A DNA stretch of 64,000 bases, from NCBI RefSeq assembly GCF_002305895.1, contig NZ_CP022203.1, forward strand, positions 1,466,501 through 1,530,500. The letters run 5' to 3'. Each line of letters opens with the position of its first letter. The stretch's first letter is position 1. A program made the position numbers and the translations under genes. The notes under the pieces were generated by a model. The model saw only the letters and a list, made by a program, of their open reading frames with translations. It was not told where the DNA came from and made no database searches. Shown here piece after piece: positions 1 to 64,000 of this stretch. This DNA comes from Corallococcus macrosporus DSM 14697. Lineage in GTDB: Bacteria; Myxococcota; Myxococcia; Myxococcales; Myxococcaceae.

Positions 1-1
1 G

Positions 2-190
2 CTCGTGGTGCCGCTGCTCGCGTTGCCGCAGGCCACGCACTACGTGCTGGACGCCTTCGTGTGGAAGCCGGGCCGGCAGCCCGCGCTGCTGTCACGCCTG
101 GGCTGGGCACCGATGGCCACCGGACACCCGGGGCCCTCTTCTGGCATGCCGCCCGTTTCGACCATGGCCATTCCCGCGCGAAGTGACTAA
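2..190 (+). CDS. C-terminal end of a membrane-associated protein (partial)
   Basis: The reading frame is open from the first base of the window and stops with TAA at 188-190, so this is the 3' end of a gene that starts upstream. The visible tail begins with a hydrophobic stretch (VPLLALPQ) followed by THYVLDAFVWK, then a Pro/Gly-rich terminus. A histidine in such a membrane-border segment is compatible with a polytopic membrane enzyme, but I do not recognise the family from so short a piece. The next gene follows after 14 nt, which suggests co-transcription. The GTG at position 5 is unlikely to be the true start. Confidence 0.6.
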   Translation, partial: LVVPLLALPQATHYVLDAFVWKPGRQPALLSRLGWAPMATGHPGPSSGMPPVSTMAIPARSD

Positions 191-204
191 TGCAGGAGGG
201 GCCT

Positions 205-2373
<2,169 letters not shown>

Positions 2374-2388
2374 GCGCCGTGGCCTGAC

Positions 2389-2414
2389 GCGCCCGCCGTG
2401 GAAGCGGCGGGCGC
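2389..2414. terminator. Bidirectional hairpin terminator between convergent genes
   Basis: A perfect 10-bp inverted repeat, GCGCCCGCCG (2389-2398) and CGGCGGGCGC (2405-2414), with a 6-nt loop. It lies between the stop of the trehalose gene and the stop of the convergent DUF3857 gene. There is no T-run on either side, so it may be a weak intrinsic terminator or an mRNA 3'-end stabiliser. Confidence 0.55.
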
Positions 2415-2432
2415 GGGCCTCGCGGCGCGGCG

Positions 2433-5400
2433 TTACGGCGTGGTGGAGGACGCGGTGCGGTTCTCCGCGTTCTGGATGAGCACGCGGCGGCCGAAGGCGC
2501 GGTCCACGCGGCCGAGGAACTCGCGGAACGCGGGGTAGTCATCCGCGGACACGCGCGCGGTGGTGAGGGCCACCTCGCCCTCGGCCACCAGCTTGCCGCC
2601 CTCCAGGCGGTAGCTCAGCTTGATGTGGCCGAACTTCGTCGTCTCCTCCACCGCCTGGGGCAGCTCCGCCACCGTCCAGCCGGCGGGCAGCGTGTAGCGC
2701 AGCAGGAAGCCGTTGGTCCACGGGCTGGACATCACCAGGTCGAAGCGGCGCTGGGCCAGCGAGGCGTAGGCCTGCTGGTAGGTGCGGCCGGTGCCGAAGG
2801 GCAGGAAGCGCATGCCGCCAGGCAGCACCTCCGAGTAGCGCGGGATGCTCATCCTGAAGTCCAGCGCCACGTTGTCATCCAGGCGGGTGGTGTCGCTCAG
2901 CTTCACCTCGTGCACGGTGAGGCCGGGGAAGCTCTGCGCCCAGGCGCGCTCGAAGGTGGACTTGCGCGTGGCCTCCGGCCGGTAGGCGCGGCGATAGTCG
3001 GGCGCGTGCTGCCCGCCCACGGTGCTGGCGCCGGTGATTTCGGCGCCGCCGTCCGCGCGGAGCGTCACGTCCAGCGACATGCGCGTGGCGTTGTCCGCCG
3101 CCTTCGCCTCCGGCGTGGTGAGGAAGGTGCTCTTGCCGTTGGGCTCCACCACCAGCACGTTGGCCACCCGGTCCGCGCTGGGCAGCTCGTTGGCGCCGTG
3201 GAACTCCGCGGTGCCGTCCAGGTACAGGTCGAACTTGGGCACGTAGGCGATGGCGTGGTTGAAGGCCGCCAGGCTCGCCACCTCCTCGCCAATGGAGCCC
3301 AGGTTGCGCATGCGCAGCAGCACCAGCCGGCTCTCCACGCCCGCCACCTGGAGCATGGCGTGGATGAGGCTCGCCTTGTCCTTGCAGTCGCCGAAGCGGC
3401 GCGCCAGCACGCGGTCCACGCGGTAGGGCTTGAAGCCGTGGATGCCGAACTCCAGCGCCACGTAGCGCGTGTTCGTCACCACGAAGTTGTAGATGGCGCG
3501 CACCACCGCCAGCTCATTCTTGCGGTCCACGCCCTGGAGGACCTGGTCCACCGTCTGCCGCAGCTCCGCGTTGGGCTGGAGCTGGTCCCTCACCAGGCCC
3601 CACCAGTAGCGGCCCACCTGGTCCCACGTCTGGTACGTGGAGACGTGGAGGTTCTGCGCCACCTCCGCCCAGCCGGGCATGCCGGGCTCCGGCACCACCT
3701 TGGCGACGTGCTTCGCGTTCCAGCGGTACAGCACGCGGCCGCCGTCCAGCGACTCCTGCGCGCTCTCCAGGCCGGTCAGCTTGCCCTTGTTCCAGTACAG
3801 GGGCCGCGCCTGCGGCATGTCCACCAGGTACTGGAAGCGCACCTTCGGGTAGACGCCCTGCACGCTCTCCACGTCACCCCAGTAGTCCGACAGGAGGTTG
3901 TCCTGCGCGGTGTCGTCCAGGCGGTACGTCAGCTCCAGCGTGTCGCCCGCCGCCAGCGAGGGGAAGGAGAGAATCTTGGCGCGGGCGTCGTAGTACATGC
4001 CCGTCCACGGCTCGTTGATGTTGCGGTCGTTCTCACCGTAGCTCTCCACCACGGAGCCATCCGCCTTGATGACGCGGGCGCGCAGCACGCGCACCTCCTG
4101 GCGGTCCGGTGAGTAGGTGACGGGCACGGTGCGGAACGCGTCCACGCCGCGCGCGTTGTAGACCTTGACCACCCGCTGGTGCAGGCGGCTGGACAGGCCG
4201 CTCTGCTGGACGCGCACGTAGGTGTTGTCCACCAGGTAGAGGGCGTCCTCGTGGACGTAGGCCTCCGCCTCCTTGGCCAGCGGCTGGGCGTCCACCAGGT
4301 ACTGCATGCCGGTGGCGGTGCTCTCGCCCTTGAGGGCGCGCAGGGCTTCCTTCAGGCCCGGGTTCTGCGGGCGCAGCACGAGCGAGCGCTCGAAGGAGGC
4401 CAGCGCCGGCTCACGGCGGCCGGCGGCCAGCAGGGCGCGGCCCTCGCGCTCGTAGACCTCCGGCTCGTCCGGGGACAGCTCGCGGGCCTCGGCGAAGAGG
4501 GCGACGGCCTCCTCCACCGCGCCGTTGCTGGCCTTCAGCTCCGCCAGCCGCACGCGCGAGCCGTTGTCGAAGGGATTGAGCTTCACGAGCTGGGCGTACT
4601 CGCGCTGGGCGGAGTCCACCTGCCCGGCCTCCGCCAGCATCGTGGCCAGCATGTGGCGCGTGCTGGTGTCGTCGAAGCGCAGCGCCAGCACCACGCGCAT
4701 CCGGTCCATGGCCTCGCGGCTGCGGTCGAGGTGACGGGAGACCTGCGCCGCGGCGCGCACCGCGCGAGGCGCACGGGGCTGCAGGCGGAACGTCTCCTCC
4801 ACCAGCGCATGGGCCCTGGGGCGCTCGCCCAGCGCCTCGTGCGCGCGCGCCAGCACCAGCCGCGCGTTGACGTCATCCGGCCGCTTCTCCAGCACGGGGG
4901 CCACCAGCGGCTGCACGCGCTCGGGGTGGCCGCCGTCCAGCTCGTGCTCGGCCAGGGCCACGCGGGCCTCCGGCATGGCGGGGTCGGCGGCGAGCGCGGC
5001 CTCCAGGAAGCGGCGCCGCTCGTTCATGTCATCCCGCTGCGTCTGGGCGGCGAGGAGCTGGAGGCTGGCGTCCTTGGGCGCGCGCTCCGCGGCGAGCGCG
5101 GCCTCCGCGCTGGCGGTGTGCTCGCGCGCGTCGTAGGCGCGGAAGAAGTTCAGGACCCGGGCGTAGTCACCGCGCAGCGCGGCGTCATCCGGGTGCTTCT
5201 CCACCAGGGCGCGCAGGGCGGAGGTGAGGGTGGGCAGCGGCTGGGGCTGCGGCGCGGCGCCGCGCTCCAGGGCGGGCGCCTTCGCCGGCAGCGTGGCGCG
5301 CACGGTGGGTGACTCCTGGCGCAGGTAGAAGCCCAGCGGGCCGGCCTCCTGGCACACCTTCACCAGCACGCGGTTGAGGCCCTTGCGCAGCCTCACGGAC

Positions 5401-6095
5401 ACGCGGGACTGGTCCGGGCGCGGCAGGTTGTAGCGGTCCTCCTTCGCGGCGAGCTGCCCGTTCACCCACAGGCGGAACGCGCCGGAGGTGCCCACGCCCA
5501 GCGACACGCGCGACTCCTGGGGGGCCTCCAGCCAGGTGACGGCGTAGGCCACGGCCTCGCGGTTGGGGCGGATGGCGGCGGCAAGGTCGATGTAGCCGTC
5601 CGCGGTGTTCGCCGTCAGCTTGCGCCAGGTGGCGTTGCCTCCCTTGGCCGCGGGGTAGGTGGCGGACAGGTCCAACTGGGCGGCCTCGGGGCCGAAGTCG
5701 GTGTCACACCCGGCCTTGCCCTCGTTCTCGAAGCCTCCGGTGACGTAGTAGTCGCCCACGTAGCCCAGCCACTGCTTCACCTCGTTGGCGCGCACCAGCC
5801 GGCCCCGGGCGCGCTCGGTGTCCAGCAGCAGCATCTGCGCGGTGGCGCGGGCGTTCGGGTCCGAGCTGCGCCGGGAGGCCACGTAGGCGTAGGTGCTCAA
5901 GAGGGGCGTCAGGTCCTCCACCTCGTCCACCAGCGCGTGCATCCGCAGCAGGCTGGCGGCGCTTCGGGGGGAGGAGGCCTGCTTCATCGCCTCGGCCGCG
6001 TGGGCGCGGGCAATCGCATCCGCGGCCGGCTTCGCCTGCGCCCACAGCGGGCAGGTGAGCACGAAGACTGCGGCCAGCAATGTGAAGCGGGACAT
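2433..6095 (-). CDS. Exported TPR / DUF3857 / transglutaminase-like protein
   Basis: A 1220-aa protein with a Sec signal peptide (MSRFTLLAAVFVLTCPLWAQA). Residues about 280-590 hold repeated helical segments with TPR character. They are followed by a DUF3857 domain (from about 610, with RVQQSGLSSRLHQRVVKVYN and SPDRQEVRVLRARV) and a transglutaminase-like core. Its presumed triad is visible: Cys in RRFGDCKDKA (near residue 902), His in FNHAIAYV (near 947) and Asp in LYLDGTA (near 958). DUF3857-transglutaminase proteins are known in many Gram-negative bacteria but have no firm substrate; periplasmic protein or peptide processing is plausible. The start has a good ribosome site (AGGAGAA) just upstream. 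It is the last gene of a minus-strand stretch and converges on the trehalose gene. Confidence 0.85.
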   Translation of the reverse strand: MSRFTLLAAVFVLTCPLWAQAKPAADAIARAHAAEAMKQASSPRSAASLLRMHALVDEVEDLTPLLSTYAYVASRRSSDPNARATAQMLLLDTERARGRLVRANEVKQWLGYVGDYYVTGGFENEGKAGCDTDFGPEAAQLDLSATYPAAKGGNATWRKLTANTADGYIDLAAAIRPNREAVAYAVTWLEAPQESRVSLGVGTSGAFRLWVNGQLAAKEDRYNLPRPDQSRVSVRLRKGLNRVLVKVCQEAGPLGFYLRQESPTVRATLPAKAPALERGAAPQPQPLPTLTSALRALVEKHPDDAALRGDYARVLNFFRAYDAREHTASAEAALAAERAPKDASLQLLAAQTQRDDMNERRRFLEAALAADPAMPEARVALAEHELDGGHPERVQPLVAPVLEKRPDDVNARLVLARAHEALGERPRAHALVEETFRLQPRAPRAVRAAAQVSRHLDRSREAMDRMRVVLALRFDDTSTRHMLATMLAEAGQVDSAQREYAQLVKLNPFDNGSRVRLAELKASNGAVEEAVALFAEARELSPDEPEVYEREGRALLAAGRREPALASFERSLVLRPQNPGLKEALRALKGESTATGMQYLVDAQPLAKEAEAYVHEDALYLVDNTYVRVQQSGLSSRLHQRVVKVYNARGVDAFRTVPVTYSPDRQEVRVLRARVIKADGSVVESYGENDRNINEPWTGMYYDARAKILSFPSLAAGDTLELTYRLDDTAQDNLLSDYWGDVESVQGVYPKVRFQYLVDMPQARPLYWNKGKLTGLESAQESLDGGRVLYRWNAKHVAKVVPEPGMPGWAEVAQNLHVSTYQTWDQVGRYWWGLVRDQLQPNAELRQTVDQVLQGVDRKNELAVVRAIYNFVVTNTRYVALEFGIHGFKPYRVDRVLARRFGDCKDKASLIHAMLQVAGVESRLVLLRMRNLGSIGEEVASLAAFNHAIAYVPKFDLYLDGTAEFHGANELPSADRVANVLVVEPNGKSTFLTTPEAKAADNATRMSLDVTLRADGGAEITGASTVGGQHAPDYRRAYRPEATRKSTFERAWAQSFPGLTVHEVKLSDTTRLDDNVALDFRMSIPRYSEVLPGGMRFLPFGTGRTYQQAYASLAQRRFDLVMSSPWTNGFLLRYTLPAGWTVAELPQAVEETTKFGHIKLSYRLEGGKLVAEGEVALTTARVSADDYPAFREFLGRVDRAFGRRVLIQNAENRTASSTTP

Positions 6096-6235
6096 CCGTT
6101 CTCCTGGGTGGGCGGCTACGGTGAGGGGCGCCAGCCCCGGGCAGGGGGCGTCGACGCGGATGAACAGGCGAACCCTTCAGAGGCTTCCCCTGCATGGGAA
6201 TGTACGATGAAGGTCGGGGTGGGGACAGGTGCGCA

Positions 6236-6991
6236 CTACTCCGGACCAGGGAGGATGACGCCGCAGTGTTCGGCGAGCGCGCGCCGCAGCGCGGCCTCGT
6301 CCGCGAGGGGCTGCTCGGTCCGGGCGCCGCCGCGGGTGAGGACGAGCGTGCCTTCCTTGATGGTGACGCGCCCGTCCGGCGTCAGCCGGGTGCACAGCCG
6401 CCGCTGGGTGAAGATGGAGTCCGGGGAGGTCTGGTGGTAGCGGCACATGCCCTCGAAGTCCGCGAACTGGCGGGGCTCGAGGGAGAGGCGGTACTCCGGC
6501 TTCCAGCCGGAGGGCTTCTCGCTCCAGAGGACGAGGTCGTCCCCCTCGGGTGAGAGCCGGTAGGCGCGTCCGGCGCGCACCTGGACGTCGTGGGTGTCCA
6601 GGCGCAGGGGCTCGGTGAAGCACTCACCAAAGCCGACATCCGCGAGCCAGCGGCCCTGGCCGTCCTCGACCTGGAGGGCCAGGTGGTCGAAGTCGGGGCC
6701 GAAGGGGGGCTGGCCGGAGTCCGTGGCCACGCCCGCGGACAGGAGCGTCACGCGGTGGCCCAGCGCCGTCAGCAGCCGGGCGAAGAGGCCGTTGAGCTCG
6801 TAGCAGAAGCCGCCGCGTCGCTGGACGACGACCTTCTGGAAGAAGGCGTCCGTGTCGAGCCGGATGGGCCGCTTCAGGTGGATGTCCAGGTTCTCGAAGG
6901 GCACGGCCTCCAGGTGGGCCCGGTGCAGCCCCGCGAGGGACGGCTCCGGCCCCACGCCGATCCGCTCCAGGTAGCGCGCGACGTCGAACAT
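6236..6991 (-). CDS. Arylamine N-acetyltransferase
   Basis: A 251-aa cytosolic enzyme of the NAT family, which moves an acetyl group from acetyl-CoA to arylamines, hydrazines or related small amines. The catalytic triad is visible: Cys63 in RRGGFCYELN, His103 in DFDHLAL and Asp118 in LADVGFGE. The N-terminal motif PFENLDIHL is also typical. A longer frame begins at 7057, but the ATG at 6991 (MFDVARYLERIG) matches the usual NAT start and gives a normal length. No strong ribosome site is visible in front of it. NAT genes in bacteria are found in detoxification and in amide formation on some polyketides, and the neighbours here do not decide between these. Confidence 0.92.
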   Translation of the reverse strand: MFDVARYLERIGVGPEPSLAGLHRAHLEAVPFENLDIHLKRPIRLDTDAFFQKVVVQRRGGFCYELNGLFARLLTALGHRVTLLSAGVATDSGQPPFGPDFDHLALQVEDGQGRWLADVGFGECFTEPLRLDTHDVQVRAGRAYRLSPEGDDLVLWSEKPSGWKPEYRLSLEPRQFADFEGMCRYHQTSPDSIFTQRRLCTRLTPDGRVTIKEGTLVLTRGGARTEQPLADEAALRRALAEHCGVILPGPE

Positions 6992-7065
6992 GGGGCCATG
7001 TCTAACGCAGGTGGGATTGACGAGGCGAGGCGCATGGGACGGCGCCTCGCCTGCCATCTTGCTGA

Positions 7066-9771
7066 CTACCGCGCGCTGGACGTGGCGGGGGCCTTCTTCA
7101 GGAAGTCCCGGACGCTCTGCGCGTTCATGCTGGCGGACGCGGCGCAGAGGCGGATGGACTCCAGGGCCTCGGTGAGCGCCTGGGGCGCGTTGTCCAGCTT
7201 CGCCGCGCGAGGCCCGAGGAACGCCTCCGCTTCGGCGGCGCTCGTGTCGTCACACAGCGTGCCCACCAGGCCGATGAGCCCGGCGACCTCGTCCGGGCGC
7301 ATCCGGCTGGCGAGCGCGTCGAAGTGCTCCTGGAGGAACGCCCAGGCGAGCGCCCGCGTCTGCGCCACGGTGATGAACCCCGTGAGGATGGGCCAGGTGT
7401 CACGCACGTCGAACTCGCTTCCCGTCACGAGCGCGAGCGCCTCGCGCACGAGCGCCGGGTCCCGGAAGGCGCCCAGGGTGGTGAAGATGCGGCTGCGCTC
7501 GGTCCGGTCCTCGGTGGCGCGGGCGCGGGCGACCAGCGTGTCGAAGAAGGCCTTGTCGCCGTTGCGCGCCGCCACGACCAGCGCGAGGGGGACGGCCTCG
7601 GGATGGACGGCCTTGCGGTCCGCCAGCCACGCCTTCACCAGCCGGTTGGCTTCCCGGACCAGGACCGGGTCCTCGCCGCGCAGCGCCGCCAGCGACAGGA
7701 GCCCCGGGCGCTGGGCCTTCACCGCGTCGTCATCTCCGGGCCTGGGCTCCCAGCCCAGGGCGCGGGCCCGCGGGCCGTACATCGCGGCCACCCACTTCCG
7801 ATAGCGCGCGCGCTCGTCGTCGGACAGCCGCTCCGGGTGCACGAAGCCCAGCAGCGAAGCGCCGCGCTGCCGGATGAGGCGGTGCTCCGCCCTGGCCGTG
7901 GTGGGGACGTGGCGCAGGACCTCGCCCAGGGGCAGGTCGCCCCGGCGCACCCCGGCCTCCATGTCGGACAGCAGCGTCAAATGCTCGCGCACCGTCAGCG
8001 CGCGCTCGGGCGCGGCCAGCACGCGGGAGAGCTGCTGGGGCGTGTAGCCGGAGCGGTAGTAGCCGGTGCCGCCCGCGTTGAGCAGCACCCAGGACGGGCA
8101 GCTCTTGCCGGGCAGCTCCAGCTCGTGCGTGGCCCCGGTGAGCATGGTGCACGTGCGCTCGGACGTGTTGCCGGAGCCGGCGCGCACGCACACCGGGATG
8201 GTCCACGTCTGGTCCTTGCTGGCGGTGGAGCCCGCGGGGACGTAGCGCTCCTGGGTGAACTTCAGCTTCGCGGGGGCGCCCGGCTGGCATTGCAGCTCGG
8301 CGGCGACGCGCGGCGCGCCCGCCTGGTCGATGAAGCTGCGGAAGGCGCGGGCGACGTCCGGCCCCGCGGCGGCGGACAGCGTGGCGGCGAAGTCCTCCGA
8401 CGTCGTCACACCCCACTCATTCTTCTTGATGTGACCGCGGAGCAAGTCGCGCATGCGCTCCTCGCCGAGCCACGCCTCGAACATGTCGAGGATGGCCGAG
8501 CCCTTGGCGTACGTGGTGCCGTTGTCGAACGCGCCCAGCACCTCGTCATGCGTGGTGGCGGGCTTGCGCACCGGCAGCGTGGCGGCGAGCGTGTCCGTCT
8601 CCAGCGCGAAGCTGGCGGACTGGACGCTCTGCTCCAGGCCGAAGCCCCAGCTCGTGTCGAAGGGGTCCACCGTCTTGCGGTCCAGCCACGAGGTGAGCGA
8701 CTCGTTGAGCCAGATGTCATCCCACCAGTTGCAGGTGACGATGTTGCCGAACCAGTAGTGCCCCAGCTCATGGTTGGCGATGTTCACATACCACTTGCGG
8801 CGCGCGAGCGTCTCTTCACCGGGGCGGATGAGCGTCAGCGGCTGCCCGAGCGCCACGAGGCCCGGGTGCTCCATGGTGCCCCAGTAGCGGGGCACCACCG
8901 CGACGTCGAGCTTCTCGTAGGGGTACGGCATGTCGAAGTAGTCTTCAATCAGCGAGACGATGCGCGGCGTGACGCTGGCGGCGTAGGCCGTCTCCGCGCC
9001 GCGGCCGCGCGGCACGATGAAGCGCAGCGGCGCGGCGTTGCGGCCCGCGGTGCCCGCGTCCACGATGTCGAAGGGGCCCACCACGAACGCGACGAGGTAG
9101 CTGGGCATCGGCTTGCTCTCGGCGAACGTGACGCGCGCCAGCCCGTCCGGCAGCTTTTCGCGCGAGACGATGGGGTGGTTGGCGAGCGCGACGTGCTCCT
9201 CCTTGGCGGTGATGCGCAGCGTCCAGGGCACCTTGAAGCCCGGCTCGTCGAAGCAGGGGAAGGCGCGGCGCGCGTCCACGGGCTCGAAGAAGGTGTAGAG
9301 GTAGGGCTCGCCGTCCTCCTCCACGGCGTAGAGCCCCTGGCTGCGCTCGCGGTCCACCTTTCCGGTGAAGGCGAGGTGGATGCGGGCCTTGCCGGGCTGG
9401 ACTGTCTCGGGGAGCAGCAGGCCGAGCCGCCCTTCGCTGGCGGTGACGGCGCGGGCCTCCAGGGTGCGGCCTCCGGCTTCGACGCGCGCCTGGGAGATCT
9501 CCATGTCCTGGCCGTGCAGCCAGATTTGCCGCGCGGCTTCGCTCACCTCGACGTCGATGCTGACGCTGCCGGAGAAGGTGGGCTCGGCGGGGAGCAGCTT
9601 CAGGTCGAGCGCGTAGCGCGTGGGGCGGACCGACTCGGGCAGCCGCAGCGCGGGAGGCTGGGGTTCGGGCCACTCGGGGGCGGTGGCCACGGGAGCCGCG
9701 GGTGTCGCCTCGGGCGCATGGGCGCAACGAATGACGGCGGCCGCGAGGAGAAGTGGGAGGAGCGAGCGCAT
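7066..9771 (-). CDS. M1 family zinc aminopeptidase, probably exported lipoprotein
   Basis: A 901-aa metallopeptidase. The zinc site is clear: HELGH starting at His334 and the downstream Glu in WLNESLTSWL, together the gluzincin HExxH-(18)-E pattern. The substrate-recognition GxMEN loop appears as GTMEH, with His in place of the usual Asn. The N-terminal beta domain (about 30-230) precedes the catalytic domain, and a long helical C-terminal (ERAP1-C-like) domain covers about 560-880. The first 16 residues form a hydrophobic signal ending in Cys (AAVIRC), an imperfect lipobox, followed by a Pro/Ala linker, so surface or periplasmic anchoring is likely. It should remove N-terminal residues from peptides, useful to a predator that feeds on protein. 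No Shine-Dalgarno is visible before the ATG. Confidence 0.93.
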   Translation of the reverse strand: MRSLLPLLLAAAVIRCAHAPEATPAAPVATAPEWPEPQPPALRLPESVRPTRYALDLKLLPAEPTFSGSVSIDVEVSEAARQIWLHGQDMEISQARVEAGGRTLEARAVTASEGRLGLLLPETVQPGKARIHLAFTGKVDRERSQGLYAVEEDGEPYLYTFFEPVDARRAFPCFDEPGFKVPWTLRITAKEEHVALANHPIVSREKLPDGLARVTFAESKPMPSYLVAFVVGPFDIVDAGTAGRNAAPLRFIVPRGRGAETAYAASVTPRIVSLIEDYFDMPYPYEKLDVAVVPRYWGTMEHPGLVALGQPLTLIRPGEETLARRKWYVNIANHELGHYWFGNIVTCNWWDDIWLNESLTSWLDRKTVDPFDTSWGFGLEQSVQSASFALETDTLAATLPVRKPATTHDEVLGAFDNGTTYAKGSAILDMFEAWLGEERMRDLLRGHIKKNEWGVTTSEDFAATLSAAAGPDVARAFRSFIDQAGAPRVAAELQCQPGAPAKLKFTQERYVPAGSTASKDQTWTIPVCVRAGSGNTSERTCTMLTGATHELELPGKSCPSWVLLNAGGTGYYRSGYTPQQLSRVLAAPERALTVREHLTLLSDMEAGVRRGDLPLGEVLRHVPTTARAEHRLIRQRGASLLGFVHPERLSDDERARYRKWVAAMYGPRARALGWEPRPGDDDAVKAQRPGLLSLAALRGEDPVLVREANRLVKAWLADRKAVHPEAVPLALVVAARNGDKAFFDTLVARARATEDRTERSRIFTTLGAFRDPALVREALALVTGSEFDVRDTWPILTGFITVAQTRALAWAFLQEHFDALASRMRPDEVAGLIGLVGTLCDDTSAAEAEAFLGPRAAKLDNAPQALTEALESIRLCAASASMNAQSVRDFLKKAPATSSAR

Positions 9772-9865
9772 GGGCTGACGCTAACGCCAGTCAGCCTCCG
9801 AGCCAGAATCCTTGAGTGCGGTTTCGGGCCGATGCGCGCGTCCGCCTGCTCCTGGTTGAAGTTCG

Positions 9866-9908
9866 CTGGACTTTAATGGTTCCAGTATTGTGGACTTTTA
9901 AAGTCCAG
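9866..9908. promoter_or_regulatory. Two adjacent inverted-repeat sites upstream of the degenerate kinase gene
   Basis: An AT-rich patch in an otherwise GC-rich 183-bp gap. Site A is CTGGACTTTAATGGTTCCAG (9866-9885), with CTGGA/TCCAG arms. Site B is TGGACTTT-T-AAAGTCCA (9891-9907), a perfect 8-bp inverted repeat around one base. Both start with TGGACTTT, about 24 bp apart. The arrangement looks like a tandem operator for a dimeric regulator, and the base composition would suit a promoter. A related TGGAC/GTCCA palindrome lies at 11687-11698 beside the XRE gene. No clear -35/-10 pair with normal spacing was found. Confidence 0.5.
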
Positions 9909-9954
9909 AGTGCTGAGAATCCTCCAGAGCCACGCTTTGCCTCCCGAGGACCTC

Positions 9955-11118
9955 ATGCCTTCCACGACCGACAGCGGCAGACCTCCCGCGCAGTCTCGCG
10001 TTCCCCGTCCACCCGCGACTCCGGACGCACCCCAGCCCCTCTTTACGGTGGGCGGCGTCCGTTATGAGGCCGTGCGTGAGTTGGTGCGGATGCCAACGGG
10101 CGAGGTGCTCCTTCAAGCGCTCCGATACGCGCTGGAAGAGGAGGTGCCGGGGCGGTGCCTCGTGCGGCGTCTGCCCAGCCCTTCTACCTACGAGGAGCGC
10201 AAACGGCTCTCGGATGAAATTCAATTGGCCTTCCGGCTCAATCACCCCGGAATCGCCCAGGTCTTCCACCTGAAGATTCACCGGAACACGCCTCACGTCG
10301 TCATGGAGTACGTGGAAGGGCCCTCGCTGGACACGCTCGTGAGCGCGGGCATGGCCCGGGGCAGGCCCGTGTCCGAGGCGTTGGCCCTCTACATCGGCGC
10401 GGAAATCGCCGATGCCCTGCACTACGCCCACACATTGCGCGGCGAGGATGGCAGGCCGCTGGGCATCATCCACCGCGACGTCAACCCCCGGCACCTCTAC
10501 CTGGGGGCGCACGGCGGGGTGAAGCTGGCCAACTTCGGGGCGGCCTACTCTCTCATGGTGGGGCGGCTGGAGTCCCCCGCCAATCTCGTCCGAGGCGACG
10601 TGGCCTACGCCTCCCCTGAGTACCTGGAGCGACTGCCGCTGTCCCCGGCCTCCGACATCTTCAGCCTGGGCGTGGTGCTCGTGGAGCTGCTGACGGGGAA
10701 GCACCTCTTCGACGTGGAGGACGTGCCGTCGCCCCCCGAGGGGCTGAGCTCGCTGCGGGCCGAGCAGTTCACGTCCCTTCCGCTCACGCAGATGCGCGTG
10801 CTGCTCTCCAGTTTCAGTCCGGCGGAGGTCGAGGCCGCGGTGGCGGGGCTGTCTCCGGATGTGAAGGCCCTTCTCCATTCAGCGCTACGCATCGTCCCGG
10901 ATGAGCGCTTCGCGACGGCGGCGGACATGGGAGGCGTTCTGCGCGCGGCCCTGACGAAGCGGTACCCGTCCTATGGGCGGCAGGATGCCCGGCAAGAGGT
11001 CGCCCGCGTCATCGCGGAGGGGAGCTGCCTCCGTGACGTGGTGGAGTTCGGTGAGGCGGGCCTGTACCCGGAGGGATTGGACGCGCACGAACTCGGCGCG
11101 CTCGGGGAAGAAGATTAG
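9955..11118 (+). CDS. Degenerate Ser/Thr protein kinase (probable pseudokinase)
   Basis: A 387-aa soluble protein with a Hanks-type kinase fold at about residues 30-300. Key catalytic residues are changed. There is no Gly-rich loop at about 44-52 (MPTGEV). The beta-3 strand reads CLVRRL with Arg71 where the ATP-anchoring Lys is expected. HRD (173-175) is kept, but the catalytic-loop Asn is His180 (HRDVNPRH), and DFG has become NFG (193-195). ATP-dependent phosphotransfer is therefore doubtful and a scaffolding or sensing role is more likely. APE is kept as SPEY. The ATG at 9955 has GAGGA just upstream; a GTG at 9910 is the alternative. The gene converges on the XRE regulator gene with a 4-bp overlap of the stops. 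Confidence 0.85.
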   Translation: MPSTTDSGRPPAQSRVPRPPATPDAPQPLFTVGGVRYEAVRELVRMPTGEVLLQALRYALEEEVPGRCLVRRLPSPSTYEERKRLSDEIQLAFRLNHPGIAQVFHLKIHRNTPHVVMEYVEGPSLDTLVSAGMARGRPVSEALALYIGAEIADALHYAHTLRGEDGRPLGIIHRDVNPRHLYLGAHGGVKLANFGAAYSLMVGRLESPANLVRGDVAYASPEYLERLPLSPASDIFSLGVVLVELLTGKHLFDVEDVPSPPEGLSSLRAEQFTSLPLTQMRVLLSSFSPAEVEAAVAGLSPDVKALLHSALRIVPDERFATAADMGGVLRAALTKRYPSYGRQDARQEVARVIAEGSCLRDVVEFGEAGLYPEGLDAHELGALGEED

Positions 11119-11474
11119 CGAGTCAGGGCGTCGGCGACGTGGAGGAGCGCATCCAGCTTCTCCGCGTCCAACTTCCGCGCGAGGGCGAGCAGCCGGCGCA
11201 GCTCGGCCGTCTCGGCATCCAGGAGCGGCGCGCGCGAGGGCTTCTTCGCCGTCCCCTGGGGTGCCGTGCCAAGCAGGACTTCGGGGGAGAGGCCCAGGGT
11301 CAGGCTGAGGCGGTGGAGGACGGTGACGCTGGGCAGCACCTTCCCTCGCTCCATTCGACGGTAGGCGGGCTCCACCAGGCCCACGCGTTCGGCCACCTCG
11401 GCCCGAGTCATCCCCAACTTCTCCCGTGCTTCACGAGCGGCGGTGCCGATGGTGATTGCCAGTTCTTCATTCAT
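11115..11474 (-). CDS. XRE-family helix-turn-helix transcriptional regulator
   Basis: A 119-aa DNA-binding protein. Residues about 9-64 form a Cro/C1-type HTH: IGTAAREAREKLGMTRAEVAERVG, then YRRMERGKVLPSVTVLHRLSLTLGLSPEVLL. The C-terminal 45 residues (DAETAELRRLLALARKLD) are helical and probably mediate dimerisation. Its stop overlaps the stop of the kinase-like gene by 4 bp. It is divergent from the active kinase gene, with 369 bp between. Palindromic TGGAC/GTCCA elements lie in both flanking control regions and are candidate operators for this protein; this is inference from position and symmetry. Confidence 0.88.
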   Translation of the reverse strand: MNEELAITIGTAAREAREKLGMTRAEVAERVGLVEPAYRRMERGKVLPSVTVLHRLSLTLGLSPEVLLGTAPQGTAKKPSRAPLLDAETAELRRLLALARKLDAEKLDALLHVADALTR

Positions 11475-11843
11475 GGAGCGTCCCAGCGGAGAGGAGGCCG
11501 AGCGCCGCTCGGCCCCGAGCCGCGTCCAACCGCCGCGCGCGGTGGAAGTGGCGGGCGGGCGGTTCTGTGTGGCGAGACATGGCGCCGGTGTATCTCAGCA
11601 ACGGGTTGGGCTCCGCGTCCAGCACCACGCGGCGCGGATGCCCCTGTGCGGCCGTTCGCATGCCTTCTTCGTAGCTGACGTGAATGCTGGACGTCCAGGG
11701 TCTGGTGCTGGATGCCAGACGTTCAGCGACATGAGGCGGCAGGCGAAGGGAACTCCCCGCCGGGTCGCATCTTGGGTAGGTTGCGCGCCCGATTGGGAGG
11801 GCGTCCTCATGACCGAGGGCCGGAAAGCCAGGAGAAGGGCGCC
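11475..11843. other. 369-bp divergent intergenic region (XRE / kinase)
   Basis: I find no convincing gene here; the frames that cross it are short and lack family features. It must hold both divergent promoters. The only clear structure is the palindromic cluster at 11687-11726, described separately. Confidence 0.5.
11687..11726. promoter_or_regulatory. Palindrome cluster upstream of the Ser/Thr kinase gene
   Basis: Contains the perfect 12-bp palindrome CTGGACGTCCAG (11687-11698), the inverted repeat CTGG-ATG-CCAG (11708-11718) and AGACGTTCAG (11717-11726), which repeats GGACGTCCAG (11689-11698) with two mismatches at a 28-bp shift. The TGGAC/GTCCA arms are shared with the sites at 9866-9908. 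It is a candidate operator for the adjacent XRE regulator, about 120 bp before the kinase start. Confidence 0.45.
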
Positions 11844-13682
11844 ATGAGGGTGAGGGAGCCTGCCCTCGCGGAGCTTTCTCCCGGAGCCCAGGTGATGGGC
11901 TACACGGTGGAGCGCCGGTTGGGCAGTGGCGGCTTCGGGGCCGTGTATCTCGCGCGGTGCGAGGGGCGGGCCTATGCGCTCAAGTTGTTGGACCTGGCGC
12001 GCGTGGGCGGGCGGGTGGAGCGCGAAGTCTCCATCCTGCTGAAGCTGGACCACCCCAACGTGGTGGGCATTCACGGCTTCGGGGTGTGGCCGGTGGCGTC
12101 CCCTACGCTCGGCGTCATCGTCATGGAGTACGTGGAAGGGCGGCAGTTGGACGTCTGGGCGTCCGAGGAGAACCCCTCTGCGCGGCAGGTGGCGCGCGTG
12201 GTGCTGGACGTGGCGCGGGCGCTGGAGGCTTCCCACGAGGCGGGAGTGCTTCACCGCGACGTGAAGGAGCTCAACGTCATGGTGCGCGCCTCGGATGGCG
12301 TGGCCAAGCTGGTGGACTTCGGTGTCGGGGACTACGCGGGGGCACCCGGAATCACAGTGGACATCCTCCCGCCAGGGACACCCGAGTACCGCTCCCCGGA
12401 GGCGTGGAGCTTCTTCCGGCGGAACGCCCGCGTGCCAAGGGCCTTCTTCACACCGGGCGCCTCGGACGACCTGTGGGCGCTGGGCGTGGTCCTCTACCGG
12501 CTCTTGACGGCGCGCCCGCCCTTTCCGACCGACCACTTCATGTTGGCGGATGCCGTCATCGCGAACGAGGCGCTTCCTCCGTGTCAGGTGAATGACCGGG
12601 TGCCCGTGGCGCTCAGCGAGGTGTGCATGGCGCTGCTGGCGAAGACGCCGGCCTCGCGGACGCCGAGCGCGGGGGCGCTTCGTGTAGCGCTGGAGGCGCT
12701 CCTTCAAGGAGCGGACGCGGCCTGGGACGTTCCGCTGTGCGACGCCTACGGCGAGGACACGGCGACGACGGAAGGGGGGATGGACAGTCACGAGCAGTGG
12801 CTGAACGAACCGCTGCGCCGGCCCCGGCGTGGGAAGCGGCCGAAGCGGGAGCTGCCGCCCCTGTGGGAGGGACCGGCTCTGCTGATGGAAGCGGAGGCCG
12901 CTGCGGCACGGACGCCAAGGCCCGTGCGCAGCTCCCGAGGCTGGCGCATGGGGGCCATGGCGTTGCTCGTGGGGTGCGTCTCAGCGGGGCTGGTGTGGGG
13001 CTGGCGCACGCCACGCGTCGCGGTGCCTGCGCCGACCCGTCAGGAAGTAGCGCGGCCTGGGAGTTCGTCCCAAGCTGTCCGCGCCGCAGCTCTCCCCTCT
13101 GGCGCGGAGTCCACCCCTGCGGCCGTCGCTGCCCCTGCGATGCTGCCCGAGGCCACACCCGTGAAGATGGAGAAGACCGAGAGCCCGACGCCACCGAAGC
13201 CCGCCAGGAAGGGCGCTGGCGCCATGCGAAGGCCGATTGTCGCCGCTGCGGCCTGTATGGGGTTGGCGTGCCCTGGCGCGCAGGTGCGCCCACCGCCTCC
13301 CCCTGAGCCGTGTCCTGAGCGCGCTGTCGAGGTGATGGAGAGGTTGGGCGTCAAGGTGGGAGACCACTGGGGCGTGACCTTTCTGGTCGACCATCCGCAG
13401 GTCATCAAGGTGACCGATGGCCCGGCGGAGCTGCGGCTGCTCGCTGATTGGAACCGCATGCCGGACGGCACGCTCTTCTCCGGGAGACTCATCGTGAGTG
13501 ACCGGGTCTACGGGCGGTTCACCCATGCGCGCACCCGTGATGGGAAGCGCTTCCCCGTTTGCTTGGAGCTGGAATCCGAGTCCCTGGTGAAGGGCCTGGC
13601 GAGAGAGCCAGGGGATGACAGCCCCGCGTCGGCGCGCGTCTTCACGACTGGGGACGTGAGAGCGGTGGATGCGTTTGATTGA
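11844..13682 (+). CDS. Transmembrane Ser/Thr protein kinase with extra C-terminal module
   Basis: A 612-aa protein with an apparently active Hanks-type kinase at residues 20-290: Gly-loop GSGGFG (27-32), Lys47 in YALKLL, Glu61, catalytic loop HRDVKELN (137-144), DFG (158-160) and SPE in the activation segment. A Lys/Arg-rich juxtamembrane stretch (325-337) precedes one transmembrane helix at about 368-387, then a Pro/Ala-rich linker. From residue 461 the chain contains a signal-peptide-like segment (MRRPIVAAAACMGLACPGA) followed by about 120 residues with mixed alpha/beta character. The ATG at 11844 has AGGAGAAGGG upstream (11830-11839) and is preferred over the longer frame from 11712. The kinase domain should be cytoplasmic and the C-terminus outside. 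The DUF2381 gene follows 35 bp downstream, so the two are likely co-transcribed. Confidence 0.9.
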   Translation: MRVREPALAELSPGAQVMGYTVERRLGSGGFGAVYLARCEGRAYALKLLDLARVGGRVEREVSILLKLDHPNVVGIHGFGVWPVASPTLGVIVMEYVEGRQLDVWASEENPSARQVARVVLDVARALEASHEAGVLHRDVKELNVMVRASDGVAKLVDFGVGDYAGAPGITVDILPPGTPEYRSPEAWSFFRRNARVPRAFFTPGASDDLWALGVVLYRLLTARPPFPTDHFMLADAVIANEALPPCQVNDRVPVALSEVCMALLAKTPASRTPSAGALRVALEALLQGADAAWDVPLCDAYGEDTATTEGGMDSHEQWLNEPLRRPRRGKRPKRELPPLWEGPALLMEAEAAAARTPRPVRSSRGWRMGAMALLVGCVSAGLVWGWRTPRVAVPAPTRQEVARPGSSSQAVRAAALPSGAESTPAAVAAPAMLPEATPVKMEKTESPTPPKPARKGAGAMRRPIVAAAACMGLACPGAQVRPPPPPEPCPERAVEVMERLGVKVGDHWGVTFLVDHPQVIKVTDGPAELRLLADWNRMPDGTLFSGRLIVSDRVYGRFTHARTRDGKRFPVCLELESESLVKGLAREPGDDSPASARVFTTGDVRAVDAFD

Positions 13683-13717
13683 TGCGGCGCGGTGCCGCAT
13701 GAGGGAGTCGCGGACGG

Positions 13718-14629
13718 ATGCGTGCAACATCACCGGTCATTCTCCTCCTGGTCGCGCTCGTGGCGGAGGGGGCCCAGGCTCAGGGAGCCCTGGCGTCGGG
13801 GAGCGGCGCTCGGCGCATTGAGCTGGGGCCAGATGATTCCGGGGCACTGACAGAGATCGCGGTCAGCCCCGGCTTGTCCACCGTGATTCTCTTCGATTCA
13901 GAACTGGCTCAAGACGGGGTCGCCGTGGAGGGGAGCAGCAGCTTCTCGAATGTCGACATCGGCCGCACGACGATGCGGTTGGTTCCCTCGGGGCGGGGGC
14001 AGCCTGGGGAGAAGTTCCGAATGTCGGTGCGGTTCCGCGACGGCGCGGCACCTCCTGGCGCGTCGTTCCTGCTGACAATTCATCCCGCACGCGCGGACAG
14101 CGTCGTCGAGGTGTATCGGAACGCGAGGACCGTGGAGTCGTACCAGCAGGAGGCGCGGGAGGCGCGCTCCGAGACGCTGCGCTGCATGGAAGAAAACGCG
14201 CGCCTGGTGGCGGAGCGTGGTGCCCCGGGGGGGCTGGCCGGACTGCTTGCGACAGGCGGCGTCGATGCGAACGGTGTGGCTGGCTGGAGCGTGACCAACA
14301 CGGTTGCCTCAGACCCGAGGAACGCCCTCAAGCCTTTCAGGGTCCAGAGCTACCGCGCGAAGGCCCGCGTCGCGCTTGAAGTCTTACTGCATGACCTGCG
14401 GGGAGAACGGCCGTGGGTTGTCAGTGGCGCCACGCTTCGCGGTTCTCCAGGAACCGAGCTGAAAGTGCTCAATGTCTGGCAGTCATCGCCCATCACATCG
14501 GGCCAGACTGCCAGGGTGGTTGTCGAAGCGGAAGCGCCGGCCGAATCAGCACGCGGTGCATTCTCACTCAAGCTGTGGGAGGCCGACGGCCCCCGGACGG
14601 TCACGATTGGCAACGTGACGTTCCCCTGA
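13718..14629 (+). CDS. DUF2381 (TIGR02268) family exported protein
   Basis: A 303-aa protein with a Sec signal peptide (MRATSPVILLLVALVAEGAQA). The body fits the Myxococcus paralogous family TIGR02268/DUF2381: ARRIELGPDDSG near the N-terminus, ELAQDGVAVEG, RMSVRFRDGAAP with beta-rich spacing, then a charged helical stretch (about residues 125-160) and a C-terminal beta-domain ending in TVTIGNVTFP. No function is established for the family; its members in myxobacteria are often next to Ser/Thr kinase genes, as here. It sits 35 bp after the kinase stop and 130 bp before the first toxin gene, so it could belong to either unit. Periplasmic location is expected. Confidence 0.82.
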   Translation: MRATSPVILLLVALVAEGAQAQGALASGSGARRIELGPDDSGALTEIAVSPGLSTVILFDSELAQDGVAVEGSSSFSNVDIGRTTMRLVPSGRGQPGEKFRMSVRFRDGAAPPGASFLLTIHPARADSVVEVYRNARTVESYQQEAREARSETLRCMEENARLVAERGAPGGLAGLLATGGVDANGVAGWSVTNTVASDPRNALKPFRVQSYRAKARVALEVLLHDLRGERPWVVSGATLRGSPGTELKVLNVWQSSPITSGQTARVVVEAEAPAESARGAFSLKLWEADGPRTVTIGNVTFP

Positions 14630-14759
14630 ATCGCCAGGTGGGAGCGTCTGCGTCATGGCGTCAGGCTTTGCCAGTGCAGCGGTTCACCTGAAAGTGTCAG
14701 GCATGTGTGCCAGGGTTTCCGCCGCTTGCCTTTCCATGAGGGAGGCGCGGGGGTGAGGA

Positions 14760-16316
14760 ATGCGTGCTGGCCATTGGGTGGTGGGAGTCGCCCTGCTTCT
14801 CACGGGCTGCGCCGGGGTTGAGTCGTCGACTCGCAGGGAGACGTTCCATCAGCGCGCGGCGCTTCCGGGGGAGCGGTGGACCGCTTCGGGCGAGGACGCC
14901 GAGTACGAGCCCGAGGCCGAAGCGGCGGAAGGCGCGTCCAGGCAACCGCTTCACCGGCGCCACCTGTTCCGGGACGGGATGCTCCTGGGAGGGGCGCGCG
15001 GGCAGGAGGACGAATTCGACGTCCTGCTTCGCAACGCGGGACTCGAAGCACGGGACGCGCGGCCTGTTGCGGGCAACCCACTCACTCCGAAGCACGCGGC
15101 GCGACTCCTCCAAGCGTTGATGGGGAGGGACGTGACGCTGGGCCAGTTCCCTGCGCGGCTCGCGGTGGGCTTCCTGCTGCGGGAGGTGCTGGCGACGGGG
15201 GAGGTGTCGCGGGCCGAGTTGGTGCGCCGGGTGGAGCGCTTCAGGCACCTGGCGGTGCTGCGGCCAGACGGGCGGCTTGCGTGGGTGCGCAGCGGACGGA
15301 CGCAGCAGCGGGTGGCGGACGTCGGGTGGAAGGACGGAGCCTTCCGCGCCCATGGCTTCGAGTTGGGGCGCTTCTACGACGGGCGGACGGGTGTCTTCCG
15401 GCTGCTGAATGATGAGCTGCGGGAGGAGAGCGGCTTCCCGCTGGCGGACGTCCACGATGATGCGGACGTCGTCAGCCGCACGCTGGACGGGGCGGAGGAG
15501 GCCTTCGTCGGGCTGGCCCTCGCGGTGGGGAAGTTCTTCTCGACGTCTCCGGCGGACAACCTCGAGGCACTTCGGGAGATGCCCGCCGCCGTGGTGGCGT
15601 TGCTGAAGTCGTCTCCCGAGTACCTGGAGCGCTTCCGGTACATGACGCGGGGCGAGCAGGTACAAGCCGTCTCCAAGCTGGTGACGAACCTCATCGCCAC
15701 CTGGGGGACGGCGTCGGCCGCGACGCGTACGTTGGAGGGGACGGCGCTCGCCACGGCGGAAGTGCCCGCGCTCGTCTTGTCCGCCCAGGGCACCGTCGCG
15801 ATGCGACTTGTGGCGGCGCCGGTGGGGCGCGCGGCGGCGGTGCTGAGCGGCGGGCCTGGGGCGGCCATCATTCTTCAGCGGGCGGGCACCGCCGCGAAGG
15901 ACGGCGCACCGTCGAAGGGGCCCGGCCAGTGGGGGCCGGCGAAGGAGTCCATGTCCCCACGGGCCCGGCGCTACCAGGAACAAATCGCGGGACATTCAGC
16001 GGACGAGGCATACTGGGTCGGAGGCGTCGGCAGGGACAGGGGAGGCGTGAAGTTCGATGGGTTCGATGCAGGGGTGCTGCTGGAGGCGAAGGGGCCGGGC
16101 TATGCCAGGTTCTTCGAAGAACTCGACCCGAAACGCTGGTTCAAAAACTCGGGGGCGAAGGCTCTTGGCGAACAGGCGCTCCGACAGGTGAAGGCGGCCA
16201 AAGGGATGCCCATTCGTTGGCACGTAGCAGAGGAAACCGCTGTCCCTGCACTTCGGAAGCTACTTCAGGACAGAGGAATTAAAGGGATCGAGGTTGTTTT
16301 CACACCTCCCCTTTGA
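14760..16316 (+). CDS. Lipoprotein toxin with Tox-REase-5-like nuclease C-terminus (copy 1)
   Basis: A 518-aa lipoprotein. The type II signal is clear: MRAGHWVVGVALLLTGC, with Cys17 as the lipid-attachment residue. Residues 18-389 are a conserved carrier region of unknown fold, with a hydrophobic Ala/Gly-rich segment at about 325-375. The C-terminal tip (about 390-518) carries the Tox-REase-5 signature VKFDGFDAGVLLEAKGPGY, giving a PD-(D/E)xK-type set of Asp433, Glu442 and Lys444. It is therefore a predicted DNase-like toxin. An Imm52-like gene follows after 13 nt. A lipid-anchored nuclease with a conserved carrier and variable tip resembles the SitA toxins transferred between myxobacterial cells by TraA/TraB outer-membrane exchange; membership in a named Sit family is not shown here. 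GAGGGAGG in the leader is the likely ribosome-site region. Confidence 0.85.
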   Translation: MRAGHWVVGVALLLTGCAGVESSTRRETFHQRAALPGERWTASGEDAEYEPEAEAAEGASRQPLHRRHLFRDGMLLGGARGQEDEFDVLLRNAGLEARDARPVAGNPLTPKHAARLLQALMGRDVTLGQFPARLAVGFLLREVLATGEVSRAELVRRVERFRHLAVLRPDGRLAWVRSGRTQQRVADVGWKDGAFRAHGFELGRFYDGRTGVFRLLNDELREESGFPLADVHDDADVVSRTLDGAEEAFVGLALAVGKFFSTSPADNLEALREMPAAVVALLKSSPEYLERFRYMTRGEQVQAVSKLVTNLIATWGTASAATRTLEGTALATAEVPALVLSAQGTVAMRLVAAPVGRAAAVLSGGPGAAIILQRAGTAAKDGAPSKGPGQWGPAKESMSPRARRYQEQIAGHSADEAYWVGGVGRDRGGVKFDGFDAGVLLEAKGPGYARFFEELDPKRWFKNSGAKALGEQALRQVKAAKGMPIRWHVAEETAVPALRKLLQDRGIKGIEVVFTPPL

Positions 16317-16329
16317 TGAGGAGACGAGA

Positions 16330-17052
16330 GTGGTGGAGACTTACTATGCCGCTGCATACTGGCGCGCGCGCAAGGAATCATCGGATGAATGCGCATCTCG
16401 CGTGGTGGCCTTGCTCGAATCTATCGCTGGAGTTGAGGCGTCGTTCGCTAGCTGGTTCAGGCAGAGCAAGGCGCGAAAGGACGCTTGGAAAAAGCCGGTC
16501 ACGCCCAATCAGGCTGAACTCGCAAAGGCGCTGGAGCGCACCAAGGATCGGCATCATGAAGATCTTGGTTATCGAATAGGCGGATGGAACGGCGCCTCTG
16601 AAGATTCCGACGCATGCAGTTTTGATGCAGCCGTGGGCATCTACTCCGAATGGGTTAACAACTTCTGGCTCTTTGAGCTGCCCATTCACGGTGCAAGTGC
16701 TGAACGCGTCTTGACGGCACGAGTTTTAAGCGGGCTTCTTAGGAGCATGGCGACAGCATTAGACCCTGATTGGGGTGTTGCCATGTCTCATGCACATCGG
16801 GAAATTGCCGACTCAACCGGACGGGCAAATGTCCAGATTGGGTGGGTGACGTACCTCGCGCGTCATCGGGGCACGGTGCCGCCGCTTCCTGCCCCCGTGC
16901 GCATCGAGCAGGTAGAGGACAAGGGCACCCTCATCGTTCTCACACCCGAGCGCTTCACGGCGGACAACCCGGAGCATGTGGCGCTGGCTGAGCGGGTGCG
17001 GGAGCTGCTGGACCGGGCCGGGCTCTTGAAGCCGCTCCAGGCCAAACCATAG
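16330..17052 (+). CDS. Imm52-like immunity protein (copy 1)
   Basis: A 240-aa cytoplasmic protein that should neutralise the toxin encoded 13 nt upstream. The N-terminus VETYYAAAYWRARKES and the following ECASRVVALLESIAGVEASFASWF, then GWNGASED, fit Imm52. I chose GTG 16330 because it aligns exactly with the ATG of the paralogue at 18709 and has GAGGAG at 16318-16323. A longer frame from a TTG at 16294 would overlap the toxin stop. About the last 65 residues (from VPPLPAPVRIEQV) are almost identical to those of the paralogue, while the remainder is strongly divergent. The divergent part has lower GC than its surroundings, pointing to transfer or exchange. Confidence 0.82.
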   Translation: MVETYYAAAYWRARKESSDECASRVVALLESIAGVEASFASWFRQSKARKDAWKKPVTPNQAELAKALERTKDRHHEDLGYRIGGWNGASEDSDACSFDAAVGIYSEWVNNFWLFELPIHGASAERVLTARVLSGLLRSMATALDPDWGVAMSHAHREIADSTGRANVQIGWVTYLARHRGTVPPLPAPVRIEQVEDKGTLIVLTPERFTADNPEHVALAERVRELLDRAGLLKPLQAKP

Positions 17053-17161
17053 GAGCGGATGAGGAGGCTCGGCATCCCTGGATGGATGCTTGGACGTGTC
17101 AGGCGCGCGTGCCAGGATTTCCACCGATTGCCTTTCCCTGAGGGAGGCGCGGGGGTGAGGA

Positions 17162-18694
17162 ATGCGTGCTGGCCATTGGGTGGTGGGTGTCGCCCTGCTT
17201 CTCACGGGCTGCGCCGGGGTTGAGTCGTCGACTCGCAGGGAGACGCTCCATCAGCGCGCGGCGCTTCCGGGGGAGCGGTGGACCGCTTCGGGCGAGGACG
17301 CCGAGTACGAGCCCGAGGCCGAAGCGGCGGAAGGCGCGTCCAGGCAACCGCTTCACCGGCGCCACCTGTTCCGGGACGGGATGCTCCTGGGAGGGGCGCG
17401 CGGGCAGGAGGATGAATTCGACGTCCTGCTTCGCAACGCGGGCCTGGAAGCACGGGACGCGCGGCCTGTCGCGGGCAACCCACTCACTCCGAAGCACGCG
17501 GCGCGACTCCTCCAAGCGTTGATGGGGAGGGACGTGACGCTGGGCCAGTTCCCGGCGCGGCTCGCGGTGGGCTTCATGCTGCGGGAGGTGCTGGCGACGG
17601 GGGAGGTGTCGCGGGCCGAGTTGGCGCGCCGGGTGGAGCGCTTCAGGTACGTGGCGGTGCTGCGGCCAGACGGGCGGCTTGCGTGGGTGCGCAGCGGACG
17701 GACGCAGCAGCGGGTGGCGGACGTCGGGTGGAAGGACGGAGCCTTCCGCGCCCATGGCTTCGAGTTGGGGCGCTTCTACGACGGGCGGACGGGAGTCTTC
17801 CGGCTGCTGGACGATGAGCTGCGGGAGGAGAGCGGCTTCCCGCTGGCGGACGTGCATGATGATGCGGACGTCGTCAGCCGCACGCTGGACGGGGCGGAGG
17901 AGGCCTTCGTCGGGCTGGCCCTCGCGGTGGGGAAGTTCTTCTCGACGTCGCCAGCGGAGAGCCTCGCGGCGCTGAGGGAGCTGCCGGCCGGGGTGGTGGC
18001 GCTGTTGAGGTCGTCCCCCGAGTACCTGGAGCGCTTCGGGTACATGACCCGGGGTGAGCAGGTGCAGGCCGTCTCGAAGCTGGTGACGAACCTCATCGCC
18101 ACCTGGGGGACGGCGTCGGCCGCGACGCGTACGTTGGAGGGGACGGCGCTCGCCACGGCGGAAGTGCCCGCGCTCGTCTTGTCCGCCCAGGGCACCGTCG
18201 CGATGCGACTTGTGGCGGCGCCGGTGGGGCGCGCGGCGGCGGTGCTGAGCGGCGGGCCTGGGGCGGCCATCATCCTTCAGCGGGCTGACACCGCTGCGAA
18301 GGACGGCGCACCGTCGAAGGGGCCCGGGCGCTGGCGGCCTGCCAAGGAGCACATGGAGGAACCTGCCCGAAGGTATCAGGCCCAGGTCGCTTCAGCGCCC
18401 GAGGGACAGGTTTACGAGATCGACAACGTGAAGTTCGATGGGTTCAACGGTGCCTCGTTGCTAGAGGCAAAAGGTCCAGGCTATGAGAAGTTTCTTGGGC
18501 AGGGTGTGGAGCAAGGAGGATGGTTCGAGGGGTTCATGGGCATGGTCAAACAAGCGAGGAGCCAACAACGTGTTTCCCGTGGGTTCCCCATTGAGTGGCA
18601 CTGTGCGGAGAGCCGGGTCGCGGACTATGTGCGAGTTCTCTTCAGGCGAAACGGCTTGGGAAGAATCTCAGTCATCCACACGCCGCCGAACTGA
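17162..18694 (+). CDS. Lipoprotein toxin with Tox-REase-5-like nuclease C-terminus (copy 2)
   Basis: A 510-aa paralogue of the toxin at 14760. By manual alignment, 375 of the first 389 residues are identical, and seven of the 14 changes cluster at residues 266-293. The lipobox and Cys17 are the same. The tip (about 390-510) has the same nuclease signature in a different sequence context: NVKFDGFNGASLLEAKGPGY with Asp425, Glu434 and Lys436, then an unrelated-looking helical stretch (VEQGGWFEGFMGMVKQARS) and FPIEWHCAE. The ending HTPPN parallels FTPPL of copy 1. The shared nuclease class with a divergent tip suggests a toxin of the same activity but different immunity specificity. The immunity gene starts 14 nt after the stop. 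Confidence 0.85.
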   Translation: MRAGHWVVGVALLLTGCAGVESSTRRETLHQRAALPGERWTASGEDAEYEPEAEAAEGASRQPLHRRHLFRDGMLLGGARGQEDEFDVLLRNAGLEARDARPVAGNPLTPKHAARLLQALMGRDVTLGQFPARLAVGFMLREVLATGEVSRAELARRVERFRYVAVLRPDGRLAWVRSGRTQQRVADVGWKDGAFRAHGFELGRFYDGRTGVFRLLDDELREESGFPLADVHDDADVVSRTLDGAEEAFVGLALAVGKFFSTSPAESLAALRELPAGVVALLRSSPEYLERFGYMTRGEQVQAVSKLVTNLIATWGTASAATRTLEGTALATAEVPALVLSAQGTVAMRLVAAPVGRAAAVLSGGPGAAIILQRADTAAKDGAPSKGPGRWRPAKEHMEEPARRYQAQVASAPEGQVYEIDNVKFDGFNGASLLEAKGPGYEKFLGQGVEQGGWFEGFMGMVKQARSQQRVSRGFPIEWHCAESRVADYVRVLFRRNGLGRISVIHTPPN

Positions 18695-18708
18695 GTAGGG
18701 GCTAGGGA

Positions 18709-19422
18709 ATGGTCGACAGCTACTATTCTGGCGTGTATTGGCCTGGACGACCTGAGTCGCTAGAGGCCTACTCCCGGCGAGCCGAGCTTTTTTTTCGGAA
18801 CCTGTCTGCCGTGGATCAAAGCCTTGCAAGATGGTTTGAACAGGCTGCTTCTCGGGATGCTGCCCTCAAAACCGAATTCTTGCCGAGTGCCGAGACCTTC
18901 CTTGGCTTGTTTGCGAAGAAGAAGTATCGAATCGGGGATGGTGAGATCTTCTTCGCGGCGTGGAATGGAGAGTCCAGCGCGAGTAGTGTGGTCAACTTTT
19001 CTTGTGGCTCTCCATCGCCTCAGACAGTGGACCTCTGCGTGTGGGCCCCTCCGTCAATCGGGGATGTCGCGGGGCGACTCTTGTCTGCGCCCATGCTCAC
19101 GCAAGTGATGCGCGCGATGGTGCTGGCATGGGAACCTGAGTGGGGGGTCTTTACGTCTGACCGTCATCGCGACGCCGTATCCGAGTTCGCGGACACCGGC
19201 ACGTTCGTGGGATGGGGGACATACCTTTCGCGGAATCGGGGCGTAGTGCCCCCGCTTCCTGCCCCCGTTCGCATCGAGCAGGTAAAGGACAAGGGCACCC
19301 TCATCGTTCTCACGCCCGAGCGCTTCACAGTCGGCAACCCGGAGCATGTGGCGCTGGCTGAGCGGGTGCGGGAGCTGTTGGACCGGGCCGGACTCTTGAA
19401 GCCGCTCCAGGCCCAGCCGTAG
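18709..19422 (+). CDS. Imm52-like immunity protein (copy 2)
   Basis: A 237-aa protein, the presumed antidote to toxin copy 2. It begins MVDSYYSGVYWPGRPES, followed by SRRAELFFRNLSAVDQSLARWFEQA and AAWNGESSAS, matching the Imm52 pattern seen in copy 1. The central region differs strongly from copy 1, but from VPPLPAPVRIEQV the last 65 or so residues are nearly identical (for example TLIVLTPERFTVGNPEHVALAERV). Base use in the 5' two thirds is unusual for this genome, with an 8-T run at about 18788 and several A/T-ending codons, which supports recent acquisition of the variable part. Confidence 0.82.
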   Translation: MVDSYYSGVYWPGRPESLEAYSRRAELFFRNLSAVDQSLARWFEQAASRDAALKTEFLPSAETFLGLFAKKKYRIGDGEIFFAAWNGESSASSVVNFSCGSPSPQTVDLCVWAPPSIGDVAGRLLSAPMLTQVMRAMVLAWEPEWGVFTSDRHRDAVSEFADTGTFVGWGTYLSRNRGVVPPLPAPVRIEQVKDKGTLIVLTPERFTVGNPEHVALAERVRELLDRAGLLKPLQAQP

Positions 19423-19437
19423 GCGCCAGGCCGAATT

Positions 19438-19453
19438 GGAGCGGGTCCGCTCC
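19438..19453. terminator. Possible small terminator hairpin after the immunity gene
   Basis: GGAGCG-GGTC-CGCTCC forms a 6-bp stem with a 4-nt loop in the 62-bp gap between the second immunity gene and the convergent comF gene. There is no T-run, so support is weak. Confidence 0.3.
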
Positions 19454-19484
19454 TCCCAGAAGCAGCTCGCCAATCGCCTTCCGC

Positions 19485-20186
19485 TCACTCCAGGCTGAAG
19501 GCGCGCGCCAGCGTCAGCATCTCCACCTGGACGGCGCCCGCTTCACGCAGGGCCGAGGCCGCCGCCCTCGCGGTGGCGCCGGTGGTGAACACGTCGTCCA
19601 CCAGCAGCACACGTTGTCCGGAGACACGGGACGACGCGGCGAAGGCCCCGTCGACGTTGCTCGCCCGGTCCGCTTCGCTCAGCCCCACCTGCCGCTGTGT
19701 CTCGCGGTGTCGCGTCAGCAGGCCCACCGGCGCCTGCCGCCCCGTGGCCTTCGCCAGCGCGCCCGCCAGCAGTTGAGCCTGGTCGTACTTGCGCGCGTGA
19801 TAGCGGCGCTTGTGCAGCGGCAACGCGACCACCAGCCCCGGCGCGCGGCTGAGGAAGCTGTGCGCCTCGCCCGCCAGCAGCTCCCCCAGCGGCCCCGCGA
19901 GGTTGGGGTGGTCTTCGTACTTGAAGCGGTGGATGGCGCGCGCCAGGGGCCCTTCGTGCGCGAAGGGCGCCCAGGCGCGGGTGAAGGGCGGCGGCGAGGC
20001 GCGGCACCGGGGGCAGGTGTCCCCGGGAAAGGCGCCGGGCTCCGCGCAGGTGCGGCAACACGCGGGTGGCAGCCGCTCCAGCGCGGTGTCGCACGTCTCG
20101 CAGAAGAAGCCCTCGGGGCCCGGCAGCACCTTCGTGCACGCCAGGCACGAAGGCGGATAGAGCAAATCCAGCAGCGCCTTCAGCAC
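19485..20186 (-). CDS. comF: ComF family phosphoribosyltransferase-like protein
   Basis: A 233-aa cytosolic protein. The N-terminal third has paired cysteines suited to zinc binding (Cys14/Cys17, Cys29/Cys32, Cys44/Cys47, Cys58/Cys61). The C-terminal part is a type I phosphoribosyltransferase fold with the PRPP loop VLLVDDVFTTGAT and the usual ALPLHKRRYHARKYDQA motif. In naturally competent bacteria ComF is needed for DNA uptake, probably at the step of internalised single-stranded DNA, but many carriers are not known to be competent. The start appears to be a GTG at 20186, and the gene begins 20 bp after the stop of gpmI, so they are probably co-transcribed. Confidence 0.92.
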   Translation of the reverse strand: MLKALLDLLYPPSCLACTKVLPGPEGFFCETCDTALERLPPACCRTCAEPGAFPGDTCPRCRASPPPFTRAWAPFAHEGPLARAIHRFKYEDHPNLAGPLGELLAGEAHSFLSRAPGLVVALPLHKRRYHARKYDQAQLLAGALAKATGRQAPVGLLTRHRETQRQVGLSEADRASNVDGAFAASSRVSGQRVLLVDDVFTTGATARAAASALREAGAVQVEMLTLARAFSLE

Positions 20187-20205
20187 TGGCCGCGCCCCGC
20201 GCGCA

Positions 20206-21747
20206 TCACGGCAGCAGACCCTGCCGGTTCATCTCCTTCGACTGCGGCAGCCCCATCACCTTGCACAGGGTGGGCGCGATGTCCGCGAGGATGCCCGGGC
20301 GCAGCTTCTGCCCCCGGAAGTCCGGGTGGATGAGGTGGAAGGGCACCGGGTTGAGCGTGTGCGCGGTGTGCGGCTCGCCCGTCTCCAGGTCCACCATCTG
20401 CTCGCAGTTGCCGTGGTCGGCGGAGATGGCCAGCACCCAGCCGTTGCGCTCGCACGCCTTGCCCAGCGCGCCCAGGCACTCGTCCACGACCTTCACCGCC
20501 TTCATCGCCGCGTCCAGCCGGCCGCTGTGGCCCACCATGTCCGGGTTGGCGAAGTTCACCAGCGCGAAGTCGTACTTCCCGGAGTCCAGCCGCTTCACCA
20601 GCTCGGCCGTCACCTCGTAGGCGGACATCTCCGGCTTCAAGTCGTACGTCTTCACGTCGCGCGGGCTGGGCACCAGGTGCCTGTCCTCACCCGCGTAGGT
20701 GACCTCGCGGCCGCCGTTGAAGAAGAACGTGACGTGCGCGTACTTCTCCGTCTCCGCCGTGCGGAACTGGCGCAGCCCCTGGCGCGACAGCAGCTCCGGG
20801 AAGATGTCCTGCGGCTGGTCCGGCTCGAAGAGCGCCGGCAGCTTGAACGTCTCGTCGTACTGGGTCATGCACAGGTAGCGGCCCAGCCGCAGCCCGCCCC
20901 GGTCGAACTCCTTGAACTCCGGGAACGCCAACGCCTGCGTCAGCTCCCGCGCCCGGTCCGCGCGGAAGTTGAAGAAGAGCACCGCGTCGCCGTCCTGGAT
21001 GCGGCCCACCGGCGTGCCGTCGCCGCCGGCCAGCACCGTGGGCTTCACGAACTCGTCGGTGACTTTCTCCGCGTAGGACGCGCGGATGGCGCTCAGCGCG
21101 TCCGGCGCCTTGGGCCCGCGGCCGAACACCAGGGCCTCATAGGCCTGCTGCACGCGGTCCCAGCGCTTGTCGCGGTCCATGGCGTAGTAGCGCCCGCTCA
21201 CGGTGGCGATGCGGCCCGTCTGTGTCTCATGGAGGAAGCGCTCCAGCTCCTCCATGTAGCCCAGCGCGCTCTGCGGCGGCGTGTCTCGCCCGTCCAGGAA
21301 GGCGTGCACGTAGACGTGCGCCACGTTGCGCTCCTTCGCGGCCTTGAGCAGCGCGAACAGGTGGTCCATGGACGAGTGGACCCCGCCGGGCGACACCAGC
21401 CCCAGCAGGTGCAGCGCCTTGCCGTCCGCCTTCACGCCGTCCAACGCGGCGCGCAGCACGGGGTTCTGCGCCAGCTCACCGGACTCCGCGGCGCGGTTGA
21501 TGCGCACCAGGTCCTGGTAGACGATTCGCCCCGCGCCGATGTTGGTGTGGCCCACCTCGGAGTTGCCCATCTGCCCCTCGGGCAGGCCCACGGCAAGGCC
21601 GGCCGTCTGCAGCTCGGTGAAGGGGTAGGGGCTCGCCAGCTTGTCGAGGTGCGGCGTGCCGGCCAGCAGGATGGCGTTGTTGTCGCGCTCCTGGCGGATA
21701 CCCCAACCATCCAGGATGCAGAGCAGGACCTTGTGCGCGGGCGTCAT
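20206..21747 (-). CDS. gpmI: 2,3-bisphosphoglycerate-independent phosphoglycerate mutase
   Basis: A 513-aa glycolytic enzyme that interconverts 3- and 2-phosphoglycerate using two manganese ions. Metal ligands and the phospho-serine are visible: LDGWG with Asp13, and GQMGNSEVGHTNIG with Ser63. Other family motifs include HVHAFLDGRDTPP, SGRYYAMDRD, FNFRADRARE, and the C-terminal ADHGNCEQM and HTLNPVPF. A longer frame begins at 21873, but the ATG at 21747 (MTPAHKVLLCILDGWG) gives the normal family N-terminus and length. It lies in a minus-strand run between the RtcB-like gene (229 bp upstream) and comF (downstream). Confidence 0.97.
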   Translation of the reverse strand: MTPAHKVLLCILDGWGIRQERDNNAILLAGTPHLDKLASPYPFTELQTAGLAVGLPEGQMGNSEVGHTNIGAGRIVYQDLVRINRAAESGELAQNPVLRAALDGVKADGKALHLLGLVSPGGVHSSMDHLFALLKAAKERNVAHVYVHAFLDGRDTPPQSALGYMEELERFLHETQTGRIATVSGRYYAMDRDKRWDRVQQAYEALVFGRGPKAPDALSAIRASYAEKVTDEFVKPTVLAGGDGTPVGRIQDGDAVLFFNFRADRARELTQALAFPEFKEFDRGGLRLGRYLCMTQYDETFKLPALFEPDQPQDIFPELLSRQGLRQFRTAETEKYAHVTFFFNGGREVTYAGEDRHLVPSPRDVKTYDLKPEMSAYEVTAELVKRLDSGKYDFALVNFANPDMVGHSGRLDAAMKAVKVVDECLGALGKACERNGWVLAISADHGNCEQMVDLETGEPHTAHTLNPVPFHLIHPDFRGQKLRPGILADIAPTLCKVMGLPQSKEMNRQGLLP

Positions 21748-21976
21748 GCTCCGAACCCTAACCACGCAGGCGTCAGACGGGAGAGGACAAAAAGCGGGCG
21801 GGTTCCACCGGGGGCCGCGCCGCATCTCCAGGGGCGTCAAGCAGGGCCGGCCGCCCGCCTCCCAGGCGTTCAATGGGGGCGCCAGCGAGGACGCCTCACC
21901 CCGCCACCGCGCGACTCACCGCCAGCGCCGCTGGCGCCATGCGTCAGACTCCGTTCAAGGCCGCGAGCCGGGCGTC

Positions 21977-23134
21977 CTACTCCGAGCGGGCGCGCGTCTT
22001 GTACGTGAGCACCGGCGCCAGGGTGGCCACCACGCGGACCAGCCCCGCTTCGACCAGGTCCGTCACCACGCGGTCGATGGGCTTGTACGCGGGCGGAGCC
22101 TCCTCGAAGAGCAGGTCCTTGTTCTCACATACCACGTGGCTCTTGAAGGACGTGCGCGTGAGGGACTCCGCCGTGAAGCGCTCCCGCATCCGCTCTCGCG
22201 CTGCGGTGCGCGTCCACTTGCGGCCCGCGCCGTGCGCCAGGCTGTGCGCGCTGGTGTGGCTCTCGCCCGTGGGAATCACCAGGTAGCTCAGGGCGCCTCG
22301 GCTGCCGGGAATCACCACCGGCCCTTCGTCGGACGGCGCCGCGCCCTTGCGGTGCAGCCACTGCGTCCGTCCCGTGTCACGCCGAGGGGTGACGCTGTTG
22401 TGGCACACGTCGAGGACTCGCTGGCCCATCGCGCCGATGCCGTCCAGCATCCGCCGCGCCACCAGGGCCCGGTTGGCCCGGCCCCACTCCACCGCGTGGT
22501 CATGGCGCGTGAGGTAGGTCCGCGCGTCGGGTGAGTCGTCCGCGAGCCCGCCCGCCGCGTGCCGGTCCACGTGGGCCCGGAGAATCGCCTCGCCGAGGCC
22601 GCGCGAACCGGAGTGCACCAGGAGCAGCAAGCGGTCCGCCTCCAGGCCCAGGGCGCTGAAGACCTTCGAATCATGGACCGCGTCCACCCGCTGCAGCTCC
22701 GCGAAGTGGTTGCCGCCGCCCACCGTGCCCAGCGCGGCCTCGTAGCCCGAGGACTTCACGCCGTGCTCCTGGAGGAAACCTTCCGTGTCACCCGTCCACG
22801 GGCCCTCCAGGTCCAACTTGCCGGCCCAACGCTCGGGTCTGGCTTTGCGTGCCAGCAGGTCCACGTTCCACAGGCCCATGCCGCAGCCGATGTCGCTGCC
22901 CACCAGGTAGGGATAGAGGAAGCCTTCGGAGGTGAAGGCCGCGCCCACCGGGGCACCCTTGCCGGGGTGCAGGTCCGGGAGGCCCACCGCCAGCTTCATA
23001 CCGGGCAGGCGGGCCATGGCTTCGAGTTGCCGCACCGCCTCGCCTTCCACCCAGGACTGGGAGGAGGCGATGACACGCACGGGCGCCCGCGGCGCGGAAG
23101 AGGGGAGCGTTTCAGTCGAGGCGTCAGTGCGCAT
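21977..23134 (-). CDS. RtcB-family RNA ligase (release-factor-H-coupled type)
   Basis: A 385-aa protein of the RtcB family, which joins RNA ends with 2',3'-cyclic phosphate to 5'-OH ends through a guanylated His. Metal and nucleotide motifs are present: GLPDLHPGKGAPVG, GSDIGCGM, GGGNHFAEL, HSGSRGLG, PGSRGALSYLV, and the likely GMP-accepting His301 in SLAHGAGRKW. The length and motif spacing fit the shorter subfamily often annotated as release factor H-coupled RtcB. No prfH gene is present in this window: the neighbours are gpmI downstream and rlmH upstream (63 bp). The ATG at 23134 has no clear Shine-Dalgarno. The physiological substrate could be damaged tRNA or rRNA. Confidence 0.88.
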   Translation of the reverse strand: MRTDASTETLPSSAPRAPVRVIASSQSWVEGEAVRQLEAMARLPGMKLAVGLPDLHPGKGAPVGAAFTSEGFLYPYLVGSDIGCGMGLWNVDLLARKARPERWAGKLDLEGPWTGDTEGFLQEHGVKSSGYEAALGTVGGGNHFAELQRVDAVHDSKVFSALGLEADRLLLLVHSGSRGLGEAILRAHVDRHAAGGLADDSPDARTYLTRHDHAVEWGRANRALVARRMLDGIGAMGQRVLDVCHNSVTPRRDTGRTQWLHRKGAAPSDEGPVVIPGSRGALSYLVIPTGESHTSAHSLAHGAGRKWTRTAARERMRERFTAESLTRTSFKSHVVCENKDLLFEEAPPAYKPIDRVVTDLVEAGLVRVVATLAPVLTYKTRARSE

Positions 23135-23197
23135 GCCCGGGATGACGGCACCCGCGCGCCACGCCTGACGGTGGGTCCGGGGCCCGTGCCCGGCCGC

Positions 23198-23662
23198 CTA
23201 CTTGTGGTACGGCTCGCCCTTGAGGATGGTGAACGCGCGGTAGAGCTGCTCGATGAGCACCACGCGCGCCAACCGGTGGGGCAGCGTCATCTTGGACAAG
23301 GACAAGGTGAGGTTCGCCGCGTCCCGCACGCTGGCGTCGAGCCCTTCGTCCCCGCCAATGATGAACAGCAAATCCTTGGCGCCCGTCTGCGCCTTGCCGA
23401 CGTAGCGGCTCAGCTCGACGGAGTCGAGCAGCGCGCCGCGCTCGTCCAGGGCCACCAGCCAGTCCTGTGGCTTGCGCCTGGCGAGAATCGCCTCGGCCTC
23501 GGCGGCCTTCGCGTCCCCGGGCTTGAGCCGCTTGCCGCTGGCCTCGGACAGCTCCACCAGCTCGAAGCGGGTGTAGTGGCCCAGGCGTCTGGCGTACTCC
23601 TGGACCGCGGGCTCATACAGGCCCGAGCGGTCCTTGCCGATGGAGAGGAGCCGGACCTTCAC
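23198..23662 (-). CDS. rlmH: 23S rRNA (pseudouridine1915-N3)-methyltransferase RlmH
   Basis: A 154-aa SPOUT-class methyltransferase that uses S-adenosylmethionine to methylate pseudouridine 1915 in helix 69 of 23S rRNA. The trefoil-knot region is clear: [12 protein letters not shown], then [27 protein letters not shown] and the conserved end KGEPYHK. Length is normal. The start is a GTG at 23662, one nucleotide after the TGA of rsfS (TGA-G-GTG), so the two genes are translationally coupled. Pairing of rsfS with rlmH is common in bacteria and supports both calls. Confidence 0.96.
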
Positions 23663-23663
23663 C

Positions 23664-24224
23664 TCAGGCCAGCTTCTCCCGGGACGCGTCGGCCCAGAGG
23701 CCCTCGAGGTCGTAGTGCGCGCGCAGGTCGGTGAGGAACAGGTGCGCCACCACCTCGCCGTAATCCAGCAGCACCCACTGGCCCGTCTCGAAGCCCTCGG
23801 TGCCGATGGGGCGGAGGGGCGCGTCCCCCGTCTTGAGCTGCACCTGGACGTTCTCCGCCATGGCGCTCACCTGACGGTCCGTCTCCGCGGAGGCGATGAC
23901 GAAGTAGTCCGCGTAGGACGTCATCCCGCGCACGTCGAGGATGACGACGTCCTGCGCCTTCTTGTCGAGCAGCAGGTTGCCAATGCGGTGCGCCAGCGCC
24001 TTGGCGGCCGGGTTCTCCGCGGGGCCCGCCTTCTGGGGCGGGGCGACTGGGAGCTTCGCCTTCTTCTTCTTCGCGGGCGCCTTGGCGGGGGCCTTCGCCG
24101 CCGAGGCCTTCTTGGCGACAGGGGCCTTCTTCTTCGCGGGCGTCTTGCCCGATACCGTCTTCTTCCGGGCCGCCGGGGCCCGGGTGGTGGTCTTTTTCGC
24201 GGTCGTCTTCTTCTTCGTGGCCAT
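23664..24224 (-). CDS. rsfS: Ribosomal silencing factor RsfS with long Lys/Ala-rich N-terminal extension
   Basis: A 186-aa protein. The C-terminal part (from about residue 72) is the RsfS/DUF143 domain, which binds ribosomal protein uL14 and blocks subunit joining in starvation: [52 protein letters not shown] and [16 protein letters not shown]. RsfS proteins are usually about 105-120 aa, so the first 70 residues are extra. They consist mainly of Lys, Ala, Pro and Thr in repeats such as [14 protein letters not shown] and [12 protein letters not shown], like the tail of histone H1. The start (MATKKKTT) is the only sensible ATG. The extension is expected to be disordered and to bind nucleic acid or ribosomes. 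Confidence 0.93.
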
Positions 24225-24285
24225 GTGCGGCGCACCCTACCGCACCCTTGGCAACACGGAAGCGGTCCTCTATCTCCTGGTGTCC

Positions 24286-24600
24286 ATGAGCGACGCCCGG
24301 CTGGAACAGTTCAAGAAGATGGTGGCGGACTTCCCGGACTCCCCCATGAGCCATTTCTCCCTCGGGAAGTTGTACCTGGAGCGGCGGCAGTACCCCGAGG
24401 CCGCCCACGCCCTGGAGGCCGCCGTCCGGCTGGACCCCACCTACGCGGCCGCCATGGTGGCCCTGGGGGATGCCTGGGCGGGGGCGGGGGAGGCGGGCAA
24501 GGCGCGCGAGGTGCTGGAGCGGGCCAGGGCGCACGCCCTGGCCCAGGGGCACCCGGGGCTCGCCGAGGAAATCGACGAGCGCATCGCCGACCTGGCGTAG
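24286..24600 (+). CDS. Small TPR-repeat protein
   Basis: A 104-aa soluble protein with two to three tetratricopeptide repeats: SPMSHFSLGKLYLERRQYPEAAHALEAAVRLDP, then TYAAAMVALGDAWAGAGEAGKAREVLERA. It has no signal peptide. Such small TPR proteins are adaptors and this one has no catalytic part. The ATG at 24286 lies 61 bp from the divergent rsfS start, so they share a promoter region. It ends 10 bp before the stop of the convergent outer-membrane protein gene. Confidence 0.85.
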   Translation: MSDARLEQFKKMVADFPDSPMSHFSLGKLYLERRQYPEAAHALEAAVRLDPTYAAAMVALGDAWAGAGEAGKAREVLERARAHALAQGHPGLAEEIDERIADLA

Positions 24601-24610
24601 GCCGCCGCCC

Positions 24611-25690
24611 TCAGTAGCGCCAGGTGAAGCCGACGCTGAAGACCTGGCGCGTGTAGGTGAGCGCGTTCCGGGGCAGCCGGGTGCTCCAGATGCCCCAGGA
24701 CGCCTCCAGGTCCAGGGTGTCCGTCAGCGGCCGGGCCAGCTTCGCCGAGAGCGAGTTCTGCCCCTCGTCCTCCTCCACCAGGATGATTTCCGGGGAGAGA
24801 TAGATGCCGTCCGGGTACTGGGTGAGGCCCAGCGAGCCCTGCGCCAGCAGCGTCACCCGCCAGGGCAGCCGGACGCCGGCGTTGGCGGACACCCGGTGGC
24901 GCCGGAGCGTCTCGCCGTAGCTGTTGGAGGAGAGCTCCTGGAAGGCGTACGTCAGCCCCAGGGCCACCGGGCCCCGGTAGGTGTACGACGCCCCCGCCGT
25001 CAGGGCCCCGTCCTGGCGCCGGCCGGGGAGGAGCCCCGAGCTTCCCCCCGCCCCCGGAGGCCGTGCCCGGGGCGCGGTGCCGAAGCGCCGGGCGTTCCAG
25101 TCACCGAAGACGGACAGGCTGTGCCGGCGGTCGAAGCGGTAGCGGCCCAGCACGCCCACCTCGGGGCCGCCGAAGTTGGCGGTGGGGTCCGGCCGGTACA
25201 CGAAGCGCCGGGCGCCCGCCCGCACTCGCAGCGCCAGGCGCACGTCCGGGGCGTATTCCAGGAAGGCGGTGGTCCCCAGGTCCGAGTACGAGCGCGAGCC
25301 GCCCCGCCGGTCCTTCGCGTGGCCCTCCAGGCCGATACCCAGCGACGTGCCCAGCGCGTGGGAGGCCTCCACCGCGCCCGACTGCACCAGCGTGTCCTCC
25401 TCCTGGTAGAGGACGTACTTGCGCGCGCCCAGCTCGTAGCGGCCCACCAACTGGGCGCGCTCGAAGGAGCCGCGTCCCTCGGCGGCGCCGAGCAGGCTGA
25501 GGGCGAAGTCCCGCTCCGCCCCGGGCGTGTCTCTGTCGGAGTAGTCCCGCGGCGCGTTGGTGTCCAGCAGCAGGCGCGCGGAGCCCCTCAGCGCCCCCTC
25601 CCACTCGGCTGCGGGCGCACGTGCGGCGGCGAGCATGGCGAGGACGAGCAGTAGCGGTGCGAAGGAGCGGGCCACGGCGCCGCGCACCAT
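24611..25690 (-). CDS. Predicted outer-membrane beta-barrel protein
   Basis: A 359-aa protein with a signal peptide (about residues 1-28, ending ARAPAAEW). The mature chain is a series of alternating amphipathic strands, for example AQLVGRYELGARKYVLYQ, LALRVRAGARRFVYR and VALGLTYAFQEL, and it ends VFSVGFTWRY with a C-terminal aromatic, as in proteins inserted by the BAM machinery. I do not recognise a named family, and a substrate or pore role cannot be told from sequence. It is divergent from the lipoprotein gene at 25773, with 82 bp between. Confidence 0.75.
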   Translation of the reverse strand: MVRGAVARSFAPLLLVLAMLAAARAPAAEWEGALRGSARLLLDTNAPRDYSDRDTPGAERDFALSLLGAAEGRGSFERAQLVGRYELGARKYVLYQEEDTLVQSGAVEASHALGTSLGIGLEGHAKDRRGGSRSYSDLGTTAFLEYAPDVRLALRVRAGARRFVYRPDPTANFGGPEVGVLGRYRFDRRHSLSVFGDWNARRFGTAPRARPPGAGGSSGLLPGRRQDGALTAGASYTYRGPVALGLTYAFQELSSNSYGETLRRHRVSANAGVRLPWRVTLLAQGSLGLTQYPDGIYLSPEIILVEEDEGQNSLSAKLARPLTDTLDLEASWGIWSTRLPRNALTYTRQVFSVGFTWRY

Positions 25691-25772
25691 ACCCCGTCGC
25701 AGGAGGGCAGGGGCGGCCGTCCGGTCGCTCCCACCGGTGACGGCGCCCCCAGCGGCCCGTTACATTGAGCCC

Positions 25773-26309
25773 ATGCGCCTCGTGTCTCTACTGGTGGCGG
25801 CCAGCCTCGGCCTGTCCGCCTGCGCCTCCTCCACCTTCACCACCGAGGTGAAAGGGGAGTCGACCGTGCCCGCGGGCCCCCCTGGCGACGTCACCCTCCT
25901 CAACGGGCTGCCCGCCATCAGCAGCTTCGCGGGGATGGACTTCGACAAGAACCAGGACTTCAAGAACCAGGGCATCCGCAAGCGCGAGGTGACGTCCGTC
26001 AAGGTGGAGTCCCTCACGCTCAAGGTCCTCAGCCCCAATGACCAGGACCTCACCTTCCTGGACTCGGTGGAGTTCTACGCCCGCGCCGGGGACCGGGAGG
26101 AGCGCATCGCCTCGCGCCAGGACGTGGCCCAGCTCGACTTGCGGCCGCCCAACCCCGTGCTGTCGCTGCGCGTGGACAACGTGGAGCTGCAGCCCTATGT
26201 CTCCGCGCCGACCATGAGCATCATCATCCGCGGCCGGGGCCGCATGCCGGAGCGCGAGGTGCGGCTCCAGGCGGTGGTGAAGCTCCAGGTGGAGACCGGG
26301 CTGCTGTAG
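25773..26309 (+). CDS. Hypothetical lipoprotein
   Basis: A 178-aa lipoprotein with signal MRLVSLLVAASLGLSAC; Cys17 follows the lipobox LSA. The mature part is rich in beta strands (TSVKVESLTLKVL, PVLSLRVDNVELQPY, VRLQAVVKLQVE) and looks like a single immunoglobulin-like or LEA14-like beta domain. No catalytic motif is visible. The ATG at 25773 starts directly at the signal; a much longer in-frame extension upstream overlaps the divergent gene and is rejected. It converges on the coiled-coil gene with 21 bp between stops. Confidence 0.8.
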   Translation: MRLVSLLVAASLGLSACASSTFTTEVKGESTVPAGPPGDVTLLNGLPAISSFAGMDFDKNQDFKNQGIRKREVTSVKVESLTLKVLSPNDQDLTFLDSVEFYARAGDREERIASRQDVAQLDLRPPNPVLSLRVDNVELQPYVSAPTMSIIIRGRGRMPEREVRLQAVVKLQVETGLL

Positions 26310-26330
26310 GCGGCGTCAGGGACGTGTCCC

Positions 26331-27377
26331 TCAGGGGACGCCCAGCTCCCGCGCGCGCCGCTCCAGCTTCGTGGCGCGGCCTTCCAGCTCCCGGGCCAGC
26401 GCCTCCAGCCGCGCGGCCTCCGCCTCCATCGCGCCCAGGTCCACGGGCCCACCCGAGGCCAGGTCCTGGGCGCGCTGCGTTTCGACCAGGGGCCTGCGGT
26501 CCGCGGCCCGGGCCGACAGGGGGGTCGGCGTTGGAGACGGGCCTGGGTCCGGGTCCGCGCCCTCGTTGGGACGGCCCCCCACGTTGGGGCCGGGGGGCGC
26601 CGCGTCGTCGCCCTGGAACATGGGCGTACCGGGCTCGGAGCGCTCCACCTGGATGCTCCGGTCGCTGCCCATGCGCAGGCGCAGCCGCCGGTCGTGGTCG
26701 TCGAACATCGACTCCTCGCCCAGGAAGTCGTTCATGCGCCGGTCCAGGTCGCGCTCCTCGCGCACTTCAGTGATGCGGCCGCGCAGGGCCTTCATCCGCT
26801 CGCGCACCTTGTCTCCGGTGTCGCGGAGCGTGTCCGCCTGGGCCAGCAGGTCCTCCGGGTCGTCACCGCCCGCCGTGGCCCTGTCCAGGGAGGGCACCTG
26901 CGAGGCCGGCAGCGCGGCGCGCACGGCCTCACGCTCGGCGCGCACCGAGCGCACCGACTCCAGCAGCTTCGCGCGCTGGCCCCGGTCCGTCGTGCCTTCC
27001 CAGGCCGCCAGCAGCCGCGCCAGCTCATCCGACAGCGCCGTGTGCAGCGCCAGGTGGGCGCGCTCCGCCTCGCCCTCCGCCGCGACCACGGCCTGCGCCA
27101 GGCGGGTGAGCTGGCCGCTCAGCTCCTGCGAGCGACGCAGCGCGTCCTCCAGGTCCGTCCCCGCCATCAGCCGGCCCTGGCGCCGCGCCTTCAGCGTCTC
27201 GATGCGCGCCGCCAGCCCGTTGAGCTCGTCGCGCAGCGCCTGCTGCTGTCCCCGCAGGGCGCGCGTCTCCGCGCGGGCCACCTGGGCCCGCCCCCGCACC
27301 GCCTCCAGCCCGGACGCCGCCTGACCAGGCATGGCCAGCAGCAGGCTCAGCAGGAGGGCGAGGGCGCGGGGATTCAT
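26331..27377 (-). CDS. Exported coiled-coil protein of unknown function
   Basis: A 348-aa protein with a signal peptide (MNPRALALLLSLLLAMPGQA). Residues about 22-215 are strongly helical and heptad-like (VRGRAQVARAETRALRGQQQ, then DLEDALRRSQELSGQLTRL), followed by a charged segment with FLGEESMFDDHDRRLRLRMG, a Pro/Gly/Asp-rich linker (about 250-295) and a final helix (MEAEAARLEALARELEGRA). I do not recognise a family. The ATG at 27377 is preferred because it starts at the signal; the frame opens 15 codons earlier. It could be a periplasmic structural protein. Confidence 0.75.
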   Translation of the reverse strand: MNPRALALLLSLLLAMPGQAASGLEAVRGRAQVARAETRALRGQQQALRDELNGLAARIETLKARRQGRLMAGTDLEDALRRSQELSGQLTRLAQAVVAAEGEAERAHLALHTALSDELARLLAAWEGTTDRGQRAKLLESVRSVRAEREAVRAALPASQVPSLDRATAGGDDPEDLLAQADTLRDTGDKVRERMKALRGRITEVREERDLDRRMNDFLGEESMFDDHDRRLRLRMGSDRSIQVERSEPGTPMFQGDDAAPPGPNVGGRPNEGADPDPGPSPTPTPLSARAADRRPLVETQRAQDLASGGPVDLGAMEAEAARLEALARELEGRATKLERRARELGVP

Positions 27378-27550
27378 CAGGGGCAGCCCCGAAGCAAGGT
27401 GAGTGCCAGCCCGCCTGCCCATCCCCGGTGCTCATGGCCACCCGGCGCCCAACAATTCCGGACACCTGGCGCATCCAGGAGGACGGGGGCTGAGGTGGGA
27501 CATTGGTGAAAAGTCATGGGGGGCGGGGGTGGACGACGGATTTTCGAGGA

Positions 27551-28960
<1,410 letters not shown>

Positions 28961-29103
28961 GGCGTGAGTCGAATCTCCCAACGTCCCAGGGCCGGCCGCC
29001 CGGGCCGCCGCATGAGAGCACATCCGGCCCGGCCCGCTCCACCCGCGCGCGCATCGCACGCGAAGGGGCTGGCGCCGCCCGGCCGGGAGCAGTACGGGGA
29101 GGC

Positions 29104-29685
29104 ATGGAATCCGATGCCTCGTCCTCCATGGCCCTCCAGGCGTTGCTCGCGCGTCACGTCCCCGAGGACGTGAAGGAACAGGAGGACCTGGAACGGATGC
29201 GCCACTTCGCCCACGCGCTGGCGCGGCCCTTCTCCCGGGAGCAGCGAGAGGCCCACTTCACGGGCAGCGCGGTGGTGGTGGACCCGGCGGGCGCGCGCGT
29301 CGTCCTGCTGCACCACCGCAAGCTCCAGCGCTGGCTCCAGCCCGGAGGTCACGCGGATGTCACGGACGCGGGCGAGATGGCGGCCACCGCGCTGCGTGAA
29401 GCGCGCGAGGAGACGGGCTGTCGCGTCTTTCTGCACCCCACCGCGCCCCAGCCCCTGGACGTGGACCTCCACACCATCCCCGCGCGCCGCGACGAGCCGG
29501 AGCACCACCACCTGGACGTGCGCTTCCTCGTGGTGGCGGAGAACCCCGACGCCCTGGCGCATGACCCGGCGGAGTCCTTTGGCGTGCGGTGGCTCACCTG
29601 GGATGAGGCGATGACGCACGCGGACGAAGCGCCGCTGCGCCGCATGCTGGCGAAGGCCCGGCGCGTGGTGGCGGGCGCGCCGTGA
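29104..29685 (+). CDS. Nudix hydrolase
   Basis: A 193-aa cytosolic hydrolase for nucleoside-diphosphate-linked substrates. The Nudix helix is visible as [29 protein letters not shown], with REAREETG giving the metal-binding glutamates. The spacing before the helix is one residue shorter than the standard GX5EX7 form, as in other members with the QPGGHA lead. Substrate cannot be predicted. The ATG at 29104 is preceded immediately by GGGGAGG, rather close; ATG 29128 is an alternative. It is divergent from the response regulator gene, with 143 bp between. Confidence 0.92.
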
Positions 29686-29718
29686 AGCGGTGGAAAGCGG
29701 AAGCGCGCAAGGACTCGC

Positions 29719-29746
29719 GGTCAGGGGCAGTGTGGCCCCGCGGACC
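29719..29746. terminator. Possible hairpin after the Nudix gene
   Basis: GGTC-A-GGGGC-AGTGTG-GCCCC-GCG-GACC can fold into an interrupted stem (inner 5 bp, outer 4 bp) 34 bp after the Nudix stop. No T-run follows. An AT-rich patch (TTGAAACAAAGATATGG at 29771) lies just beyond and may be part of the next promoter. Confidence 0.35.
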
Positions 29747-29916
29747 GTGCACGCGCGCCCGCACCCGGATTTGAAACAAAGATATGGAAAACGCGGCCTG
29801 ACTGCCTTTGGGCCCGTGGTGCCGCCGGAGAGCGATTGCAACCATGCCGCCCGGCTTGGGCGGGTGAGGGAGGTCATGCCGGCCTGTCACCCGCCGGGAA
29901 GCCAGGAGCAGCGCCC

Positions 29917-30687
29917 ATGTCGCCCGTCTCGCGAGAAGTGGCTCGGCCCGAAGCCGCGCCCCACCGTTACGTCCCCCCTGACCTGACGCCCACCGCGCAT
30001 CCCCGCTGGCTGGAGTCGATGCTGGAGTCCCTGCGCGAGGATTGGAACACGGCCTGCTGGCCTCCGTTGTTCCGCGCGACGGCCGACGGCCAGCGCCCGC
30101 CGCTGCGTCACTGGCGGCGGGTGCTGGCCCACTTCTTCCCCATCGTGGAGGCCTTCCCCAAGTACATGGGCCTGTCCCTGGCGAAGACGACCTACGGCCA
30201 GCGTCCGGGAGACGCGAGCGCGCGGCGCTGGCTGCTCCAGAACCTGGGCGTGGAGGCGAAGCACGCCGAGTGGTTCATCGACTGGATGCGTGGCATTGGC
30301 CTGGCGCCGGACGAGGTCTTCCGTCAACGCCCCCTGCCGGAGGTGCGGGCGCTGCACGAGCACCTGCTGGACACCTGCGCGCGCGGGACGCTGGCGGAGG
30401 GCGTGGCCGCGTCCAACTGGGCGGTGGAGGGCATCACCGGCGTGTGGACCCGCGAGGTGGTGGAGCCCTTCCGCGCCTATGCCGAGGAGGGCGCGCGCAT
30501 CGACGCGTACTCCATGATGTGGCTCAAGGTGCACGCGCGCTATGACGACCAGCACCCGGAGGAGGCGCTGGAAATCATCAAGCTGTCCACCGACGCGAGC
30601 AGCGGAGAGCCCTTCCGCGTCCAGGCGGCCGCCAGGAAGTCGCTGCGGATGTATGCCGCCGCGCTCCACGCGTGCTGCAAGGACTGA
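29917..30687 (+). CDS. TenA/PqqC-like (iron-containing redox enzyme family) protein
   Basis: A 256-aa all-helical protein. Features of the TenA/PqqC/CADD superfamily are seen: WPPLFRATADG, HFFPIVEAFPKYMGLSLAKT, LGVEAKHAEWFIDWMRGIGL and NWAVEGITGVWTREV, plus a late helix with DDQHPEEAL that supplies further acidic and His residues. Members include thiaminase II and di-iron oxygenases, and the His/Glu pattern here is more like the haem-oxygenase-fold di-iron type than classical thiaminase. The ATG at 29917 is chosen because CCAGGAGC precedes it. No thiamine genes are nearby, so a role in thiamine salvage is unsupported. Confidence 0.82.
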   Translation: MSPVSREVARPEAAPHRYVPPDLTPTAHPRWLESMLESLREDWNTACWPPLFRATADGQRPPLRHWRRVLAHFFPIVEAFPKYMGLSLAKTTYGQRPGDASARRWLLQNLGVEAKHAEWFIDWMRGIGLAPDEVFRQRPLPEVRALHEHLLDTCARGTLAEGVAASNWAVEGITGVWTREVVEPFRAYAEEGARIDAYSMMWLKVHARYDDQHPEEALEIIKLSTDASSGEPFRVQAAARKSLRMYAAALHACCKD

Positions 30688-30898
30688 ATCGCGCGACACC
30701 CGCGCACAGTCCGCTCGGTGGGTCTCCCGCACACCTGGAGGCCCGCGGAGTGTTCACGGGCCGCGTGCTCTGTCCGGAAGGCGGCAGCTTTGGCGCGACC
30801 CGCCTGTCCGCTGCGCCCGGAGAGTGCCGTACTTGCGGGTGAGGCCTTCCGGCTCCGTCCTCGGGGTGTGAGCGCCAGGCCTCGGGGGGATGCGCCAC

Positions 30899-32689
30899 AT
30901 GAATGCCGATGACAAGGTCATCCAGGAGTACCGGGGACGTGCGCTCAAGGTGTTCATGTCGTGGGTGCTGCCGGTGGCGCCCATCGCCGCGTATCTCAAT
31001 GGCATGGCCATGGGCGTGGCGGGCATGTCGGGCCTGATTGCGGTGGCGTGGGTGCTGCCGCCCATCATCGTGGGCCTGGGCATCGCCTACCCCGCGCTGG
31101 TGCTGCACGTGCTGGTGGAGCGCGCGCTGCGGCCGCGGCCGGACGACGCGCCCGGGGCCCGGCTGGAGCGAATCCTCCGCCTGCCCTGGCGCGCCGCCGT
31201 CGCCTCCTCGTGGGGCGCGTGGACGCTGGGCGGTGTCTGGTTCAGCCTCCACGTGTGCCTGCTGTGGCAGAAGGACTTGTCGCAGGTGGTGTTGGGCACG
31301 CTCATCGGCGTCTGCTTCGGCGTGGTGCTGGGCTTCCCCATTGGCGTCACGCTGGAGAAGGTGCTGCTGCCGGTGGCGCTGGAGGAGCAGCGCAAGGACC
31401 CGACGCTGGCGCTCAAGGGCGGCGGCTTCTTCTGGCCCCGGCAGGCGTGGTTCATGCCCGTCACCTTCATCGGCTCCAGCGTCTGCGCGTTGTTGCTGAG
31501 CGGGTGCGTGGTGCTGGTGAAGCTGCGGGGCGTGCGCGACGAACTGCACCAGATGCTGGTGGCGGAGGGCGCGCACGGCTCGGCGGAGGCGCTGATGGGC
31601 ATGGGCGGGGCGCTGGCCGGAGAGCTCGCCTTCGGGCTCGCCTGGGTGGGCGGGCTGCTGGCGATTCCCGCCGTCACCACCTGGATGCTGGCGCGCCGTC
31701 AGGCGAGCGCGGCGGGCGCGGTGGGCGTGGCCATCGAGTCCCTGTCCGCCGGCCGCGTCGTCTCGCCCGCGTGGATTTCCACGGATGAGATGGGGGATTT
31801 GTCAGCCGGAATGAACACGGTGCTGGTCCGGCTGCGGCAACTGCCCCTGTCGCTGAACGCCTCGGCCACGCGGCTGAGCAGCGCGGGACGCCACCTGCGG
31901 GACTCGCACGACGAGCACCAGCAGAGCCTGGTCCGCCAGGCGTCGGCGCTGCACGAGGCGCAGATGACGTCGGAGGAGATTCGGCGCACGTCGCTGATGG
32001 CCGTCGAGCAGACGGAGGCGGTGCTCCAGGTGGCCCGCCGCTCGGAGGTCCTGGGGCAGCAGGGCGAGGCCGCCGTGGAGCGGAGCCTCACCGGGCTGAC
32101 GGACATCCGCCGCGTGGTGGACGGCATCCAGGAGCGGCTGACGCGCCTGGCGCAGAGCACCTCGCAGATTGGTGAAATCACCGAGTCGGTGAAGGACCTG
32201 GCGGACCAGTCCCACCTGCTGGCGGTGAACGCGGCCATCGAGGCGGCCCGCTCGGGAGAGCAGGGGCGGGGCTTCGCGGTGGTGGCCCGCGAGATTCGCG
32301 GCCTGTCGGACCAGTCCATCCAGGCCACCCGGCGCATCCGTGGCATCCTCCAGGACATCAGCACCGGCATCCGTGACGCGGCGAAGATGGGCGAGGTCGG
32401 CGTCCAGACGATTGGCGCCGGCCTGGACCAGATGCGGGCGTCGGGGGACTCGCTGCGGGAGCTGTCGCGCATCGCGCAGGAGAACTCCGCGGCGGCCCGG
32501 CAGATTGCCGCCGCGGTGACGCAGCAGGACGCCGGCTTCGCGCAGATCTTCGACGCCATCGCGGACCTGTCGCAGCACATGGACGCCACGCTGAAGCGGC
32601 TGGAGTCCACGCAGGAGGCCACCGACACGCTGGGCGTCGTCTCCGACGAGGTGTCGCGGATGGCGCGCCAGTTCAACGCGGCGGGGTGA
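30899..32689 (+). CDS. Methyl-accepting chemotaxis protein with six membrane helices
   Basis: A 596-aa chemoreceptor. The C-terminal half is the standard coiled-coil signalling domain, with the hairpin tip SHLLAVNAAIEAARSGEQGRGFAVVAREIRGLSDQS that binds CheA/CheW, and Gln/Glu-rich methylation helices on both sides. The N-terminal half has about six transmembrane helices (near 19-36, 43-75, 102-122, 127-150, 185-208, 243-262) and no large periplasmic domain, so sensing is probably within the membrane or through a partner. A HAMP-like region (about 265-320) links them. I prefer ATG 30899 over 30890 because the G-run at 30884-30889 is better spaced. Its stop overlaps the convergent histidine kinase gene by 17 bp. 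Confidence 0.93.
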   Translation: MNADDKVIQEYRGRALKVFMSWVLPVAPIAAYLNGMAMGVAGMSGLIAVAWVLPPIIVGLGIAYPALVLHVLVERALRPRPDDAPGARLERILRLPWRAAVASSWGAWTLGGVWFSLHVCLLWQKDLSQVVLGTLIGVCFGVVLGFPIGVTLEKVLLPVALEEQRKDPTLALKGGGFFWPRQAWFMPVTFIGSSVCALLLSGCVVLVKLRGVRDELHQMLVAEGAHGSAEALMGMGGALAGELAFGLAWVGGLLAIPAVTTWMLARRQASAAGAVGVAIESLSAGRVVSPAWISTDEMGDLSAGMNTVLVRLRQLPLSLNASATRLSSAGRHLRDSHDEHQQSLVRQASALHEAQMTSEEIRRTSLMAVEQTEAVLQVARRSEVLGQQGEAAVERSLTGLTDIRRVVDGIQERLTRLAQSTSQIGEITESVKDLADQSHLLAVNAAIEAARSGEQGRGFAVVAREIRGLSDQSIQATRRIRGILQDISTGIRDAAKMGEVGVQTIGAGLDQMRASGDSLRELSRIAQENSAAARQIAAAVTQQDAGFAQIFDAIADLSQHMDATLKRLESTQEATDTLGVVSDEVSRMARQFNAAG

Positions 32690-34160
32690 CGGCGGCGCTC
32701 AGTGATTCACCCAGGGGCAGCGTGAGGGTGAAGCGCGTGTCGCCGGGCGCGGAGTCCAGCCGCAGCGCGCCGCCGTGCGCGAGCGCGATCTTCCGGGCCA
32801 GCGGCAGGCCCAGGCCGGTGCCCTTCTCGCGCGTGGTGAAGAAGGGCTCGAAGATGCGCTCGCGCTCCGCGCCGGGCACGCCGGGGCCCGCGTCGCGGAC
32901 CTGGATGGTGTAGTGCCCGCCGTTGGACGCGCCGGACACCCGCACCCGGCCGCCGGGGGGCGAGGCCTGCACCGCGTTCTTCACCAGGTTCACCAGCGCG
33001 GCCGTCAGGAGGCTGCCGTCGGCTTCCAGCACCGCGGGCGCGGCGTCGAGGTCCACGGTGACGTCGCGGGCGCTGGCCTCGGCGGCCATCAGCTCGCAGG
33101 CGACGGAGAGCAGGGCGGGGGCCTCCACGGGCGCGCGCGCCAGCGGTTGCTCGCGGGCGAAGGCGAGGAAGTCCTCGACGATGCGCTGGAGGTAGGCCAC
33201 CTCGCGCTGGATGCGCTCCACGTGCGCGCCGGCCTCCGCGTGGGCTCCGGCCTGGAGGTCCTCCTTCAGGATGCCGGAGAAGAGGGCGATGCCCCCAATG
33301 GGGTTGCGCACCTCGTGGGCCACGCCCGCGAGCATCATCTTCAGTTGCCGGTCCCGGCTCTCCAGCGCGCCGCGCATGTCCTCCAGCTCGCGCGCGAGGA
33401 CGCCAATCTCCAGCGTGGGCTCCGGCGGCACGGGCGTCGTCAGGTCGCCCCGGCCGATGCGCAGCGCGGACGCCATCAGCCGCCGCAGCGGCCGGGCCAG
33501 CCCTCGCGCCGTCACCAGGGCGATGACCGCGAGCGCTGTCAGGGCCACCGCGCCCATGGTAGCGAAGGTGCGCGACAGCTCCTGGAGGGGCCCGAAGAAG
33601 ACGGCGCTGCCCTCCACGCCCACGGCGCCCACCACGCGGCCCTCGTAGACGATGGGGGCGTAGCCCGTCTTGTAGAGGCGCCCGTCCGAGCCGGTGAAGA
33701 GCACCTGACTGGCGGCGCGCGCGCCCTCGAAGACGCGGGTGAGCTCCAGTCTGTCCCTCGCCAGCTCCGGCATCTCCGCGCCCACCGGCAGTCCGCCGCC
33801 CACGTCCACGCGCACCCGGCCTTGCGTGTCCACGGCGTAGATGCGGCGCACGCCGCTGGCCTCGGCGATGCTTTCGAAGGTCCGGACGAAGTTGCGCCAG
33901 GTGCGGGTGCTCGCCACGTCGTCGCCGGGCTCGACGGTGAGCAGCCGCTCGCCGTGGACCTGGGTGGCGGTGGCGGCGGCGATGGCGCTGAGGCTGGTGC
34001 CCAGCTCCTCCTCCAGGATGATGCGCGCGAGCTGGTACACGGCGGTGCCCGCCACCGCGACGAACAGCAGCGTGGGGACGAGGAACGCCACCAGCAGCCG
34101 CGCGGAGAGCGAGCCCAACGCGTCACGCCATCGCGAAGTGTGTGGGGGAACGTGGGCCAT
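32673..34160 (-). CDS. Membrane sensor histidine kinase
   Basis: A 495-aa inner-membrane sensor. Helix 1 is about 21-42 and helix 2 about 200-220, bracketing a periplasmic domain of about 155 residues that looks like a single Cache/PAS-like fold (VRRIYAVDTQGRVRVDVGGG, GRLYKTGYAPIVYEGRVVGAVGVEG). A HAMP segment follows (about 221-275), then the H-box AGVAHEVRNPIGG with His282, an N-box ALVNLVKNAVQASP, and GPGVPGAERERIFEPFFTTREKGTGLGLPLARKI for ATP binding. The ATG at 34160 is preferred to the longer frame from 34295, which runs into a Pro/Arg-rich region. No response regulator gene is adjacent; the NtrC-type regulator at 27551-28960 is a candidate partner. Confidence 0.94.
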   Translation of the reverse strand: MAHVPPHTSRWRDALGSLSARLLVAFLVPTLLFVAVAGTAVYQLARIILEEELGTSLSAIAAATATQVHGERLLTVEPGDDVASTRTWRNFVRTFESIAEASGVRRIYAVDTQGRVRVDVGGGLPVGAEMPELARDRLELTRVFEGARAASQVLFTGSDGRLYKTGYAPIVYEGRVVGAVGVEGSAVFFGPLQELSRTFATMGAVALTALAVIALVTARGLARPLRRLMASALRIGRGDLTTPVPPEPTLEIGVLARELEDMRGALESRDRQLKMMLAGVAHEVRNPIGGIALFSGILKEDLQAGAHAEAGAHVERIQREVAYLQRIVEDFLAFAREQPLARAPVEAPALLSVACELMAAEASARDVTVDLDAAPAVLEADGSLLTAALVNLVKNAVQASPPGGRVRVSGASNGGHYTIQVRDAGPGVPGAERERIFEPFFTTREKGTGLGLPLARKIALAHGGALRLDSAPGDTRFTLTLPLGESLSAAVTPPR

Positions 34161-34465
34161 GTCCGGGGCGGACTCTATCCGAGCCTCGCTTCTGTCGCGG
34201 GAGAGGGGCCTTCGCTCCGCTGCCTGCCTGGGTGGGGTTGCCTGCGTCTTTTCACAGGCGTAGGTTGTCCGTGGCGCCTCACGGCGCTGTCCCATGACCT
34301 CTGCTCGCTAACCCAGGCTTCCGTGACTGCCCTTGCCGCTCCGGCCGATGTGCCGTGGCGTTGACGTGGGCTGCTGTCCGGATGCGTGGGTCCCCGCTGT
34401 GTCCTTCAGTCGTTTCCTGAACCCGAATGACCGGCGCGCCTGCGCGCACGGCATGGAGAACACGT
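34161..34465. other. 305-bp divergent intergenic region
   Basis: Separates the histidine kinase start from the reductase start. I see no credible gene or strong repeat. It should contain both promoters, but no clear sigma-70 pair or sigma-54 site could be recognised. Confidence 0.4.
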
Positions 34466-35017
34466 ATGCGAAAGCTCAAGTACCACGTTGCCACCAGCGT
34501 CGACGGTTTCATCGCCCATGAGGACGATACGTATGGCGCCTTCATGCAGCCCCGCCTCATCCAGGACAGTGAGCACGTCACCGACTTCGTCGCGTCGCTG
34601 GCGACCTATTCGGCGGCGCTCATGGGCCGGCGCACCTACGAGGTCGGCCTCAAGGAAGGCGTGACGGACCCGTACACGAACCTGGAGACCTACGTCTTCA
34701 GCCGCACGATGAAGGAGAGCCCGAATCCACGGGTGAAGCTGGTGTCGGAGGACGCGGTGGGCGTGGTCCGCCGCCTGAAGGCCCAGGAGGGCGGTGACAT
34801 CTACCTGTCCGGCGGCGGCGCGTTCGCCGGGCTGCTGTTCGCCGAGGGACTGGTGGACGAGGTCCTGCTCAAGATGAACCCGCTGATTCTCGGCGCGGGC
34901 ATCCCCCTGGTGTCGTCGCTGCGGCAGGTGGTGGACCTGGAGCTGAAGTCCACCAAGGTCTACGGCAACGGCGTGGTGCTGCTGCGCTACGCCGTGCTGC
35001 CTCGGCCGAAGGCGTAG
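34466..35017 (+). CDS. Dihydrofolate reductase / RibD C-terminal domain family protein
   Basis: A 183-aa NADPH-binding reductase-like protein. The pattern fits the RibD C-terminal/YyaP family: LKYHVATSVDGFIA at the N-terminus, ALMGRRTYEVGL, TYVFSRTM, and GDIYLSGGGAFAGLLFAEGLVDEVLLKMNPLILGAGIPLV. It is not the essential FolA; members of this group are mostly uncharacterised reductases. The ATG at 34466 has GGAGAA at 34455-34460; the frame opens earlier, at 34427. It ends before a strong hairpin shared with the convergent chitinase gene. Confidence 0.88.
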   Translation: MRKLKYHVATSVDGFIAHEDDTYGAFMQPRLIQDSEHVTDFVASLATYSAALMGRRTYEVGLKEGVTDPYTNLETYVFSRTMKESPNPRVKLVSEDAVGVVRRLKAQEGGDIYLSGGGAFAGLLFAEGLVDEVLLKMNPLILGAGIPLVSSLRQVVDLELKSTKVYGNGVVLLRYAVLPRPKA

Positions 35018-35030
35018 CTCGCGATACTCA

Positions 35031-35069
35031 GGGAGGGAGCGTGTCCGTGTGGCCTGGACGCGCTCCCTC
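35031..35069. terminator. Bidirectional terminator hairpin between convergent genes
   Basis: GGAGGGAGCGTGTCC (35031-35045) pairs with GGACGCGCTCCCTCC (35055-35069) over 15 bp with one mismatch (a G-U pair in RNA) and a 9-nt loop. It lies exactly between the stops of the reductase and chitinase genes and can serve both. Confidence 0.7.
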
Positions 35070-35081
35070 CGTGGACCGCGC

Positions 35082-37256
35082 CTACTGGAGGAAGGCGCCC
35101 TTCACCGCGTCCAGCAGCGGGTTGGCGCCGGTGGTGGGGTTGGTGCAGCCCTGGTTGATGGTCCAGATGATGGTGCCGCCAAAGCCGTGGTCCTTCGCGT
35201 AGGCGCCCTTGGCGGCGATGGCCTGCGGGCTGTCATAGGAAATCCACCGCACGGTGCCGTCCTCCACCGGCGTGTTGAACGTGACGTAGCTGGCCGCCGC
35301 CACCGCGTCCCAGCGGTACGTGCCCGCCGCGGAGAGCTGCTGAATCTTCTGGTAGGTGAACGCGTTGTCGCTGCCGACGTAGTCGGACCAGTGGGTGAAG
35401 TCCTGGTAGGGGCCGGTGATGTTGCGCCACGCCATGCCGTAGAAGGGGATGCCCATGCCCAGCTTCGCCTTGGGGATGCCCGCGCTCGCCCAGCCCTGGA
35501 GGCTGGAGGAGACGGACGTGGGCCGGTTGCCGGACTCGCCGTAGAGCGCGGACGTGTACCAGGACTGCCAGCCGTCCCACGGGCCAATCATCTCGTAGGA
35601 CATGATGTTGATCTGGTCCAGGTAGGGCGCGAGGTTGGCGAACCACGGGTCCGCGTCGCTGGCGAAGTTGCTGTTGATCCACCCGATGGGGAAGGTGAGC
35701 AGCATGTCCGGCCGCGCCGCGCGGAGCTCCTTCACCAGCGCGAGCAGGTTCGGCTTGTCGGCCGCTTCCACCGGCTCCCAGTCGATGTCCAGCCCGTCGT
35801 AGCCGAAGGTGTCCATGGCGTTGAGCAGGTTCTGCACGAACCTCGCCCGGTTCGCGTTCGAGGCCGCGGACACCCAGCCGGCGTGCTCACCCGCGCCGCC
35901 CACCATGATGATGGCCTTGCGTCCGGCGGCGTGGGCTCGCTGCGCCAGCGTCCGCGCGATTTGCGGGCCGTTGTCGTTGTCGAAGGCCGTGTTCAGCGTG
36001 CCATCCGGCCGGGGCGTCACTCGGCCGACGATGATGTGCGTGAGCGCGCTGAAGTCCACCTTCTCCGGCGGGTACAGGTCCGCGTTCCAGCCGGTGTAAT
36101 AGCCGGACACCCACTTGCCGCTCCCGGGCTGCGTCGCCGCCACGGTGACGGTGGCCGTCGCCTTCTTCGTCGTGTCCGCCTGGCTGGTGGCGATGACGTG
36201 GTAGGTGCCCGTCGTCCGCGGCGCGGTGTACTGACCGGCGTGGGTGATGGTGCCTCCCGCGCCGCCCTGCTGGATGGACCACGTCACCGCGGTGTTCGTG
36301 CTGCCCGTCACCGTGGCGCTGAAGGTCCGCGAGGCCCCCGGGGCCAGTGACGCGCTGGTGGGCGTCACCGAGATGGCGACCTGCTGCTGCGGCGGCTGCA
36401 CGGTGGCGGAGACGGGCGTGGAGCGGAGGCCTTCGCCGCCCGTTCCGACGGCCGTCACCGCGTACCAGTACGTGGCGCCCGCGGAGACGTTGATGTCGCG
36501 GTACGTGGTGTTCGTCAGCGGCGTCGTGGTGCGCTTCGCGTACGTGCCCGTCTGGGAGGTGGCGCGGTAGACGTGATAGCCGGTGGCGCCGCTGACGCCG
36601 TTCCACGTCAGGGAGACGTCGGTCGCGGAGGCGACGGCCTTGAGCCCGCTTGGAGCGGACAGCGTGGCCGTGCCCAGGCGGAGGCTGTCAAAGGTCATCA
36701 CCGGCAGGTTGCGGCCCGCGCCCTCCTGGATGGCGATGCCGTCCATCGTGACGTTGGTGACGTTGAGCGCCGTGAGGGGCACGCGGCAGCGGGTCCACGC
36801 ACCGGCCTTGATGGCGCCGCCGTCGCAGTAGCGGTTGATGGCGATGGTGGGCCGCGCCTGGTTCCCCACGGTGGCGTAGGCCGTGAGCGCGGGGTTGGAC
36901 GTGGCGCCGCCGTGGACCTGGAACTCCAAGAACTCGAGCCCGCTGGTGGAGACGCCGGAATGGTGGAGGTAGAGGCCCGTCCATGGGCCGAACGTCACGG
37001 AGATGGCGCGCGAGCCGGAAGCCACGGGCGAGGCCGCCGCGAGATTTCGGGTGGCCCAGGACCAGTCCGCCCAGCCCGGGCCGAGCGCGTCGTCGTACAG
37101 CGTGGTCGCGCCGTCATCCACGGCTTCGGCGTGGACCGCGGGCGTGTCTTCGATGGCGGGTGCTTCGGGAAGCTGGGCGTCCGCGATGGACTCAGTGCCA
37201 CATGCGCTGAGCTGCACGCCCACCGCCAACATGAACCACGTGAGTTGCCTTTTCAT
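35082..37256 (-). CDS. Secreted lipoprotein chitinase, glycoside hydrolase family 18, multi-domain
   Basis: A 724-aa enzyme. The signal MKRQLTWFMLAVGVQLSAC has a lipobox (LSA-Cys19), so it is anchored to a membrane, probably at the surface. Order of domains: an N-terminal jelly-roll, carbohydrate-binding-like region (about 30-190, TLYDDALGPGWADWSW), a fibronectin type III repeat (about 192-285), a bacterial Ig-like repeat (about 290-375) and a GH18 barrel (about 380-724). The catalytic motif is YDGLDIDWEP, a DxxDxDxE with the acid Glu near residue 495. QINIMSYEMIGPWDG carries further active-site residues. The role is breakdown of chitin or related GlcNAc polymers, consistent with feeding on fungi or detritus. 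The ATG at 37256 starts at the signal. Confidence 0.94.
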   Translation of the reverse strand: MKRQLTWFMLAVGVQLSACGTESIADAQLPEAPAIEDTPAVHAEAVDDGATTLYDDALGPGWADWSWATRNLAAASPVASGSRAISVTFGPWTGLYLHHSGVSTSGLEFLEFQVHGGATSNPALTAYATVGNQARPTIAINRYCDGGAIKAGAWTRCRVPLTALNVTNVTMDGIAIQEGAGRNLPVMTFDSLRLGTATLSAPSGLKAVASATDVSLTWNGVSGATGYHVYRATSQTGTYAKRTTTPLTNTTYRDINVSAGATYWYAVTAVGTGGEGLRSTPVSATVQPPQQQVAISVTPTSASLAPGASRTFSATVTGSTNTAVTWSIQQGGAGGTITHAGQYTAPRTTGTYHVIATSQADTTKKATATVTVAATQPGSGKWVSGYYTGWNADLYPPEKVDFSALTHIIVGRVTPRPDGTLNTAFDNDNGPQIARTLAQRAHAAGRKAIIMVGGAGEHAGWVSAASNANRARFVQNLLNAMDTFGYDGLDIDWEPVEAADKPNLLALVKELRAARPDMLLTFPIGWINSNFASDADPWFANLAPYLDQINIMSYEMIGPWDGWQSWYTSALYGESGNRPTSVSSSLQGWASAGIPKAKLGMGIPFYGMAWRNITGPYQDFTHWSDYVGSDNAFTYQKIQQLSAAGTYRWDAVAAASYVTFNTPVEDGTVRWISYDSPQAIAAKGAYAKDHGFGGTIIWTINQGCTNPTTGANPLLDAVKGAFLQ

Positions 37257-37762
37257 GTCGCTCCAGTGGCCAGGGGACGAGAGCTGGCATGGGGCGCGTG
37301 TCACCACGGCTCAGGTGGTGGATGCGCCCGACGCCGTCTCGCATGCGCCCACCGTGAGTGACGGGCGTTCAGAGACCTGGCTGTCTGGGCGCAGAGACAC
37401 CGCGTGCAGGCGTCGGCTTTCAAGCCATGGGGTATGGCGTTTCAGTACTTCGCCCGTTGCTCAGGCTGGAGAGCAGCCAGTGCGCCATGCGGCTGAGCCA
37501 CGAGGAGCGTGAGCCTGCATGTCTCACAGCGCGCCAGTCATCACAGGCGCGCACCGGGATGCGGGAGGTGAGCAGTGGCACGGCTGGCGGGACGCCGTGC
37601 CTGCTCGTGAAATGATTCAGGGTGTGCGCACTTTCAAGGCGCGCTGCACGAGGTTCATGCGCGATGCGGCGTTGCTCGCACGGGGCCGCGCAACGGCGAC
37701 GTCCCCCCTGCCGCTGGTTGCCGCGCCCGGGACAAAGCCCGCCCAGGCGCTGCACGCCCCGC
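37257..37762. other. 506-bp gap without a convincing gene
   Basis: Lies between the chitinase start and the stop of radA. Several short frames cross it on both strands but they are Arg/His/Pro-rich and lack a ribosome site or family pattern. It should hold the chitinase promoter on its left side. A short GCCAT/ATGGC inverted repeat at about 37423 is the only local symmetry noticed. Confidence 0.4.
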
Positions 37763-39130
37763 TCAATCGAACATCGCGACCAGCGCATCGCCGAGCGTCT
37801 CCACGCCGACGATCTTCATCTTCGGCCCCGCGTCCTCCAGCCGCCGCGCGCTGCCCGCGGGCATCACCACGCGCTGGAAGCCCATCTTCGCGGCCTCCGC
37901 CAGGCGCGGCTCCACCTGGCCCACCGCGCGCACCTCTCCGGCGAGGCCCACTTCACCCAGCACCAGCGTCTTCGGATCCAACGGCCGGTTCTGGAGGCTG
38001 CTCACCAGCGCCGCGCACACCGCCAGGTCACACGCCGGTTCCGTGAGCTGCATGCCGCCCGCCACGTTGACGAACAGGTCGCAGCCCACCAGCGGAATCT
38101 CCTCCTTCTTCTCCAGCACCGCCGCCAGCAGCGCCACGCGGTTGCCGTCCACGCCAATCGCCGTGCGCCGCGCGGTGCCGTAGCCCGTGGGCGCCACCAG
38201 CGCCTGCACCTCCACCAGCAGCGGGCGCGTGCCGTTCAGCGTGCTCGTGACGACGCTGCCGGACTTGCCCACCGGCCGCTCCGACAGGAACAGCGCGGAC
38301 GGGTCCGGCACCTCCACGAGCCCCGCGCCCTTCATCTCGAAGACGCCAATCTCGTTCGTGGAGCCGAAGCGGTTCTTGTGCGCGCGGAGAATCCGGAACG
38401 GGTGGCCGCGCTCGCCCTCGAAGTAGAGGACCGTGTCCACCATGTGCTCCAGCACGCGCGGACCCGCGATGGAGCCTTCCTTCGTGACGTGGCCCACCAG
38501 GAACGTGGGGACGCCCGTGCGCTTCGCATAGGCCATCAGCCGGCCCGCCACCTCGCGCACCTGGGTGATGCTGCCCGGCGCGTTGCCCAGCTCCGGCAGG
38601 TACATCGTCTGGATCGAGTCCACCACCAGCGCCTGCGGCTTCAGGGCCTCCGTCGCCGTCAGCACCCGCTCCGCGTCCGTCTCCGCGAACAGGTGGATGG
38701 AGTCACCCTCCACCTTCAGCCGCTCGGCGCGCATCTTCGTCTGCCGCAGGCTCTCTTCACCGGAGACGTAGAGCACCGGTCCGTGGCGCGCCAGCCGGTC
38801 CAGCGCCGCCAGCAGCAGCGTGGACTTGCCGATGCCCGGGTCACCACCCAGCAGCACGATGGAGCCGCTCACCACGCCGCCGCCCAGCACGCGGTCGAAC
38901 TCGGCGATGCCCGTGCGCCGGCGCGTCTCCGTCTCGCCGCTCACCTCCTTGAGCAGCATGGGCCGCGCCGCGCCACCCGAGGCGCCCCAGGCCGGGCGCC
39001 GTTCATCCGCCTTCGGGTCCGTCTCCTCCAGCAGGGAACTCCACGCGCCACAGTCCGGGCACTTCCCCAGCCACTTCGCCGTTTTGTACCCACACGCCTG
39101 ACAGGTGTAGTGCGTCTTCGCCTTCGCCAT
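37763..39130 (-). CDS. radA: DNA repair protein RadA
   Basis: A 455-aa RecA-like ATPase that drives branch migration in recombination intermediates. It begins MAKAKTHYTCQACGYKTAKWLGKCPDCGAWSS with the C4 zinc finger. Walker A is GGDPGIGKST, the RadA-specific KNRFG motif is in RAHKNRFGSTNEIGVFEM, and the C-terminal Lon-protease-like domain has NVAGGMQLTEPACDLAVCAAL and LGEVGLAGEVRAV. The frame extends far upstream, but the ATG at 39130 gives the standard start and length. A small membrane protein gene is divergent, with 183 bp between. Confidence 0.97.
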   Translation of the reverse strand: MAKAKTHYTCQACGYKTAKWLGKCPDCGAWSSLLEETDPKADERRPAWGASGGAARPMLLKEVSGETETRRRTGIAEFDRVLGGGVVSGSIVLLGGDPGIGKSTLLLAALDRLARHGPVLYVSGEESLRQTKMRAERLKVEGDSIHLFAETDAERVLTATEALKPQALVVDSIQTMYLPELGNAPGSITQVREVAGRLMAYAKRTGVPTFLVGHVTKEGSIAGPRVLEHMVDTVLYFEGERGHPFRILRAHKNRFGSTNEIGVFEMKGAGLVEVPDPSALFLSERPVGKSGSVVTSTLNGTRPLLVEVQALVAPTGYGTARRTAIGVDGNRVALLAAVLEKKEEIPLVGCDLFVNVAGGMQLTEPACDLAVCAALVSSLQNRPLDPKTLVLGEVGLAGEVRAVGQVEPRLAEAAKMGFQRVVMPAGSARRLEDAGPKMKIVGVETLGDALVAMFD

Positions 39131-39313
39131 GGGTTGGGTGAATAGCGCGGAACCCTGACGTTTTTGCGGCCTTACAGGCAGGCATGTCCGCAGAGCAGGC
39201 AGGCGCCATGTCAAGCCCCCCTGCGCCAAGTTGTCCGAAGGGGATGGGCAACCCAGGTTTGCTCCCAGGTGGGCGTCGCACCCTGCGTCGCTAAACAAGC
39301 AAGGGAGGTAGTC

Positions 39314-39583
39314 ATGGGGATTATCGCGTTTCTGGTCATTGGCCTTCTCGCGGGTCTGATTGCCCGCGCGCTCATGCCGGGCAATCAGTCCATGGGGCTC
39401 CTCGCCACCACGCTGCTGGGGATCGCCGGCTCCTTCGTGGGCGGCTTCATCGCCTCGCTCTTCCGGAGTGACGGCAACGTCTTCGACCTGCACCCGACCG
39501 GACTCCTGTTCTCCGTCCTGGGCGCACTCCTGGTCCTGTTCCTGGTGGGCCTGGCCGGCAGGGGACGCCGCGTCCACGTCTAG
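39314..39583 (+). CDS. GlsB/YeaQ/YmgE family small membrane protein
   Basis: An 89-aa protein of the transglycosylase-associated/GlsB family. Three hydrophobic helices are visible: IIAFLVIGLLAGLIARAL, LLATTLLGIAGSFVGGFIA and LLFSVLGALLVLFLVGLAG. The conserved glycine pattern GLLAGLIA and GIAGSFVGG matches the family. Members are stress-linked inner-membrane proteins of unknown mechanism. A good ribosome site (GGGAGGT at 39303) precedes the ATG at 39314. Confidence 0.9.
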   Translation: MGIIAFLVIGLLAGLIARALMPGNQSMGLLATTLLGIAGSFVGGFIASLFRSDGNVFDLHPTGLLFSVLGALLVLFLVGLAGRGRRVHV

Positions 39584-39628
39584 CGCCGCGCGTCGCCTGA
39601 CGCGCTGAAGCCCCTCCCGAGGGGAGAT

Positions 39629-39686
39629 GGACCCTGGAAAGTCGTCAACCCTCCTGCGCGGAGGCGTTGACAACTTTCCGGGGTCC
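39629..39686. promoter_or_regulatory. Long imperfect hairpin / candidate BirA-type operator before bioB
   Basis: Outer arms GGACCCTGGAAAGTCGTCAAC (read as two blocks: GGACCCTGGA and AAGTCGTCAAC, from 39629) and the matching downstream block ending GGGGTCC at 39686 pair over 21 bp with two mismatches; an inner CCTCC/GGAGG stem closes the centre. Inside, CGTCAACC, 14 nt, CGTTGACA resembles a BirA operator of the form TGTCAACC-N14-GGTTGACA, with one mismatch per half. TTGACA at 39667-39672 is also a perfect sigma-70 -35 hexamer. It lies 40 bp before the bioB ATG, so it could be an operator overlapping the promoter, or an RNA attenuator. Confidence 0.6.
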
Positions 39687-39725
39687 GCGCACGTTCGGGC
39701 TCTCATTCGTCCGTCTGAGGAGCCC

Positions 39726-40760
39726 ATGCCCGATACCGCCACCGTCGCCAGCGAGTTCTCCGGTCACGCCCATGTCGCCGCGCCGCCTCCGCCGGGCGTG
39801 GCCGTGCGTCACGACTGGTCGCTGGACGAGGTGAAGGCCCTCTACGAGCTCCCGCTGCTGGACCTGGTGCACAAGGCCCAGACGGTCCACCGGGCCGTGT
39901 TCGTGGACAACAAGGTCCAGCTCTGTTCGCTGCTGTCCATCAAGACGGGGGGCTGCCCGGAGGACTGCTCGTACTGTCCGCAGGCGGCTCGCTACAAGAC
40001 GGGCGTCAAGGCGGAGAAGCTGATGGCCGTGCCGGACGTGCTGGACGCCGCGTCCAAGGCCCGCGCCGCCGGAGCCACCCGCTTCTGCATGGGCGCCGCG
40101 TGGCGCGAGGTGAAGGACGGCCCGCAGTTCGACAGCGTGCTGGAGATGGTGCGCGGCGTGCGCGCGCTGGGCATGGAGGCGTGTGCCACGCTGGGCATGC
40201 TCTCCGAGAGCCAGGCGAAGCGCCTGCGCGAGGCCGGCCTGTCCGCGTACAACCACAACCTGGACACCTCGCCCGAGCACTACGGCGACATCATCTCCAC
40301 CCGCACCTTTGAAGACCGGCTGCGCACGCTCGACCGCGTGCGCGACGCCGGCATCTCCGTGTGCTGCGGCGGCATCATCGGCATGGGCGAGTCGGTGGAG
40401 GACCGCTGCAACCTGCTGCGCACCCTGGCCAACCAGGAGCACCACCCGGAGTCGGTGCCCATCAACGCGCTGGTGGCCGTGGAGGGCACGCCGCTGCAGG
40501 AGCAGCAGCGGGTGGAGACGGTGGACATGGTGCGCACCATCGCCACCGCGCGCATCCTGATGCCCCAGTCCATGGTGCGCCTGTCCGCGGGCCGGCAGCA
40601 GATGAACGAGGAGGCGCAGCTTCTGTGCATGATGGCGGGCGCCAACTCGCTCTTCTTCGGTGAGAAGCTGCTCACCACCGGCAACCCCGAGTACACCCAG
40701 GACATGGCCCTGCTGGAGAAGGCGGGCATCCGCCCCCTGGAGCCGCGTCAGGAAGGTTGA
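39726..40760 (+). CDS. bioB: Biotin synthase
   Basis: A 344-aa radical-SAM enzyme that inserts sulfur into dethiobiotin in the last step of biotin synthesis. The [4Fe-4S] motif is Cys77-x3-Cys81-x2-Cys84 in [12 protein letters not shown], and the further motifs [28 protein letters not shown] and GGIIGMGES are typical. It has a Pro/Ala-rich N-terminal leader of about 25 residues not found in shorter homologues. The ATG at 39726 was chosen as the first after the upstream hairpin. bioF follows 6 nt after the stop, and bioD overlaps bioF, so this is a bioBFD operon. Confidence 0.96.
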
Positions 40761-40766
40761 TGCACC

Positions 40767-41948
40767 GTGAGTGATGAAGCCGTCGCGGCGGCGTGGGCCC
40801 GGGAGGACCTGGAGGCCCTGTCCGAGCGCGGCCTGCGCCGGTACCTGGAGCCCCTGGATTCACCCCAGGGGCCCGTGGTGCGCGTGGGGGACGAGACGCT
40901 CGTCAACTTCTCGTCCAATGACTACCTGGGGCTGGCCTCGTCGCCCACGGTGCGCGCCGCCGCGCTGGCCGCCGTGGAGCGCTACGGCGTGGGCACCGGC
41001 GCCAGCCGGCTGGTGGTGGGCGACACCGCGGCGCACCACCGGCTGGAGGCGCGGCTGGCCGCCTTCGAGCGCGCCGAGGCCGTGCGCCTGTTCAACAGCG
41101 GCTACGCCGCCAACACCGGCATCATCCCCGCGCTGGTGGGGCCCGGCGACGCCGTGTTCTCCGACGCGCTCAACCACGCCTCGCTGGTGGATGGCTGCCG
41201 CCTGTCGCGCGCCCGCGTCTGCGTCTATCCGCACGCGGACGTGGAGGCGCTGGAGCGCGCCCTGGCCCAGACGCCCGCGCGCCGCAAGCTGGTGGTGACG
41301 GACACCGTGTTCTCCATGGATGGAGACGTGGCCCCCCTGCGCGACATTGCCACCGCCTGCCGCGCCCACGGCGCCGCGCTGATGGTGGACGAAGCCCACG
41401 CCACCGGCGTGCTGGGCCACCGCGGCGCGGGCCTCTGCGAGGAGCTGGGGCTGGAAGGGCAGGTGGACCTGCGCATGGGCACGCTGGGCAAGGCGCTGGG
41501 CGTCATGGGCGCGTACGTGGCCACCTCGCGCGCGGTGGCGGACCTGCTGGTGTCGCGCGCGCGGCCCTTCGTCTTCTCCACCGCGCTGCCCGCGCACCTG
41601 TGCGCCGCCGCCGAAGCCGCGGTGGACGCGGTGGAGGGCGACCCGGACCTGCGCGCGCGGCTGTGGCGCAACATCCGCCGCTTCGCGGACGGCCTGCGCG
41701 TGCTGGGCGTGCGCGCCGAGCCGCGCAGCGCCGTGTTCCCCCTCATCCTCGGCGAGCCCGGGCGGGCGCTGGACGCCGCGCGCCGCCTGCGCGAGGCGGG
41801 CGTGCTGGTGAAGGCCATCCGCCCGCCCACCGTCCCCGAGGGCACTAGCCGGCTGCGCTTCTGCCTGTCCGCCGCCCACACCGTGGGCCACGTGGACCTG
41901 GCGCTGGAGGCGCTGCGCACCGTGGGAGTCCGCCGTGGCCCAGACTGA
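40767..41948 (+). CDS. bioF: 8-amino-7-oxononanoate synthase
   Basis: A 393-aa PLP enzyme that condenses pimeloyl-thioester with alanine to give 8-amino-7-oxononanoate. The PLP lysine is Lys242 in [13 protein letters not shown]. Other family residues: [48 protein letters not shown] and [11 protein letters not shown]. It starts with a GTG at 40767, 6 nt after bioB. It could be mistaken for glycine C-acetyltransferase, but the operon with bioB and bioD settles the assignment. Confidence 0.95.
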
Positions 41949-42618
41949 CAAGCCGTTCCAGATTTTCGTCACCGGCACCGACACCGGCGTGGGGAAGACG
42001 CAGGCGTCGTGCGCGCTCCTGTCGCTGCTGGCGGACGCGGGGCTGCGGCCCCAGGGCTTCAAGCCCTACGAGAGCGGCTGCGCGTCCCTGCGCGCCCCGT
42101 CGGACGCGCTGGCCCTGCGCGCGGCGGCGGGCAGCGCGCTGGGCGTGGACGCCGTGTGTCCGCACCGCTTCCGCCTGCCGGTGGCGCCGGGCGTGGCCGC
42201 CAGCCGCCTGGGCCGCGAGCCCGACTGGGACGTCACCCTGGCCGCGTGGCGGCGGCTGCGCGGAGGCAACGCGGTGGTGGAGGGGGCAGGGGGCCTCTTC
42301 GTGCCGTTGGATTCGAAGCACGACGTCATCGACCTCATCGCCACCTTGCGCCTGCCGGTGCTGCTGGTGGCGCGCGCGGGGCTGGGCACGCTCAACCACA
42401 CCGCGCTGTCGCTCCAGGCGCTGGCCGCGCGCCGCATCCCCGTGCGGGCCGTGCTGCTGTCGCGCGGCACGTCCGCGAAGGACGCTTCGGAGCGCGACAA
42501 CCGGCGCCTCCTGGAGGCGCGCCACGGCGTCCCGGTGCTGGGGCCGGTGCCCCATCTGCCCGATGCGCGCAAGCGCCACGCCGCGTTCCGCCGCGCGCTG
42601 CGGCCGCTGCTGCCCTGA
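41935..42618 (+). CDS. bioD: ATP-dependent dethiobiotin synthetase
   Basis: A 227-aa P-loop ligase that forms the ureido ring of dethiobiotin from 7,8-diaminononanoate, CO2 and ATP. It begins with the family motif [13 protein letters not shown], with the P-loop lysine Lys21, and contains KPYESGC and [11 protein letters not shown]. It starts at a GTG inside the end of bioF (14-nt overlap), showing translational coupling. No bioA or bioH/bioC gene is in this window; the diaminononanoate step must be encoded elsewhere. Confidence 0.95.
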
Positions 42619-42623
42619 GCGCG

Positions 42624-42647
42624 CGGAGGCCGGAAAATCGGCCTCCG
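42624..42647. terminator. Hairpin terminator after the bio operon
   Basis: CGGAGGCCG (42624-42632) and CGGCCTCCG (42639-42647) form a perfect 9-bp stem with a 6-nt loop (GAAAAT), only 6 bp after the bioD stop. A short T-containing stretch (GCGTTTCCGTT) follows. It probably ends the bioBFD transcript. Confidence 0.6.
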
Positions 42648-42750
42648 GCGCGTTTCCGTTCCAGGGCCAGTGCTACAGGTCGCGCAAGTTTTCGGGACAT
42701 GCGGCCGTGAAATGGACGTGCCGTTTTTTCCGCGCGAGAACGCCTCACGA

Positions 42751-43029
42751 ATGGCGGACATCATCGATCTCACGTTCCTCGCGGACGTCCGGCGGCTGTA
42801 CAAGAAGCTCATCGACCAGAGGGGGCTTTCTTACTTCCTTCAAAAGGAAGGGCCCCGGCTCTTCCACATCGAGCCCTCCAAGGTGGAGCTCGTGCTCCGG
42901 ACCGCGCTCCGCGCGCGCGACCCTCAACTTCCCCGGCCGCATGACAAGGCCATCGAGCACTGCCGCAAGGAGGTTCGCCGCGACCTGATTCGTCGTGTCG
43001 CGAACGCCATGCTGCAAACGGGCCTGTGA
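42751..43029 (+). CDS. Small conserved-looking hypothetical protein
   Basis: A 92-aa soluble, basic, helical protein (MADIIDLTFLADVRRLYKKLIDQRGLSYF, later KAIEHCRKEVRRDLIRRVANAML). I do not recognise it. Support for coding comes from strong third-position GC and from its stop overlapping the start of the next gene (GTGA at 43026-43029). The ATG at 42751 is chosen, but in-frame ATGs at 42670 and 42712 exist and the start is uncertain. Confidence 0.65.
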   Translation: MADIIDLTFLADVRRLYKKLIDQRGLSYFLQKEGPRLFHIEPSKVELVLRTALRARDPQLPRPHDKAIEHCRKEVRRDLIRRVANAMLQTGL

Positions 43030-44195
43030 GCCGCTTCTCCGCGCGGACGGACTTCGCACGGACCCCCAACCCGCTGGCGCTGGCGCTCGAGCGGCACCGC
43101 GCCAGCGGACGCCCCCTGCTGGACCTTACGGAGTCCAACCCCACGCGTGTGGGGCTCCCCCTTCCGGACGCGGCGCTCCTGGCCCCCGAGGACGCCTTCA
43201 CCTACCAGCCCGAGCCCCTGGGGCTCGTCTCCGCCCGGCGGGCGCTGGTGGCCGACTTCGCCGCGCGAGGCGCGCAGGTGTCGGCGGCCCACCTGCTGCT
43301 CACGGCCAGCACCAGTGAGGCCTACGGCTGGCTCTTCAAGCTCCTGTGCGAGCCCGGGGACAACGTTCTGGTCCCCGCCCCCTGCTACCCCCTCTTCGAG
43401 CACCTGGCGCGCCTGGAGGGCGTCCAGACGCGTTCCTACGCCTTGCCGCGGGCGCACGGCTTCGGCCTGGACGCGCGAGAGGTGGCGGCGGCCTGCGACG
43501 CGCGCACCCGCGCGGTGCTGGTGGTGAACCCCGGCAACCCCACCGGCCACTTTCTGCACGAAGGCGAGCTGGCGGCGCTGGCGGACGTGTGCGTGGACCG
43601 GAGGCTGGCGCTCCTCTGCGACGAGGTCTTCGCCCCCTTCGCCTGGGACGCGGTGGCGCCCGGGCGCGTGGCCACGGTGGCGGGGCGCGCGCTGCCGATG
43701 CTCACCTTCGCCCTGGGGGGCCTGTCCAAGGCCGCGGGCCTCCCGGGCCTCAAGCTGGCGTGGACGCACGTGGGCGGGCCCGGTCACCTGCGTGACGAGG
43801 CGCTGGCCCGGCTGGAGTGGGTGGGGGACACGTACCTGCCGGTGGGCACGCCGGTGCAGCGGGCCCTGCCGGCGCTGCTGGCCCACGCGCCGCGCTTCCA
43901 GGCGGCGGTGCTGGAGCGGGTGAGGGGCAACCGCCAGCGCCTGCTCGCGGCCCGGCCCCGCGGCGCCACCTGGGACGTGGTGCCGGCGGAGGGCGGGTGG
44001 AGCGCGGTGCTGCGGATTCCGAGGGTGCCCGGCGAGGAGGCCACCTGCCTGGCCCTGCTGGACGCGGGCGCGCGGGTGCAGCCGGGCTACTTCTACGACT
44101 TCGGCGGCGGCGCCTTCCTCGTGCTGTCGCTGCTGCCCCAGCCCGAGGTCTTCGCCGCCGCCGTGGAGGTGCTCACGCGGACGCTGGGGCCCTGA
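43026..44195 (+). CDS. Class I/II PLP-dependent aminotransferase
   Basis: A 389-aa fold-type I aminotransferase. The PLP lysine is in ALGGLSKAAGLPGLKLAW, with the phosphate/pyridine motifs VVNPGNPTGHFL and LLCDEVFAPFAW and the substrate segment YPLFEHLARLEG. The start is a GTG overlapping the stop of the preceding small gene by 4 nt, so translation is coupled. It is not BioA, which belongs to class III. The amino-acid substrate cannot be given from sequence; alanine- or aromatic-type activity is possible. Confidence 0.92.
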   Translation: MSRFSARTDFARTPNPLALALERHRASGRPLLDLTESNPTRVGLPLPDAALLAPEDAFTYQPEPLGLVSARRALVADFAARGAQVSAAHLLLTASTSEAYGWLFKLLCEPGDNVLVPAPCYPLFEHLARLEGVQTRSYALPRAHGFGLDAREVAAACDARTRAVLVVNPGNPTGHFLHEGELAALADVCVDRRLALLCDEVFAPFAWDAVAPGRVATVAGRALPMLTFALGGLSKAAGLPGLKLAWTHVGGPGHLRDEALARLEWVGDTYLPVGTPVQRALPALLAHAPRFQAAVLERVRGNRQRLLAARPRGATWDVVPAEGGWSAVLRIPRVPGEEATCLALLDAGARVQPGYFYDFGGGAFLVLSLLPQPEVFAAAVEVLTRTLGP

Positions 44196-44209
44196 AGGCC
44201 CCCCTCACG

Positions 44210-45640
44210 TCACTCCGTGGGCGGCGCGATGAGCTGCACCGTCTCGAACTCGCCTGTCGCCGTCACGCGGAACAGCTCGTACTCGGACGGCGCCTCTCCG
44301 GTGGCGTCGAAGTCGAGGTTGCCGCTGGCGCCCGTCACGTCGATGACCTGCCCGTCGCGGATGGCCGCGCGAGCGCTCGCGAAGCCCTCGGTGCCCAGGT
44401 TGAAGTTCAGCGAGGTGCCGGCCTCGCCCGGCGTCATCAACGCCAGGCCGTCCGCGATGCGCGCCCCGGTGATGGCCTGGGGGCTGTTGACGTCGGGGCC
44501 GGCGGCATACGCGGCGCCGAGCGCCACCATGTACATGGCGTCATAGGCGTGCGCGGTGAAGGAGTACTGGCCCGGGTCCTCGCCGAAGGCGGAGTTGAAG
44601 CGCTGGGCGAACAGCCGGTAGACGAGGTCCTCACGGGCCTGCGCGGGCGACGTGCCGTAGGCACCCGTCACGAGGTGCCGGTTGTTGCCCAGCGCGGTGA
44701 ACAGGCCCCGGTCCTTGCCGGCGTCGGTGAAGAACCACCGCTGGTTGTCCCGGCCCGCGGCGGCCGTCTGGTTGATGATGCGCACGTTGTCCTCGGAGAA
44801 GCCGATGAGGACCTCGACGTCCGGCGCGTTGGCGACGATGCGCTGCGCCACGTTGCTGAAGTCGGTGCCGTTGCGGGTGTACTGGGACGACGTCACATTC
44901 TCCGGGGGGAGGTTGATGCGCCCCAGCGTCACGCCGAAGAGGCCCTGCCCGTAGGGGTCGTTCACGTAGCTGATGCCGACCTTGGAGACGGCGTCGTAGA
45001 GCGGGGCCCCGTTCACCTGGATGCGGCCCTGGAGCAGGTCGCCGATGATGCGCCCCTGCAGCACGTCGGACGGCGCCGTGCGCCACACCAGGCCCGCCTC
45101 GGTGCCAATCTTGTCGTTGATGGTGGCGATGTCCGGGCTGGTGCCGCTGTACGTAATCATCAGCACGCCGTTGGGGACGGTGTGCGTGGCCACGGAGAGC
45201 GCCTGGCCGCTGCTGGAGGCGAAGATCATCGGCACCTGGCGCTCGCGGATGAGCCACTGCGCCTGCTCGGCGGCGCGGGCCGCGTCCGAGCGCGTATCGC
45301 AGATGTGCAGCACGAAGGGCCGGCCGTTGACACCCTCGCGCTGGTTGATTTCGTCCAGCGCCAGCTTGATGGAGTTGAGCGCCTGGATCTCGGACTCGTC
45401 CGGCCCGTCGGAGGTGCTCAGCGGCACCGTGGCGCCCAGGGGAATGGCGTTGGCCGCGGTGGTCGGGCCGTAGACGGTGCCACAGCCCACCGGCTGCGGC
45501 AGGCAGTAGCCGGCGTTGCACACCTGCGCGGTGTCGCAGTCCGAGGACGTCTCACACTCGGTCAGTCCACCCGCGGTGGTGAAGCTGCACCCGGCCATCA
45601 GCAGGGCGCTCCCCGTCATCATCAATCCCAGCGCGCGCAT
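44210..45640 (-). CDS. Branched-chain amino-acid-type ABC substrate-binding lipoprotein (orphan)
   Basis: A 476-aa lipoprotein (signal with lipobox LMAGC, Cys18). Just after the lipid site is a cysteine-rich segment, CETSSDCDTAQVCNAGYC, of a type often seen in myxobacterial surface lipoproteins. The rest is a type I periplasmic binding protein fold (LivJ/Leu-Ile-Val-like): LALDEINQREGVNGRPF, ASSSGQALSVATH, SYVNDPYGQGLFGV, YDAMYMVALGAAY. No permease or ATPase gene is nearby, so it may be a sensor or scavenger rather than part of a transporter. Its ATG overlaps the TGA of the upstream gene by one base, showing translational coupling. Confidence 0.88.
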   Translation of the reverse strand: MRALGLMMTGSALLMAGCSFTTAGGLTECETSSDCDTAQVCNAGYCLPQPVGCGTVYGPTTAANAIPLGATVPLSTSDGPDESEIQALNSIKLALDEINQREGVNGRPFVLHICDTRSDAARAAEQAQWLIRERQVPMIFASSSGQALSVATHTVPNGVLMITYSGTSPDIATINDKIGTEAGLVWRTAPSDVLQGRIIGDLLQGRIQVNGAPLYDAVSKVGISYVNDPYGQGLFGVTLGRINLPPENVTSSQYTRNGTDFSNVAQRIVANAPDVEVLIGFSEDNVRIINQTAAAGRDNQRWFFTDAGKDRGLFTALGNNRHLVTGAYGTSPAQAREDLVYRLFAQRFNSAFGEDPGQYSFTAHAYDAMYMVALGAAYAAGPDVNSPQAITGARIADGLALMTPGEAGTSLNFNLGTEGFASARAAIRDGQVIDVTGASGNLDFDATGEAPSEYELFRVTATGEFETVQLIAPPTE

Positions 45641-46458
45641 CAGAAGCTCACCGCCATTCCTGCTCCGGCGCCCTTGGGCGCCATCGTGACTCGCACCTCA
45701 CCCGCGACCGGGGGGCCTTCCTTGGGGTAGAGGACAATGGCGGTGATGACACCCGCCAGGCCCACGCCGAAGCCGACGTCCGCCAGCAGCGCGCGGCCCC
45801 GCGTCTTGTCGGCGAGCTCGTCCTTGGACGTGACGGAGGTGGCGCCGTCGAACTGCTCGCGCGCGTCGCGCGCCTGCATGCCGAAGAGCACGCCCGCCAC
45901 CACGCCCGCGGCGCCCACGCCGGCCGCGGCGAACGCGCCAATCCGCTGGCGCTTGTAGGACGTCAGCGCGCGCTGCAGCTCCGCCTCCTGCTGACGCCGG
46001 CTCTCCTCCTCGGCGCGGCGGGCCGCGAGCTGCTCCTCCTCCGCCTGGCGCCGCGCGGCGTCCGCTTCCTCCTGCAGGCGCTGGCGCTCGGCGTTGGCCG
46101 CCGCCGTGGCCTGGTCTTCCTTTTCGATGAGCACCCGCAGCCGGTCGATGCTGCGCGCGCTGCGCTTGAGCAGCGTGGCGTCCGTGCCGTCGGTGGCGCC
46201 GACGTACTGCTGGTACCAGCTCACCGCCTCGCGCAGGTCCCCCGCGTTCTCCAGGGAGATGGCGATGTTGTAGATGAGCCGCGGGTGGGGCTGGGCTTCA
46301 TGCGCCTTCTTCAGCGCCTCCGCCGCCTCGCGGTACTTGCCTGCCTGGTACAGCCGCTCACCGTCCTTGATGAGGGCCCCTGCACTTTTCCCGCGCTGCG
46401 CGAACGCCACGGGCGGCGCGAGCGCGAGGACCACCGACAACACGAAAGCCAGTCTCAT
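45640..46458 (-). CDS. Exported TPR-like membrane protein
   Basis: A 272-aa protein with a signal peptide (MRLAFVLSVVLALAPPVAFA). Residues 25-95 form TPR-like helices (AGALIKDGERLYQAGKYREAAEALKKAHEAQP). A long charged coiled coil with Glu/Arg/Ala repeats (about 108-170) follows, then two short hydrophobic helices (GAFAAAGVGAAGVVAGVLFG and DVGFGVGLAGVITAIVL). This build is common in myxobacteria next to receptors and lipoproteins. Its stop codon overlaps the start of the binding lipoprotein (TGATG), so the two are likely made together and may act together. Confidence 0.82.
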   Translation of the reverse strand: MRLAFVLSVVLALAPPVAFAQRGKSAGALIKDGERLYQAGKYREAAEALKKAHEAQPHPRLIYNIAISLENAGDLREAVSWYQQYVGATDGTDATLLKRSARSIDRLRVLIEKEDQATAAANAERQRLQEEADAARRQAEEEQLAARRAEEESRRQQEAELQRALTSYKRQRIGAFAAAGVGAAGVVAGVLFGMQARDAREQFDGATSVTSKDELADKTRGRALLADVGFGVGLAGVITAIVLYPKEGPPVAGEVRVTMAPKGAGAGMAVSF

Positions 46459-46518
46459 GACCTGAGAGCCTAGCGCGGAGCCCCGGGAAGGTCGAAGCGA
46501 TGACTTTTACTTCCTGTG

Positions 46519-46567
46519 AAAAACGGCGGGGCCGCCCCCGCTCCGTGTGAGAGCGGGAAGCGGCCCC
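46519..46567 (-). terminator. Rho-independent terminator of pckG
   Basis: On the minus strand, GGGGCCGCTTCCCGCTC, a 7-nt loop, then GAGCGGGGGCGGCCCC form a long stem with a single-base bulge, followed by GCCG and a run of five T (46523-46519 on the plus strand as A). It begins about 35 bp after the pckG stop and is the strongest intrinsic terminator in the window. Confidence 0.85.
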
Positions 46568-46601
46568 GGGGCGTTTCAGGCTGCTACAGGCCGGCGGGGA
46601 C

Positions 46602-48395
<1,794 letters not shown>

Positions 48396-48605
48396 GGATT
48401 CGTCCTTGTGGTTCATGTCTGGAGACAGGCCCCAAACGTTCTGGAAGGGGGGCATAAATGCAACCGGTGACCGCCCACTCACCCTGGTACCGAACAGGCC
48501 GCTCCTAATTCCACTTATCAGAGGCCGGTCATCCAGAAGTAAACGGCGCAGTGCGCCACGCCCCTCGCCATATCAGCGCGGCGAATACAGGTTGGGCCGG
48601 GCCTT

Positions 48606-50459
48606 ATGACCATCGCCATCGTCCTGGGTGTCGTCGTCATCGCACTGGTGCTGTTCTCGTTCGACACGCTGCCCATCGAGGTCAGCTCGCTCGTGGTGGT
48701 GTGCCTGCTGGCGCTGACGGGGGTGCTCACGCCCGCGCAGGCCTTCGAGGGGTTCAGCAACGACACCGTCATCTTCATCTTCACGCTGCTCGCGATGACG
48801 GAGGGGCTCGCCTCCACGGGCGTGGTCCAGTTGGTGGGCCAACGGTTGGCCTTCTTCGCCCGCTTCGGCCACCAGACCTTCGTCATGGCGATGATGGTGG
48901 CGGTGGCGGTGTTCTCCTCCATCATCTCCAACACGGTGACGACGGCGGCCTTCCTGCCGGTGGCCATTGGGGCGGCGCAGCGGGCCAAGGTGCCCAAGAG
49001 CAAGGTGCTGCTGCCGCTGGCGTACGCCTCCATGCTGGGCGGCATGGTGTTCCTGTACGGCACCTCCACCAACCTGGTGATGTCCGCCGCGCTGCAGCGG
49101 GCGGGCTTGCCGGGCATCGGCGTGACGGAGCTGGCGCCGGTGGGGCTGCCGCTGGCCATCATCGGCATCATCGGCGTGGTGCTGCTGGCGCCGTGGCTGC
49201 TGCCCGCGCGCGAGGGCCGCGGCGGCATGGAGGACTGGACGCTGCGCGACTACCTCACGGAGGCGGTGCTGCCCCCGGACTCGCGCTACGTGGGCAAGGA
49301 GCTGGGGGACATCTCCGAGGGGCTGGGGCTGCGCGTCATCGGCATCATCCGCGACGGCGGGGCCCTGCCCGCGGTGCCGGGCTACCGGCTGCGCGGCGAC
49401 GAGCGGCTGCTCATCGAAGGCAACCGCGAGGCGATTCTGCGGGTGAAGGACCTGCGCGGCATCGCCATCCGCCCGGACGTGCGGCTGTCCGACGAGGAGC
49501 TGCGCGACAAGGACTCCATCCTCATCGAAGCCAGCGTGCCGCCCGGCAGTCCGCTGGTGGGGCGGAGCCTGAAGGAGACGCTCTTCGTGGAGCGCTACGG
49601 CATGGTGGCGCTGGCCCTGCACCGCAAGCCCGCCATCCAGCGCGTCACCAAGCTCCAGCTCCTGGGCCGCATCTTCGGGGAGCGCTCGCTGTCCATGCTG
49701 CCGCTGTCGGTGGGAGACGTGCTGCTCCTGCGCGGCGCCAGGGACAGGGTGGACGAGCTGGCGCGGGGCGGCAACCTGACGGTGCTCAGCGGCCACGAGT
49801 ACCAGCCCCCGCGCTACGGCAAGGCGCTGCTGGCGGTGGTGCTGTTCCTGGGCGCGCTGGTGGCGGGGTCGCTGAACGTGGTGCCGCTGTCGGTGGCGGG
49901 CCTCACCGGCATGCTGCTGATGATCGCCACCGGCTGCGTGGACTCGCGCACCGCGTTCCGCGTGGACTGGCGCGTGGTGCTGCTCATCGGCTCCATGATG
50001 GCGCTGGGCCTGGCCATGGAGGTGAGCGGCGCGGGCGCCTTCATCGGGGACAAGGTGGCGGCGCTGGGCGCGTATGGCGGCCCGCGCATGGTGATGGTGC
50101 TGCTGATGGTGCTGACCATCGTCCTGTCCGCGCCCATGAGCAACCAGGCCGCGGCGCTGGTGGTGCTGCCGGTGGCGCTCAACGCCGCGCAGCAGCTCGG
50201 CCTGGACGCGCGGCCCTTCGCCATGGCGGTGACGCTGGCGGCGAGCTGCTCGTTCATCACCCCGCTGGAGCCAAGCTGCGTGCTCGTGTACGGCCCGGGG
50301 CACTACCGCTTCACGGACTTCTTCCGGCTGGGCACGCCGCTCACCACGGTGCTGGTGGTCCTGCTCGCGGTGGCCGTGCCCTGGGTGTGGCCGCTGGAGA
50401 AGGGCGCGTCCGCGGCGCCCCGTCCGGCCGTGGGGCTGCGGGCGCCCCCGGGGCCATGA
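48606..50459 (+). CDS. SLC13/DASS-family permease with two TrkA-C domains
   Basis: A 617-aa inner-membrane transporter. Hydrophobic helices occupy about residues 1-200 and 400-600, with family motifs SNTVTTAAFLPVAIGAA, YGTSTNLVMSAAL and, in the second half, SAPMSNQAAALVVLPVALNAA and ITPLEPSCVLVYGPGHY. Between them (about 215-395) are two cytoplasmic TrkA-C (RCK-C) modules (GLRVIGIIRDGGALPAVPGYRLRGDERLLIEG and YGMVALALHRKPA). Such proteins move sodium or protons with anions such as sulfate or dicarboxylates; the substrate is not evident. Being divergent from pckG suggests, but does not show, a dicarboxylate link. The stop is 4 bp from the stop of the convergent miaE gene. Confidence 0.92.
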   Translation: MTIAIVLGVVVIALVLFSFDTLPIEVSSLVVVCLLALTGVLTPAQAFEGFSNDTVIFIFTLLAMTEGLASTGVVQLVGQRLAFFARFGHQTFVMAMMVAVAVFSSIISNTVTTAAFLPVAIGAAQRAKVPKSKVLLPLAYASMLGGMVFLYGTSTNLVMSAALQRAGLPGIGVTELAPVGLPLAIIGIIGVVLLAPWLLPAREGRGGMEDWTLRDYLTEAVLPPDSRYVGKELGDISEGLGLRVIGIIRDGGALPAVPGYRLRGDERLLIEGNREAILRVKDLRGIAIRPDVRLSDEELRDKDSILIEASVPPGSPLVGRSLKETLFVERYGMVALALHRKPAIQRVTKLQLLGRIFGERSLSMLPLSVGDVLLLRGARDRVDELARGGNLTVLSGHEYQPPRYGKALLAVVLFLGALVAGSLNVVPLSVAGLTGMLLMIATGCVDSRTAFRVDWRVVLLIGSMMALGLAMEVSGAGAFIGDKVAALGAYGGPRMVMVLLMVLTIVLSAPMSNQAAALVVLPVALNAAQQLGLDARPFAMAVTLAASCSFITPLEPSCVLVYGPGHYRFTDFFRLGTPLTTVLVVLLAVAVPWVWPLEKGASAAPRPAVGLRAPPGP

Positions 50460-50463
50460 CGCC

Positions 50464-51087
50464 TCAGTGGATGGCGGCGCGCAGGCCCACGTCGGTGATG
50501 ACCTGGGCCTCGCGCTCCAGCATCCACTCCAGCCGCGCCTTCACGCCTTCTTCGTCGCCCGCGCTCGCGGTGACGGCCAGCCGGTAGAAGAGGGACTGGT
50601 GCCCGTCCTCGGACTGGGCCAGCTCGCCGTAGAAGCGCGCCAGGGCCGGGTCGGTGAGGCCTTCGGCCAGCAGGGACAGGCGCTCGCAGGAGCGGGCCTC
50701 GATGACGGCGGCCACCAGCAGCCGGTCCGTGCGGCGCTCGGCGGCGGGCGTGCGAATCAGCTTCTGCAGGCCCTGGGCGTAGGGGTCCCCCGCGTCCTTC
50801 GTCAGCGTGAGGCCGCGGGCGGCCATCAGGTCCAGCACGCGGGCCAGGTGGGCGCTCTCCTCGCGGGCCAGCCGCGCCATCTGCGCGGGCAGCCCCGGCA
50901 GGTCCGGGTAGGCCTGGAGCAGGGACAGCGCGTTGGCGGCGGCCTTCTTCTCGCAGTGGGCATGGTCCACCAGCACCTCGTCGAACCGCTCGAGCGCCAG
51001 GGGCAGCCAGCGCGGGTCGGTGGCGGCGTGGAGGATGACGGGGCCCTCTCCAGAGAGGGGACGGCGGGAAGGCGTGGGACGGCTCAT
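50464..51087 (-). CDS. miaE: tRNA-(ms2io6A)-hydroxylase MiaE
   Basis: A 207-aa di-iron monooxygenase that hydroxylates the isopentenyl group of 2-methylthio-N6-isopentenyladenosine at tRNA position 37. Helices carrying iron ligands are seen: DHAHCEKKAAANAL, REESAHLARVLDLM, VIEARSCERLSLL and SEDGHQSLFYRLA. Length and order match MiaE. The enzyme needs oxygen, so it fits an aerobe. The ATG at 51087 has no clear ribosome site. It lies 28 bp after the stop of the GNAT gene, so the two are possibly co-transcribed. Confidence 0.94.
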   Translation of the reverse strand: MSRPTPSRRPLSGEGPVILHAATDPRWLPLALERFDEVLVDHAHCEKKAAANALSLLQAYPDLPGLPAQMARLAREESAHLARVLDLMAARGLTLTKDAGDPYAQGLQKLIRTPAAERRTDRLLVAAVIEARSCERLSLLAEGLTDPALARFYGELAQSEDGHQSLFYRLAVTASAGDEEGVKARLEWMLEREAQVITDVGLRAAIH

Positions 51088-51115
51088 GCGGGCGCGGACT
51101 GTACGCGCCCGCTGG

Positions 51116-51952
51116 CTAGTCCACCAGGACGAGCCGCCACGTCCGGCCGGCCAGGTAGCCGACCTTGCGGGCGATGCGGGCGGTGCTGTCGTCCCGCTCG
51201 TCGATGCGCAGGGTCAGCCGCGGCAGCGAGGACAGCAGGTGGCGCGAAATCTGGCCCAGGCACAGCAGGGCGTGGCCCTTCCTGCGCTCGGAGGGCAGCG
51301 TGTAGAGCCCCTCCAGCTCCGCGCCGTATTGGGAGCGGCTGCCGATGTCCACCTTGAACACCAGCGCGCCGTTCTCCTCCAGCACGTAGGTGCGGCGCTG
51401 GCGCACGCGCTGGATGACGCGGGTCTCGTAGCCGCGCGGGTCCTCGGCCAGCGGGTCGCGCTCGTGCACCTCGCGCACGTAGCCCTGCGCCAGCGGCAGC
51501 AGCCGGGGCAGGTCCTCCTCCTTCGCCAGCCGCAAGAGCGGGTTGGTGAAGGGGCCCAGGTCGTCCGCGGACACGCTGAACAGCCGCTGGGTGCGCGACA
51601 GGCGCGGCTTGCCCGGGGCCAGGCTGCGCAGCAGCGCGTCCACCGACGACTTGTCTCCCACCGTGGAGCGCAGCGTCAGGTTCGAGGCCAGCGCGTCCGC
51701 GATGACGCTGGTGGCGGTGGCGTCGCTCGCGCTGGGCACCACCAGCCCGCCGTCGCCGCCCACGAACACCGCGGCGGTGAGGGCCTGGCCGTCGAAGCGG
51801 CCGTAGAAGGCGAAGGGCACCCGGCCGCGCGGGGCGATGCCGAACTCCTCCAGCAACCCCAGCAGGTAGAGGTTGCTGATGGGGTCCTTCGACAGCAGCC
51901 CTCGCAGGGCTTCCGCGTCATGGGGACCAAGCTGTTCGACGGTGACGGGCAT
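51116..51952 (-). CDS. GNAT-type N-acetyltransferase
   Basis: A 278-aa protein with a two-part architecture: an N-terminal DUF4081-like region (about 1-130, DPISNLYLLGLLEEFGI, FVGGDGGLVVPSA) and a C-terminal GNAT domain (about 135-278) with VFKVDIGSRSQYGAELEGLYTLPSERRKGHALLCL for acetyl-CoA binding. It ends with a short beta strand (TWRLVLVD). The acceptor is unknown. It is encoded 28 bp before miaE on the same strand. Confidence 0.82.
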   Translation of the reverse strand: MPVTVEQLGPHDAEALRGLLSKDPISNLYLLGLLEEFGIAPRGRVPFAFYGRFDGQALTAAVFVGGDGGLVVPSASDATATSVIADALASNLTLRSTVGDKSSVDALLRSLAPGKPRLSRTQRLFSVSADDLGPFTNPLLRLAKEEDLPRLLPLAQGYVREVHERDPLAEDPRGYETRVIQRVRQRRTYVLEENGALVFKVDIGSRSQYGAELEGLYTLPSERRKGHALLCLGQISRHLLSSLPRLTLRIDERDDSTARIARKVGYLAGRTWRLVLVD

Positions 51953-51992
51953 GAAGGGGTGGGGGCACCGGCACCTTACGCAAAACCCGCCC

Positions 51993-52649
51993 CTACCGGC
52001 CAGTCTCCTCCCCCGGCACGCGGAACTCGAAGGGGTAGACGACCGTCGCCTTGCCTCCGCCGTAGGGCGCCGGGAAGCGCACGTCCAGCAGCGAGTCCAG
52101 CGCGCACGCCTGCACGAAGGGGTCCGGAATGGTGCTCGACACCAGCTCGCCCGCGCTCATCACCCCGCCCTCGCGGCCCGCCTCCACGGTGAAGCGCAGT
52201 TTCACTGTCTGCGGACCCCGGTTGCGCTGTGCCGCGTCCTCGAAACATTGCTGCACGAGCGGAGTCACCGCCTGGATGGCGGCGCGGATGTCCTCGGCGT
52301 GGATGCGGCCGCTGGTGGCTTCGATGACGGGCTCCACCTCCACCACGCGCCGCGGGTTCCCGGAGGTGGGGGGCGGCGCGGGCACCTCGCTGCGCGCGGA
52401 CGGGAAGGCGGGGGGAGGCCGCACCGGCGGGGGCGTGGCGCTGGGCGGCGACAGGCCGGGCGTGGGCGCGCCGCGCGTGTCGGGCGGCTGCGCGGTGGGC
52501 CGCTCCTCGGCGGGCGGGGGGCCGACGGGCAGGGGCGCGTCGTGGACGGGGCGCGTGAGCCAGTAGGAGAGGGCGGCGCTCAGGATGAGCACGCCCAGGC
52601 TCACGCCCGGGATGACGAGCCAGCGGATGAGGGACGACCGGTCGGACAT
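51993..52649 (-). CDS. AgmX/PglI C-terminal-domain protein (TonB-like)
   Basis: A 218-aa protein with one N-terminal membrane helix (about 10-30), a long Pro-rich periplasm-spanning stretch (about 33-100) and a C-terminal domain with the AgmX/PglI pattern: IRAAIQAVTPLVQQCFEDAAQRNRGPQTVKLRFTVEAG and DPFVQACALDSLLDVRFPAPYGGGKATVVYPFEF. This domain is named from proteins linked to adventurous gliding in Myxococcus and resembles TonB-like periplasmic ends. A trans-envelope link to motility or transport proteins is possible. It is followed by the GNAT gene after 41 bp. Confidence 0.85.
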   Translation of the reverse strand: MSDRSSLIRWLVIPGVSLGVLILSAALSYWLTRPVHDAPLPVGPPPAEERPTAQPPDTRGAPTPGLSPPSATPPPVRPPPAFPSARSEVPAPPPTSGNPRRVVEVEPVIEATSGRIHAEDIRAAIQAVTPLVQQCFEDAAQRNRGPQTVKLRFTVEAGREGGVMSAGELVSSTIPDPFVQACALDSLLDVRFPAPYGGGKATVVYPFEFRVPGEETGR

Positions 52650-52677
52650 GGACGCCTGGAGGATATGCCTCCAGGGC

Positions 52678-54516
52678 TTACTTGCACGAGCGCTGCTCGG
52701 GCTTGCCCTGCGTGCACTGGGCCAGCGGGGCGAAGCGCGCCTCGGCCTCCGCCACGGCGTCGTCCACCGGCCTGTCGCACTCCGCGGTGGCCCGCGTGCC
52801 CCGAATCTCGAAGAGGCGCAGCACCTCGTGGCAGCGCTGCTGGAAGTGCTTCACGCCCTCCTTGAACAGCGGCCGCATGACCTCGGGCGAGAAGCCGTAG
52901 CCGCTGGCCGTCTGGAGCTGCGAGTCCGGGCGGAACATCCACGACGAGCGCCAGCTCGAGGCCACCTGGTCGAAGCGGGCGGAGCCCAGCCACATGTTGG
53001 TGGCCGCCCTGAGGGCCCCGGGCTCGCGCGGGACGAAGCCCGCGCCGGTGCGGCGGCAGAAGGCGTTGACGCCGTCGGGGTCGGCCACGCGGGCCAGCCG
53101 CGCCACGCAGACGTTGTGCTCCGCGAAGCGCCGGCCCACCGCGGCCAGCTCCCCCTGCTGCACCTCGCCCACGCGCGGCTGGGCGACGAAGAGGTCGATG
53201 GTGCGCATCAGCACGCCGACGGCGTTCTCCGGCGGGTGCTCCGGGGACGGCTCCACGCCGCCGGTGGAGAGGACCAGCACGCGCTCGGCGCCGCGCTGCA
53301 CCGCCTGGAGCAGCGGCAGGCCGGAGCGCACGCCGCCGTCGTAGAAGGAGCCCTTCATCCGGCCGGCGCGCGAGGGCAGCCACGGCACGGGGTCGGCGAG
53401 CACCGGCTCCACGATGGAGGCGACGACGCCGTTGATGATGCCCTCCACGCGCTGCTGCGGGGTGGCGTCCGCGGCGAAGTTCTCCGGGTCCTGGTCGCTG
53501 ACGCCATAGACGTCACCGGTGTCGAAGTCCACGGAGACGGCCACCAGCTCCGTGCCGTTGGTGAGCTGCTCGGGGACCACGGCCGCGCGCAGCTTGCCGT
53601 AGACGCCGTCGAACTGGACCAGGCCGCGCAGGTCGGAGGCAATCTTCCATATCCAGGTGTCGTTGACGCAGTACAGGTCCGACTCCACCGAGCACGTGTA
53701 GTTGCTGACGAGGAGCTGGCGCGCGGCCGCCTCGTGGCCCGGCGTGTGGAACAGGTCCACCAGCGTGCTGATGAGCGCGCCGGTGCTGCTGCCCGCCGCC
53801 AGGTCGATGCGCGCGTCCCCGCAGCCCTCCGGCGCGGGCTTGCCGCGGCACTGCTCCAGCACGCCGAGCAGCCGCCAGATGGCCCCCGCGCTGAACGCGC
53901 CGTTGGCGCCGCCGCCGCTCAGGACGACGGCGTTGGACGGGCGCCCCAGCGTGCGGCTCCACCTGCGGGCGCTGACGTACTGCGCGGCGGACTCGGCGCC
54001 CTCGCGGATGCCGCGGGTGAGCACCTGGAGGGGGACGCGGTCGCCCTGCGCGTCACGCAGCGCCACCAGTGAGCTGGCGATGCCCAGCGCGTTCGCCAGG
54101 AAGCGCGCGGCGTCCACCTCGCGCGGCGCGGGGGCGGCGGGGTCCACCGTGGTGGGCAGCGGCGGAAGGCCCCACAGCGGCGCCTCCATGGCCGCCGCGA
54201 GGAAGCGCTCGTAGCACGCGCTGTTGTCGCCGCCCGCGGTCTGCTTCAGGCAGTCCACCTGTTCGATGATGGGCTGGGGGGCGTTGCCCAGCGCGGACAT
54301 CCAGCGCGCCGCCTCGGCCGGGTCGGCATAGGCGTCCATCAGGTGGGTGCGGGTGAGGCGCGCGGCGCGCTCCTGGATGGGCACGGGCAGGGGCGCCGCC
54401 CGCGGATCTCCGGGGGTGTTCAGCGCGTCCAGGATGGCGCCGGTGCGCAGGAAGCAGCCGCTGGAGACGGCGCTCAGCGTGGCGAGACACAGCAGGTACG
54501 TGGTGCTCCGGCTCAT
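52678..54516 (-). CDS. Patatin-like phospholipase lipoprotein
   Basis: A 612-aa lipoprotein. The signal ends in LSAVSSGC with Cys21. The patatin domain (about 190-420) has the oxyanion loop SGGGANGAFSAGAIWRLL (near residue 200), the nucleophile elbow GSSTG (near 242) and the catalytic Asp in SFYDGGVRSGLPL (near 392), a full Ser-Asp dyad. Regions before and after are helical and specific to this group. The activity should be acyl hydrolysis of lipids at the cell envelope or outside, useful in predation or membrane turnover. I start at ATG 54516 because the signal begins there; the frame opens at 54618. The AgmX/PglI-domain gene follows 28 bp downstream. Confidence 0.92.
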   Translation of the reverse strand: MSRSTTYLLCLATLSAVSSGCFLRTGAILDALNTPGDPRAAPLPVPIQERAARLTRTHLMDAYADPAEAARWMSALGNAPQPIIEQVDCLKQTAGGDNSACYERFLAAAMEAPLWGLPPLPTTVDPAAPAPREVDAARFLANALGIASSLVALRDAQGDRVPLQVLTRGIREGAESAAQYVSARRWSRTLGRPSNAVVLSGGGANGAFSAGAIWRLLGVLEQCRGKPAPEGCGDARIDLAAGSSTGALISTLVDLFHTPGHEAAARQLLVSNYTCSVESDLYCVNDTWIWKIASDLRGLVQFDGVYGKLRAAVVPEQLTNGTELVAVSVDFDTGDVYGVSDQDPENFAADATPQQRVEGIINGVVASIVEPVLADPVPWLPSRAGRMKGSFYDGGVRSGLPLLQAVQRGAERVLVLSTGGVEPSPEHPPENAVGVLMRTIDLFVAQPRVGEVQQGELAAVGRRFAEHNVCVARLARVADPDGVNAFCRRTGAGFVPREPGALRAATNMWLGSARFDQVASSWRSSWMFRPDSQLQTASGYGFSPEVMRPLFKEGVKHFQQRCHEVLRLFEIRGTRATAECDRPVDDAVAEAEARFAPLAQCTQGKPEQRSCK

Positions 54517-54698
54517 GGGCGTCCCCCCGGAAGTCGCGCCGGGCGAGGCGCCAGCGCGCGAGGCCGCCGGGTGCAGGGCGCCCGCCGCCTCGTCGGGGCG
54601 GAATGTTAGCGCATGCACGCGCGCGGGCGGGGAACGGACTGTGTGGAAGGCGACGGCCGCGAGGCCCCGAAGGCGGGCGCTCGCGGCCGGGCGGCCCC

Positions 54699-55652
54699 CT
54701 ACGGATACACCTCGCGGCGGGGCCCCGTGGGCTCGGTGGGGCGGGGCGGCGGGGTGGCGATGGCGCCCTCCGCGGCGATGCGCTGGCGGCGGCTCACGCC
54801 CACCGTGGCGCCGAGCATCGCGGAGACGAGTCCCAGCAGCAGCGACGCGAAGATGCCCCAGAAGACGCGGCTGGTGGGCTGCGCCGCCTGCAGCGCGCCC
54901 TGCTGCACCTGCTCGCCCACCTGGCCGACCCTGCCCTTGAACGCGGTGAACTGCTGATTCACCCGGTCCGCGATTCCCTCCGCGTCCTGCCGCGACAGGC
55001 GCGTGTTGTCCGCGATGGAGGTGACGAGCACCTCCCGGTCGAGGTTGCCCGTGCGCAGGGCGGTGCTCAGCACCTCGGACGTGGCGGTCTGGAGCTGGTT
55101 GGCGGTGATGGTCGGCTTGCCCTCCGCCTGGAGTCGCCGGTTGATGGGGCCCAGCGCGTCATTGGCGTCCAGCCCGAAGGTCTGCGCCGCCTGCCCGCCA
55201 CCCGACGCCGCGCCAGCCACCGCCGCGCCCGTGGCGCCCATCACCGCGCCGCTCGCGCGCAGCGCCGTGCCGATGATGGACGACAGCAGCATGCCCAGCA
55301 GCGAGATGCCCACCAGCGTCGTCAGGCCCCACAGCACCGCGCCATGCAGCGCGCCGCCGCCCTTGTCCAGCCGGCCCGCCGAGCGCGCGGCGACGAAGCC
55401 GCCACAGAACAGCGCGATGAGCGGCGCGATGGCGCTCCAGATGCCCGTGCCGATACCGGCCGCCCGCGCGCTGCCCGGGTCATTCGGGTCCACCGTCGAC
55501 AGTCCGAGCGCCAGGCCGAGCGAGTTCAGCAGGAGCCACAGGGCCAGGGCGACGAAGGCGCCTCCGAAGATGGCGCCCCAGCTCAGCTTGTAGGGATTGC
55601 CCGCGACGGCGGAGACGCCGCCGGGCGCTTGGTTCTCGACGATGGCTGCCAT
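54699..55652 (-). CDS. Polytopic membrane protein of unknown function
   Basis: A 317-aa protein with about four membrane helices: WGAIFGGAFVALALWLLLNSLG, IWSAIAPLIALFCGGFVAARSAG, GAVLWGLTTLVGISLLGMLLS and a last one VFWGIFASLLLGLVSAMLGA. Between helices 3 and 4 is a soluble helical region of about 110 residues (ITANQLQTATSEVLSTALRTGNLDREVLVTSIADNT), and the tail is Pro/Arg-rich. I do not recognise a characterised family. The ATG at 55652 follows a good GGAG-like site (AGGAGGGG) and is preferred over the frame opening at 55727. Confidence 0.78.
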   Translation of the reverse strand: MAAIVENQAPGGVSAVAGNPYKLSWGAIFGGAFVALALWLLLNSLGLALGLSTVDPNDPGSARAAGIGTGIWSAIAPLIALFCGGFVAARSAGRLDKGGGALHGAVLWGLTTLVGISLLGMLLSSIIGTALRASGAVMGATGAAVAGAASGGGQAAQTFGLDANDALGPINRRLQAEGKPTITANQLQTATSEVLSTALRTGNLDREVLVTSIADNTRLSRQDAEGIADRVNQQFTAFKGRVGQVGEQVQQGALQAAQPTSRVFWGIFASLLLGLVSAMLGATVGVSRRQRIAAEGAIATPPPRPTEPTGPRREVYP

Positions 55653-55793
55653 GGTGCTGCCCCTCCTGATGCCAGAAAGCGCCCGAAGCGGAGCGAAGGC
55701 GCTCGTGTTCGGGGCAAACATGGCCATGCGCCAGCGGGGGCACGATTCCGGTGGGTGTGGCTGGCCCTCCGCGGAGGAGGGCGGGGCCCGGGC

Positions 55794-56741
55794 TCACTCC
55801 AGGCCGAGTGCCTCCCGGAGCGCGGCCTCGCCCGCGACGACGGGCGCGCGCGGCAGCTTCTCGGGGCGGAAGCCGTGCACCAGCTCGGCCAGCGTCAGGG
55901 GGCTCCCGTCGCCCAGGCCGCTCCACGCGGCGAGCAGGCCCAGCACCCGCTCGGGGGCCACGCCGCGCTCGCGCAGCTCCGCGAGCGCGAAGGCGCCCTC
56001 GCGCTTGGCGAGCCGCCTGCCGTCCTCCCCCATCACCAGCGGGACATGGAGGAACGCGGGCGCGGGCAGGCCCAGCGCGGTGTAGAGCTGGAGCTGCCGG
56101 GGCGTGGAGGACAGCAGGTCATCCCCGCGCAGCACGTGGGTGATGTCCGTGGCCGCGTCGTCCACCACCACCGCGAGCTGGTAGCTGGCCACGCCGTCGT
56201 TGCGGCGCACGACGAAGTCCCCCACCGCCGCGTCCACGTCCTGCGTGTACGGCCCCTGCACGCCGTCCACGAAGCGCAGCTCGCCGGGGCGCGCGCGGAA
56301 GCGGTAGGCGGGCGCGCGCGTGCGGGCGCGCTCGGAGGCCTGCTCGCGGGTGAGGCGCGCGCAGGTCCCCGGGTAGCGCGGCCCTTCGTCGGAGAGGCCA
56401 TGGGGCGCGCTGGCGGCGCGCGCGATCTCCGCGCGCGTGCAGAAGCAGGGATACACCAGCCCCTCGCGCTCCAGCTTCGCCTGCGCGTCGCGGTAGAGGC
56501 CGTCCCGCTGGCTCTGGAAGAGGGGCGCCTCATCCCAGTCCAGTCCCAGCCACGCCAGGTCGCGCAGCAGCTCCTCCACGTGCTGGGGCTTGCAGCGCGC
56601 GCGGTCCAGGTCCTCGACGCGCAGCAGGAAGCGTCCGTGGGCCGCCCGCGCCTGGAGCCAGCCGAGCAGCGCGCTGCGGATGTTGCCCAGGTGCATGCGG
56701 CCGGTGGGGCTGGGCGCGAACCGGCCTCGGACGGCGCTCAT
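55794..56741 (-). CDS. gluQ: Glutamyl-Q tRNA(Asp) synthetase
   Basis: A 315-aa truncated relative of glutamyl-tRNA synthetase lacking the anticodon-binding domain. It should activate glutamate and attach it to the queuosine base of tRNA(Asp). The class I signature is PSPTGRMHLGN (11-20) and the zinc-binding pattern is CFCTRAEI with a later YPGTC. The KMSKS-like loop is RRLAKREGA, as in this subfamily. Length (about 300 aa) excludes full GltX. The ATG at 56741 is chosen; the frame opens much farther upstream at 57101 and overlaps the divergent gene. Confidence 0.93.
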   Translation of the reverse strand: MSAVRGRFAPSPTGRMHLGNIRSALLGWLQARAAHGRFLLRVEDLDRARCKPQHVEELLRDLAWLGLDWDEAPLFQSQRDGLYRDAQAKLEREGLVYPCFCTRAEIARAASAPHGLSDEGPRYPGTCARLTREQASERARTRAPAYRFRARPGELRFVDGVQGPYTQDVDAAVGDFVVRRNDGVASYQLAVVVDDAATDITHVLRGDDLLSSTPRQLQLYTALGLPAPAFLHVPLVMGEDGRRLAKREGAFALAELRERGVAPERVLGLLAAWSGLGDGSPLTLAELVHGFRPEKLPRAPVVAGEAALREALGLE

Positions 56742-56909
56742 GGGCGCACCCGGCGCCGGTGGGGGAGGAGGGCGTGCGGGCCCGCGAAGTGAATCATCGT
56801 CGCGGGGGACGATAACCGACGCGGAGGGGGCGCCGCAGTGTCCGTGGCCTGCTTCGTCGACGCCCCCGGGGGCGGGTGGTACGTTCGTCGTGAAGGCCGG
56901 ACTCCCTTG

Positions 56910-57764
56910 ATGCGCATCGCCCACTGCTCCGACGTCCACATCACCGAGGACTACTTCTCGCTGCCGCTGCACCGGCTGGGCTGGCGGCGCTGGGTGGCCC
57001 TGGTGGAGCTCACCGTGGGGGGCCGTGCCCGGCGGTATGCGCGCGCGCCGCAGGCGCTGGCCGCCATCGCGCGCGACGCGCAGGCCTCCCAGGTGGACCA
57101 CTTCATCCTCTCCGGCGACCTGACGGCCTACGCGTTGGAGGGTGAGTTCCGCGGCGCCCGGCAGTCACTCGGCGCGCTGGCGGAGGACCCTCGCCGCTGC
57201 ACCGTCATCCCGGGCAACCACGACGTCTTCACGCCGGGCAGCCACCGCACCGGGCGCTTCGCGCGGCACTTCGGCCACCTCCTGGAGAGCGACCTGCCGG
57301 AGCACCGCCGTGAGGGGGCCTTCCCCTTCGTCCGGCTCCTGGGGACGGAGGCCGCGGTGGTGGGCCTGCTGTCGGCCCGCGTGCCGCGCACCCCGGGGCT
57401 GTCGTATGGCGTCATCGGCCCGGCCCAGCTCGACGGCCTGGCCGCGCTGCTGAAGGACCCCCGGCTGGAGGGGCGCGCCGTCCTGGTGGTGGTGCACCAC
57501 GCGCCGCTCAATCCGCGGGGGCGGCCGGACCACTGGCACCACGGCCTGCGGGACGCGGAGGCCCTGCTGAAGCTGCTGCCGGGCCCGCGCTACGCGGTGC
57601 TGCATGGCCACATCCACCGGCGCTACCACCACCCCGCCACCGCTGACCGGCCCCACGTCTTCGGCGCCGGCTCCTCCACCGAAGCCGGGCATGAGGGGTA
57701 CTGGCTCATCGACGTGGCGGACGGGCAGGTGTCCGGCGGCCAGCAACAGACGCCCGCCCTGTGA
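56910..57764 (+). CDS. Calcineurin-like metallophosphoesterase
   Basis: A 284-aa cytosolic phosphoesterase with a two-metal site. The motifs in order are SDVH (Asp8, His10), SGDLTAY, PGNHDVFTP, VVVHHAPLNP and LHGHIHRRYHH. Length and motif spacing resemble the cAMP-phosphodiesterase/Icc-like group, but the substrate could be another phosphodiester. It is encoded 36 bp before a nucleotide cyclase gene on the same strand, so turnover of a cyclic nucleotide made by its neighbour is an attractive inference. The ATG at 56910 begins exactly at the motif-bearing strand MRIAHCSD. Confidence 0.9.
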   Translation: MRIAHCSDVHITEDYFSLPLHRLGWRRWVALVELTVGGRARRYARAPQALAAIARDAQASQVDHFILSGDLTAYALEGEFRGARQSLGALAEDPRRCTVIPGNHDVFTPGSHRTGRFARHFGHLLESDLPEHRREGAFPFVRLLGTEAAVVGLLSARVPRTPGLSYGVIGPAQLDGLAALLKDPRLEGRAVLVVVHHAPLNPRGRPDHWHHGLRDAEALLKLLPGPRYAVLHGHIHRRYHHPATADRPHVFGAGSSTEAGHEGYWLIDVADGQVSGGQQQTPAL

Positions 57765-57800
57765 CAGCACCGTCCGGGCGGGGATAGAAGGGGGCAGGAC

Positions 57801-59399
57801 ATGACGGACATCTCCCTGGAGGAGTACAAGGCGCTGCGCACGCTCCAGCGCGCGGTGGATGACGCCTTGGAGGAGAGCCTGCGGGAGCGCGAGCCGCTGA
57901 CGCAGACCTTCCGGCGCTGCTTCCCGCTCGTGCTGTCGCTCACCGGGGCCAAGGCCGTGGCCATCACCACGCGCGACGAGGAACTGGTGGAGCAGACGTG
58001 GGGCGAGGGGGACTGGAGCGACCGCCATCCCGGGGCGCTGCTGGAGGGGGCCGCGGGCGTGCGCCGGCTGGACGCGGACACGCTGGCCAGCCAGCCGCTG
58101 GACGTGGCCGGGGCGCGGGTGGGCTCCCTGGGCCTGCTCTTCGCTGGAGACGCCACCGCGCCGGAGGCCGCCGCGCGCCTGCTGCGCCTGCTGGACACCG
58201 TGGCCGAGCAGCTCGACACGGTGCTGTGCCTGGTGCACACCGCGTCGGAGAAGCACCAGCTCATCCTCCAGTGCAATGGCCACCTGGCCAACCCCGTCTT
58301 CGAGGCGGGCATGGACCTGGCCGTGCTGACGCTGGCCCAGCGCGTGCGCCTTCCGGGCTTCCTGCTGCTGTACCGGGACGCGGTGCAGCCGCACCTGCTG
58401 CACTACCGCACGTACCGCGGCGGCCACCTGGAGTTCGAAAGCGGCGAGCAGCCCCACGCGGGGCTCGAGGCGGCCATCCGCCAGCACGGCCCGCGGCTCC
58501 TGCTGGGCGAGGACTCCGCGCTGCGGCAGCTCTTCCCCGGGCGCACCACGGAGGCGGTGCTCATCTCCGGCGCGGCCGCCGCGCATGGGCCGCTGGGGAA
58601 GATTGTCGTCTGGAACGACGGCGGCTTCTCCACCTACGCCATGGACCTCATCCGGGTGCTGGCCTCCACGCTGAGCCAGCGCCTCCAGGACTACAACCGC
58701 GAGCGCATCCACCTGTCGCAGTTCTTCCCCAACGCCGTCATCGACGCGCTGTTGCAGGACCCGGCCTATGTCCAGCACCTGCGGGCGCAGGACCAGGAGG
58801 TGGGCATCCTCTTCGCGGACATCAACGGCTTCACCCGCATCTGCGAGCAGGGCTTCGACAGCCCGCGCAGCATCGGCCGCTTCGTGGATGAGTGGAGCCA
58901 GCGCGCGGTGGGCTGCATCTGGGAGCACGGCGGCGTGTTCGACAAGATGGTGGGCGACTGTGTCATCGGCCTCTTCGGCCCGCCCTTCTTCAAGAGCACG
59001 CCGCGCGAGCGCGCGCAGGCGGCGGTGCGGGCCGCGTGTGACATCCAGGCCTTCACTGCGGCCCTGGGCGCGCGCGAGGAGGTGGCGGCGCTGTGCGAGC
59101 GCGTGAAGCTGCCGGGCCTGGGCGTGGCGGTGGGCGTCAACCTGGCGCACGCGAACTGCGGCCTCTTCGGGCCCAACCGCCAGTACACCGCGTTCTCCAG
59201 CGGCATGAACCAGGCGGCCCGCCTCCAGTCACTGGCGGGCTTCCAGGAGACGCTGGTGATGGACAGCGTGCATGACGCGCTGGCCGGCGCGGAGGACGCC
59301 TTCTTCCAGGGGCTGCGCTTCGGGCCCCTGACGGAGACGCCCGTGAAGAACGTGGCGCAGCCGCTGCGCCACTACCGGCTGGAGCCGCTCACGCCTTGA
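57801..59399 (+). CDS. Soluble class III adenylate/guanylate cyclase with GAF-like sensor region
   Basis: A 532-aa protein without membrane helices. The first 310 residues look like two GAF-type modules (LTQTFRRCFPLVLSLTGAKAVAITT and LAVLTLAQRVRLPGFLLLYRD). The cyclase domain starts near residue 325: the first metal Asp is in LFADINGFTR (near 339), the second in KMVGDCVIGLFG, and the transition-state Asn/Arg pair is in MNQAARL. The base-specifying Asp normally found in the YTxxGDxVN segment is replaced by Ser (QYTAFSSGMN), which leaves ATP versus GTP open. GGGGCAGG precedes the ATG at 57801. The neighbour at 56910 is a phosphoesterase. Its stop overlaps the convergent small gene by 11 bp. Confidence 0.92.
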   Translation: MTDISLEEYKALRTLQRAVDDALEESLREREPLTQTFRRCFPLVLSLTGAKAVAITTRDEELVEQTWGEGDWSDRHPGALLEGAAGVRRLDADTLASQPLDVAGARVGSLGLLFAGDATAPEAAARLLRLLDTVAEQLDTVLCLVHTASEKHQLILQCNGHLANPVFEAGMDLAVLTLAQRVRLPGFLLLYRDAVQPHLLHYRTYRGGHLEFESGEQPHAGLEAAIRQHGPRLLLGEDSALRQLFPGRTTEAVLISGAAAAHGPLGKIVVWNDGGFSTYAMDLIRVLASTLSQRLQDYNRERIHLSQFFPNAVIDALLQDPAYVQHLRAQDQEVGILFADINGFTRICEQGFDSPRSIGRFVDEWSQRAVGCIWEHGGVFDKMVGDCVIGLFGPPFFKSTPRERAQAAVRAACDIQAFTAALGAREEVAALCERVKLPGLGVAVGVNLAHANCGLFGPNRQYTAFSSGMNQAARLQSLAGFQETLVMDSVHDALAGAEDAFFQGLRFGPLTETPVKNVAQPLRHYRLEPLTP

Positions 59400-59772
59400 G
59401 CGGCGGCCCCGCATAGCGGCGCGAGAAGTGGATCCACCGGCGCTCGTCCACCTCCACCTGCCACTCGGAGTTGGGCGTCAGCGGCAGCCGCTGCTTGAGG
59501 AAGCTCTCCAGGTGGTCCGCGGCCTTCACCGGCGTGAGGCCCGGCGCGCGGAAGGCGATGTGGAGGAACACGTCCAGCGTGGCCGCCACATCCACCGACG
59601 CGCAGATGCGCAGCGACCCCACGCGGCGCTGGTAGAGCGTGTTCTGCCCGGGCCATGTCGCCGGGTCCATGCCTGTTCGTGGCAGTGACAGCCAGTTGTA
59701 CGGCTCGAGAACGAAGTCGAGCAGCTCACTGCTCGCCTCATCCACCGTTGCGTGCTCCTGGATGGAAAGCAT
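59389..59772 (-). CDS. Hypothetical protein, 127 aa
   Basis: A small soluble protein with alternating beta strands and one helix (VDVAATLDVFLHIAFRAPGLT, KAADHLESFLKQRLPLT, WQVEVDERRWIHFSRRY). I do not recognise a family. The ATG at 59772 has GGGGAGGTG before it on the minus strand, giving good start support, and the frame upstream is not needed. Its end overlaps the cyclase stop by 11 bp. Confidence 0.72.
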   Translation of the reverse strand: MLSIQEHATVDEASSELLDFVLEPYNWLSLPRTGMDPATWPGQNTLYQRRVGSLRICASVDVAATLDVFLHIAFRAPGLTPVKAADHLESFLKQRLPLTPNSEWQVEVDERRWIHFSRRYAGPPLKA

Positions 59773-60076
59773 CGCCCACCTCCCCGGGGAAGCCGATGGA
59801 AAGAATGTGCCCATGGCCGTGTCGCGTGCAAGGGGCACGGCCCGCAATCGACATGGGCGTCCGTTACCGACACGGCGCACCCCTCGGGGTGTAGCGCAGG
59901 ACCCTGACGGGCCTCCGCGTCATGGCGCGCGCTCACGCACGGAGGGCGCGTTGGCGTGGCGGCCATGCGAGCATGAGCTGGCCTCGCGCGACGTCCGGGC
60001 GCTTCGCCGCCCGAGACAGTGGGCTCGTACCCGGGGCTCGGGCGGGCAGGAGGCGCGACGCGCGCGGGGAGGCGCG
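59773..60076. other. 304-bp gap without a convincing gene
   Basis: Lies between the stop of rlmN and the start of the 127-aa gene, both on the minus strand. The overlapping short frames are shadow-like. A 14-nt symmetric element, CACCCC-TC-GGGGTG (59878-59891), could fold into a small hairpin, but it is 185 bp after the rlmN stop. Confidence 0.4.
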
Positions 60077-61156
<1,080 letters not shown>

Positions 61157-61323
61157 GACCAGGCCCGGAGATAACACACCGGGCCCGGGCGCACCCGCGC
61201 CCCGTACCCTTCGTGGACATTGACCCTGCCCTCCAGGGCGCCCCGGCTGGCGCCTGGTGGACGGGCGGGCGGGCGTCCGGGCGCGGGGGCGGAAGCAGGC
61301 GGCCGTGCCTACCTTCCGCGTGC

Positions 61324-62817
61324 ATGGGAATGGCCATCCATCAGGAGGACTTCCGCCCGGAGGACCACGCGCGCTTCTCCAGGCGGCTGGCGGAGAGCCT
61401 GGAGGCGCTGCGGGCGCTGCTGGCGCGGCCGGGCTTCGGCGTGGGGCCGCCGACGGTGGGCGCGGAGCTGGAGCTGTGTCTGGTGGACCGCCTGGGCTTC
61501 CCGCTGCCGGTGAACCGGGAGGTGCTGGCGCGAACCTCGGACCCGCGCGTGACGCTGGAGCTGGACGCCTTCAACCTGGAGGTGAACCTGCGGCCGGGCC
61601 CGCTCGCCGGACGGCCCTTCACCGCGCTGCGGGAGGAGGTGGAGAGCGCGGTGGCGGCGGTGCGCCAGGCGGCGTCCACGCAGGGCGCGCGCGTGGCCGT
61701 CATCGGCATCCTCCCCACCTTGCGCGAGGCGGACCTGGGCAGCGGCGCGCTCACCGGCGAGCCGCGCTACCGCGCCATGTCCGCCGCCATCCGTCAGCGC
61801 CGGGGCGCCGTGCCCTTCCAGGTGGCCATTCGCGGCGAGGAGGAGGCGCTGGCGCTCACCTGGAACGACGTGACGCTGGAGGGCGCCAACACGTCGCTCC
61901 AGTACCACCTGCGGGTGGCGCCCGGTGACTTCGCGCGCATGTACAACGCCGCGCAGCTCGCCACGGCGCCCGTGCTGGCGGTGTCGGGCAACTCGCCCCT
62001 CTTCCTGGGCCGCAAGCTGTGGGACGAGACGCGGGTGGCCCTGTTCCGGCAGGCGGTGGATGACCGGGGCGAGCCCGGCGAGGGCGGCTTCCAGCCCCAC
62101 GCGCGCGTGTCGTTCGGCCACGGCTGGGTGCGCGAGGGCGCCTACGAGCTGTTCGCCGAGGCGGTGGCGCTGCACCCGCCGATGTTGCCGGTGACGGGGG
62201 AGGAGTCTCCGCGCGAGCGCGTGGCGGCGGGCGAGGTGCCGGGCCTGGACGAGCTGCGCCTGCACCAGAGCACGGTGTGGAGCTGGAACCGCGCCATCTA
62301 CGACCCGAAGGACGGTGGCCACCTGCGCATCGAGTTCCGCGCGCTGCCCGCGGGGCCGACGACGGTGGACATGGTGGCCAACGGCGCCTTCCTGCTGGGC
62401 CTCACCCTGGCGCTGGCCGAGCGCGTGGACGCGCTCCTGCCCGCCCTGCCCTTCGTCCACGCCTACGGCAACTTCATCCGCGCCGCGCGGCAGGGACTGG
62501 ACGCGGAGTTGCTGTGGCCCGCGGACGCGGCGCCCAGTCCCCAGCCCGTCCTGGCGACGGAGCTGGTGAAGCGGCTGCTCCCGGAGGCCCGGCGGGGCCT
62601 GGTGGGCGCGGGCGTGGACGCACGGGAGGCGGACACCCTGCTGGGCGTCATCGAGCGGCGGGTGTCGTTGCGGCGCACGGGCGCGGTGTGGCAGCGGCAG
62701 GTGCTGGCGCGGCTGGAGTCACAGATGCCCCGGCGGGACGCCCTGGCGGCGATGCTGGAGTGCTACCTCCAGCACGCCGAGTCGGGCGCGCCTGTCCACG
62801 CGTGGCCCGTGGAGTAG
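61324..62817 (+). CDS. Glutamate-cysteine ligase 2 (GCS2) family carboxylate-amine ligase
   Basis: A 497-aa ATP-dependent ligase of the GCS2/YbdK type. Residues consistent with the fold: VGAELELCLVD, LELDAFNLEVNLRPGPL, GILPTLREADLG, TSLQYHLRVAPGDFARMYNAAQ and HLRIEFRALPAGPTTVDMVANGAFLLG. Members catalyse gamma-glutamyl amide formation; some make gamma-glutamylcysteine, others have weak or unknown activity. The protein is longer than typical YbdK (about 370-400 aa), with an extra C-terminal helical part. The start is probably ATG 61324 or the in-frame ATG at 61330. The frame opens at 61213. Confidence 0.87.
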   Translation: MGMAIHQEDFRPEDHARFSRRLAESLEALRALLARPGFGVGPPTVGAELELCLVDRLGFPLPVNREVLARTSDPRVTLELDAFNLEVNLRPGPLAGRPFTALREEVESAVAAVRQAASTQGARVAVIGILPTLREADLGSGALTGEPRYRAMSAAIRQRRGAVPFQVAIRGEEEALALTWNDVTLEGANTSLQYHLRVAPGDFARMYNAAQLATAPVLAVSGNSPLFLGRKLWDETRVALFRQAVDDRGEPGEGGFQPHARVSFGHGWVREGAYELFAEAVALHPPMLPVTGEESPRERVAAGEVPGLDELRLHQSTVWSWNRAIYDPKDGGHLRIEFRALPAGPTTVDMVANGAFLLGLTLALAERVDALLPALPFVHAYGNFIRAARQGLDAELLWPADAAPSPQPVLATELVKRLLPEARRGLVGAGVDAREADTLLGVIERRVSLRRTGAVWQRQVLARLESQMPRRDALAAMLECYLQHAESGAPVHAWPVE

Positions 62818-62911
62818 GCTGCGCACGGCGGATGGGGCGAAGGCGCGGTGTGGCATGAATATCCCGCCGCCGCGCCCGTCACCGGACACACCCACCCGCC
62901 GCGACGTGACC

Positions 62912-64000
62912 ATGGCCCGGCTCCTCATCGTCTCCCTGTTGGTTCTCTGTGCCTGCTCCTCCCTGCGTGGGCAGGCGGACTCGATGGCGCGCAAGGGGCT
63001 GCTCGTGGAGGCCGCCGCCATCTACGACGACCTCAGCCGCCAGAACCCCAACGACGGGGAGCTGGTCCTGGTGCGTGACAACCTGCGCTTGCGCGCGCTG
63101 ACGCGGCTCTTGAGCGACGCGCGCCGGGCGCGCGTGGAAGGCCGGGACGAGGACGCGGAGGATTCGCTCCTGCGCTTCCTGAACCACCGGGCGGAGTGGA
63201 ACACGAAGCTGGACGGGGGCCTGGAGAGCTCGCTGCGGGAGGAGGTCGCGGGGACGCGCCGGCATCTCCAGAAGCTCGTCGGCGCCCCCGCGGGCAAGGG
63301 ACATGCGCTCACGGCGGAGCAGGCGTTGCTGCGCAAGCAGCCGCTGCTGGCCCACCCCGAGCTGTCCCGCGTCGCGCGGGACATGGAGTGGCTGGTGCTC
63401 CAGAGCGGCAAGGCCTCCTGCCTGCGCCTGCGCGACACCAGCACGGAGGACAGCCCGCACTGGCGCGAGCTGGTGTTCCGCTACTGCGGCCACTGGCGGG
63501 AGTACGCGCCGCGGCCCGCCTCCGCGCCCGAGCTGTTCGGACCGCCGTCGTGGTCAGGCACCGTGGAGGGGTTGGACGCGGCCCAGCAGGCGCGGCTCGA
63601 GGCCCGGCTCACCCAGGCCTTCGAGTCCTCTGCCTGGTTCTCACCGGGCGGCCCGGCGCGGCCGGAGTTCAAGCTGGGGGGACGCTTCGTCACCGAGCGC
63701 GACAGCCAGGCCGTGGCGCTGACCGCGCCGTGGACGGAGAGCGTGCCGTACACGGACCACGAGGACCGCACGGAGACCATCGAGGAGCCCTACGAGGCGG
63801 AGGAGGAGTACACCGACTCGGACGGCAAGACGAAGACGCGCACGGTGACGAAGTACACCACGCACACGCACACCTATTCGGTGCCCGTCACGCGTTACCG
63901 CGACGTCCCGCGGACCTTCGAGTACCACGCGCTGCGGCTGTCGCAGGCGCACCACCTCGCGGTGGCCTCGGCCGCCACGCTGGACGCCCGGCGCTCGCCG
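62912..64000 (+). CDS. Large lipoprotein of unknown function (3' end beyond window)
   Basis: At least 363 codons, open to the window end. The N-terminus MARLLIVSLLVLCAC is a lipoprotein-type signal with Cys15 after LCA. Residues about 20-110 are helical and TPR-like (MARKGLLVEAAAIYDDLSRQNPNDGELV). Then comes a beta-rich body and, near the end, an unusual Thr/Glu/Tyr-rich stretch (EEPYEAEEEYTDSDGKT, then RTVTKYTTHTHTYSVPVTR). I do not recognise the family. ATG 62912 starts the signal; the in-frame ATG at 62855 adds 19 polar residues and is less likely. The gene follows the ligase gene by 94 bp on the same strand. Confidence 0.75.
   Translation, partial: MARLLIVSLLVLCACSSLRGQADSMARKGLLVEAAAIYDDLSRQNPNDGELVLVRDNLRLRALTRLLSDARRARVEGRDEDAEDSLLRFLNHRAEWNTKLDGGLESSLREEVAGTRRHLQKLVGAPAGKGHALTAEQALLRKQPLLAHPELSRVARDMEWLVLQSGKASCLRLRDTSTEDSPHWRELVFRYCGHWREYAPRPASAPELFGPPSWSGTVEGLDAAQQARLEARLTQAFESSAWFSPGGPARPEFKLGGRFVTERDSQAVALTAPWTESVPYTDHEDRTETIEEPYEAEEEYTDSDGKTKTRTVTKYTTHTHTYSVPVTRYRDVPRTFEYHALRLSQAHHLAVASAATLDARRSP

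What the first reader, a model, noticed from the sequence alone, without database searches (positions are those of the whole stretch)
13224..13682. Second signal-peptide-like start embedded in the kinase gene
Within the kinase frame, ATG 13224 (residue 461) is preceded by AGGAAGGG and begins MRRPIVAAAACMGLACPGA, a signal or lipoprotein-like sequence followed by a compact 120-residue domain. The kinase already has its own membrane helix (368-387). This looks like a fusion of a kinase and a small exported protein, or a nested gene giving a separate 152-aa product.
Basis: partly seen in the sequence, partly recalled or inferred. Interest (0 to 1): 0.52.

Follow-up and report, generated by a model that had tools for sequence, protein, structure and literature searches.

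The report
Myxobacterial kinase with VirB10-like outer domain
The odd second half of this bacterial kinase is most likely not a hidden second gene but an export-like remnant followed by a small beta-barrel resembling a core part of DNA-transfer machines, which suggests that these bacteria reuse machine parts as cell-surface sensors.

Summary
Observation real, interpretation partly right. ATG 13224 lies in frame in a 612-aa Ser/Thr kinase; a basic, weakly hydrophobic, lipobox-like segment (Cys476) and a 123-aa domain follow. Of 88 related ORFs of the fused class, 87 carry the kinase in the same frame and 87 keep the Cys; 27 relatives are stand-alone lipoproteins. So the fusion reading holds. 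A nested gene is not supported as a general feature: 20 of 88 have no start codon there, and Met461 is limited to part of the family.

The domain, unmatched in Pfam, is modelled as a VirB10-type C-terminal beta-barrel (VIA Z up to 9.3; unrelated folds 2.8 or less). Its profile hits kinases of other Myxococcota in which Pfam itself finds TrbI/VirB10. It neighbours DUF2381 (18 of 18 DUF2381 genes here; 6 of 6 distant loci). One DUF2381 reaches Pfam's TraK_C (VirB9-like) cut-off, but profile comparison with VirB9 was not significant.

Best reading: a VirB10-shaped receptor kinase (kinase, membrane helix, proline-rich linker, barrel) paired with a secreted, possibly VirB9-like protein. Signal, binding and topology are untested. 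My searches of the held papers found no description.

The parts
11844..13682 (+). 612-aa Ser/Thr kinase with VirB10-like C-terminal domain (whole ORF with stop)
11901..12659 (+). protein kinase domain, residues 20-272; K47, H137-R138-D139, D158 and G160 invariant in 13 aligned kinases, F159 in 90% or more
   Evidence: Pfam PF00069 4.9e-35; alignment A4
12945..13004 (+). membrane helix TM1, residues about 368-387
   Evidence: hydropathy of 83 of the 88 fused ORFs; helix 368-385 in the model, low confidence
13005..13223 (+). proline/alanine-rich linker, residues 388-460, probably periplasmic
   Evidence: sequence; alignment; pLDDT under 50
13206..13213 (+). SD-like AGGAAGGG, 10 nt before ATG 13224; encoded by Arg-Lys-Gly codons
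13224..13280 (+). signal-like segment, residues 461-479, with Cys471 and lipobox-position Cys476
13311..13679 (+). VirB10 C-terminal-like beta-barrel, residues 490-612, with conserved Cys490 and Cys573
13718..14629 (+). DUF2381/TIGR02268 secreted protein, proposed VirB9-like partner
11115..11474 (-). divergent XRE-type HTH gene; homologues beside most paralogous kinase-barrel genes examined

Best explanation
The gene encodes a one-pass receptor Ser/Thr kinase built like VirB10: cytoplasmic kinase, membrane helix, proline-rich periplasmic linker, then a small VirB10/TrbI-type beta-barrel. The secreted product of the next gene, DUF2381, is a VirB9-like partner that binds the barrel and passes an envelope or cell-contact signal to the kinase. 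Residues 461-479 correspond to the signal peptide and lipobox of the stand-alone lipoprotein form of the same domain; in the kinase they are a retained, modified remnant, not a working start or export signal. Shown here: fusion, stand-alone lipoprotein relatives, pairing with DUF2381, a VirB10-like predicted fold and a sequence link. Inferred: topology, binding, direction of signalling, loss of lipidation. Unknown: the signal and the substrate.
For: Fold: AlphaFold2 model of 172 residues, its residues from about 45 on mostly confident; all 14 top VIA rows are chains of type IV secretion core complexes or ComB10, Z 9.3-6.8, next row 2.8 (that each chain is the VirB10-type subunit is partly my reading of titles and residue ranges); Foldseek's first eight rows are of the same kind, best E 1.8e-3. 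Sequence: profile-profile with TrbI-matching proteins 89.6%, E 1.9e-6; VirB9 control 0.4%; the 115-row profile hits the TrbI part of eight ORFs, best E 1.4e-6 among 600 ORFs. Pfam finds kinase plus TrbI in one ORF in other Myxococcota: L183 36.4 bits against cut-off 35, L186 34.4, L187 31.7, L190 28.8; L209 36.1, L212 34.7, L214 31.3. Pairing: 18 of 18 TIGR02268 genes of this genome lie beside a domain gene and 18 of 19 domain genes beside a TIGR02268 gene; six of six TrbI-kinase loci have a DUF2381-like gene directly upstream. Partner: L200 DUF2381 reaches TraK_C, 32.6 bits against 28.5; L210 matches DUF4138 and L213 CagX, both under cut-off (that DUF4138 is a TraN/VirB9-like family is recalled). 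Gene order VirB9 then VirB10 in F and R388 matches DUF2381 then domain. Exactly two Cys follow the lipobox-position Cys in 84 of 88 fused and 27 of 27 stand-alone ORFs, which fits a disulfide in an oxidising compartment.
Against: The window protein itself has no TrbI or other Pfam match for the domain. Comparison with VirB10 proper is weaker: 29.9% with a seven-row set and about 0% with single TraB or TrwE. DUF2381 is not significant against VirB9 profiles, TraK or TrwF, and only 1 of 38 members of A5 gave a TraK_C hit, E 0.03. No PF03743 or PF03524 match in this genome. The modelled barrel has no helical antenna. The basic patch before segment 2 fits a periplasmic linker badly (positive-inside rule). 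Cys distances could not be measured: no coordinates were given. 15 of 85 fused ORFs with room showed no downstream DUF2381; several of these have it upstream.
Confidence: 0.7

Rival explanations
1. Nested gene: in this lineage ribosomes also start at ATG 13224 and make a separate lipoprotein of 152 aa beside the kinase.
For: ATG in all 8 rows of the window's set and 14 of 15 of another; SD-like energy -7.0 in the window; stand-alone lipoproteins exist.
Against: 20 of 88 fused ORFs have no start codon there and 0 of 8 of a close set has the ATG; 10-nt spacing; the SD-like run is set by amino acids and its Arg codon varies; the h-region is weaker than in stand-alone forms (KD 1.84 against 2.34); the segment is conserved also where no start exists.
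Confidence: 0.08
2. Internal lipoprotein: Cys476 is lipidated inside the full-length kinase or after cleavage, anchoring the barrel in a membrane.
For: Cys kept in 87 of 88; lipobox-like pattern in 74 of 88 against 3 of 356 other Cys.
Against: With TM1 spanning, segment 2 would lie on the wrong side for a signal-peptide orientation (inference); 84 of 88 fused ORFs have a second Cys within -16 to -1 and 0 of 27 stand-alone forms do, which suggests a Cys pair rather than a lipid (inference).
Confidence: 0.1
3. Two-helix hairpin: segment 2 is a second membrane pass and the domain is cytoplasmic.
For: Hydrophobic, no Asp/Glu in -12 to -1 in 88 of 88.
Against: Short and weak (summed insertion scale +3.5 against +0.4 for TM1; scale recalled); basic residues lie before it, on what would be the periplasmic side; not helical and of low confidence in the model; conserved Cys pair in the domain.
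Confidence: 0.1
4. The barrel resembles VirB10 only by convergence and has nothing to do with transfer-machine cores.
For: Single-sequence comparisons are not significant; the window protein has no Pfam match for the domain.
Against: Pfam-level kinase-TrbI fusions are hit by the domain profile in the aligned region and have the same DUF2381 neighbour.
Confidence: 0.1

Closest known systems
VirB10/TrbI family (TrwE, TraB, CagY, ComB10, DotG), outer-membrane core of type IV secretion systems
   Same: Layout (cytoplasmic part, one membrane helix, linker, C-terminal barrel), predicted barrel fold, and a possibly VirB9-type gene beside it
   Different: Kinase in the cytoplasmic part, no helical antenna in the model, no VirB9/VirB10 Pfam match in this genome, lipobox-like segment before the barrel
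VirB9/TraK family
   Same: One DUF2381 (L200) has a C-terminal TraK_C match above the cut-off; secreted; gene beside the VirB10-like one
   Different: The window's DUF2381 matches only DUF2381/TIGR02268; profile comparison with VirB9 not significant
Bacterial receptor Ser/Thr kinases such as PASTA kinases (PknB)
   Same: Cytoplasmic kinase and one membrane helix; NF033483 is the best NCBIfam match, below its cut-off
   Different: Extracytoplasmic part is a VirB10-like barrel; no PASTA match in Pfam

Membership tests
VirB10/TrbI domain (PF03743) | Pfam gathering score in the window protein | tested here: not met
   no match; 2 of 30 A1 members weak, best E 0.033
VirB10/TrbI domain (PF03743) | gathering score in homologous kinases | tested here: met
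   L183 36.4 bits against 35; L209, the same locus, 36.1; L186 34.4 and L212 34.7 just under, others lower
VirB10/TrbI domain (PF03743) | C-terminal beta-barrel fold | tested here: met
   predicted model only: 14 top rows Z 9.3-6.8
VirB10/TrbI domain (PF03743) | helical antenna in the barrel domain | tested here: not met
   only one short helix in the domain of the model, before the strands
Type IV secretion system | companion VirB9 and VirB10 genes by Pfam in the genome | tested here: not met
   no PF03743 or PF03524 match in G000
VirB9/TraK family for DUF2381 | profile match | tested here: inconclusive
   L200 above the TraK_C cut-off, L202 just under in hmmscan; hhalign with VirB9, TraK and TrwF not significant
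Receptor Ser/Thr kinase | kinase domain with K, HRD and DFG plus a membrane helix | tested here: met
   (by sequence; activity not tested)
Bacterial lipoprotein | lipobox Cys after an N-terminal signal peptide | tested here: not met
   lipobox-like pattern present, but 460 residues from the kinase start; lipidation not testable here

The most novel reading that the evidence does not exclude
A VirB9-VirB10 core pair has been taken from secretion machines and multiplied as a set of trans-envelope sensors: each kinase's barrel assembles with its DUF2381 protein, perhaps as a ring at the outer membrane, and signals inward. That would explain a whole uncharacterised myxobacterial protein family (DUF2381/TIGR02268), and the stand-alone lipoprotein would be a kinase-free version.
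Probability: 0.4. Interest if true: 0.8.

Novelty: new variant of a known kind. Interest (0 to 1): 0.62.

Why it matters
Myxobacteria have very many Ser/Thr kinases whose inputs are mostly unknown. This gives one large class a likely sensor fold, a likely partner and a testable model, gives DUF2381/TIGR02268 a proposed function, and offers a case of secretion-machine core parts reused for signalling.

Tried and rejected
Nested gene: rejected as a family-wide feature. Direction of evolution (lipoprotein fused to kinase, or kinase lost): left open. The outgroup kinases lack the segment and any Cys in the last 80 residues before the barrel (6 of 6), but the tree with them does not settle the root. 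In the trees 26 of 27 or 19 of 20 (near-copies thinned) stand-alone forms make one clade. Fused and stand-alone classes were first split by a kinase regex that failed for five ORFs; I moved these to the fused class by inspection; a kinase profile then confirmed four, while L010 has its kinase in another, overlapping frame. L038 (short frame) and L039 (contig end) were dropped, leaving 115 of 117 distinct ORFs from 162 hits. The start of the domain in alignment A1 was set by me at the Cys-Pro/Ser motif, so the invariance of its first Cys there is partly by construction. Genome-contig search with P0001 found nothing. Domain profile against PDB sequences: only fatty-acid-binding proteins at E 0.2 or worse. 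DUF2381 profile against PDB sequences: only coiled-coil or designed chains at E 0.21 or worse. Literature: DUF2381 and TIGR02268 gave 0 papers; VirB10 with Myxococcus and kinase gave 2 unrelated listings; further searches gave no description in the listings seen. Subscription journals are mostly not held. [quoted passage not shown]

Full report
Observation. ATG 13224 is residue 461 of a 612-aa kinase (11844-13682), preceded at 10 nt by AGGAAGGG, and starts a basic, weakly hydrophobic segment with two Cys and a domain of 123 aa. Pfam finds the kinase (20-272) and nothing in the last 152 residues; NCBIfam likewise finds nothing there.

Relatives. With the 152 aa, 15 places match in the own genome, and 29 of 61 genomes searched have a match. 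A profile of the domain alone, without the signal-like segment, gives 19 places in the own genome and matches in 67 of 145 genomes at order level. From the fetched loci I took 117 distinct ORFs and classified 115: 88 fused and 27 stand-alone. A kinase profile is found in the same ORF in 87 of 88 and in 0 of 27. The stand-alone forms look like typical lipoproteins: in most, a Met about 20 residues before a [GA]C, with a Leu-rich stretch between.

The segment. In the fused ORFs the same position keeps its Cys in 87 of 88 and A/G/S before it in 88 of 88; 74 of 88 fit the lipobox-like pattern, against 3 of 356 other upstream Cys and 25 of 27 stand-alone forms. It is less hydrophobic than in stand-alone forms (1.84 against 2.34), and 84 of 88 have a further Cys within 16 residues upstream, against 0 of 27. 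My inference is a relic of a lipoprotein leader whose Cys has gained a partner. AlphaFold2 gives it low confidence and no helix.

Internal start. 44 of 88 have an ATG and 68 of 88 any start codon in -30 to -10; a control stretch just upstream gives 40 and 85, another further up 9 and 39. Met461 belongs to part of the family. A nested gene is therefore not the reason for the conservation of the segment, though it cannot be excluded for this lineage.

Fold. The 172-residue model has a confident beta-rich domain. Its 14 best VIA matches all come from type IV secretion core complexes or ComB10 (Z 9.3 to 6.8), followed by a drop to 2.8; Foldseek's best E is only 1.8e-3. Sequence supports this: profile-profile 89.6% with 12 TrbI-matching sequences of Myxococcota, control 0.4%. 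Six of those 12 are weak TrbI matches; with the six strong ones and R388 VirB10 alone the value falls to 29.9%, E 5.6e-4. I scanned four of the weak TrbI proteins (three of them in that set), and all four are kinases: Pfam finds PF00069 and PF03743 in one ORF, and again in three longer ORFs, two of them from other loci. The domain profile hits them in the same region. So the 89.6% partly reflects likeness to TrbI-bearing kinases, which in turn Pfam links to TrbI. In six longer ORFs there is a membrane helix and a linker with 12-20% proline but no lipobox-like segment (6 of 6).

Partner. Of 18 TIGR02268 genes in the own genome, all lie beside a domain gene: by my reading of the coordinates 8 follow a kinase-domain gene, 6 precede one, and 4 precede a stand-alone lipoprotein gene. 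One domain gene (6954520) has no such neighbour. In the wider set, 70 of 85 fused ORFs with room have DUF2381 downstream and 23 of 27 stand-alone ones have it upstream. The six TrbI-kinase loci have a DUF2381-like gene directly upstream (E 1.5e-34 to 2e-5); Pfam calls it DUF2381 in five and weakly CagX in one. The three TraK_C matches over the cut-off among 117 genomes were all DUF2381 proteins; hmmscan puts one above the cut-off and one just under (the third was not rescanned). Direct profile comparisons with VirB9 and TraK failed. I call DUF2381 VirB9-like as a supported guess.

Mechanism. In secretion systems VirB10 spans from cytoplasm to outer membrane and forms the outer core with VirB9 (passages of PMC12624023); TraK and TraB are the F-plasmid homologues and touch each other (passages of PMC8617172). 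The kinase has the same order of parts. The simplest model is an outside-in relay: DUF2381 on the barrel, then helix, then kinase. None of these steps was tested.

Context. A divergent XRE-type gene lies between the kinase gene and a second kinase gene (9910-11118). Homologues of it occur at 6 of the 7 other own-genome loci with the order kinase then DUF2381 (L049-L054, not L046) and at 11 of the 14 named loci. Downstream lies a lipoprotein toxin with Tox-REase-5 and an Imm52 gene, resembling the SitA cassettes of M. xanthus (passages of PMC5562445 and PMC8546572); that resemblance is a lead and was not tested.

Noticed in passing
14760-16316, 16294-17052, 17162-18694: Lipoprotein toxin gene (Tox-REase-5) with Imm52 immunity gene, followed by a second lipoprotein gene with a nearly identical N-terminal part and a different C-terminus; looks like SitA-type tandem cassettes. 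A similar N-terminal part lies downstream of the kinase and DUF2381 genes in L163, L166 and L175, and on the other strand in L174.
   Followed up: partly
L046 1210-2409 and 2030-3328: Kinase and barrel lie in different, overlapping frames: a frameshifted or split paralogue in the own genome.
   Followed up: no
L016: One orthologue has Phe in place of the lipobox-position Cys but keeps the upstream Cys.
   Followed up: no
L163: The record title says Comamonas sp. KCTC 72670, but the contig length equals that of contig C10 of G024, a genome of the window's genus: probably a mislabelled record.
   Followed up: no
11115-11474: Divergent XRE-type HTH gene beside the window's and most paralogous kinase-barrel genes; possible regulator of the cassette.
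   Followed up: partly
L209-L214: Kinases of other Myxococcota with C-terminal TrbI matches and an upstream DUF2381-like gene: a wider family of kinase-VirB10 fusions.
   Followed up: partly

Follow-up and report, generated by a model that had tools for sequence, protein, structure and literature searches.

The closest described relatives of the locus analysed here belong to the SitA3 family, including SitA3-Mx (MXAN_1899) of Myxococcus xanthus and SitA3-Mf1 (PMC8546572, PMC5562445). Like the toxins described below, these are lipoproteins in which an escort domain of ~385-400 residues precedes a swappable nuclease tip, with the immunity gene directly downstream and traAB in the host. SitA3-Mx, the escort domain of which was trimmed at residues 1-399, ends in a CdiA_C tip (PF18451), and SitA3-Mf1 carries a Tox-REase-5 tip (PF15648), the same family as here (PMC8546572). 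Published SitA3 escort domains can share as little as 51.8% identity, the sitB1 gene overlaps sitA1 by 11 bp (PMC5562445), published sit loci can also be without sitB, and sitAI loci have often been found on prophages. The Tox-REase-5 nuclease fold and the Imm52 fold are also those of TseT-TsiT from Pseudomonas aeruginosa (PA3907-PA3908; PDB 7dym and 9oz0), but that pair is delivered by type VI secretion (T6SS), shows ~20-23% sequence identity to ours and has no SitA3 escort domain. Other Tox-REase-5 toxins cut DNA, and the one from Burkholderia gladioli cuts both DNA and RNA (PMC9990079). The AHH/Imm11 homologues of M. xanthus (PMC12077131) offer a looser parallel, with several homologous pairs per genome and a part in self/non-self discrimination that our locus would share, but they belong to other nuclease and immunity families and are T6SS-delivered. 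MXAN_0049/0050, which we considered as a Tox-REase-5/Imm52 case, is such an AHH/Imm11 pair and was rejected as unrelated.

The window, that is, the whole 64,000-nt stretch of DNA analysed, comes from a soil Myxococcus with a genome of 8.97 Mb in one contig. It contains two sitA3-like toxin genes, each with an Imm52 gene, in tandem at 14760-17052 and 17162-19422 (Table 1). Our reading, to which we assign a probability of about 0.88, is that this array is a tandem duplication of a SitA3 sitAI cassette, encoding two TraAB-delivered Tox-REase-5 toxins with their Imm52 partners, in which one copy has been remade by cassette exchange. The SitA3 class, Tox-REase-5 on a SitA3 carrier and the association with prophages are all already published, and the array is a known kind of system since SitA3-Mf1 already carries Tox-REase-5 and the host has traA-traB. 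It departs from published SitA3 loci in having two tandem units with two Tox-REase-5 subtypes, and no sitB lies next to it.

Table 1. Features of the tandem array and of the block that precedes it (positions in the window).
Feature	Position	Strand	Remarks
Ser/Thr kinase	9910-11118	+	neighbouring block 9910..14629
HTH	11115-11474	-	neighbouring block 9910..14629
Ser/Thr kinase	11712-13682	+	neighbouring block 9910..14629
DUF2381/TIGR02268	13718-14629	+	neighbouring block 9910..14629
Unit 1 leader	14689..14759	+	repeat family D1; recurs ahead of unit 2, spacing 2402
Unit 1 sitA3-like toxin	14760..16316	+	518 aa; lipobox Cys17, escort ~1-385, Tox-REase-5 tip ~390-518; D433, E442, K444
Unit 1 Imm52 immunity gene	16330..17052	+	GTG start, 240 aa; ~16330-16840 variable, 16840-17052 conserved 3' homology arm
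Unit 2 leader	17091..17161	+	repeat family D1 copy
Unit 2 sitA3-like toxin	17162..18694	+	510 aa; other Tox-REase-5 subtype from ~18300-18380; D426, E435, K437
Putative exchanged cassette, unit 2	18300..19240	+	tip + 5' two thirds of immunity gene; from DNA identity
Unit 2 Imm52 immunity gene	18709..19422	+	237 aa
comF, intact	19485..20186	-	array sits on comF 3' side

The open reading frames, the gaps between toxin stop and immunity start (13 nt in unit 1 and 14 nt in unit 2) and the Pfam matches confirm the two tandem pairs of lipoprotein toxin and immunity protein that an earlier note had described. The 2402-bp period proposed there holds for the toxin part, from start to start, but not for the immunity 3' ends, which repeat at 2370. 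Its block start, 14694, moves slightly, to ~14689, and identity between the units is strongly uneven along the duplicated block. A scan across the array found no sigma-70 promoter, and terminator-like sites within it are near chance level. The idea that unit 2 is a decaying copy was rejected because both of its open reading frames are intact, the catalytic residues are kept and the escort domain is constrained. Between the two units, this domain shows a dN of 0.018 and a dS of 0.098, values that are consistent with constraint on both copies. The tandem arrangement recurs, since further sitA3 arrays exist in Corallococcus and in one Myxococcaceae MAG (L048, L049 and L052).

In both toxins the lipobox reads LTGC, its Cys is residue 17, and Ala and Ser occupy positions +2 and +7. 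In both, the residues flanking this cysteine satisfy the published criterion for outer-membrane lipoproteins, which is no Lys at +2 and no Ala at +7 (PMC5562445), and both are predicted lipoproteins. The lipobox is kept in 39 of 42 relatives. In a SitA3-like protein of Myxococcus vastator (L044, 1645-3243), its Cys is replaced by Tyr (ATGY), which may be an error in this draft genome. The escort domains of the two units are 96% identical, which strongly supports the shared carrier region and single delivery class proposed earlier, and the tips are 41% identical. In Pfam and NCBIfam, the sole domain above cut-off in the toxins is a C-terminal Tox-REase-5 (PF15648), scoring 59.3 bits (5.8e-16) in unit 1 and 45.1 bits (1.5e-11) in unit 2, where the curated Pfam cut-off is 25 bits for this family as for Imm52. 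The nuclease signature D..ExK (VKFDG...LLEAKG) is present in both tips; among 47 related units, the D and K are found in all 47 and the E in 44. The lipobox cysteine, the signature in each tip and the Tox-REase-5-like C-termini, as the earlier note had them, are thus all borne out, and the agreement of D..ExK, Pfam and lipobox in both units is, judged from sequence, far beyond chance. Searching plasmid records with the tip gave only distant matches, in Streptomyces and Rhizobium, and no convincing solved homologue of the tip emerged from sequence searches.

Structural information came from AlphaFold2 models built on alignments of relatives, of which we interpret those of the unit 1 tip and the unit 1 immunity protein. 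The tip (residues 385-518) models as the TseT nuclease fold, matching the TseT toxin domain with Z scores of 15.6 (9oz0_B) and 15.0 (7dym_A) and superposing on it with an rmsd of 2.1 Å over 125 residues; the next-best fold match has a Z of 5.4. Both downstream proteins are Imm52-like as claimed, with Pfam matches (PF15579) of 263 bits (2.7e-78) for unit 1 and 278 bits (1.1e-82) for unit 2, both above cut-off, and the unit 1 model, with a pLDDT of 93, matches TsiT at Z 20-22, with 22.4 for 9oz0_A and 22.3 for 7dym_B. For the whole toxin the model has a pLDDT of 59 and it was the tip alone that gave fold matches; the escort domain being poorly modeled, the mechanism of entry is unreadable from it, and we claim no fold for that domain.

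The carrier is widespread and bears different tips. Its escort domain (the first ~385 residues) occurs in all 27 Myxococcus genomes searched, as well as in Corallococcus and Pyxidicoccus, and is joined to at least four types of tip: two Tox-REase-5 subtypes, an HNH-like one (KEWHHIVEQ) and CdiA_C. Variable tips on one carrier are thus found between relatives, the comparison being between species. The CdiA_C-tipped protein, from genome G022, has an escort domain 60% identical to ours over residues 84-384, and an upstream gene, called sitB-like from its position and overlap alone, overlaps its gene by 11 bp. Because of this match, we have filed the array as SitA3, the CdiA_C-tipped look-alike serving as a proxy for MXAN_1899. 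The proposal of a SitA-type polymorphic lipoprotein toxin is thereby supported, with SitA3 as the more exact family name. Many relatives, one paralogue in the host genome among them, have a sitB-like gene immediately upstream.

Elsewhere in the host, traA and traB are present (L164; TraA 1279-3426, TraB from 3423) and overlap by 4 bp, as published. TraB was recognized by its OmpA domain and TraA by its Cys repeats (TIGR04201); TraA was not among the matches of a MYXO-CTERM search of the genome, and it was the search with the Cys-repeat family that found it. The escort domain occurs at five sites in this genome, namely both array units and positions 3369548, 7573464 and 8640785, where the tips are Tox-REase-5, HNH-like and Tox-REase-5 with a sitB-like gene, respectively. 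There are likewise five Imm52 genes, of which the fifth, near 1291410 (L019 of the host, G000), lies next to pieces of a sitB-like gene and of a tip. Like this fifth copy, an Imm52 gene near comF in another genome (L101, G007) is without an intact sitA3 partner, and from such genes it appears that immunity may persist after toxin loss.

A comparison of the two units at the DNA level reveals a mosaic. The escort domain is 95-100% identical along most of its length but only 80-93% at 15531-15710. Identity then drops to ~30-60% in the C terminus of the tip and the initial two thirds of the immunity gene, before rising again to 82-95% in the last 210 nt of that gene. Correspondingly, the immunity proteins are 28% identical in their first two thirds (N-part) and 89% in the last third (C-part). 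The unit 2 cassette is 77-92% identical to DNA from two other Myxococcus species (L029 and L030), to which the escort-domain DNA of unit 2 is mostly less similar (50-83%, with one window at 88-91%). Across 47 units, tip identity follows that of the immunity N-part (Spearman 0.62, Mantel p 0.001), whereas the escort domain does not (-0.02). The N- and C-parts of the immunity protein are uncorrelated as well (0.00), and the escort domain goes with the C-part (0.34, p 0.001); since these correlations use related sequences, their p values are guides only. The tip tracks the immunity N-part and the escort domain does not, and therefore the exchange cassette would end inside the immunity gene; sliding windows place the breakpoints at toxin residues ~385-395 and immunity residues ~145-170. 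We give roughly even odds to the general model in which Imm52 consists of two parts with separate histories: the N-terminal two thirds travel with the tip and the C-terminal third stays behind as a homology arm. SitA3 loci would then switch kin type through paired crossovers, one in the escort 3' end and one in the last third of the immunity gene, and with a tandem array a lineage could acquire a further pair without losing the one it had.

In principle, the same mosaic could result if the two copies of a duplicated operon had simply diverged, under relaxed or diversifying selection in the tip and immunity gene. A duplicated pair can indeed diverge at its interface, and functional constraint would preserve identity at the catalytic residues and at the 3' end of the immunity gene, but divergence fits poorly with a unit 2 cassette that resembles other species while most of its flanking escort domain resembles unit 1, with the sharp changes in identity at both cassette ends, or with the absence of correlation between escort domain and immunity N-part, and we regard it as very improbable. 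Still less credible is the view that these toxins are injected on contact, by T6SS or otherwise, as TseT is, and not passed on by outer-membrane exchange. That the tip and the immunity protein both have their nearest solved relatives in a T6SS pair speaks for injection; against it, no PAAR or comparable secretion domain was found in the N-terminal region of the toxins (Pfam, NCBIfam), where there is instead a lipobox conserved in nearly all relatives, and the same carrier bears other nuclease tips, among them CdiA_C of the SitA3 type.

Whether the array carries two identity labels is a separate matter, as one Imm52 might protect against both toxins, in which case the second unit would add dosage and no second label. 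Both toxins belong to one nuclease family and the immunity proteins are 47% identical over their whole length, at a level where cross-protection has been reported for AHH/Imm11 pairs of Myxococcus (46%; PMC12077181). However, identity is only 28% in the part of the immunity protein that tracks the tip and 41% in the tips, and in the two other species the unit 2 tip is still paired with its own type of immunity protein (tip ~92%, immunity 81%). We consider such redundancy unlikely, and the two units would probably differ in immunity specificity.

The locus is variable between species, since the orthologous locus L094 has a single unit and sitA3 is absent from comF in most of the remaining Myxococcus genomes. 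In several species sitA3 adjoins comF, on either side. L094 also lacks the kinase/HTH/DUF2381 block, which in the same assembly lies upstream of another sitA3, with an HNH-like tip (L021). That assembly (G013; BNCN01 contigs, including L020, L021 and L042) is labeled Comamonas sp. KCTC 72670 but falls in the genus of the window by genome search, and is probably mislabeled. Whole or in part, the block is found upstream of sitA3 in L021, L027, L092, L093, L026 and L043, and it may accompany sitA3 as a regulatory or a mobile element; DUF2381 has 18 matches in the 8.97 Mb of the host. Four other Myxococcus genomes have a comF that is interrupted at the same codon (~90, IHRFKY): L097 (G023), L106 (G009), L117/L130-L132 (G008) and L119 (G002). 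In three of these, 39-43 kb of a single contig separate the two halves; in G002 they lie on separate contigs. The insert in G008 is a prophage, with matches to integrase, portal, terminase, major head, tail, DNA polymerase and endolysin, an integrase lies beside the comF 3' half in G023, and sitB-sitA3-Imm52 lies beside the 5' half in three of the four. A literature search on Myxococcus prophage integration at comF found no paper.

How the array would work follows from published SitA work, from which we take lipidation, outer-membrane location, TraAB transfer, cytoplasmic entry, nuclease activity, killing and kin discrimination. The lipoproteins would sit in the outer membrane and reach TraA-compatible neighbors through TraAB-mediated outer-membrane exchange, after which the tip would be brought into the cytoplasm by the escort domain and would cut nucleic acid there. 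As each toxin would poison cells without the matching Imm52, the array would amount to two entries in the identity barcode of the strain. Most likely, a single resident unit was duplicated first. One of the copies would then have received a new tip and a new 5' two thirds of its immunity gene by homologous recombination, the crossovers falling within the 3' end of the escort domain on one side and the conserved last third of the immunity gene on the other.

Which myxobacteria are socially compatible depends on their SitA loci. The array gives a testable picture of how a new specificity might be installed without death of the host, by duplication and then a swap between homology arms, and it makes cross-immunity between sister pairs of one nuclease class directly testable in a single strain.
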